DNA from: an uncultured Pseudomonadota bacterium
Lineage (GTDB): Bacteria > Pseudomonadota > Alphaproteobacteria > Rs-D84
Direction of reading: 5' to 3'
DNA: 40,796 nucleotides
Assembly: GCA_949283535.1 (NCBI GenBank)
Contig: CASDTC010000012.1
Location: 1 to 40,796 of the forward strand
Shown here: positions 1 through 40,796 of the stretch, in pieces
How the letters are laid out: each line of letters starts with the position of its first letter
Numbering within the stretch: position 1 is the first letter of the stretch
Notes under the pieces: model-generated
Database searches by the model: none
What the model was told of the DNA's origin: nothing
Seen by the model: only the letters and a program-made list of their open reading frames with translations
Program-made: the position numbers and the translations under genes

Positions 1-18
1 AAGCCTAAGGAGAAAACT

Positions 19-1206
19 ATGGCAAAAGAAAAGTATGTAAGAACCAAGCCGCATGTTAATATCGGTACAATTGGTCACGTTGACCACGGTAAAACAACAT
101 TGACGGCTGCAATCGTTCATTACTATGGTGTTGGTGCAGACCAAGCCAAGGGTGTCGATCAAATCGATAATGCACCAGAAGAACGCGCACGTGGTATTAC
201 AATTAATACAGCACACGTTGAATATGAAACAGAAAATCGTCATTATGCACACGTTGACTGCCCGGGACACGCGGACTATGTTAAAAACATGATTACTGGT
301 GCGGCACAGATGGATGGTGCGATTTTGGTTGTTGCGGCAACTGATGGTCCAATGCCACAGACACGTGAACATATCTTGTTGGCACGCCAGGTTGGTATTC
401 CAAAAATCGTTGTTTATCTGAATAAATGCGATTTGGCAAATGACCCAGAACTGTTGGAATTGGTTGAAATGGAAATTCGTGAATTGTTGTCTGCGAATGA
501 TTTCGATGGTGAAAATGTTCCAATTATTCGTGGTTCTGCGGTTTCTGCATTGGAAGGCAAAAACGACGGTTTGGGCAAAGAATCAATCGATGCATTGTTA
601 AAAGCATGTGATGACTATATCCCATTACCGGAACGTCCAGTTGATAAACCGTTCTTGATGCCAATCGAAGACGTGTTCTCTATTACTGGTCGTGGTACCG
701 TTGTTACAGGTCGTATCGAAGCAGGTACTGTAAAAGTTGGTGATGAATGCGAAATTGTTGGTTTGCGTCCAACACAGAAAACAACAGTTACAGGCGTTGA
801 AATGTTCCGCAAATTGTTGGATCAGGGTGAAGCCGGTGATAATGTTGGATTGCTGTTGCGCGGTACCAAGAAAGAAGATGTTGAACGTGGTCAGATTATC
901 TGCAAACCGGGTTCCATTACACCGCATACAGAATTTGAAGCAGAAGTTTATATCTTGACGAAAGAAGAAGGCGGACGCCATACAGCGTTCTTCAGCAACT
1001 ATCGTCCACAGTTCTACTTCAGCACAACAGACGTAACAGGTACAATTACATTACCAGCAGATAAAGAAATGGTTCTGCCAGGTGATAATGTCCGTATCAC
1101 AGTGCAACTGATTGCACCAATTGCTATGGACGAAGGTCGTCGCTTTGCTATCCGTGAAGGCGGACGCACAGTTGGCGCGGGCGTTGTATCAAAAATCATT
1201 AAATAA
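19..1206 (+). CDS. tuf: Elongation factor Tu
   Basis: GTPase that delivers aminoacyl-tRNA to the ribosomal A site in the cytoplasm. The 395-residue length is normal for the family. The G1 loop GHVDHGKT is at residues 19-26, the switch I RGITI at 58-62, G3 DCPGH at 80-84 and G4 NKCD at 135-138; domains 2 and 3 follow to the C-terminus. The start is fixed by a strong AAGGAG nine bases upstream. It is the first gene in the window and lies 83 bp before rpsJ on the same strand, the usual junction of the str and S10 operons in proteobacteria. Nothing is missing. Confidence 0.99.
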
Positions 1207-1218
1207 TTAAAACAGTCG

Positions 1219-1263
1219 CGGGTCGGTGTATCTGGATAAAAAACGCCAGAGATTACCGGCCCG
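1219..1263 (+). promoter_or_regulatory. Two-part stem-loop in the tuf-rpsJ gap
   Basis: Bases 1219-1227 pair with 1255-1263 (nine pairs, one G-U), and TCTGG at 1231-1235 pairs with CCAGA at 1246-1250 inside, leaving small internal loops. There is no T-run after it, so it is not a classic terminator. It sits where the S10 leader lies in other bacteria. A role as an L4-type autoregulatory or processing site is inference. Confidence 0.55.
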
Positions 1264-1289
1264 GAATAACGAATAAGGAAAACGAACAA

Positions 1290-1601
1290 ATGGTACCAGC
1301 ATCTAAAATTCGCATTAAATTGACGGCATTTGACCACAGAGTATTGATGGAGTCTGTGGATGAAATTGTCAAAACTGCAAAGCGCACAGGCGCAGAGGTA
1401 GTTGGACCTGTTCGCTTGCCGACATTGATTAAAAAATTTACAGTTAACCGTTCACCACATGTTGATAAAAAATCACGTGAACAATTCGAAATTCGCAATC
1501 ATAAGGCAGTTGTCGATATTGTTAATCCAACCCCTCAGACAGTTGATGCGTTGATGAAGTTGGATTTGGCGTCTGGTGTTGATGTAAAAATTAAATTGTA
1601 A
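1290..1601 (+). CDS. rpsJ: 30S ribosomal protein S10
   Basis: S10 of the small-subunit head, also a NusE partner in antitermination. At 103 residues it is the expected length. The N-terminus [14 protein letters not shown] and the [15 protein letters not shown] region match the family closely. The ATG follows AAGGAAAACGAACAA. It is the first gene of the S10 operon, with rplC 77 bp downstream. The conserved S10 loop that contacts the tRNA path (around residues 50-60) is present. Confidence 0.98.
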
Positions 1602-1678
1602 TAATGTTTGTGTTGGGCGGGCGTAAAAATGGTGTGTACAACTGTCCAACCTACTGACAGAATAAAAGGCAAAATAAA

Positions 1679-2395
1679 ATGAAACGTAGCGGATTAATAA
1701 CAACAAAAATAGGTATGACACGTTTATATGACGATGGTGGTGTCGCGCATCCTGTGACAGTTTTGTCTGTTGGGGACTGCGCTGTTATTGGAAATCGTAC
1801 AATGGAAAAAAATGGTTATGTCGCAAATGTTTTGGGTATGCGTGAAGCAAAGGCAAAACATGTTGCAAAACCACAAGCGGTTGCCGCAGAAAAGGCTGGT
1901 GTAAAACCATATCGCAAGGTTGTTGAATTCCGTGTGTCTGATGATTGTATTATCCCAGTTGGTACACAATTATCTGCTGCGCATTTTGTTGCCGGTCAGT
2001 TTGTCGATGTCCAGGCGACCAGTAAAGGTAAAGGATTCCAAGGTGCAATGAAACGCCATAACTTTGGCGGCAAGGAAGCATCGCACGGTGTTTTAAAAGC
2101 CCATCGTTCCATTGGTGGTACGGGTATGCGTGAATGGCCAGGTCGTGTATTAAAAGGTAAAAAAATGGCTGGTCAGATGGGTAATGAAACCGTTACAGTT
2201 CAGAATCTGAAAGTCTTTGGTGTTGATGAAGCAGAAAATTTAATATTTGTAGAAGGCGCAGTTCCAGGCGCAAATGGCACTTTTGTTTTGGTTGCAGATG
2301 CAATCAAGAAAGAACAGGCTGATTTGCCGATGCCAACAAAAATGGCAACAGCGGACAATGCGGCCGAACCCGAAACAGAAACTGTTGCGGAATAA
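1679..2395 (+). CDS. rplC: 50S ribosomal protein L3
   Basis: L3 is an early 50S assembly protein that reaches the peptidyl-transferase centre. The 238-residue chain has the family start GLITTKIGMTRLY, the central loop GGKEASHGVLKAHRSIGGTG and the motif KGKKMAGQMG. The last ~25 residues, rich in Ala, Glu and Thr, are an acidic tail beyond the usual ~210-residue core. Such tails occur in other alphaproteobacterial L3 proteins. It lies between rpsJ and rplD, as in nearly all bacteria. Confidence 0.98.
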   Translation: MKRSGLITTKIGMTRLYDDGGVAHPVTVLSVGDCAVIGNRTMEKNGYVANVLGMREAKAKHVAKPQAVAAEKAGVKPYRKVVEFRVSDDCIIPVGTQLSAAHFVAGQFVDVQATSKGKGFQGAMKRHNFGGKEASHGVLKAHRSIGGTGMREWPGRVLKGKKMAGQMGNETVTVQNLKVFGVDEAENLIFVEGAVPGANGTFVLVADAIKKEQADLPMPTKMATADNAAEPETETVAE

Positions 2396-2425
2396 TAATG
2401 GCGACAGAATAGCAAGGTGAAGAAA

Positions 2426-3046
2426 ATGCAAATAGATGTTATAAATTTTGATGGCAAGTCAGTTGGTAAAATTGATTTGGCGGACCAGATATTCGGGATT
2501 GAACCGCGCGCAGATATTCTGCATCGTGTTGTTACATGGCAACGGGCGAAATCACGCGCAGGTACACATGCAGTGAAAACTGTTTCCGATGTCGCAGGCA
2601 GTGGTAAAAAAGCATTCAAACAAAAGAAAACAGGTAATGCGCGTCAGGGTGAAAGATATAATGTTCACATGCGTGGCGGTGGTGTTGTTCATGGACCTGT
2701 TGTTCGTGATCATTCAATCGATTTGCCAAAGAAAATTCGCGCATTGGGATTGAAAATGGCACTGTCTTCAAAGGTAAAAGATGGCAATTTAATTGTTATC
2801 GATTCCGAAAAATTAGCGTCTGCAAAAACAGGAACGTTTGCAAAACAACTGAAACAGTTGGATTTGAATTCGGTATTGTTTGTTGGTGCAGATGATTTAG
2901 ATGAAAATTTCCGCAAATCTGCGGCAAATATCGCAAATGTTGACGCGTTGCCGACAATTGGTTTGAATGTTTTAGATATTCTGAAACATGATAAATTGGT
3001 CTTGACAGCAGATGCAGTCAAGGCAGTGGAAGCACGTTTGGCATAA
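2426..3046 (+). CDS. rplD: 50S ribosomal protein L4
   Basis: L4 lines the polypeptide exit tunnel and, in E. coli, represses its own S10 operon. I place the start at the ATG at 2426 (MQIDVINFDGK, 206 residues) rather than an in-frame GTG at 2417, because AAGGTGAAG directly precedes 2426 and the GTG lies inside that binding site. The Lys/Gly-rich extended loop around residues 50-90 (KKAFKQKKTGNARQG, then RGGGVVHGP) is the tunnel arm. The C-terminal half is a normal L4 core. Confidence 0.97.
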   Translation: MQIDVINFDGKSVGKIDLADQIFGIEPRADILHRVVTWQRAKSRAGTHAVKTVSDVAGSGKKAFKQKKTGNARQGERYNVHMRGGGVVHGPVVRDHSIDLPKKIRALGLKMALSSKVKDGNLIVIDSEKLASAKTGTFAKQLKQLDLNSVLFVGADDLDENFRKSAANIANVDALPTIGLNVLDILKHDKLVLTADAVKAVEARLA

Positions 3047-3079
3047 ATGTTTTGGCGCATGATGAAAAGGTAAAATAAA

Positions 3080-3412
3080 ATGGCAGAAAAGAAAGTTAAT
3101 TCAGAGAAAAAAATCGTTGCGACTGCTGGTATTTATGATATACTGCGTCGTCCGATAATCTCGGAAAAGGCAGCAAAACTGTCTGAAAGTAATGGTGTTG
3201 CATTCGAAGTTGCGGCAAACGCAACCAAGGAAGATGTTGCACGCGCAGTCCAAGCAATTTACAATGTAAAACCAACCAAGGTTAATATTGTTGTTGTCAA
3301 AGGTAAAGTTAAATCTTTCCGTGGACGTGGAACGGGCGTACAACGCACTGTTAAAAAAGCATATGTGTCTTTGCCGGCAGATGCAAAATTGGATTTATCG
3401 GCAAACATATAG
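3080..3412 (+). CDS. rplW: 50S ribosomal protein L23
   Basis: L23 sits at the tunnel exit and is the main docking site for trigger factor and SRP. The 110-residue chain starts with a short basic extension before the family motif ILRRPIISEKAA. It contains the conserved VNIVVVKGKVKSFRGRGTG stretch. The start ATG is preceded by AAAAGG nine bases upstream. It lies between rplD and rplB in standard order. Confidence 0.97.
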   Translation: MAEKKVNSEKKIVATAGIYDILRRPIISEKAAKLSESNGVAFEVAANATKEDVARAVQAIYNVKPTKVNIVVVKGKVKSFRGRGTGVQRTVKKAYVSLPADAKLDLSANI

Positions 3413-3421
3413 TATAAACAG

Positions 3422-3462
3422 CCACAGCAGAGAACCCAATTCCCAGGATGTTAGTGTTGTGG
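3422..3462 (+). promoter_or_regulatory. Stem-loop in the rplW-rplB gap
   Basis: CCACAGCA at 3422-3429 pairs with TGTTGTGG at 3455-3462 (eight pairs, one G-U), with a 25-nt loop. There is no U-tract. It is one of a series of hairpins in the ribosomal gene gaps; its function is unknown. Confidence 0.4.
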
Positions 3463-3484
3463 TATAAATAAAAAGGTATAAAAA

Positions 3485-4318
<834 letters not shown>

Positions 4319-4333
4319 AAAACGGAGTAATTG

Positions 4334-4612
4334 ATGTCTCGTTCAGTATGGAAAGGTCCTTATGTTCATCCGTCTATCCTGAAAAAGGTTGCAGTGGCGA
4401 ATGAAAAAAATGACCACAAGCCAATTAAAACTTGGTCGCGTGGCAGCACAATTGTGCCGCCAATGGTTGGTCTGACATTTGAAGTTCATAATGGTAACAA
4501 GTTTATCCCTGTGTCCATTGTCGAAGATATGATTGGGCATAAGTTGGGTGAATTTGCACCAACGCGTACATTCAAAGGTCATGCGGCAAATAAAAAAGCA
4601 ACGGCTAAATAA
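4334..4612 (+). CDS. rpsS: 30S ribosomal protein S19
   Basis: S19 lies in the 30S head and bridges to the 50S subunit. I choose the ATG at 4334 ([11 protein letters not shown], 92 residues) over a TTG one codon earlier, because GGAG at 4324-4327 gives ideal spacing to the ATG. The motifs [14 protein letters not shown] and [14 protein letters not shown] are diagnostic. Confidence 0.97.
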
Positions 4613-4655
4613 TTTTAGGTTATCGCTTAGTATTATAAATATAAGGTAAACAGTT

Positions 4656-5069
4656 ATGGCAACGACAAGATATGGAATAAAAGATAATCAAGTTCGCGCG
4701 TTCAATAAATTGATTCGCGTCAGCCACCAGAAGTTAAATCTGGTATGTGATACTGTTCGCGGTTTACCGGTCGCGCGTGCAATTGATGTCTTGAAATTTT
4801 CAAAAAAGCGTGTCGCAGGCGAAGTTTTAAAAACTTTGATGTCTGCGGTGGCAAATGCGGAACATAACAAAAACTTGCCCGCGGACAGTTTGTTCGTCAA
4901 AGAAATTTGGTGTGGCAAGGCGTTGACAATGAAACGCATTATGCCGGGACCACGTGGCAGCGCACGTCCGATTTTAAAACCGTTTTCTAATTTGACAATC
5001 GTTTTGGAATCGGGTGTGGCACCAACAAAAAAGGCGGCAAAAGCCACAAAAAAAGACAAGGCAAAATAA
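4656..5069 (+). CDS. rplV: 50S ribosomal protein L22
   Basis: L22 spans the 50S subunit, and its hairpin lines the exit tunnel near the macrolide site. The core contains SHQKLNLVCDTVRGLPV and the hairpin motif MKRIMPGPRGSARPI. At 137 residues it is longer than the ~110-127 typical of the family; the excess is a Lys/Ala tail (TKKAAKATKKDKAK). The start has AAGGTAAACAGTT upstream. Confidence 0.97.
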   Translation: MATTRYGIKDNQVRAFNKLIRVSHQKLNLVCDTVRGLPVARAIDVLKFSKKRVAGEVLKTLMSAVANAEHNKNLPADSLFVKEIWCGKALTMKRIMPGPRGSARPILKPFSNLTIVLESGVAPTKKAAKATKKDKAK

Positions 5070-5076
5070 AAACAGC

Positions 5077-5133
5077 GGCAAGTGGTATGGATTAAGTTCC
5101 TGAATAAAGCGAAATGCTTCAAGAACACTTGCC
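5077..5133 (+). promoter_or_regulatory. Long stem-loop in the rplV-rpsC gap
   Basis: GGCAAGT at 5077-5083 pairs with ACTTGCC at 5127-5133. Inside, GTTCCTGAA at 5096-5104 pairs with TTCAAGAAC at 5118-5126 with one mismatch. It fills most of the 88-bp gap and has no T-run. It is probably an RNA processing, stability or regulatory element (inference). Confidence 0.5.
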
Positions 5134-5157
5134 ATAATATAGTTAAGGAAAAATAAA

Positions 5158-5859
5158 ATGGGACAGAAAGTATCACCAATTTCTTTGCGTGAGTTTATTA
5201 ATAAGGTTACAGATTCACGCTGGATTGCCGGCAAAAAAGATTATGCAAATTTGTTGGCAGAAGATATTAAAATTCGCAACTTTATTGAAAAAAAGTTGAA
5301 AAAGGCGGGGCTGGCAAAGGTCGTTATTGAACGCTTTGCAAAAAAAGTTGTTGTTACAATTCATACATCACGCCCAGGTATGATTATTGGTAAAAATGGT
5401 GCAGATATCGAAGCATTGCGCAATGATATTAAAAAATTGGTAAAAAATGATCAGGTCGTCGTAAATATTTATGAAGTTCGCCGTCCGGATTTAAACGCGC
5501 AATTAGTTGCACAAAACATTGCACAACAAATCGAAGGTCGTGTTTCATTTAAACGGGCAATGAAAAAAGCGGTTCAGAATGCAGTAAAAGCTGGCGCCCA
5601 GGGTATAAAAGTTATGTGTTCGGGTCGTTTGAATGGGGCAGAAATTGCACGCAGTGAACAAATTCGTGAAGGCCGCATTCCATTGCATACTTTGCGTGCC
5701 GATATTGACTATGCGTCAATTCAAGCAAAAACAACATACGGTGTTATCGGTGTAAAAGTTTGGATTTATACTGGTGATGTCGTTAATAAAGAAAAGCTGG
5801 CATCTGAAATGGCGCGACCAACAGAATATGCCGGCAGCAGCGAAAGAAAAGGTAAATAA
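5158..5859 (+). CDS. rpsC: 30S ribosomal protein S3
   Basis: S3 forms part of the mRNA entry channel and its helicase activity. The 233-residue protein has the N-terminal [12 protein letters not shown], a type II KH domain with the [12 protein letters not shown] loop, and the C-terminal S3 domain with [13 protein letters not shown] and WIYTGDV. Family members usually begin MGQKVNPIGLR, so two residues differ. The start follows TTAAGGAAAAATAAA. Confidence 0.98.
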
Positions 5860-5928
5860 TTTTTGACGACTATCTATATGGTATCGGTAAAATCAAAAAT
5901 TAAATGTAAAAATTAAAAGGTTGTTATT

Positions 5929-6342
5929 ATGTTAATGCCAAATAAAACAAAATTTCGCAAACAGCACAAAGGCCGCATTCATGGTGTTGCCAAAGGTGGC
6001 AGCGAACTGGCATTCGGGTCGTTTGGTCTGAAAGCCATGTCGCCAGAACGCGTTACAGCGCGTCAAATCGAAGCAGCACGGCGTGCAATTACACGTCATA
6101 TGCGCCGTATGGGAAAATTATGGATTCGTGTATTCCCAGATGTTCCTGTTACTAAAAAACCAGCAGAAGTTCGTATGGGTAAAGGTAAGGGGGCTGTTGA
6201 ATACTGGATTTGTCGTGTAAAGCCAGGTCGTATCTTGTTCGAATTGGACGGGGTTAAGCCAGAGGTTGCATATGAAGCATTTGCATTAGCGGCGGCAAAA
6301 TTACCGGTAAAAACAAAAGTTGTTGAACGCAAAGTCAACTAA
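5929..6342 (+). CDS. rplP: 50S ribosomal protein L16
   Basis: L16 helps position A-site tRNA on the 50S subunit. The 137-residue chain carries the standard start [16 protein letters not shown] (hence the upstream of two nearby ATGs), then [27 protein letters not shown] and the [11 protein letters not shown] segment. rpmC follows 58 bp later. Confidence 0.98.
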
Positions 6343-6400
6343 AAAAAACAAAACTGAATGCGCACCGATATTTACGGGTATTTGCAAAAAGGTAAAAGAA

Positions 6401-6595
6401 ATGGCAGAAAAAAAAGTTGAAAAAGAATCTTTGACGACAGAAGCGTTGCAAAGCAAACTGGAAAATCTGAAAAAAGAACAGATGAATCAGCGCTTTCAGC
6501 ATGCTGCTGGTCAGATGCCTAAGACACATGTTATGCGTCAGACCCGTCGTGAAATCGCACGTGTTAAAACACAAATGAATGCGACAAAAAAATAA
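6401..6595 (+). CDS. rpmC: 50S ribosomal protein L29
   Basis: L29 is a small helical protein beside the tunnel exit. I choose the ATG at 6401 (MAEKKVEKE, 64 residues) because AAAGGTAAAAG lies immediately upstream. An in-frame upstream extension to 6320 overlaps rplP and encodes nothing family-like. LENLKKEQMNQRFQ and RREIARVKTQMN are typical of L29. Confidence 0.95.
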   Translation: MAEKKVEKESLTTEALQSKLENLKKEQMNQRFQHAAGQMPKTHVMRQTRREIARVKTQMNATKK

Positions 6596-6730
6596 AAATT
6601 GTCGATTTTTGTTGAGATTTCTAAATTTTTAGATATCATATGCCGAAATCGATTAAAAAAGAGGCTGATTAATTTGTGCAATTTTTATAAAATGTGCAAG
6701 TTAATATAACAAATGTAAGGAATAATAGTT

Positions 6731-7000
6731 ATGCCAAGACGTATACTGCAAGGAACGGTTAAAAGTACAGCAAATGACAAAACTGTTGTTGTCGAAGTTG
6801 AACGGCGTTTTCGTCATCCACTGTATGGTAAATTCGTAAAGCAGAACAAAAAATACAAGGCGCACGATGAAAACAACCAGTACAAAGTTGGCGACATCGT
6901 TGCAATTGAAGAACATCGTCCAATTTCCAAGACAAAATCTTGGGTTGTAAAGGGACGCGTCGGCGTGTCCAAGGACGAAAGTGTCGAAGTCGCAGACTAA
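6731..7000 (+). CDS. rpsQ: 30S ribosomal protein S17
   Basis: S17 is a primary 16S rRNA binder with an OB-fold. The 89 residues contain the family stretch [22 protein letters not shown] and later [18 protein letters not shown]. The ATG follows GTAAGGAATAATAGTT. A 135-bp AT-rich gap separates it from rpmC. That gap contains the direct repeat TGTGCAA (twice, 18 bp apart) and a weak inverted repeat TCGATTT/AAATCGA, but no convincing promoter. Confidence 0.97.
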
Positions 7001-7046
7001 GACAATTCACAACAGGTTCTTTGAGGTTCGCTTCGTTTAATCGGGG

Positions 7047-7090
7047 CAGGGCAGTCGGAACCTATAACAAAGCGGTGGGGGATTGCCCTG
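7047..7090 (+). promoter_or_regulatory. Strong stem-loop in the rpsQ-rplN gap
   Basis: CAGGGCAGTC at 7047-7056 pairs with GATTGCCCTG at 7081-7090: ten pairs with one G-U. A small palindrome CTGCATGCAG overlaps its 3' base. The 3' base lies 25 nt before the rplN ATG, so the stem could affect ribosome loading (inference). Confidence 0.5.
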
Positions 7091-7115
7091 CATGCAGGAA
7101 TTAAGGTGAAGGATT

Positions 7116-7490
7116 ATGATACAAAATGAAACAGTTATGACAGTCGCAGATAACTCGGGTGCGCGTAAAGCAATGTGCATCAAGGTTTTGGGTGGTTCTC
7201 ATCGGCGTTATGCGACAGTTGGTGATAAAATTGTTGTCGCAATTAAAGAAGCGATTCCACGCGGCAAGGTTCAAAAGGGAACAGTTCAACGGGCAATTAT
7301 TGTTCGTACAAAATTCCCGGTAAAACGTCCAGACGGTTCAATTATCCGCTTTGATGATAATGCGGTTGTTTTGATTAATAAAAATAATTTTGAACCAATT
7401 GGTACGCGTATCTTTGGACCAATCGCGCGTGAAGTGCGCCGTAAGTACGATGTGCAGAAAATTGTTTCTTTGGCGCCAGAGGTTATATAA
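7116..7490 (+). CDS. rplN: 50S ribosomal protein L14
   Basis: L14 lies at the subunit interface. The 124-residue protein shows the family N-terminus [16 protein letters not shown], then CIKVLGG and the C-terminal [10 protein letters not shown]. In many bacteria rplN opens the spc operon. Here a 115-bp structured gap precedes it, consistent with a regulatory boundary. The binding site is AAGGTGAAGG. Confidence 0.98.
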
Positions 7491-7491
7491 T

Positions 7492-7525
7492 AATTTGGGC
7501 ATATTTAAAAATATCAGTCCAAATT
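7492..7525 (+). promoter_or_regulatory. Stem-loop in the rplN-rplX gap
   Basis: AATTTGG at 7492-7498 pairs with CCAAATT at 7519-7525, and ATATTT/AATAT can pair inside. It starts two bases after the rplN stop codon. No T-run follows. Confidence 0.35.
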
Positions 7526-7544
7526 TAGAAAAAGGGTTATAAAA

Positions 7545-7847
7545 ATGAAAATCAAGAAAGGCGATGAAGTCATAGTTATTTCGGGAAAGTACAAAGGCGT
7601 TAAAGGTAAAGTTCTGGAAGCGCGCCCGTCCGAATCCCGTGTCGTTGTCGAAGGTGTCAACCGTCGCAAATGGCATGTAAAACCAACCCAGGAACAGCCG
7701 GGGCATATCGTTGATCGTGAAGCGCCTGTTCATGTTTCTAATGTTGCGTTGGTTGATCCAAAAACAAAAAAGGCGACACGCGTTGGTTTTAAAATTAATG
7801 GTGATAAGAAAGTTCGTATCGCTAAAAAATCAGGTGCGGAAATATAA
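7545..7847 (+). CDS. rplX: 50S ribosomal protein L24
   Basis: L24 starts 50S assembly and lies near the tunnel exit. The 100 residues begin with a KOW motif ([22 protein letters not shown]), followed by [15 protein letters not shown]. The sequence [15 protein letters not shown] is typical of L24. AAAGGGTTATAAAA precedes the ATG. Confidence 0.97.
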
Positions 7848-7861
7848 ATTTAACAAATTCG

Positions 7862-7879
7862 TTCCCGCTGTTACGGGAA
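7862..7879 (+). promoter_or_regulatory. Short hairpin before rplE (copy 1 of a repeated hairpin)
   Basis: TTCCCG-CTGTTA-CGGGAA forms a perfect 6-bp stem with a 6-nt loop, 20 nt upstream of the rplE ATG. The sequence TTCCCGCTGTTACGGG recurs exactly before rplR. The gap before rplE is the position of the S8 translational operator in E. coli, but I see no sequence proof of S8 binding here. Confidence 0.5.
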
Positions 7880-7899
7880 TATAAAGTAAGGAATAAAAA

Positions 7900-8445
7900 A
7901 TGCAAAGCAGATTGCGTGAAATTTATGAAAAGCAAATCGTTCCGGAATTGATAAAGGAATTTGGGTATACAAATCCATTGGCTGTTCCGAAATTGTCAAA
8001 GATTGTTTTAAATATGGGTGTTGGCGAAGCGGTTACAGATAAAAAGAAATTAGATGCCGCCGCTGCAGATTTAACTGCAATTGCGGCACAAAAATCTGTT
8101 ATCACACGCGCAAAAAAATCAATTGCAACATATCGTTTGCGCGAAGGTCAGCCAATCGGAACAAAAGTTACATTGCGCGGTAAAAGAATGTATGATTTCT
8201 TGGATAAATTAATTACGGTCGCGTTGCCGCGTGTAAAAGATTTCCGGGGTTTGTCAAAATCTAAATTTGATGGTCGTGGCAATTATGCGTTCGGTATCAA
8301 AGAGCATTTGATTTTCCCGGAAATTTCTGTTGATAAAATCGAAGCAATTCGTGGTATGGATATTGTTATTGCAACAACAGCAAAAACAGATGAAGAAGCA
8401 CGTGCTTTGCTGACAAAAATCGGATTGCCGTTGGTATTGAAATAA
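7900..8445 (+). CDS. rplE: 50S ribosomal protein L5
   Basis: L5 binds 5S rRNA and contacts P-site tRNA. The 181-residue chain has the conserved [17 protein letters not shown] near the start, RKGQP-like [14 protein letters not shown], then [23 protein letters not shown]. It ends in TKIGLPL, as usual. It overlaps nothing and lies 18 bp before rpsN. Confidence 0.98.
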
Positions 8446-8463
8446 TTAAAAAGGTAAATAAAA

Positions 8464-8766
8464 ATGGCGAAATTAGCATTAATAAATAAGCAGAAAAAAC
8501 GCGAAAAAATGGTCGCGCAATATGCAAAAAAGCGCGAAACAATCAAGGCGAAAATGTCTGTGAATGCAACACCAGAAGAACGTATGGAGGCAATGAAAAA
8601 ATTAGCAAAATTGCCACGTAATGCAAATCCAACGCGTTTGCATAATCGTTGTTCTGTAACAGGGCGCGCACGCGGATATTTCCGTTTGTTTGGTTTGTGC
8701 CGTCAACAGGTTCGTACAATGGCATCTGAAGGTAAATTGCCAGGTGTACGCAAATCTAGTTGGTAA
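8464..8766 (+). CDS. rpsN: 30S ribosomal protein S14 (zinc-free form)
   Basis: S14 belongs to the 30S head. The 100-residue length, and the absence of paired CxxC motifs apart from isolated Cys in HNRCSVTGRARGY and FGLCRQQVR, mark the long zinc-independent form common in proteobacteria. The C-terminal LPGVRKSSW is diagnostic. The start follows AAAAAGGTAAATAAAA. Confidence 0.97.
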   Translation: MAKLALINKQKKREKMVAQYAKKRETIKAKMSVNATPEERMEAMKKLAKLPRNANPTRLHNRCSVTGRARGYFRLFGLCRQQVRTMASEGKLPGVRKSSW

Positions 8767-8776
8767 AATTTTAATC

Positions 8777-8819
8777 CCCAGTTGTGGACAATGCTGCTGG
8801 GTTAAAACGGATTATCCGT
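8777..8819 (+). promoter_or_regulatory. Tandem stem-loops in the rpsN-rpsH gap
   Basis: CCCAG at 8777-8781 pairs with CTGGG at 8797-8801. A second hairpin, ACGGA/TCCGT with a 3-nt loop, spans 8807-8819. The second stem is 19 nt before the rpsH start codon. Confidence 0.35.
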
Positions 8820-8838
8820 TGCTTACAAGGAGTAAAAG

Positions 8839-9237
8839 ATGTCATTATCACACCCAATCGGAGATATGCTGACCCGTATTCGTAACGGTCAGAATGCCGG
8901 TAAAGAATTTGTAGTTGTTCCAAACAGCAAACTGCGTGCAGCAGTATTGGCTGTGTTAAAGGACGAAGGTTTTATTACAGATTTCCGCAAAGAACAAATT
9001 GACGAACATCGTGCCAATTTGATTATCGAATTGAAATATATTGGCGGGAATGGTGCAATTCAAGATATTGCTGTGGTTTCAAAACCGGGACGCCGTGTCT
9101 ATTCTGGCAGTGCAAAAATGCCAAAGGTTCTGAATGGTTTGGGCATTGCGATTGTTTCGACGCCAAATGGTGTTATGACTGATCACAAAGCGCGTCTGAT
9201 GAATGTTGGTGGCGAAGTGCTGTGCAAGGTTATATAA
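8839..9237 (+). CDS. rpsH: 30S ribosomal protein S8
   Basis: S8 is a central-domain 16S binder and, in E. coli, the spc operon repressor. The 132 residues start with SHPIGDMLTRIRNGQ and end with the typical VGGEVLCKVI. KPGRRVYSG and LGIAIVSTPNGVMTD are diagnostic. The start has ACAAGGAGTAAAAG upstream, one of the strongest ribosome sites in the cluster. Confidence 0.98.
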   Translation: MSLSHPIGDMLTRIRNGQNAGKEFVVVPNSKLRAAVLAVLKDEGFITDFRKEQIDEHRANLIIELKYIGGNGAIQDIAVVSKPGRRVYSGSAKMPKVLNGLGIAIVSTPNGVMTDHKARLMNVGGEVLCKVI

Positions 9238-9258
9238 TTTAGAAGTAAGGATTTAATG

Positions 9259-9810
9259 ATGTCTCGTGCAGGAAAATATCCAGTAAAATTAAAGGACGGC
9301 GTATCGGCGGCAATTGCAAACGATACACTGACAGTAAAAGGACCAAAAGGCGAAATTAAAATCCCATTGGATACAAAGCATGCTGGTTTGGTTGATGTTG
9401 TTATTGACGCAAACCATATTGCTGTTACACCAAAAAACGCAGAAGACAAAACATCGCGTGCAATGTGGGGAACAATGGCTCGTAATGTTCGTGCCGCAGT
9501 TGAAGGCGTTTCTGATGGTTTCGCAAAAGAGATGTATATGAAAGGTGTTGGATATAAAGCATCAGTTAATGGTAATAAATTGGTTTTGGTTGCGGGTTAT
9601 TCACACGATGTTATTATGAATATTCCAGATGGACTGACCGTTCAAATGGGGGAAACACCAACGGAATTTGTTATTCGCGGCATAGATAAATGTCTGGTAG
9701 GGCAATTCGCGGACAAGGTTCATAAAGTTCGCAAGGCTGATCCATATAAGGGCAAGGGCATTTTCTATAAGGGTGAAAGAATCCGCCGCAAAGAAGGTAA
9801 AAAGAAATAA
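9259..9810 (+). CDS. rplF: 50S ribosomal protein L6
   Basis: L6 sits at the base of the L7/L12 stalk near the factor-binding site. Two adjacent ATG codons (9256 and 9259) are possible. I use the second, giving MSRAGKYPV and 183 residues, because L6 proteins usually begin MSR and TAAGGA then has 8-nt spacing. Both L6 repeats are present, and the C-terminal DPYKGKGIFYKGERIRRKEGKKK is characteristic. Confidence 0.97.
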   Translation: MSRAGKYPVKLKDGVSAAIANDTLTVKGPKGEIKIPLDTKHAGLVDVVIDANHIAVTPKNAEDKTSRAMWGTMARNVRAAVEGVSDGFAKEMYMKGVGYKASVNGNKLVLVAGYSHDVIMNIPDGLTVQMGETPTEFVIRGIDKCLVGQFADKVHKVRKADPYKGKGIFYKGERIRRKEGKKK

Positions 9811-9825
9811 TTAAATAAATGTTGA

Positions 9826-9843
9826 TTCCCGCTGTTACGGGGA
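9826..9843 (+). promoter_or_regulatory. Short hairpin before rplR (copy 2 of a repeated hairpin)
   Basis: TTCCCG-CTGTTA-CGGGGA forms a six-pair stem with one G-U, 19 nt before the rplR ATG. It shares 16 consecutive bases and the same loop with the hairpin before rplE, and lies at nearly the same distance from the start codon. Confidence 0.5.
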
Positions 9844-9862
9844 TAAGAAAAAAGGAAATAAA

Positions 9863-10219
9863 ATGTTGAAACATTTGTCTGCAGAAGAAAGACGCAAACT
9901 GGCAAATCGTGGTGCGTTGAAAAGAAAAAATCCAGGTAAAATTCGTTTGTCGGTTTTTCGTTCTGGTCGTCATATTGAAATTCAAGCCATCGATGATGTA
10001 AAGGGGCATACTGTATGTTCCGCATCGTCAAAGGAAAAAACATTTAAGGGCAAAGGCTGGAATGTTGCAGGTGCGGAACTGGTTGGTAAAGAATTTGCCG
10101 CGCGCGCAGTCAAGGCAGGTATTGCCGATAACTGTTATTTTGATCGTGGCGGATATCGCTATCATGGTCGTATCAAGGCGCTGTGCGAAGCAATCCGCGC
10201 AGGTGGTGTTAGAATTTAA
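9863..10219 (+). CDS. rplR: 50S ribosomal protein L18
   Basis: L18 binds 5S rRNA with L5 in the central protuberance. The 118 residues contain [20 protein letters not shown], then [14 protein letters not shown] and the C-terminal [23 protein letters not shown]. The start is set by AAAAGGAAATAAA. Spacing to rpsE is 30 bp. Confidence 0.98.
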
Positions 10220-10249
10220 TCAGATGTTTCTGAATATACGGAGTTTATA

Positions 10250-10810
10250 ATGGCACGTTTTGATGATAAAAAATTACAAACGGATAATTTGGTAGACAAA
10301 TTAGTTTCTATCAATCGCGTTTCTAAAACAGTAAAAGGTGGACGCAATATGTCTTTCTCGGCATTGGTTGTTGTCGGGGACAAAGCCGGTCGTGTTGGCT
10401 TTGGTAAGGGTAAAGCATTGGAAGTACAAAGTGCGGTTCAAAAAGCAACAAAAGCCGCCAAGGCTAAAATGATACGCGTTCCATTAAAAGAAGGACGTAC
10501 CTTACATCATGACAGCGCCGCAAAATATGGCGCCAGCAAATTGGTCGTTCGTAGTGCTGTTCCTGGTACTGGTATTATTGCAGGTGGGGCATTGCGTGCG
10601 GTGTTTGAATGCCTGGGGGTACAGGATGTCGTTGTTAAATCACAGGGATCTAATAATCCAAATAATATGATTCGTGCAGCATTTTTGGCTTTTGCAAAAA
10701 TGAATTCGCCAAAGACTGTTGCGGCGCGTCGTGGTAAATCTGTGGCAGAAATTATTGCCGGCCGTGACGGTAAAAAATTAGAAAATGCAAATGCAGCAGA
10801 GGCAAAATAA
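10250..10810 (+). CDS. rpsE: 30S ribosomal protein S5
   Basis: S5 helps keep decoding accurate and lines the mRNA entry channel. The 186-residue protein has the double-stranded RNA-binding N-domain with [24 protein letters not shown], the [10 protein letters not shown] segment, and the C-domain with [15 protein letters not shown] and [12 protein letters not shown] short Ala/Asn-rich tail ends the protein. A CGGAG site precedes the ATG. Confidence 0.98.
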
Positions 10811-10843
10811 TTAAAATTGTGCCAATAAAGACGGAGAATTATC

Positions 10844-11023
10844 ATGGCAAAAATAGTTGTAAAACAGGTTAGAAGTGTTATCGGTCGTCCAGAAGCACAG
10901 CGCAAGGTTATCGCCGCATTGGGGTTGGGGCGTATTGGTAAAAAACGTGAAATAGAAGATTCACCAGCTGTTCGTGGTATGGTCGCTAAAGTTTCGCATC
11001 TGGTGGAAATCGTTGAAAAATAA
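10844..11023 (+). CDS. rpmD: 50S ribosomal protein L30
   Basis: This 59-residue gene is easily missed because of its size. The translation begins [19 protein letters not shown] and continues with a [16 protein letters not shown] segment and [17 protein letters not shown], a full L30 fold. ACGGAG at 10831-10836 lies 7 bases before the ATG. It sits between rpsE and rplO, the normal place for rpmD. Confidence 0.96.
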
Positions 11024-11039
11024 ATTTGTTAAACCGAGT

Positions 11040-11079
11040 ACATCATTTGATGTGCGCAATAGAATCATTAATTTGATTC
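11040..11079 (+). promoter_or_regulatory. Tandem stem-loops in the rpmD-rplO gap
   Basis: ACATCA/TGATGT forms a hairpin at 11040-11053, and GAATCA/TGATTC forms one at 11062-11079. Both are short and AT-rich, so stability is modest. Confidence 0.3.
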
Positions 11080-11101
11080 ATAGGATAAAAGGAATATAAA
11101 A

Positions 11102-11560
11102 ATGAAATTAAATGCATTGATGGATAATTTTGGTGCGCGTACAAATACAAAACGGGTTGGTCGTGGTATTGGTTCGGGCATGGGCAAGACATCAGGACGT
11201 GGTAACAAGGGGCAGAAATCACGCAGTGGATCACGCAAGCAAGCGACTTTCCAGGGTGGTCAGATGCCAATTTTGCGCCGTTTCCCGAAATTTGGTTTTA
11301 ATAATCCGTTCGCAAAAGAATATGCCACAATTAATCTGGGTGATATTGAAAAATTTATTGCGTCTGGTAAAATTGATGCCAAATCACCAATTACAATTGA
11401 TACATTAATGAATGCAAAAATTATCAATCGTACAAAAGATGGTCTGAAAGTATTGGCCAAGGGTAAAATAAAAACATCTGTTAATATTATTGCTGATAAA
11501 TGGTCAAAAACCGCAGAGGCAGCAATTGTAAAAGCAGGTGGCACAATTAAAAATAAATAA
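11102..11560 (+). CDS. rplO: 50S ribosomal protein L15
   Basis: L15 is a late 50S assembly protein. The 152 residues show the Gly/Arg-rich N-terminal extension (KRVGRGIGSGMGKTSGRGNKGQKSR, read with SGSRKQATFQGGQMP) and a globular C-terminal half ending AAIVKAGGTIKNK. The start ATG follows AAAAGGAATATAAAA. Confidence 0.97.
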   Translation: MKLNALMDNFGARTNTKRVGRGIGSGMGKTSGRGNKGQKSRSGSRKQATFQGGQMPILRRFPKFGFNNPFAKEYATINLGDIEKFIASGKIDAKSPITIDTLMNAKIINRTKDGLKVLAKGKIKTSVNIIADKWSKTAEAAIVKAGGTIKNK

Positions 11561-11567
11561 TTAACAA

Positions 11568-11602
11568 TTTACATCCAATGTAGTAATACATTTGGATGTA
11601 AA
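11568..11602 (+). promoter_or_regulatory. Stable stem-loop in the rplO-secY gap
   Basis: The arm TTTACATCCAATGTA (11568-11582) pairs with TACATTTGGATGTAAA (11587-11602) across a GTAA loop, with one bulged T. An A-run, not a T-run, follows, so it is unlikely to terminate transcription into secY. Confidence 0.5.
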
Positions 11603-11622
11603 AAAATTAGAAGTTCATTCGC

Positions 11623-12939
11623 ATGAAATTTTTGAGAGAATTTTTTGGAAATATGTCCGATTTGCAAAAGCGCATATTGTTCACAATTGGCGCACTGGTT
11701 GTGTATAGAATCGGTTCGTTTATTCCATTACCGGGGGTTAATGCATCGGCGGTCTTGCATCTGTTTACTGGTGAAGGCAGCGGGATGATGGGAATGTTTG
11801 ATATGTTTTCGGGTGGTTCATTGTCGCGTATGTCTGTGTTGGCATTGAATATTTTCCCGTACATTTCTGCATCGATTGTATTGCAATTGTTAACTGCGAC
11901 CAGTAAATCGTTAAATGAACTGCGCAAAGAGGGTGAATCAGGACGTATCAAAATAAACCAATATACCCGTTATTTGGCGGTTTTGTTGGCGGTTGTGCAA
12001 GGTTGGGCGGTCGTTCGCGGATTGGAATCGATGGCGCCTGTAAATGGTGTCGCCGCGGTTGTAAATCCGGGCTTTGCGTTTGAATTATCCGCAATTATTG
12101 CGTTGGTTGGTGGTACTGTGTTTGTCATGTGGTTGGCAGAACAAATTACCGCGCGCGGAATTGGTCAGGGTGCTTCGCTGTTAATCTTTGCTGGTATTAT
12201 TGCAGAGGTTCCAGGTGGTATTGCACAATTATTCTCGCTGGGGTCGGTTGGACAGATTTCACCGGCGATGATTGCGTTGGTTGTCGCATTTGTTATCGGT
12301 ATTGTTGCGTTAATTGCTTTCTTTGAACAGGCGCAACGCCGTATTCAGATTTTATATCCGCGCCAGGTTATGGCAAACGGGGTTATGAATACAAATGCAT
12401 CATATTTGCCGATAAAGGTTAATATGTCGGGTGTTATGGGGCCTGTATTTGCCGCCAGTATCATGATGTTACCAGCATTTATTCAGCGATTTGTTCAAAG
12501 TGAAAATCCGATTGTTCAATCAATAATGGGATTCTTTACATATGGGACATGGTCGTATATTATAACATATACTATATTGATCGCGTTCTTTGCGTATTTC
12601 CAGACAGCCGTTGTATTTAATTCAGAAGAAACAGCAAACAATTTGAAAAATGCGGGTGGTTATATTCCAGGGGTGCGTCCGGGTGAACAAACAATGCATT
12701 ATCTGGATTCCGTGGTTTCGCGTACAACAGCGATTGGGGTATTGTATTTGGTTGTTGTGTGTGTGGTTCCAATTATACTGAATACACATGCGGGGATGCC
12801 GTTGGCGATTGGTGGAACCAGTGTGTTAATCGTTGCCGGTGTGGTTCTGGATACAATGAATCAAGTGCAATCTTATTTGGTTGCAAAGCAGTATAGAAGT
12901 GTTATTAAAAAGGCACAAAAGAAAGGGCGGTTCCGTTAA
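11623..12939 (+). CDS. secY: Preprotein translocase subunit SecY
   Basis: Channel-forming subunit of the SecYEG translocon in the inner membrane. The 438 residues and about ten hydrophobic segments match the family. The N-terminus has LQKRILFTIGALVVYRIGSFIPLPG, ITARGIGQGASLLIFAGI follows TM4, and a C-terminal positive tail ends KKAQKKGRFR. Its place after rplO is standard. adk and infA are absent after it. Given the many signal-peptide proteins downstream, it serves the export of the envelope genes in this same window. Confidence 0.98.
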   Translation: MKFLREFFGNMSDLQKRILFTIGALVVYRIGSFIPLPGVNASAVLHLFTGEGSGMMGMFDMFSGGSLSRMSVLALNIFPYISASIVLQLLTATSKSLNELRKEGESGRIKINQYTRYLAVLLAVVQGWAVVRGLESMAPVNGVAAVVNPGFAFELSAIIALVGGTVFVMWLAEQITARGIGQGASLLIFAGIIAEVPGGIAQLFSLGSVGQISPAMIALVVAFVIGIVALIAFFEQAQRRIQILYPRQVMANGVMNTNASYLPIKVNMSGVMGPVFAASIMMLPAFIQRFVQSENPIVQSIMGFFTYGTWSYIITYTILIAFFAYFQTAVVFNSEETANNLKNAGGYIPGVRPGEQTMHYLDSVVSRTTAIGVLYLVVVCVVPIILNTHAGMPLAIGGTSVLIVAGVVLDTMNQVQSYLVAKQYRSVIKKAQKKGRFR

Positions 12940-12958
12940 ACTGTTTTGTAAACAGTTT
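12938..12958 (+). other. Stem-loop at the secY stop codon
   Basis: AAACTGTTT at 12938-12946 and AAACAGTTT at 12950-12958 form a perfect nine-pair stem with a 3-nt loop, overlapping the secY TAA. It lacks a T-run. It may be a weak terminator or a 3'-end stabiliser (inference). Confidence 0.4.
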
Positions 12959-12975
12959 ATGGAATAAACAAAAAT

Positions 12976-13003
12976 TTGACTTTTGCGGCATTTTTTATAA
13001 AAT
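12976..13003 (+). promoter_or_regulatory. Sigma70-type promoter for rpsM-rpsK
   Basis: TTGACT at 12976-12981, a 16-bp spacer and TAAAAT at 12998-13003. It lies about 100 bp before rpsM, in a 166-bp gap. It would give the rpsM-rpsK pair independent transcription. Confidence 0.6.
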
Positions 13004-13105
13004 AATGCGGCAAAATAAAATGCGTTTCGGAATTTATTTTGATTCTGAGATGTTTGAATCGGTCGCGCATTGGCGCGCCGCAGTTAATAAAAAGGAAAAT
13101 GAAAA

Positions 13106-13483
13106 ATGGCACGTATAGCAGGTGTGAACATTCCGACAGACAAACGTATTGAAATTGCGTTGCAATATATTCATGGTATTGGACCAGCAAAATCAGCACA
13201 AATTTGCAAGGCGCTGAAATTGAAAGATGGTTTACGCGCAAAAGATTTGACTGACGAGGATGTTGTTAAAATTTCAAGTTATATTGAACAAAATTTTAAG
13301 GTCGAAGGTGATGTTCGTCGTGAAGTCGCGATGAATATTAAAAGATTGCAAGATTTAAAAACATATCGTGGCATTCGCCATCGTAATCGTTTGCCGGTTC
13401 GTGGTCAGCGTACACAAACAAACGCCCGTACACGCAAGGGTAAACGCGTTGTTGTTGCTGGATCCGCGGTAAAGGGTAAATAA
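13106..13483 (+). CDS. rpsM: 30S ribosomal protein S13
   Basis: S13 sits in the 30S head and bridges to the 50S subunit. The 125 residues begin [20 protein letters not shown] and have [17 protein letters not shown] (helix-two-turn-helix). [22 protein letters not shown]-type sequence and the basic tail TRKGKR follow. It heads the alpha operon; rpmJ, often just upstream, is not seen. Confidence 0.98.
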
Positions 13484-13499
13484 TATTAAACAGGTAGAG

Positions 13500-13517
13500 A
13501 TTAACACCATAGTTAAT
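13500..13517 (+). promoter_or_regulatory. Short hairpin in the rpsM-rpsK gap
   Basis: ATTAAC at 13500-13505 pairs with GTTAAT at 13512-13517. It is weak and AT-rich, and is listed because it continues the series of intercistronic hairpins. Confidence 0.25.
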
Positions 13518-13547
13518 TGAAGACATCTAAATCAAAGGTATAAAATA

Positions 13548-13931
13548 ATGGCAGTTACAAAAGCTAAAAAGAAAGTCGTAAAGAAAGTATCACACGGTAT
13601 TGCCCATGTGGTCGCGACAAATAACAATACACGTATTACAATCACCGATCAATCGGGTGCTGTATTAACATGGGCAACCGCGGGCGCAAATAATTTCAAG
13701 GGCGCAAAAAAATCAACACCATATGCCGCAACTGTTGTCGCAGATGCGGTTGGTAAAAAGGTTGCAGAAATGGGCATGAAAACAGTTGATGTTTTAATGC
13801 GTGGTATTGGTCAGGGTCGTGAATCTGCTGTCCGCGGGTTGGCAAATGCCGGGCTGATTGTACAGTCCATTACAGACACAACACGTATCCCGCATAATGG
13901 GTGCCGTCCAAAAAAAGTGCGTCGTGTTTAA
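13548..13931 (+). CDS. rpsK: 30S ribosomal protein S11
   Basis: S11 forms part of the 30S platform near the E site. The 127 residues include GIAHVVATNNNTRITITDQSG, then GKKVAEMGMKTVDVLMRGIGQGRESAVRGL and the C-terminal IPHNGCRPKKVRRV, all family hallmarks. In most alphaproteobacteria rpoA follows directly. Here a terminator and two unrelated small genes intervene. Confidence 0.98.
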   Translation: MAVTKAKKKVVKKVSHGIAHVVATNNNTRITITDQSGAVLTWATAGANNFKGAKKSTPYAATVVADAVGKKVAEMGMKTVDVLMRGIGQGRESAVRGLANAGLIVQSITDTTRIPHNGCRPKKVRRV

Positions 13932-13935
13932 TAAT

Positions 13936-13963
13936 AAAAATCCCGCAAATATGCGGGATTTTT
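13936..13963 (+). terminator. Intrinsic terminator after rpsK
   Basis: AAAAATCCCGCA at 13936-13947 pairs with TGCGGGATTTTT at 13952-13963 across an AATA loop, beginning five bases after the rpsK stop. It closes the upstream ribosomal transcript before rpoA. Confidence 0.85.
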
Positions 13964-13999
13964 ATGTGCATGTAATAATAGGTTATAAAAGGTGAAGTT

Positions 14000-14455
14000 A
14001 TGATTCCAGCCAACAGTTTTAAATTTTTATCCAGGTTATCAGATATTCGTGATGGGCATACAGATTCTTATAATGTTGGGTATGAATCTGGGGTATATAC
14101 TGTGTTTGCACGTAATGTTTTATTAAATGAAATGTCTGGGATTGTGAATTTAATTAATTTAATGGCATGTCGTGATTTATTTATAAAAAATGCAAATGTT
14201 TTGCGGGCGCCATGTCTGGAATATGCAGAAAATATTGTTTTGCCGTCTGTGTGTGATGCGGATTTTTCATGTTTGAATTTTGGTGATATTTACGCATTGA
14301 ACGCAAAAATAATTCGTGTTTGGAATCCGGGATATCGTGGTAAAATATATTGCGGTACAGATACAAAAATAAATGCAGGAAATGGTGCAATTATTCAACG
14401 ATTTAATGATTTAGCAAAAGCGCGTAAGTTTTATGATAAATTTTATGCCAGATAA
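14000..14455 (+). CDS. Hypothetical protein, 151 aa
   Basis: I do not recognise a family. The protein has no signal peptide or membrane segment. The stretch from about residue 55 to 110 (LFIKNANVLRAPCLEYAENIVLP, read in part, then CLNFGDIYALNAKIIRVWNPGY) alternates hydrophobic and polar residues, somewhat like degenerate leucine-rich or BspA-type repeats; that resemblance is only suggestive. AAGGTGAAGTT gives a good ribosome site. It sits between the rpsK terminator and a bidirectional terminator, so it is an insertion inside the conserved rpsK-rpoA junction. Confidence 0.75.
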   Translation: MIPANSFKFLSRLSDIRDGHTDSYNVGYESGVYTVFARNVLLNEMSGIVNLINLMACRDLFIKNANVLRAPCLEYAENIVLPSVCDADFSCLNFGDIYALNAKIIRVWNPGYRGKIYCGTDTKINAGNGAIIQRFNDLAKARKFYDKFYAR

Positions 14456-14482
14456 AAATCCCGCATATGCGGGATTTTTATC
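14451..14482. terminator. Perfect 32-bp palindromic bidirectional terminator
   Basis: Bases 14451-14482 are a perfect palindrome: GATAAAAATCCCGCAT followed by its exact reverse complement. The stop codon of the + strand gene (14453-14455) lies within it, and the stop of the minus strand gene (14483-14485) abuts it. A GC-rich core with A-runs and T-runs on both flanks allows termination in both directions. Confidence 0.9.
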
Positions 14483-14893
14483 TTATCGGGCGCAGGTGCC
14501 AAATTTCGGATTTGGATTATCGATATAGCGGCGCGTTGTATATGTGCCGGCGGGTTTATATGTGATAACTGGCTGATATACTTGATAATGATCAATAACC
14601 TCGCTGTATGTTTTTATGCGTACCGGGTTTAATTTGCGCTGGACCGGTTGTTTGTTACAACCACAATTATTGCGGGCAACATCAATTGATGATGCAGCGC
14701 GGCATGGCGTGGCAACACGTGCCGGTTGTGTCGTGCGAACAGGCACCGTATATACTGTGTCAACATATGTAACGGTATCAACGGATATCGTTTCATATGT
14801 GTTGATGGTTTCTGTTTCTGTGTACATATCAGACGCATATGCGCATGTGCAAATAATAGATGCAAATATGCCAGATAAAATAATTTTTTTCAT
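14483..14893 (-). CDS. Small secreted Thr/Tyr-rich protein, 136 aa
   Basis: Start chosen at 14893 (MKKIILSGIFASIICTCAYA) because AAAGGG lies upstream and this gives a clean signal peptide; longer starts do not. The mature part is rich in Thr, Tyr and Val. It has a periodic run (TETETINTYETISVDTVTYV) followed by a CNCGC-like patch (NNCGCNKQ, about residue 75) and further Tyr/Thr repeats. I recognise no family. It may be a periplasmic or surface protein. It converges with the 151-aa gene and has its own promoter. Confidence 0.75.
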   Translation of the reverse strand: MKKIILSGIFASIICTCAYASDMYTETETINTYETISVDTVTYVDTVYTVPVRTTQPARVATPCRAASSIDVARNNCGCNKQPVQRKLNPVRIKTYSEVIDHYQVYQPVITYKPAGTYTTRRYIDNPNPKFGTCAR

Positions 14894-14930
14894 TTTATAC
14901 CCTTTGTAAATTCTGTTTGTGTATAGATTT

Positions 14931-14959
14931 AGACTAGGACAATATTCGTTAGTTGTCAA
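14931..14959 (-). promoter_or_regulatory. Promoter of the 136-aa secreted protein
   Basis: On the minus strand: TTGACA (14959-14954), a 17-bp spacer and TAGTCT (14936-14931). The -35 is consensus and the -10 is weaker. It lies about 40 bp before the start codon. Confidence 0.6.
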
Positions 14960-15006
14960 CTTTTTTATGCCATATATTTTGTGATAATCGCGGATTTAAT
15001 AATAGT

Positions 15007-15035
15007 TTGACTTTTGCATATTTGTGATATAGAAT
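15007..15035 (+). promoter_or_regulatory. rpoA promoter
   Basis: TTGACT at 15007-15012, a 17-bp spacer and TAGAAT at 15030-15035, about 74 bp before rpoA. The shape is the same as the promoter before rpsM. It explains how rpoA is expressed after being cut off from the ribosomal operon. Confidence 0.7.
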
Positions 15036-15108
15036 TTCACGGCGTGTTGGAATGATTCCATGCGCAGCCAATTGGCGAAAATGATAAACTAAGCCGAAGG
15101 GGTTTTTT

Positions 15109-16137
15109 ATGATTGAAAAAAACTGGGTTACTTTGATTAAACCCAAAAAATTAAATATCAAAATTGATGAACATAATCCAAATCAAGCAACACTGGTTGC
15201 GGAACCATTAGAAAAAGGTTTCGGTTTAACACTGGGGACAGCATTGCGTCGTGTATTGTTGTCGTCTTTACAGGGGTGTGCGCCGATTTATATCAAAATT
15301 GACGGCGTTCAGCATGAATTTTCCAGTATTTCTGGTGTGCGCGAGGATGTAACAGATATCATTCTGAATTTAAAGGGTGTTTATTTCAAAGCGTTGACCG
15401 AAGGGCAACACAAGGCAACATTAAAAGTAAAAGGTCCAGCCGTTGTTACTGCGGGTATGATTGAAACAACTGGTGGCGTCGAAGTTATGAATAAAGATGC
15501 CGAAATTTGCACATTGGATAAAGGTGCAGAATTAGATATGGAAATTACACTGGCGTCTGGTCGTGGTTATGTGCCTGCCTCTGCACATGCAGATGGTTTG
15601 CCGTTGGGTGTTATCCCTGTTGATTCAATCTTTTCGCCGATTTTAAATGTTGCAACCGCCGTGTCAGAAACTCGCGTTGGGCAGAGTACGGATTACGACA
15701 AATTGGAAATGACGGTTAAAACGAATGGAACTGTTTCACCCGAAGATGCAATCGCATTGGCGGCGCGTATTTTAACAGACCAGTTGGTTGTATTTATTAA
15801 CTTTGAAGATCCAGCACAAATCAATGCACCGACCGAAGAAGAAAAAGCAAAAGATGCATTGCCGTTCGATCCGAAATTGTTAAAGCATGTTGATGAACTG
15901 GAATTATCTGTTCGTGCAAATAACTGCTTAAAGAATGACAAGATTAACTGGCTGGGTGAACTGGTTCAAAAGACAGAAGCAGATATGTTAAAAACACCAA
16001 ACTTTGGTCGCAAGTCTTTGAATGAAATCAAGGTTCAATTAGAAGCCATGGGTTTGAGTCTGGGAATGGAAGTTCCAGGTTGGCCACCGGAAAATATTGC
16101 GGAGTTGGCAAAAAAATACGAAGACCCATACAAATAA
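15109..16137 (+). CDS. rpoA: RNA polymerase subunit alpha
   Basis: The alpha dimer scaffolds RNA polymerase assembly, and its C-terminal domain binds UP elements and activators. The 342-residue protein has the N-terminal [19 protein letters not shown] assembly motif near residues 38-57 and a linker around 240-265. The C-terminal domain is complete, with [27 protein letters not shown] and the family ending [11 protein letters not shown]. The start has GAAGGGGTTTTTT upstream. Confidence 0.99.
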
Positions 16138-16237
16138 ATTAAATTTTATGGACGCTTGTCGCGATTGTCGGTTCTTATGTAGGTCTACTACACTGCGAAC
16201 CGTCAATCGCTTCCAATCGTCTGATAAAATTTAATTT
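16136..16237 (+). promoter_or_regulatory. Large structured element between rpoA and rplQ
   Basis: A 14-bp perfect outer stem (16136-16149 with 16224-16237) encloses a 14-bp inner stem with one mismatch (16161-16174 with 16197-16210), capped by a small GTAG/CTAC hairpin. The 3' arm ends in TTTTT, so it could act as a terminator or attenuator at the end of rpoA. It fills much of the 262-bp rpoA-rplQ gap. Confidence 0.6.
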
Positions 16238-16268
16238 TTGGTCTATATGGGTGGGGTAATTTTATTAC

Positions 16269-16296
16269 TTTACAAATGCGCTGGATATGTTAGAAT
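16269..16296 (+). promoter_or_regulatory. rplQ promoter with extended -10
   Basis: TTTACA at 16269-16274, a 16-bp spacer and TAGAAT at 16291-16296, preceded by TGT (extended -10 form TGnTAGAAT). It lies just after the rpoA 3' structure, so rplQ has its own transcription start. Confidence 0.6.
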
Positions 16297-16399
16297 GCGT
16301 GGCGCAGGTTAATAAATCCGCGGTGCTGAAATTTGATTTTGGGCGCGGTGTCTCAAATAATCCCCGGGTTTCTGGGGCAGAAGCATAAAGGAGTAATCA

Positions 16400-16933
16400 A
16401 TGAGACATATGAGAGCAGGTCGCACATTTAATCGCGATACAAATGCACGCAAGGCCTTGTTTATTGGTCTGGCAAAAAATTTGATTGAAAAAGAACAAAT
16501 AAAAACAACATTACCAAAAGCAAAAGATTTACGCACTGTGGTCGAAAAATTGATTACCCGTGCAAAAGTTGACACCGTGGCAAATCGCAGATTGGTCGCC
16601 AGTGAACTGGGGAATAATTCCAGTACTGCGGTGAAAAAGTTGTTTACTGTTTTGGGACCGCGTTATGCAAAGCGTCCAGGTGGTTATACCCGCGTATTAA
16701 AGGCTGGGTTCCGCTATGGCGATGCGGCACCAATGGCAATTATTGAATTGGTTGACCGTGATGAAAATGCCAAGAAAGTGGTTAAACCAACCGCAGAAAA
16801 AGAAAACAAGGCAACAGAAAAAGCGGCAGAATCAGCGGATAAAAAAGAAAAAACATCAAAATCCGTTGAAAAATCAGATGACACTGCAACAGAAAAAAAG
16901 CCGGCAAAACGCCGCGCGGCATCAAAAAAATAA
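16400..16933 (+). CDS. rplQ: 50S ribosomal protein L17 with long charged tail
   Basis: L17 is a 50S assembly protein at the tunnel exit side. The first ~118 residues are a standard L17: [21 protein letters not shown], then [21 protein letters not shown] and [16 protein letters not shown]. The remaining ~60 residues are a low-complexity Lys/Glu/Ala/Thr tail ending KRRAASKK, making the protein 177 residues against the usual 120-145. Alphaproteobacterial L17 often has some tail; this one is long. AAAGGAGTAATCA precedes the start. Confidence 0.97.
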
Positions 16934-16946
16934 TTGATGCTGGATT

Positions 16947-16974
16947 AAAAAATGCCCCAATTGGGGCATTTTTT
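16947..16974. terminator. Bidirectional terminator between rplQ and the minus-strand gene
   Basis: AAAAAATGCCCCAA and TTGGGGCATTTTTT form a perfect palindrome at 16947-16974. It ends two bases before the stop codon of the convergent gene, so it serves both transcripts. Confidence 0.88.
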
Positions 16975-16976
16975 AT

Positions 16977-17723
16977 TTATCGTGTGCGTTGGAATATTAT
17001 CATTTTCGCAGTATGTGGTAATCTTTCGGTTGCTGTGAGTTCTAGGCGTTCACCAGATTTTAATTCTATGTATTTATCATAGTTCTGATTTTTATTTTGT
17101 GGCAGATATATTAAGCGCCCACCAATACGAATATGTGGTAATAATGATGCTAATGTTTTTGTGATATTGACTGCGCCATAATCGAAAATGTTTGATGTGT
17201 CGATTAAATCGTATTTTTCAGTTAACTGTGTATGCAGAGTGTCTATTGACCCCAGGTAGAATTTAAATGGTGATTTTATTATTGATTTTAATTGCATGTA
17301 TTCTGCATTTGTAAATTGATTTTCTGGGCGGGCATTAATTGGCGCGCCATTGAAAAATCTTATTTTATCTTTGTTCTTGTTAATTTCTGCAACAGATTGC
17401 GGCGGCAAATACGGCATAATAGGTTCCATTACTGGTAATTCAAACGGGAAACCAAAATAATGTATTTCTTGGATTAAATTTTTGTATTCAGTTAATGACA
17501 GAATTTGAATTGCCGTTGTTTTTATATCTTGGATTATTTGTGCGCATCTGGTTATGTCGTATGTATCGATATGGGTTGCGCCAGACAAAGCGTATGTTAA
17601 TGCCTGGTCGCCACTGCCGGCAACGGTCAGAACGCGTTTTGCGCCCATGGTAATATTGCGCGCCCATCGCCAATTTTCGTTGGTTGATGTATACGCTGGT
17701 AAAAATTCTGGTGAAAATGCCAT
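16977..17723 (-). CDS. DUF3419/BtaA-like SAM-dependent transferase
   Basis: Start set at 17723 (MAFSPEFLPAYTSTNENWRWA, in part) because AAGAGGT lies just upstream; this gives 248 residues. The segment GAKRVLTVAGSGDQALTYALSGA (residues ~27-49, read in two halves) is a Rossmann motif I. HIDTYDIT follows, with an acidic residue placed to bind the SAM ribose. YDLIDTSNIFDYG near residue 170 and the late IGGRLIYLPQN strand fit a class I methyltransferase-like fold. The overall style resembles DUF3419, the family of the betaine-lipid enzyme BtaA. The substrate is unknown and the assignment is tentative. It is cytoplasmic, with no signal peptide. Confidence 0.6.
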   Translation of the reverse strand: MAFSPEFLPAYTSTNENWRWARNITMGAKRVLTVAGSGDQALTYALSGATHIDTYDITRCAQIIQDIKTTAIQILSLTEYKNLIQEIHYFGFPFELPVMEPIMPYLPPQSVAEINKNKDKIRFFNGAPINARPENQFTNAEYMQLKSIIKSPFKFYLGSIDTLHTQLTEKYDLIDTSNIFDYGAVNITKTLASLLPHIRIGGRLIYLPQNKNQNYDKYIELKSGERLELTATERLPHTAKMIIFQRTR

Positions 17724-17744
17724 TATAACCTCTTTGTTAAATCT

Positions 17745-17772
17745 AACATAATACAAAAATATTAATTGTCAA
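17745..17772 (-). promoter_or_regulatory. Promoter of the DUF3419-like gene
   Basis: On the minus strand: consensus TTGACA (17772-17767), a 16-bp spacer and TATGTT (17750-17745), about 20 bp before the ATG. The short leader is just enough for the AAGAGGT ribosome site. Confidence 0.6.
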
Positions 17773-17811
17773 TATATTGATAAGTTTTTGTTGTTTATTT
17801 AAAAAAATGCT

Positions 17812-17840
17812 TTTATTAAATTCCTTAAATATGTTAAAAT
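17812..17840 (+). promoter_or_regulatory. Extended -10 promoter of the 981-aa Cys-rich gene
   Basis: TAAAAT at 17835-17840 is preceded by TGT, giving an extended -10 (TGTTAAAAT). The -35 region (TTTATT at 17812-17817) is weak, as expected where the extended -10 compensates. Confidence 0.45.
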
Positions 17841-17864
17841 TAGATGAATGTTGAAGGGATTATT

Positions 17865-20810
17865 ATGAAGAGAATATCGTTATTATGTATTCTGTTAATG
17901 GGTGTATTTGCGTTAAACGCGGATGCGGCGACCCCTGTGCAGCGTCGCGGTCAATCGGCCGCCAGTACAACTGCCGCGGCAACATCAACTTCGCGCGGCG
18001 GGACGGTTTCGGCGCGCAGTGCAACAACCGCGCGCAGTGGTGTCAGTGCCAGATCCGCCACCCCGACAACATCAAATGTAACCGCGCGCAGTGCGACAGC
18101 GGGGCGCACAACGGTAAACCGTGGTGCGGCAACAACAACGACAGGAACAACATCAACAGCGGCGCGCAGTGCAACGGTTACCGCCCGTGCAGCTGCAACA
18201 CAAAAGGTTATTGGCACTGGAACCAAGGTTGCCGCCGCAGCGGATAATGTTATTGTCAGTGAAGAATGCCGCCAGAAATACATGGGCTGTATGGATTCTT
18301 TTTGCATGTTGGATAACGACAGTGGCGGCAGGTGTATTTGCAGCGATAGAAATGCGGAACTGGATGAGGTTTTGGCACAAATAGAAGAACTGGATCAACG
18401 CAGTTATCAAATGGCAACATATGGTGTTGAAAGAATTGAAATGGGGGATTCGGCGGATACGGTTATTGCAAATGCAAATGCGGTTGCGCAATCTATTATT
18501 GATGAGGCAGAGGAAGAAGATCGTAGTCTGGATTTATCATTGTGGAATAACCCCGGCTATTTGTATGATACAGATGATGATGTTTTTTCAGATACAGAAT
18601 TTGTTGACCCAATAGAGGGGAAAGAGGGTGATGCACTGTATTCCGCGGCGGTGGATATTTGTGTTGCGCAGATTCCGGAATGTTCAAATGAAATATCTAT
18701 GTTGCAATTAATGTATTCTCAGCAGATAAAGTCTGATTGTACGGCATATGAAAACAGTTTGAAACAACAAAAGAATTCTAGCCAGCAAAAATTGTATGCG
18801 GCAGAAACCGCCTTGCGTGATGCCGCGTTGGAACAATATCAAACAGCAAATCGTTATGATTTGGGACAGTGTACAGTCGAATTTAAAAATTGTATGATTA
18901 ATACTGGTGGTTGTGGCGAGGATTTTTCGGGCTGTGCATCTATTGCGGCATTTGACGCAACAAATACACGCGGCAATCGTGCTGATGATAATACATATGA
19001 AATTCAGGGGACTGTTACCAGTATTGCAATTCAAAAATCAACATATGATATATTGCTGTCAAAAAAGCCATTGTGTGAAAGCGTAACAAAACAATGTGTT
19101 GCGGTTGCGGACCAGGTTTGGGATACATTTCTGCGAGAAGTAGCGCCGCAGGTAAAGAGTGCGGAACTGATCGCTGAAGACAATGCCAGACAAAACTGTA
19201 TCGGTAATATCTCGGCCTGTTTCCAACAGGCTTGTAAAGATAATATGGATCCGAATGACCCAGATGGCTCTTATGATATGTGTCTGACCAGACCAGAAAC
19301 CATGTTAAACCTGTGCCAGGTGCCGCTGAATGCTTGTGGAATTGATACAGAAGACCCAGAGAACTCACCAGATGATGCTAGTAAGCAAATCTGGGATTTC
19401 GTCATCGCTAGACTCCAATCTATGCGTGTCAATTCCTGTACTACTCAAGTCAAGGAATGTCTGCAATCCGAAGACCGTTGTGGCTCTGATTACACTCAAT
19501 GCATCGGGACTGATACTATTATCAGATTGTGCCCATATGATGCATTGGTCGGTTGCCAAGAAGTCTATGCAGATCAAGACATTCGTGGTGATGCCGTTTA
19601 TGAAGAACTGTATGATATGGTCCAAGGTATCATGTTAAATATTGATAACAATATGTTAACAGAATGCCAAAATGCCGCAAATGAAGCTATGATTAAAGTT
19701 TGTGGAGACACAGAAAATTGTGAAAATTTAACCGTTGATGAAAACCTGGGCGCTAGATCGCTGGAATATAAGATTTGTGAATATACAAATTATGAAGATA
19801 GTTTGCAAATTGATTATGGTAAATGCAGAACAGACGTATCACAGATTCTGGATACAGAACTGGGACGGGTTGTTGGTGCAACCAGTTCTGGATTAGGAAC
19901 TGTAAAACCATTCTCTGGAGTTATTGACGGGCTGATATATTGGGAAAGCGTTAAAGTTGGTGAAGATGGACGTTTAATTAGTGTCGATCAATATTTGATC
20001 AATACAGGTGAAACAGATTTATCCAGCACACAAAAAGATAAAATATCATCTGAACTGGCTGTATTACAAAGTAATATAGATACCGCCATTAATGCAATAG
20101 AAGCGGACCAGCGTGTACAATGGTGTAAGAACGGTCGAAAAGTTGATGGTGTACGCAATATTGTTGATCGCAGTGGAACTGAAAGTGATACCACCGCTGG
20201 CAGATTCCCACAATTAACGAAACAAATGCGTATGATTATTGCAAATGCGGCATTAAAAATAGCCAAGGATAATTATTATAAAAAATACGATGAACTGTCA
20301 GATAAAATGGAACAAGATTATGTTACCATCGGTGAACGTATGGCAGAAATACAGGGCGAAAATGCATTGGATGCACGACGTGAAATTGCACGCCAGGCAT
20401 GCGTAAATTTTGCAGAATTATCCAGCCTGCCAAAATCACCAGAACCACCGAAAAATGCATTTGGCAAAGTTTTGTCAGGATTAGCAATTGTTGCCGGTGC
20501 AATAGCAGCACCATTTACAGGTGGAGCTAGTTTTTTGGCTCTTAATGCTGTTGGAATAGCCGGTCTGTCAACAGGAAACAATGCAAATGGGGACGACGCG
20601 TCGGCACAACGTGAACTGGTTGGTTCAAAACAGTTGAATCAATGGAATTACAAGGAAACCATTACTTCAACATTTGAATGGGATACACTGGTTTGTCATA
20701 AATGCACACGCACCCAGCAATGTAATAAAACCAAGAATCCGCTGTTTGGCAGTAAATATTGCAAGGAATGGGCAGATCCAGTGGAAACATGTAATGATAC
20801 CCAATTCTGA
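17865..20810 (+). CDS. Large Cys-rich secreted protein with glycine-zipper segment, 981 aa
   Basis: Start at 17865 because GAAGGGA lies upstream and the product then opens with a signal peptide (MKRISLLCILLMGVFALNADA). Residues ~22-125 are an Ala/Arg/Ser/Thr linker with repeated ARSAT units. The body carries many paired cysteines, including CTVEFKNCMINTGGCGEDF (about 345) and VKECLQSEDRCGSDYTQC (about 528), which share the form C-x6-C-G-x4-5-C. Near residue 870 a Gly/Ala-rich hydrophobic stretch (VLSGLAIVAGAIAAPFTGG) looks like a membrane hairpin. The C-terminus has further Cys pairs (CHKCTRTQQC). I recognise no named family. It is probably a disulphide-bonded envelope or surface protein. Codon use shifts inside the gene (see findings). 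It is one of four related genes here. Confidence 0.8.
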   Translation: MKRISLLCILLMGVFALNADAATPVQRRGQSAASTTAAATSTSRGGTVSARSATTARSGVSARSATPTTSNVTARSATAGRTTVNRGAATTTTGTTSTAARSATVTARAAATQKVIGTGTKVAAAADNVIVSEECRQKYMGCMDSFCMLDNDSGGRCICSDRNAELDEVLAQIEELDQRSYQMATYGVERIEMGDSADTVIANANAVAQSIIDEAEEEDRSLDLSLWNNPGYLYDTDDDVFSDTEFVDPIEGKEGDALYSAAVDICVAQIPECSNEISMLQLMYSQQIKSDCTAYENSLKQQKNSSQQKLYAAETALRDAALEQYQTANRYDLGQCTVEFKNCMINTGGCGEDFSGCASIAAFDATNTRGNRADDNTYEIQGTVTSIAIQKSTYDILLSKKPLCESVTKQCVAVADQVWDTFLREVAPQVKSAELIAEDNARQNCIGNISACFQQACKDNMDPNDPDGSYDMCLTRPETMLNLCQVPLNACGIDTEDPENSPDDASKQIWDFVIARLQSMRVNSCTTQVKECLQSEDRCGSDYTQCIGTDTIIRLCPYDALVGCQEVYADQDIRGDAVYEELYDMVQGIMLNIDNNMLTECQNAANEAMIKVCGDTENCENLTVDENLGARSLEYKICEYTNYEDSLQIDYGKCRTDVSQILDTELGRVVGATSSGLGTVKPFSGVIDGLIYWESVKVGEDGRLISVDQYLINTGETDLSSTQKDKISSELAVLQSNIDTAINAIEADQRVQWCKNGRKVDGVRNIVDRSGTESDTTAGRFPQLTKQMRMIIANAALKIAKDNYYKKYDELSDKMEQDYVTIGERMAEIQGENALDARREIARQACVNFAELSSLPKSPEPPKNAFGKVLSGLAIVAGAIAAPFTGGASFLALNAVGIAGLSTGNNANGDDASAQRELVGSKQLNQWNYKETITSTFEWDTLVCHKCTRTQQCNKTKNPLFGSKYCKEWADPVETCNDTQF

Positions 20811-20812
20811 AT

Positions 20813-20838
20813 AAAAATCCCCCATTTGGGGGATTTTT
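20813..20838. terminator. Terminator shared by the 981-aa gene and the inverted relic
   Basis: AAAAATCCCCC at 20813-20823, loop ATTT, then GGGGGATTTTT at 20828-20838. The stem works in both directions. On the minus strand it starts at the stop codon of the relic. Confidence 0.88.
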
Positions 20839-21125
20839 AAAACTGAATATCTTCACATGTTTCAACCGCGTCATTCCATTTGGCGCAATATTTACTGCAG
20901 AACCATGGTTTTCTGACATGGGCACAATCTGATAATAGTATCAGTATCTAGCCCGATGCATTGAGTGTAATCAGAGCCACAACGGTCTTCGGATTGCAGA
21001 CATTCCTTGACTTGAGGATTGGAGTCTGGCGATGACGAAATCCCAGACCTGAGATTCAGCAGCTTCTTCTGCACTGTCTGTTGAAATTCCACAAGCATTC
21101 AGCGGCGCTACTTCTCGCAGAAATG
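20837..21125 (-). pseudogene. Inverted, deletion-ridden fragment of a paralogue of the 981-aa gene
   Basis: Read on the minus strand, this 289-bp stretch carries five collinear pieces that match the 981-aa gene. They are 21102-21126 (identical to 19125-19149), 21085-21106 (identical to 19322-19343), 21017-21046 (one mismatch to 19390-19419), 20952-21016 (65 bases identical to 19444-19508) and 20918-20945 (28 bases identical to 19509-19536). The segments between them are deleted or different, and a 6-base insertion separates the last two. The 3' end encodes CSKYCAKWNDAVETCEDIQF before a TAA, a diverged version of the C-terminus of the intact gene, but in another frame. No single reading frame spans it. 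It begins directly after the stop codon of the 343-aa gene. Confidence 0.85.
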
Positions 21126-22157
21126 TTAGTCAAGTTCGGATGGTGATGTTATAACGGTTATGCCGTCATGGCGCCATTGCGCGCGGCGTGCGTCAAGATC
21201 CATTATGTTGGTTTGTTCTAAATATAGCACGGGACGCACGCCGCGCGTTGCGGATATTGATAAAACCGTGTCTGCAGGTGATGGTTTCTGGCGACCGGCG
21301 GCAAACCATGTTTCATTATCGGCAATCCAGAAATCTGGGTCGTCATGTGTGGCGATTGCATCGTGGTCTGTTATTACAATGCCGTTTTCAATTGTAAATT
21401 TTGTGTTGTGCGATTCCAGATAATTTATAATTGTCTGATTTTCATTGCTGGTTTGTTCGTTTGGTATGCTGATATCAGGGGCGGGTAATGCTTCGTTTGT
21501 TGTATCTGGTTCATCAAAGTCGATGTCTTGGAAAACAGGTGCAAAGTTTATCGTGTTCATATCTGTATCAAAATTGTCAGATGGGATATCAAAATCATTT
21601 GGCAGCGGCAATTCGTTCGCGGGTTGCGTGACTGGGGTTGTGGCAGCCGGTATATCAGATGTTTTGTTTGTGGCTGTTATGCGGGATGTATCGAAAACAG
21701 AATGTTGTATGGGTCCCATATTATTATGGGCGCGCATAAATGGAATGCGTAATTCATCTGGTATTTTGTGCGGCAATTCGTTCGTGTTTATATCGTTGGG
21801 TGTTTTGGATTCTGGGGCAGGTTGTATTGTATCTGTGGCGGTGGATGGTGCGGGTGCCGGTTCTGCTGGTACTGGTTCCATAATTTTTGGTAATGGTATA
21901 GTGAACAGTGGGGCTTTCTTGCGAATTATAATTGTGGTTGTTGCAATGTATAATGGTATAGCGGATAGTATTAATAACCCGAATACAAAACCAGGGAACC
22001 CGCGCAATTTTGCGTGTGCCAATCGTGTCCAGTCGGTGCCAGAAAACATATCAAAATTAAACATAAAATGCAGAATCGCCCACATTGCAAAAATATAACA
22101 TGCGGTCCATATAAATGCATATCTGTGCGTTTTAAGAAAATTTAGTAATGCTTTCAT
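21126..22157 (-). CDS. Two-TM membrane protein with long soluble C-terminal part, 343 aa
   Basis: I recognise no family. Two hydrophobic segments lie at about residues 13-35 (FIWTACYIFAMWAILHFMF) and 54-76 (GFVFGLLILSAIPLYIATTT). A long Pro/Thr/Asp-rich linker (about 90-225) and a compact C-terminal domain follow. That domain contains YLESHNTKFTIENGIVITDHDAIA, DDPDFWIADNETWFAAGRQ and a final DARRAQWRHDGITVI. The pattern of Asp, Trp and Glu there is loosely like a nuclease- or NERD-type fold, but I cannot support that. No ribosome-binding site precedes the ATG, and the promoter is so close that the mRNA is probably leaderless. On the minus strand it is followed at once by the relic. Confidence 0.75.
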   Translation of the reverse strand: MKALLNFLKTHRYAFIWTACYIFAMWAILHFMFNFDMFSGTDWTRLAHAKLRGFPGFVFGLLILSAIPLYIATTTIIIRKKAPLFTIPLPKIMEPVPAEPAPAPSTATDTIQPAPESKTPNDINTNELPHKIPDELRIPFMRAHNNMGPIQHSVFDTSRITATNKTSDIPAATTPVTQPANELPLPNDFDIPSDNFDTDMNTINFAPVFQDIDFDEPDTTNEALPAPDISIPNEQTSNENQTIINYLESHNTKFTIENGIVITDHDAIATHDDPDFWIADNETWFAAGRQKPSPADTVLSISATRGVRPVLYLEQTNIMDLDARRAQWRHDGITVITSPSELD

Positions 22158-22165
22158 TTAATTTA

Positions 22166-22193
22166 AGTATAGACAATTATTGTAATTTGTCAA
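22166..22193 (-). promoter_or_regulatory. Near-leaderless promoter of the 343-aa gene
   Basis: On the minus strand: consensus TTGACA (22193-22188), a 16-bp spacer and TATACT (22171-22166). The -10 ends eight bases before the ATG at 22157, so transcription would start within about two bases of the start codon. Confidence 0.65.
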
Positions 22194-22238
22194 TATTTTA
22201 TTGCTTTTTTGTTTGTTCGTTCATTGATGAAAAAGTGC

Positions 22239-22267
22239 TTTTTTTTCATGTGAATTTAGGATATAAT
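22239..22267 (+). promoter_or_regulatory. Probable promoter of the 694-aa Cys-rich gene
   Basis: Consensus TATAAT at 22262-22267. The -35 region is only a T-run (TTTTTT at 22239-22244). TGCTTTT just upstream is shared with the region before the 981-aa gene. Confidence 0.45.
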
Positions 22268-22295
22268 TAAAAAGATAATTTAAGGGGGAGTTTTT

Positions 22296-24380
22296 ATGCC
22301 AGGCATGCTGAAAAAGTTTGGTGCATCATTTATTGCTTTGGGAATGTGTGTGTTTGGGTACGATGCGAATTCTGCCAATGCAACGGGACGGGCGGCGTAT
22401 AATGTAACGCAATTAAATCGCGCTGGCACAACCCAGGGTGCGTCACAGCGTATGCCGACAATGCCGACATTGCCGGGAAATAGTGTTGGAAATTTATCAC
22501 CGAATTTGCCCAGTGGAAATTCAGGCAATGGCGGTGGTGGTGGCGATGAACCAGACAATCCGGATAATCCAGATCCACAACCAGAACCAGAATGCCCAGA
22601 TGGTGGTGTAAAAGATTCTGAATACACAATTGAAAATTGTATGAATGATTTATTAATGTGTATTAATAATGGTGCATTGCCGGGTGGATTGAATGATATG
22701 TTTGATGAAGATGTACGAAATTCAATCATTAATGGTATGGGGCTGTGCCAGATTCAGGTTGAAAAATGTATAACTGATGTTCGGCGCGATTGTAAAAATG
22801 TTTATCGGTCGTCGTCTGATGTGTGGATTGACTTTAATGCCCGCCGGGTTCAGCCAGAATATTATAATTTTGTATTACGCAAAACGGGGTTGACACCAAA
22901 TCAGGCGGAAAATACATGTCTGTTATTGGACAGAAACACATATGGTTCATCGTTTAATGCTGTGTCGGGCAGTGGCGGTGTGACCGCAGAATACAACCAG
23001 GTTGTTGGTGCGTACAATAATCAAAATGGAAATATGTTAATCAAGACCAAGCCCCAGGGGGTAGAGGTTAATACAAATGGATTAACAGATGCTGCGCGTG
23101 GTCATTATGCGCGCTGGGATCCAAAGACGGCGGAATGCTGGCTGCGGGTTGCGGCATATAATAAAGATACGCATATTAAAAACAGTTGGCTGTTTGGTGC
23201 CGCCGGTGATGACCAGCCGGCAGAGGTATGGCGTGTTGCCGGGGATACATTTACATGTAATCGCGATTTGTTTGGGTTTTCATTAATGAATCAAACGAGG
23301 TCTGCCGCGGTTGTTGGTATTGGTGGTGGTACGGTTTTGGGTGCCGGAATTGGGGCAATTGCCGGTCATGGCGCGCGTGCATTTGATTGCAGCCGTGAAA
23401 ATCACCGTGAAATGCTGACCGAAGAATTACGGACAGATGGGCAGTTTGGCACAATCAGCGAATATTTAGAAAACAGAATACCAGCAACAGTTGATATTAT
23501 GTCGCAATCACAGTGTGAAGAAGTTGTCGAATTATATAATAAATATGTGCAATTGGAATCAGCATTGGAAATGTGCAATTCTGTGGATGTGGCAACAGAG
23601 ACAACAATAATTACAGATGTAAATGTTGATTGTTCTAATTATAATATAGTGGAAGATTGTTTTCGCGCGTTACCTATTGCGGCGCCATGTATTGGGAAAA
23701 ATTTTGCGACAGCACAACAGTGCGCAGATTATTTAGCAAGTTTGCAAGCAGGTCAAGCATCGCAATCGACAGATTCAGAAACAGATGATGCGCTGTGTTC
23801 GTTTGAACCGCTGAATTTAGCGCGGGCGCGTGGTGAAAGTATTTATTGCGCAAGTACGGGTGATGAGTCTTGTAAAACCGCGGTTGAGATAGAGGCCGAT
23901 ATGGACAGACTGGATGATGTTTTCACCGCCGAAATTCAGGATCTGTTGCAAAATGGCGAAGCGTCAAATATGTGGAAAAGTGTCGGTATTGGTGCCGGTG
24001 TTGGTGCCGGGGCTGGTGGTTTGGCAACGGCAATAACCGCATTCGTTGAACGCAGTAATATTAATTGTCGTGTGGGTGATGATTTGGCGCAAATTGGATA
24101 TGGCAAATCTTATACAATTGGTTCGCTGCGTGATTTCTATGTAAAATGGAATTTGAATTTGCCAGATACGATATATCCAACGGGCACGGCGGTTGATTGT
24201 GATTCATGGCGGCGCGCATGTGGTACATTGACGAATTTAAATCAATGTGAAAATGCCAAATTGAATTACAAGCCAGCAGATGCCACATCAACAACACTGA
24301 TAAATTCGGCATGTGTTGTTTCGGGCAGTGCGTGTATAGAAAACTATCCGGTGGCGCGTTCATATGGTGCGTGTGAATAA
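22296..24380 (+). CDS. Cys-rich secreted protein with two glycine-zipper segments, 694 aa
   Basis: Signal-peptide-like start (MPGMLKKFGASFIALGMCVFGYD and ANSANA, residues 1-29), then a linker with the motif RMPTM (52-56) also found in the 470-aa protein at 30053-31465. A Gly/Asn/Pro-rich stretch (GNGGGGGDEPDNPDNPDP) follows at about 80-97. The body has repeated Cys (for example CMNDLLMC near 115 and CQIQVEKCITDVRRDC near 152). Two Gly-rich hydrophobic segments (VVGIGGGTVLGAGIGAIAG near 340; VGIGAGVGAGAGGLATAI near 570) look like membrane-inserting hairpins. No known domain is recognised. GGGGGAG is a strong ribosome site. It is related in design to the 981-aa protein and probably acts in the same envelope system (inference). 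Confidence 0.78.
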   Translation: MPGMLKKFGASFIALGMCVFGYDANSANATGRAAYNVTQLNRAGTTQGASQRMPTMPTLPGNSVGNLSPNLPSGNSGNGGGGGDEPDNPDNPDPQPEPECPDGGVKDSEYTIENCMNDLLMCINNGALPGGLNDMFDEDVRNSIINGMGLCQIQVEKCITDVRRDCKNVYRSSSDVWIDFNARRVQPEYYNFVLRKTGLTPNQAENTCLLLDRNTYGSSFNAVSGSGGVTAEYNQVVGAYNNQNGNMLIKTKPQGVEVNTNGLTDAARGHYARWDPKTAECWLRVAAYNKDTHIKNSWLFGAAGDDQPAEVWRVAGDTFTCNRDLFGFSLMNQTRSAAVVGIGGGTVLGAGIGAIAGHGARAFDCSRENHREMLTEELRTDGQFGTISEYLENRIPATVDIMSQSQCEEVVELYNKYVQLESALEMCNSVDVATETTIITDVNVDCSNYNIVEDCFRALPIAAPCIGKNFATAQQCADYLASLQAGQASQSTDSETDDALCSFEPLNLARARGESIYCASTGDESCKTAVEIEADMDRLDDVFTAEIQDLLQNGEASNMWKSVGIGAGVGAGAGGLATAITAFVERSNINCRVGDDLAQIGYGKSYTIGSLRDFYVKWNLNLPDTIYPTGTAVDCDSWRRACGTLTNLNQCENAKLNYKPADATSTTLINSACVVSGSACIENYPVARSYGACE

Positions 24381-24399
24381 GTTTATTCGTACAAGGTGT

Positions 24400-24428
24400 A
24401 AAAAATCCCGCATTTCGCGGGATTTTTT
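24400..24428. terminator. Bidirectional terminator between the 694-aa gene and lpxI
   Basis: AAAAATCCCGC at 24401-24411 and GCGGGATTTTTT from 24417, with an ATTTC loop. It lies between two convergent stop codons (24380 and 24449). Confidence 0.85.
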
Positions 24429-24448
24429 ATTTGATAATAATTCTTGTA

Positions 24449-25273
24449 TTATTCATCAATTGCAATTATGAAAATCCCCAGTTTGTTTGCCTGGTTTATA
24501 ACAGCGGGTTTATCAACAACAAAGCATGTTTTTGTGTTAACAACAATCCCACGCAATTTTGCCGCCGCAACCGCATTTACCGTATCAACACCAATTGCCG
24601 GGATATCTATGCGTAAATCTTGTCCGGGTTTTGTCATTTTTGCAAAAACACCGCTGGATTTTTTCTTTGATTTACGCATATCAACAACGCGTTCCAACAT
24701 TTTGGCGGTGCCTTCGGCTGCCTCAACCGCGATAACCTGTTTATCAACAACGACAGATGCGCCAATATCGGCGGCGCCAATTGTGTGCGATACATCAATT
24801 GCGCGTTCAATGTCGCGTTTATCGCGGGCGGTTGGCTTGGTCTTGGTTTGAACACCCGGTGTCTGGAATGTCAGGTCGGGTGCCACATCTTGGGCGGCAA
24901 CAATTTCAAAACCGCGTTTTTCCAGTGCCTTGTTTAATGCAACAGCCATAGAATCATACCCCCGTTGATGTTTTAATATACTAAATAGTAATCCAATTGA
25001 CCATAAATCTGGGCGCATATCGCCCAGGTTTGGGTGCCCCAGTGCACCGACAAATGTTAATTTTTTTATCCCACGCCGGCGAAATTCCCGAACCGCTGGC
25101 CATCCACCCGCCGGACGCACCACAATGTCGGGTTTCAGTCGCGGGTCATAAAAGTTTTTAAGTCCAACAACATATACATCCCAACCCGCACGGCGTAATG
25201 CATCGCGCGTAAAAAATGGCAAATCCAGTGCGCCGGCAATCAGGGCAATTTTTTTATCTGTATCTTTCTTCAT
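24449..25273 (-). CDS. lpxI: UDP-2,3-diacylglucosamine pyrophosphatase LpxI
   Basis: LpxI (DUF1009) hydrolyses UDP-2,3-diacylglucosamine to lipid X and UMP in lipid A synthesis. It replaces LpxH in alphaproteobacteria. The 274-residue product has the N-terminal KIALIAGALDLPFF, the mid-section FVGALGHPNLGDMRPDLW and GASVVVDKQVIAVEAAEGT. The C-terminal catalytic-domain block KPGQDLRIDIPAIGVDTV, with its conserved Asp, and VVDKPAVINQANKLGI follow. In-frame ATGs at 25282 and 25273 have no clear ribosome site; I use 25273 (MKKDTDKKIALIAG). It is usually followed by lpxB in alphaproteobacteria, but here it stands alone, so the lipid A operon is scattered. Confidence 0.9.
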   Translation of the reverse strand: MKKDTDKKIALIAGALDLPFFTRDALRRAGWDVYVVGLKNFYDPRLKPDIVVRPAGGWPAVREFRRRGIKKLTFVGALGHPNLGDMRPDLWSIGLLFSILKHQRGYDSMAVALNKALEKRGFEIVAAQDVAPDLTFQTPGVQTKTKPTARDKRDIERAIDVSHTIGAADIGASVVVDKQVIAVEAAEGTAKMLERVVDMRKSKKKSSGVFAKMTKPGQDLRIDIPAIGVDTVNAVAAAKLRGIVVNTKTCFVVDKPAVINQANKLGIFIIAIDE

Positions 25274-25363
25274 TTTATTCATATGGTACGAATAAATCGG
25301 GCTGGAATCAAGTTGCAATTTGTGTTATCATTTTATAAGTAATAATTATTGGACGGATAAATT

Positions 25364-26128
25364 ATGAAAAAAATATCTTTGTTAGGGATTCTTGCAGTTT
25401 TGGCTGTATCGCCAGCAATGGCGCAATACAGTGATGAGATGTTCCGCGATGAAATTACCGAAGGTTTGGATTTGGTTGCAGCGCGTGCAAATGTTGATGT
25501 GCCTGATCCGGCGCCGGGTGAATTGGGACTGGATGTATATCAATCGGTTGGTGTGGCAGATAATGATGATATCCAGATGTTTATCCCAACATCAATGTAT
25601 TTGCGCGCGGGTGCCGGATTGAATTTAGGCTTTGCCACAGATTATGCGCATGTTGGGGACAGGGGATATGAAAGCTCTGGCAGCTGGACCACACAAATTG
25701 GTTTGGGGTGGAATTTGTCATCGTATGTTCGTACGGAAATCGATTTCCAAGAATCAACATTTAATTTTTCTGATCTGGATGATGCCCAGGCGACATATCA
25801 AACGGTTGGCGGAATGCTGTATTTTGATTTTGCACGGCGATATGTTCAAACGGGGGATATAACATATCGGCGGCGCTTTGTCCCATTTATGGGCGTTGGT
25901 GCGGCGGCGGGTGTTTATAAATTTGATGGTGCCGGTGGGGCCGATGGTTTTGTTATTGCGGCACCGCGGGCAACAGTTGGGTTTAATATAATGCTGACCG
26001 ATTTGATTGGTATTGATATTATGTATCAATATCAAATGATGATTGGCAATGGATTTGGGTGGAATGTTCGCGCCGGTGGTGTTGATAATATCAGTAATGT
26101 TATGGCATCATTCCGTGTGAATTTCTAA
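25364..26128 (+). CDS. Outer-membrane beta-barrel protein (opacity/Omp25-like), 254 aa
   Basis: Signal peptide MKKISLLGILAVLAVSPAMA, cleaved before QYSDE. After ~55 residues of mature N-terminus the chain alternates aromatic and small residues in barrel strands (YLRAGAGLNLGFATDYA, VRTEIDFQESTFNF, MLYFDFARRY, FVPFMGVGAAAGVYKFDG, GIDIMYQYQMM). It ends in Phe (MASFRVNF), the C-terminal signal recognised by BamA. Length and pattern match small 8-stranded opacity or Omp25-type barrels; the exact subfamily is not certain. Upstream TTGCAA (25313) and TATAAG (25334) may form a weak promoter. It is co-directional with the next barrel, 22 bp away. Confidence 0.82.
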   Translation: MKKISLLGILAVLAVSPAMAQYSDEMFRDEITEGLDLVAARANVDVPDPAPGELGLDVYQSVGVADNDDIQMFIPTSMYLRAGAGLNLGFATDYAHVGDRGYESSGSWTTQIGLGWNLSSYVRTEIDFQESTFNFSDLDDAQATYQTVGGMLYFDFARRYVQTGDITYRRRFVPFMGVGAAAGVYKFDGAGGADGFVIAAPRATVGFNIMLTDLIGIDIMYQYQMMIGNGFGWNVRAGGVDNISNVMASFRVNF

Positions 26129-26150
26129 CAGATAAATATAGGAAATAAAA

Positions 26151-26798
26151 ATGAATGCGAAAATTTTATTTGGTTTGCTGTGTATAACGCCAATTGCGGC
26201 AAATGCGGCAATACCATATCGCGTGGAACAGGTTAATATGCCCGCCCAGGAATCTGTCAGTGGACATGATGACCAGGCATTTGCCCGTGTGCGCCGGTTT
26301 TATATTGGTGGGGCATATGATTTTTCAATGTGGTCAAATGGTGCGGATGATACAGTGCATGTTGATGGGAAAAATACATCATCTTTTGAGGTTGTTGCCG
26401 GTGTTCGTCCGTTTGATGTTTTCCGGATAGAGGCAAACTATATTCGTACATCTGCGAAATGGAATGCATTTGATTTGACTGGTGATACAGCGATGTTGAA
26501 TTTTATACTGGATGCGCGTATCGATAATATTTATCGTCTGTTTTATAACCAGCGATTGGTTCCGTATGTTGGCATTGGCGGTGGTGTATCGTGGAACAGT
26601 GTTGATGGTACAACAATAGAAAATAAAATCAGTCCGGTTGCATCCGCAATGGCGGGATTGGCGGTTGAATTAGGCGACAGATTTACGCTGGATTTTGGGT
26701 ACAGATATATGTATATGTTTTCACCAAAGTTTGAATATATTGCTGATTTTGCACCAACCGCGCATCAATTCCGCGTTGGGGCGCGTGTGAATTTTTAA
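26151..26798 (+). CDS. Second outer-membrane beta-barrel protein, 215 aa
   Basis: Signal peptide MNAKILFGLLCITPIAANA. The barrel-like strands (FYIGGAYDFSMWSN, SFEVVAGVRPFDVFRIEANY, YVGIGGGVSWNSV, RFTLDFGYRYMYMF) are clear, and the protein ends HQFRVGARVNF with the C-terminal Phe. The last four residues (RVNF) match those of its upstream neighbour, suggesting a tandem duplication with divergence. AGGAAATAAAA precedes the ATG. It probably shares a transcript with the previous gene and the following methyltransferase gene. Confidence 0.82.
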   Translation: MNAKILFGLLCITPIAANAAIPYRVEQVNMPAQESVSGHDDQAFARVRRFYIGGAYDFSMWSNGADDTVHVDGKNTSSFEVVAGVRPFDVFRIEANYIRTSAKWNAFDLTGDTAMLNFILDARIDNIYRLFYNQRLVPYVGIGGGVSWNSVDGTTIENKISPVASAMAGLAVELGDRFTLDFGYRYMYMFSPKFEYIADFAPTAHQFRVGARVNF

Positions 26799-26808
26799 TT
26801 AGTTAAAT

Positions 26809-27735
26809 ATGAATACTTGTCCGTTCTTTGGGATTTGTGGTGGGTGTAAATATGATTTTACATCGCTGGATTATCATGCGCAGAAAATGTCAGAATTGGA
26901 TGGTTTGCCGATAACGGGTGATGCAATTTGGATTGATGCCGGTACGCGCCGGCGTGCAGATTTTGCATTTGCCGATGGGGTGTTTGGTTTCTATCGACAT
27001 CGGTCCAAGAATATTGTCCCGGTACGGCATTGTTCGCTGTGTTGTGCGGCGATAAATGATATATTGCCGGCGGTGGCATCGTTGCCGTGGGGTGGGGCGG
27101 GTGCCGTATTAATAACCGCGTGCGATAATGGCATTGATATTGCGGTGTCATCGGCGGTGCCGTATTTCAGTTCTGAATTTAAAAATGCGGTGATGCATTT
27201 GGATGTGTTGCGTGTGACATGGAATGGGCGCATTGTGATTCAAAATGCAACGCCAATTGTTAAATTTGGCGATGTCAGTGTGGAATATCCGTCGGGCGCG
27301 TTTTTACAGCCAACAATTGTTGGTGCGGATATATTGCGTAATATGGTTGTTGCCGCGGCGGCGGGGATGCGCCGATGTGCGGATTTATTTTGTGGATTGG
27401 GAAATTTTACATATGCATTGAATGCAGATGGGTTTGATATTGCCGGCGCAGGGGTGCGGCGTGATTTATTTCATAATCCATTGACGGTTGGGATGTTGAA
27501 TAAATACGATTGCGTTGTAATGGATCCACCGCGCGCCGGGGCAATTGCGCAATGTACGGAATTGGTAAAATCAAATGTTGGGCGCGTTATATATATTTCA
27601 TGTAATCCGCAAACATGGGCGCGCGATGCGGAAATTTTAAAACAGAAATACAATTTAGTATCGCTGGTTCCGGTTGATCAATTCGTGGGCAGTGCGCATT
27701 GGGAACTGTTTTCTGTGTTTGAAAAAATTAAATAG
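26809..27735 (+). CDS. RlmD/TrmA-family RNA (uracil-C5) methyltransferase, shortened
   Basis: SAM-dependent enzyme that would methylate a uracil in rRNA (RlmC/RlmD type). Iron-sulphur cysteines C4, C10 and C13 (CPFFGICGGC) are at the N-terminus, with further Cys near 67-71 (HCSLCC). Motif I is DLFCGLGNFTYAL, then VVMDPPRAGA and the catalytic ISCNPQTWARDAEI. At 308 residues it is much shorter than the usual ~400-450. It lacks an N-terminal TRAM domain, and the stretch after motif I runs straight into GVRRDLF, so the acidic ribose-binding region is missing. It may be inactive or degraded. It starts 10 bp after the barrel gene, without a clear ribosome site. Confidence 0.85.
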   Translation: MNTCPFFGICGGCKYDFTSLDYHAQKMSELDGLPITGDAIWIDAGTRRRADFAFADGVFGFYRHRSKNIVPVRHCSLCCAAINDILPAVASLPWGGAGAVLITACDNGIDIAVSSAVPYFSSEFKNAVMHLDVLRVTWNGRIVIQNATPIVKFGDVSVEYPSGAFLQPTIVGADILRNMVVAAAAGMRRCADLFCGLGNFTYALNADGFDIAGAGVRRDLFHNPLTVGMLNKYDCVVMDPPRAGAIAQCTELVKSNVGRVIYISCNPQTWARDAEILKQKYNLVSLVPVDQFVGSAHWELFSVFEKIK

Positions 27736-27738
27736 ATT

Positions 27739-27766
27739 AAAAATGCCCCTGTTCAGGGCATTTTTT
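27739..27766. terminator. Bidirectional terminator after the methyltransferase gene
   Basis: TGCCCCTG and CAGGGCA pair with one bulged C, flanked by an A-run and TTTTTT (27761-27766). It overlaps the stop codon of the convergent gene at 27765. Confidence 0.8.
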
Positions 27767-30047
27767 ATTTACATGTACTGGCAGTGAAACTGATTTCGAC
27801 CTTTCTGCAACTTTGGTCGGGTTCGTTACCTGGTGTATTACATTCTCGTGATCCAACACCGGATGTTTTTATGTTTTCCGATGGGATATTTTTGCTAATT
27901 AAATATTCACCAACAGCCTGTGCGCGGCGTTTTGATAGTGGTTCGTTTATATTATCATTGCCTGTTTTATCCGTATGCCCTGTTATAGTTATGCAATAGT
28001 TTGGCTGGTTTGATTGTGCGGCAATAACATTTTGTGCGAATGTATCTAATGCCGTTTTTGCCTCTGCTTTTAAGTCGGATTTATTTAAATCGAACAAGCT
28101 GTCTGCGGGCAAATCAATTGTTTCTGGAACAGCGGGTGTTGTTGGTTTTGTTCCAAAAACACATTGTCCGCTATCGTTAATATAATAAATTGCAGGCGGA
28201 CATATACATTGATTACCAATCTTTTGATAGCCATCTGTACATGTGCATGTTCCGTCATCGGCAATTTGGGTGTGTTCTGTGGTGACACATTCTGGTTCGT
28301 TTGTTGGGGTGACGCACGCATTGTCTATGCCCGGGACTGTACCCGCCGGACATTCGCATTTTGTGCCGTTGGCATCGGCAACCAAGTCGCCGGGACATGT
28401 GTCGCATGCGTTTGTGTTTCCATTATAAATTTGTTTTGTATTTGTACATGTGCAATTTGGATATGTACCTGTTGTGCCAGATGGACATTGGGCGCCAACG
28501 CTGTTATCTGATAATTTTTCTGTATCATCGCGTAATTTCTTTAATGGTTCGTATTTCAGGTTTATTTCATCAGATTTTTCATCTGGTGCATCACGATTTA
28601 TCAGCAAATTACCAACCACACCACCAACAATGCCCACGCCCGCCATAACCGCACCTGTTGTTAATTGTGATTTTGTGTCCGAACGCTGCTGTGCCCATTC
28701 GGCGGCATCGGCGCCGTCGGGGTCTGATAATGCGCGTGCCAGTGATGTATATGCACCATCTGTTATGCCCAATGATTCATCGTCATACAGTCCCATGTTT
28801 GCGCTGTCTAAAATAACCTCTGACTCAATGCCGGGGGTCATTTCCAGTGCCTCTTTACGAACCTTTAAATCCGCCGCCAGGGTGGTAAATTCTGTATATA
28901 ATGGTAATAACTGATTCCCGCCGGGCAATTGAACATCTGTTTCACCGCCCATAATATTGCGACCCTGGCCATAATCACAGCGGAATGTTGCCAGATATGC
29001 CGCCATATCGCGTTCAGCGGCGTCATCAGCACGATTTTCAGCAATTGCCGATGCCAATTGCATTCCACCAATACCCGTCGCCGCAATTGATGCACCACCC
29101 AATAATTTATTTGCGGTGGATTGTTCTGTCTTTTTCATTTCGTCTGCATTCTTTTGCAGTTCTTCTATCTTTTTCTGGGATTCTTCTTCGGTTAATGTGG
29201 GTCGGATACAGCTGCGCCGGTCATTGCTGGGGCGATATTCACCACCACAGCTGTCAATTATGCAAATTTCAGTATTTGTTGTTGCATCCCATTCGCGATG
29301 TGCCGCGGTGGCGTGTTCCGGCATTGGATCGCAATTGCCAGAAATTGCAACTCTGTCGCATGCGGTGCCATTGTCGTTTGGTAAATAGCCATCCACGCAT
29401 TTTTGTATAACGCAAACCAGTTGTGCATTTATCCAATCATATTCAGATTCTGTTGCGTTTGTGTCATTGGATTGACATTCTTTGCCAACCTGATCTGCGC
29501 ATTCATCGCCAATTGTTAGTGTTGTACAATTGCCGTCTTCACAGAATTCTTCACAGGGGCCATCTTCGTCAGCGGAACCAATGCATATTTGCTGACCGGC
29601 TTTTCTGGATTGAACAGAACGCTGATTTGTTAATTTATATCTGTCGGATTGGCATTCATATGGATAACATTTTTTACTGATAATATCGTATGACGCTTTT
29701 GTTGCATTGGGTATCGTACTCGGGCAACCAGTAACTATAACATTGTCAAGTAGTTGAGAATCTTCTGCTAGTTGAATATTCCCCATATTTGCGTTTGCAT
29801 CCAGTATTTGTGTTTCATATCCAATATATGATATTTTAATTTGTGTTGTTGTGTCTGGTACTGCCAGTGTAAAATTTCCATTAATGTCAGATATTGTCCC
29901 AATGTTGGGATTGTCATTTGCCATGATAGTTGCGCCAATTAGTGCTTCTTGTGATTCCGCATCAATAACATGCCCCGTAATTGTTTTTTCAGCCAATGCG
30001 GGCAGGGTGAATAAAACGGCAAAGATTGTTATAAATATTTTCTTCAT
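27765..30047 (-). CDS. Chimeric OmpA-anchored Cys-rich protein with SusC-type N-terminal domain, 760 aa
   Basis: Signal peptide MKKIFITIFAVLFTLPALA. Residues 22-98 (ITGHVIDAESQEALIGATI through SYIGYETQILDA) are a carboxypeptidase-regulatory-like domain, followed by LLDNVIVTG (99-107), a TonB-box-like element. Both are hallmarks of Bacteroidetes SusC/TonB receptors. Three Cys modules (starting near 113, 200 and 247) share AT-x3-[YW]-D then C-x2-3-C and a YxPxN turn. Gly-zipper hydrophobic segments lie near 310 and 470, EGF-like Cys repeats at ~520-620, and an OmpA peptidoglycan-binding domain at 651-760 (TGHTDKTGND and LSKRRAQAV). It starts 5 bp after the stop of the upstream gene, so it is the last gene of a three-gene operon. 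It probably links the outer envelope to peptidoglycan. Confidence 0.85.
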   Translation of the reverse strand: MKKIFITIFAVLFTLPALAEKTITGHVIDAESQEALIGATIMANDNPNIGTISDINGNFTLAVPDTTTQIKISYIGYETQILDANANMGNIQLAEDSQLLDNVIVTGCPSTIPNATKASYDIISKKCYPYECQSDRYKLTNQRSVQSRKAGQQICIGSADEDGPCEEFCEDGNCTTLTIGDECADQVGKECQSNDTNATESEYDWINAQLVCVIQKCVDGYLPNDNGTACDRVAISGNCDPMPEHATAAHREWDATTNTEICIIDSCGGEYRPSNDRRSCIRPTLTEEESQKKIEELQKNADEMKKTEQSTANKLLGGASIAATGIGGMQLASAIAENRADDAAERDMAAYLATFRCDYGQGRNIMGGETDVQLPGGNQLLPLYTEFTTLAADLKVRKEALEMTPGIESEVILDSANMGLYDDESLGITDGAYTSLARALSDPDGADAAEWAQQRSDTKSQLTTGAVMAGVGIVGGVVGNLLINRDAPDEKSDEINLKYEPLKKLRDDTEKLSDNSVGAQCPSGTTGTYPNCTCTNTKQIYNGNTNACDTCPGDLVADANGTKCECPAGTVPGIDNACVTPTNEPECVTTEHTQIADDGTCTCTDGYQKIGNQCICPPAIYYINDSGQCVFGTKPTTPAVPETIDLPADSLFDLNKSDLKAEAKTALDTFAQNVIAAQSNQPNYCITITGHTDKTGNDNINEPLSKRRAQAVGEYLISKNIPSENIKTSGVGSRECNTPGNEPDQSCRKVEISFTASTCK

Positions 30048-30052
30048 GTTAT

Positions 30053-31465
30053 TTATATCCTATGAATTACCGTGCGGGATTCTGTACCGGATGATTCATC
30101 GCCCGACTGATCATCTGGCTTTTTGCCTGAGTTTTCGTCTGCTTCATCGTCTGATTCTGTTTCTGTATCGGCGGCGGATTTATCGCCAAAGTTTTCGTTG
30201 TGTTCTTTCTTGGCGTCTTTCAGGGCATTTTCAGCCTGTTGCCGATCGATTGCACGATCAATTGCGCCCGATGCAATTGCGCCCGCCGCAACACCAACGC
30301 CCGACCCCAGCAATGATGCAGATGCGGATGTCTGGCTGCGTGTTAAACGATATGCATTTTCCATAAATGTTGTTATATCAATGCCAAACCAATTCGGTGT
30401 ACAGTCAAATACACCACCGGCGTATGCCTTTTTCGATGCGTATAATGTTGAATCATCGCCCGCATAGAATTCAACCGTAAATACGCAATCCAGACTGCGT
30501 TCATCCAATGTTGCACCCAACAGACGGCATTGTTCGCGCATCTGATCGCGCAGATCGTACAGACGCTGTTCGTCGCGTTGGACCTGAACCTCAGCATCCT
30601 GGCGCAGGGCGCCAAATACAGACATTACGCGTGATGCCAGACCACTGTCTTGCTGTACACAGTTATTGGCAATTTTTTCACATTTTGCAATTGCGGCGTC
30701 CCCGGCAGATTTGCCCAGGCATTTACTGAATGTCGTGCCACATTCGGTTATAATACAATCGTTATACTGATTCCCACAATCAATAACCGCGTTGTATGAT
30801 GCCAGGCGGGCATTCATATCACGATCTGCCTTGATTTCAGCCGCAAACAGGCGGTATTCTTCGCCCGTGCATGTGGCATCAATATCGTTGCGGCATGCGT
30901 CCATTTTATTGCCCCATGTGGTATCGGTATCGCCACGGCAATCATAAAAATTTTGACCACATTTTTGCGCCATGCATTGACGCAGACCAATATCGCATGC
31001 ATTTTGACCACTGGCAATCGATGCGGTTGCCGTTGTTATCGCGTTTTGTGCGTCCAGTGCATCGCGTTGTGCCTGGATCATTTGTGCCAATGAATTGGTG
31101 GACGCGTCAGTTGTTTGGTTTGTGCTGGCGGTTGATAAAACCGAATCAAATTGTGATGATTTATTTTCAATTTCATAATCGTCATCAGATGTATCATCGG
31201 ATTCATTCGTTGTGGTGGATTCTGATGTTGATGAACTGGTTGTGCCAGATGTGCTGGTGCTGGGTGCCGTCATTGTTGGCATGCGTCCTGTTATATTTGT
31301 CCGGGTTGCCGTTGTTGGACGTGCAGATACAGTTGCAGTCCCGCGTGAAACAACCGCGGCATTGGCGCCACTGATTAATGTTGCCAGTATGGCGGCGCAT
31401 GTTGCGATGCCCGCCGGGCGGGATAATGGAATTTTATGGCAAAGATTTTCAAATGTATGTTTCAT
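30053..31465 (-). CDS. Cys-rich secreted protein with CG-motif repeats, 470 aa
   Basis: Long signal peptide (residues 1-36, ending ISGANA). The linker (SRGTATVSARPTTATRTN, then RMPTM at 61-65) resembles those of the 981-aa and 694-aa proteins. The Cys core includes LRQCMAQKCGQNFYDC and YNDCIITECGTTFSKC, both C-x4-C-G-x-x-F-x-x-C. A predicted helical region (VQVQRDEQRLYDLRDQMREQC) follows, then a Gly/Ala hydrophobic segment (LLGSGVGVAAGAIASGAI) near 395-412 and a very acidic, Lys-containing tail. No named domain is recognised. It is the middle gene of the minus-strand operon, 20 bp after the upstream gene and 5 bp before the OmpA chimera. Confidence 0.8.
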   Translation of the reverse strand: MKHTFENLCHKIPLSRPAGIATCAAILATLISGANAAVVSRGTATVSARPTTATRTNITGRMPTMTAPSTSTSGTTSSSTSESTTTNESDDTSDDDYEIENKSSQFDSVLSTASTNQTTDASTNSLAQMIQAQRDALDAQNAITTATASIASGQNACDIGLRQCMAQKCGQNFYDCRGDTDTTWGNKMDACRNDIDATCTGEEYRLFAAEIKADRDMNARLASYNAVIDCGNQYNDCIITECGTTFSKCLGKSAGDAAIAKCEKIANNCVQQDSGLASRVMSVFGALRQDAEVQVQRDEQRLYDLRDQMREQCRLLGATLDERSLDCVFTVEFYAGDDSTLYASKKAYAGGVFDCTPNWFGIDITTFMENAYRLTRSQTSASASLLGSGVGVAAGAIASGAIDRAIDRQQAENALKDAKKEHNENFGDKSAADTETESDDEADENSGKKPDDQSGDESSGTESRTVIHRI

Positions 31466-31485
31466 ATGCGTTTGTATACATCCGG

Positions 31486-32352
31486 TTAATCAAGTAATGC
31501 GCATGCGGTGTCATAGAATTCGCACAATTGTGTCGCACTGGCGCGTTCGGATTCATAACCATCACCACATTTATTTGGCATATTATTTTCGCAAACAGTT
31601 TCAATGCATGCATCGCGCGCAGAATTATCAGTACACCCATTTTGCGCACTGGTTAATTTTTGTTCGCGTGCGCTTTGATAGTTTGCGACAATTGATGCCA
31701 ACACTTTATCCGCATTTTCAATCGCAGAATCGCGCGCGGCAATCAATTCACTGCGAATGTCGGATATATAGTCATCACAACCGGATGCCTGGACACTGCA
31801 TGCGGCAAAAAAGTTATCAAAATCAGCATTTGTTTCACATGCGCTGTAATCCGGACCACATCTGTTTGCCGCGACCAAGCATGCACGGATGTTGGTTTCG
31901 CATGTTGATTTGCTGACCGTTTTTTCACGTTCAGATAATGTGGATGCGTATTGCGCACTGACCCCCGCGGCGCGGCATGATTGTTCAATTAATTTATCAT
32001 AATTATCAGATACATCGTCCGGGGTACAGCCGTCAACCTTTTTAATACATTGTACGGTTGCCCATGCATAACGCTGACCCGGGTCGTTTGGGGCATCGTC
32101 AAGTTCATCTTCACTGAGTGTATAACGGGCGGATGCACCCAGGGACAAACTGCGCATGCCAGAATTGGTTGGTGGGGTGCCGGCACTGGATGTGCCGCAA
32201 TACTGGCACCGTGCCGCCGGATTCGATGACACATTTATCGCACATGCAGAATCCAGGCATCGTGTTAAATTTGCCACAGAACATGACGCCGCATGGGCAA
32301 TAGCAGGGCATAATGATATTACAAGTAAAAAAAGTAATTTGCGTGGTTTCAT
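31486..32352 (-). CDS. Cys-rich secreted protein, 288 aa (first gene of operon)
   Basis: Start at 32352 (MKPRKLLFLLVISLCPAIAHA, a clean signal peptide) rather than an upstream in-frame TTG. AAGAGAGAA precedes it. The mature protein opens with a Cys cluster (CSVANLTRCLDSACAI, then CQYCG). Its middle has IRACLVAANRCGPDYSAC and AACSVQASGCDDYI, the same C-x6-C-G-x-D-Y-x-x-C motif as the 981-aa protein. The C-terminal region has more Cys (CIETVCENNMPNKCGDGY) and ends LCEFYDTACALLD. No hydrophobic segment other than the signal is evident, so it may be a soluble periplasmic or surface partner of its operon neighbours. Confidence 0.8.
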   Translation of the reverse strand: MKPRKLLFLLVISLCPAIAHAASCSVANLTRCLDSACAINVSSNPAARCQYCGTSSAGTPPTNSGMRSLSLGASARYTLSEDELDDAPNDPGQRYAWATVQCIKKVDGCTPDDVSDNYDKLIEQSCRAAGVSAQYASTLSEREKTVSKSTCETNIRACLVAANRCGPDYSACETNADFDNFFAACSVQASGCDDYISDIRSELIAARDSAIENADKVLASIVANYQSAREQKLTSAQNGCTDNSARDACIETVCENNMPNKCGDGYESERASATQLCEFYDTACALLD

Positions 32353-32368
32353 TTCTCTCTTGTGCAAA

Positions 32369-32374
32369 ATTATA
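32369..32374 (-). promoter_or_regulatory. -10 element of the three-gene Cys-rich operon
   Basis: On the minus strand TATAAT (32374-32369) is a perfect -10, 17 bp before the ATG at 32352. No good -35 is visible at 16-18 bp, so an activator may be needed (inference). Confidence 0.5.
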
Positions 32375-32424
32375 TCAAAAAAGGCGTATACATAAAAGAA
32401 AAAAAATAATTTGTTATTTTATAC

Positions 32425-32453
32425 TTGACAAATCTTTTTAATTTGTCTATATT
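32425..32453 (+). promoter_or_regulatory. Strong promoter of the 241-aa coiled-coil gene
   Basis: Consensus TTGACA at 32425-32430, a 17-bp spacer and TATATT at 32448-32453. It is the best -35/-10 pair in the accessory region. It is divergent from the Cys-rich operon, so the two units share a ~130-bp control region. Confidence 0.75.
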
Positions 32454-32484
32454 TTGGGTACAAGATAATTTAAAGGGGATAAAA

Positions 32485-33210
32485 ATGACTGAAGAAAGAG
32501 ATGATGTTATCATTGACGATCCAGAAGATGGTGATGCGCGTGATACGGATGACAAGAAATCTAAGAAAAATAGATTTTTTTGGCCTGTTATGTGCGGTAT
32601 GAGTGCGCTGTTGGCGGCGGCACTGGTCTTTGGTGCATCGCAATGCAGTCGTGCAGATAGGGCAGAAGAACAAAATGACGATGCATTGAATAATATTAAT
32701 CGTAATACAGAACAGATAATCAGTATTGTTGATTCAACAAATCGTGATGTTCGCGATGTTCGTGGTACAGTTGGTGCAATACGGGATACACTGGAAATCG
32801 TACATGATGATATTCGTGATGTGCGTGCGAATACAGATACTATAAAAGATATTGTTCGGCAAAATGGGGAAAAATTGGATAGTATAAAAGACTGTGCATG
32901 TGATGGTCAGAATGCCGGCGGGCGTCCGCCGCGTCCAAATCCGGTGCCACAGCCACAGCCGCAACCACAACCACAACCACCGGTAAAAGATACGGTCGTT
33001 GTTTATGTGTCTGATGATAAACCGGTGCAAAATAACACTGTTATTAATATTGGTGATAATTCCGATAATAATAATATAACTGTTATTAATGGCGATGTCT
33101 ATTATGGCAACCGTGCGCCGGCTGATACTGTGCGCGTCGCGGCAAATAAATCGTATGGCGCCAGTACGGTTATTATCAGAAAGGTAAAAACTTATCGTCG
33201 TACCCGTTAA
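32485..33210 (+). CDS. Bitopic membrane protein with coiled coil and Pro/Gln spacer, 241 aa
   Basis: Start at 32485 because AAAGGGGATAAAA precedes it; the in-frame TTG at 32425 is the -35 of the promoter. The N-terminus is acidic and cytoplasmic (TEERDDVIIDDPEDGDARD), followed by a basic stretch and one membrane segment at ~33-53 (PVMCGMSALLAAALVFGA). A predicted coiled coil rich in Asp/Asn/Ile/Val heptads (NNINRNTEQIISIVDST, RDVRDVRGTVGAIRDT) spans about 72-145. A Pro/Gln spacer (PQPQPQPQPQPP) follows, then a Thr/Asn/Val-rich domain (VINIGDNSDNNNITVI) and a basic end. The layout (TM, coiled coil, PQ spacer, C-terminal domain) recalls trans-periplasmic linkers such as TonB, without homology evidence. 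Confidence 0.75.
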   Translation: MTEERDDVIIDDPEDGDARDTDDKKSKKNRFFWPVMCGMSALLAAALVFGASQCSRADRAEEQNDDALNNINRNTEQIISIVDSTNRDVRDVRGTVGAIRDTLEIVHDDIRDVRANTDTIKDIVRQNGEKLDSIKDCACDGQNAGGRPPRPNPVPQPQPQPQPQPPVKDTVVVYVSDDKPVQNNTVINIGDNSDNNNITVINGDVYYGNRAPADTVRVAANKSYGASTVIIRKVKTYRRTR

Positions 33211-33234
33211 TATTTTGTTAATGTGGTGTTGTTG

Positions 33235-33267
33235 AACAGTCTGTCGTGTGGCAGGCTGTTTTTTTTC
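33235..33267 (+). terminator. Terminator after the 241-aa gene
   Basis: AACAGTCTG at 33235-33243 pairs with CAGGCTGTT at 33252-33260 (nine pairs, one G-U), followed by TTTTTT. Confidence 0.8.
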
Positions 33268-33297
33268 TAGACATATATTTTAATTGTGTGTTAAGAT
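33268..33297 (+). promoter_or_regulatory. Extended -10 promoter of the autotransporter
   Basis: TAGACA at 33268-33273, an 18-bp spacer and TAAGAT at 33292-33297 preceded by TGT. The extended -10 shape TGTTAAGAT is close to those before rplQ and the 981-aa gene. Confidence 0.45.
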
Positions 33298-33320
33298 TAA
33301 TCGTACAGAGAGAATTTTTC

Positions 33321-40796: not shown

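Follow-up and report, generated by a model that had tools for sequence, protein, structure and literature searches.

Why does a fragment of a gene, lying inverted beside its intact counterpart, match it exactly in some patches and depart from it in others? We addressed this question in a window comprising the entire contig C12 (40,796 bases) of a MAG of 830,597 bases, which is divided into 23 contigs and is 93% complete. The relatives returned by protein search are gut alphaproteobacterial MAGs, including Candidatus Enterousia intestinigallinarum, and the window MAG is a gut alphaproteobacterium of the genus of Candidatus Enterousia. Candidatus Enterousia belongs to the order Rs-D84, and both consist of uncultured gut bacteria whose genomes do not exceed about 1 Mb (PMC12306168); a partial search of the literature found no report of phase or antigenic variation in either. 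Elsewhere in the window, a 1286-codon ORF at 33246-37106 gives a weak ankyrin-repeat match, unusual for a free-living gut bacterium.

An intact gene and its inverted relic

The intact gene is a 988-codon ORF on the plus strand (17844..20810), which yields a protein of 981 aa with an apparent signal peptide when read from 17865. Numbering residues on this 981-aa protein, we divided it into a head (residues 1-479; 17865..19301, plus strand), containing the signal peptide, a Ser/Thr/Ala-rich stretch and a Cys-containing region, a core (residues 480-640; 19302..19784, plus strand) and a tail (residues 641-981; 19785..20807, plus strand). The core is a homology arm common to the gene and to tail cassettes, and ends at the motif YKICEY (19767-19784); the tail, which occupies the expressed place, is of class A and groups with the main tail clade. 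A variable piece of the core, DTEDPENSPDDASKQ (19344..19389, plus strand), marks the stretch in which the relic agrees with the sister genome and not with its own gene; its origin was sought among about 75 cores and none was found.

No sequence relatives of the 981-aa protein were found in Pfam, NCBIfam or the PDB. An AlphaFold2 model of residues 119-981 reached a mean pLDDT of 72 and a pTM of 0.49, and Foldseek returned no match to it below E 0.4; because the model is weak and matches nothing, we claim no fold. Distant family members (26-39% identity) are encoded in the same genome on contigs C1, C2, C5 and C7. These paralogues, of approximately 740-1050 codons each, belong to an exported family without database match, and the family takes a large share of the coding capacity of the 830-kb genome.

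Between the gene and the relic, an inverted-repeat search located a palindromic hairpin resembling a bidirectional terminator (20813..20838, no strand assigned). Near-identical palindromes of this AAAAATCCCCCATTTGGGGGATTTTT type follow genes at 14452-14480, 16946-16974, 20811-20839 and 24399-24427 in the window, and recur at G000:C5:41944-41969 and at many sites in most genomes of the genus. The copies are 93-100% identical over about 29 nt, a uniformity that is unusual among ordinary terminators. On the far side of the relic lies g343 (21126..22157, minus strand), a gene of 343 aa without Pfam or NCBIfam family that served as synteny anchor.

A sequence-only reading of this DNA had reported an inverted relic carrying DNA-identical tracts opposite the intact gene, and all of these tracts were recovered, far beyond chance. 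Repeat search paired 19444-19517 with 20943-21016 (74 nt, 96%), 19509-19536 with 20918-20945 (28 nt, 100%), 19322-19351 with 21077-21106 (30 nt, 90%), 19125-19149 with 21102-21126 (25 nt, 100%), 19357-19420 with 21017-21080 (73%) and 20744-20811 with 20836-20903 (71%). The 65-base tract without mismatch described in that reading is indeed the longest exact match between gene and relic (gene 19444-19508), and the differing peptide pieces, DTEDPENSPDDASKQ in the gene and STDSAEEAAESQ in the relic, are also as described. Searched by blastn against the 830-kb genome, the main block gives E = 8.6e-43, and no further comparable copy of it was found elsewhere. The description of the relic's 3' end as only a distant paralogue did not hold, since over 109 nt this end matches the last part of the expressed gene's tail in the sister genome L056 at 90% nucleotide identity.

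Read on the minus strand, the relic passes from residues 421-428 to approximately 487-519, then to approximately 528-563, and closes with a tail's last ~25 codons. Its boundary with g343 (21102..21126) encodes residues 421-428, where the 25 exact nucleotides represent the 5' boundary of a cassette and touch the g343 stop codon. Next comes core carrying the sister-type variable piece (21037..21106), of which 65 nt are exact to the sister gene (L056 9456-9520), followed by core that is near-identical to the relic's own gene at 19401-19536 (20918..21036). This latter stretch contains 65 and 28 exact nucleotides, has one 23-nt deletion and retains 6 nt that are missing from the gene. The last ~25 codons and stop belong to a class-B tail (20837..20917; L056 10785-10893), with the stop codon at 20837-20839 followed by the terminator hairpin that the relic has in common with the gene. 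Three deletions separate these parts, of ~172 nt, of 23 nt (near residue 520) and of most of the tail; two of them occur at the 5-nt shared words GCCGC and GCCCA, as would be typical of microhomology deletions.

Apparent tail exchange in the sister genome and the genus

Gene order is conserved in the closest sister, L056 (contig CALXWX010000001.1), whose g694 and g343 are 95% and 81% identical, respectively, in nucleotides to those of the window. At the place of the relic, L056 holds an inverted open frame of 548 codons that covers residues 477-981, converges on the gene and lies against g343. From residue 41 to approximately 637-640, the window and sister genes are mostly 83-94% identical in nucleotides (82-94% within the head), the variable piece excepted. 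The first 40 residues, including the signal peptide (17865-17984), are 35% identical in amino acids and 54% in nucleotides, against 82-100% in the region that follows, making residue ~40 a second sharp divergence boundary between the two genes.

Beyond the core, the expressed-place tails of window and sister are 26-47% identical in amino acids at residues 638-717, and the class A tail ranges from 26 to 72% against its counterpart before the last block. In most blocks the window tail is nearer to the spare cassette of the sister than to its expressed tail (55 versus 26% at residues 638-677; 80 versus 40% at 798-837), the blocks nearer to the expressed tail being 758-797 and 952-981. Compared across these two species, the class-B tail occupies the expressed place in L056 and the spare place in the window, with class A showing the reverse, and on this comparison the tail classes have apparently changed places between the window species and its sister. 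Phylogenies agree with this pattern in the sense that the core tree joins the window and sister genes (0.995), whereas in the tail tree the two part, the window tail falling in the main clade and that of the sister grouping with tail 2 of G032 (1.0).

We tested whether the window and its sister differ by one clean two-state inversion and rejected this simple form, as the spare tail of the sister is too diverged: it is only ~67% identical in nucleotides to the window tail, with a dS of 1.19 versus 0.49 for the heads. The class-A tails of the two species are not clean orthologues, and therefore tails must either have been replaced at least once more in one lineage or have evolved faster. The two cores of L056 are themselves not homogenised (64-77%).

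The start of the cassette, residue 421 against the g343 stop codon, recurs in the distant G154, whose g343 is 54% identical in amino acids, and the same junction is present in eroded form in L056. Because the junction is common to all three, the cassette would be older than the window, sister and G154 species. Outside the variable piece, however, only 3 of 160 sites separate the relic from its own gene, compared to 17 of 160 for the sister gene (Poisson P = 4e-5), and across the 43 columns of the variable piece it shows no difference from the sister (0/43) and 18 from its own gene (18/43). An old copy is thus young in patches, and the patches follow different partners, a signature of segmental recombination.

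The earlier proposal that the gene recombines with its inverted partial copy is borne out by the 3/160 versus 17/160 differences in a cassette that predates the species, and between species, blocks have also been reassorted, in both the tail class and the variable piece. As to the relic being a gene-conversion donor, recombination with the gene stands, but the relic cannot be a donor of tails at present, most of its own tail having been deleted. The comparison with small minicassettes of the pilin kind was not upheld, as relatives mainly exchange the whole C-terminal tail (residues 641-981) across a shared core, through inversion or the exchange of long tracts. With so little of the spare tail left, the window genome is probably past tail switching; the remaining core fragment could still exchange short stretches with the gene. 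Comparable remnants lie inverted beside g343 in G154 (L219 3855-4079), where 137 of 225 nt form an exact match to its own gene, and in L069 (11000-11365), where a core patch of 57 nt is 96% identical to its own gene and the remnant stays open for ~92 codons, closing with the end of a foreign tail.

Across the genus, most genomes have a single gene without a cassette at this place. Where gene and cassette occur together, exact inverted core tracts extend over 352 nt in L077, over 129, 92 and 56 nt in L059, and over 77 and 72 nt in L065, and inverted repeats stand at both edges of the exchangeable segment (352, 129 and 77 nt in L077, L059 and L065, and 65 nt exact in the window). Behind these shared tracts the tails of L059 and L077 are only ~40% alike in nucleotides. 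Core trees group both copies of one genome (L059, L077, G016), whereas tail trees split the copies into distant clades. In L056, L059 and L077 no stop interrupts the spare tails over 488-548 codons, and in tail comparisons nonsynonymous divergence lies below synonymous, the pattern that would be expected if the spare tails were occasionally expressed.

The locus also coincides with breaks in assemblies. Two contig ends in G032 share exactly 141 nt, probably the word length of the assembler; immediately past YKICEY they part, one continuing into a class-A tail and the other into a class-B tail. Similar shared ends occur in G016 (141 nt), G179 (127 nt) and G027 (77 nt). Among named relatives, 11 of the 17 contig ends that fall inside the gene lie at residues 480-610 (binomial P = 1.4e-6), although any repeat may break contigs. 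Two layouts were observed: convergent tails in the window, L056, L059 and G027, and divergent heads in L065 (4839-10304), L077 (4093-8485) and, by contig order, G179 (C1/C2 starts). The divergent layout, in which promoter and head lie between inverted cores, suggests an invertible head rather than invertible tails.

A candidate tail switch and its alternatives

We consider it likely that deletions reduced an inverted alternative-tail cassette to the present relic, and that recombination between the two cores, probably by RecA, inverts or converts the locus and in this way switches tails. In its intact form, the locus would consist of head, core and tail X, the common terminator, and then an inverted core with tail Y against the stop codon of g343. 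The cassette is probably promoterless, and cassettes in the window, L056, L077, G027 and G154 begin at residues 421-508, without the start and signal of the gene. Homologous recombination between the cores, for which RecA is encoded in the window genome and would be the acting enzyme, could proceed in two ways. Crossing over would invert the stretch between the cores, joining tail Y to the head and leaving tail X as the spare, and conversion without crossing over would copy core segments, keeping cores near-identical and tails different. The tails themselves would have moved by inversion rather than by conversion. In this manner a lineage could give an exported, Cys-rich protein a different set of ~340 C-terminal residues; in the window lineage, switching would have been worn out by deletions in the cassette. 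Switching may still be active in populations of species with intact cassettes. More tentatively, and with rather less than even confidence, we extend this to a genus-wide, RecA-driven switch that alters the C-terminal third of one exported protein family by inversion, of tails in the convergent layout or of promoter and head in the divergent one, operating within living populations of these reduced-genome gut Alphaproteobacteria.

Tails could instead spread by C-terminal displacement, in which transferred tails on core-homologous DNA replace the old ones and the inverted cassette is a passive by-product, with no switching. The tail tree, in which tails move between distant species, is compatible with this, as are the lack of direct orthology between the spare tail of the sister and the tail of the window, the tandem direct copies with core patches in common in L070 and L071, and the identical cores with different tips of Rhs loci (PMC2935791). 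We nevertheless regard displacement as unlikely: the B tail is in the expressed place in the sister and an inverted spare in the window, at 90% identity including the terminator flank, and one tail in two places with orthologue-like identity means that exchange between the places is needed. Spare tails, moreover, have remained open over their full 488-548 codons.

Simple decay of an inverted duplicate that has not recombined since it arose would account for the three deletions, two of them at 5-nt shared words, for the lack of any open frame left in the relic, and for the comparable remnants in G154 and L069. It is improbable, however, given that the junction held in common with a distant species makes the duplicate old, and that the relic still equals its own gene at 157 of 160 sites, against 143 of 160 for the sister gene, yet equals the sister in the variable piece.

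We give similarly little credence to site-specific inversion by a dedicated recombinase at a core site. Recombinase-like genes do occur in the genome (one of the tyrosine and four of the serine type, including one of 212 aa), and comparing window with sister puts the tail boundary at the point found in G032, after YKICEY. The recombinase-like genes are located on contigs C1, C3, C4 and C6, with none in the window, and the long shared tracts (137-352 nt) with differing ends (before residue 610 in L077) are instead what homologous recombination should leave. We also considered YKICEY as a fixed site of recombination, which is unsupported, the homogenised tracts ending at different places.

A strain-mixture or chimeric assembly artefact had been named as the main alternative in the sequence-only reading, and the draft MAG is indeed split into 23 contigs, the window being one of them. 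We find this highly improbable, as the sister holds an intact cassette and G154 a remnant with the same junction at the same place, and the relic tail end copies nothing in the genome and is 10% diverged from any known sequence. A regulatory antisense RNA, suggested by the position of the relic next to the gene's terminator, is the least credible reading, because a transcript reading through from g343 would share the sense of the gene mRNA and could not pair with it.

Known systems and biological meaning

The closest comparison for core and tail is with Rhs loci, which have a near-identical core per locus and dissimilar tips, for which C-terminal displacement has been proposed (Jackson et al. 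2009, PMC2935791). Promoterless, dissociated core-plus-tip fragments lie beside the Rhs gene, some of them degenerate, and are described as large direct repeats downstream of it; cores and tips follow separate evolutionary paths (PMC2935791). The locus described here likewise combines a near-identical core with dissimilar tips, core and tail trees that disagree, and core-plus-tail fragments (L056, L059, L077). It differs in that its cassettes are inverted or divergent and not direct repeats, its tails are homologous to each other, and the place of the B tail differs between sister species, suggesting exchange over one-way displacement. Pfam and NCBIfam searches found no Rhs or other polymorphic-toxin domain in the 981-aa gene, and no immunity gene follows the tails in the window, L056 or L059, where the convergent ends are separated by ~30 nt holding the common terminator. 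As neither an Rhs domain nor an immunity gene was found, we do not file the tail switch as Rhs.

The proposed mechanism, by analogy, resembles silent-cassette and invertible-gene systems. At the invertible surface-layer locus sap of Campylobacter fetus, partial-gene recombination joins one promoter to alternative coding parts, and the divergent layout of L077, L065 and G179 similarly looks like an invertible head; here, however, the constant part is ~640 residues long and the tail is exchanged. Neisseria pilE/pilS and Borrelia vlsE have promoterless partial copies that exchange segments with an expressed gene for an exported protein. Partial copies exchange segments with an exported-protein gene here as well, but each locus has one spare tail and no array, the main unit is the whole tail, and the inverted geometry permits true inversion. 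Shufflons (pilV) and invertible hsdS loci switch C-termini or domains by DNA inversion, as proposed here, using short recombination sites and an adjacent recombinase in contrast to the long homologous tracts, with no recombinase nearby, of the present locus.

The relic in the window is most likely the fossil of an undescribed protein-tail-switching system. What is unusual about this system is its inverted, convergent layout, in which the homologous cores are long and no recombinase is close by, and the independent remnants in several species make its history readable. A tail switch also accounts for the repeated failure of assembly at one gene across the genus. If tail switching is true, genomes of ~1 Mb spend coding capacity on diversifying an envelope protein, whose variable tail would face the host, phages or competitors; this would point to pressure from host immunity, phages or neighbours.
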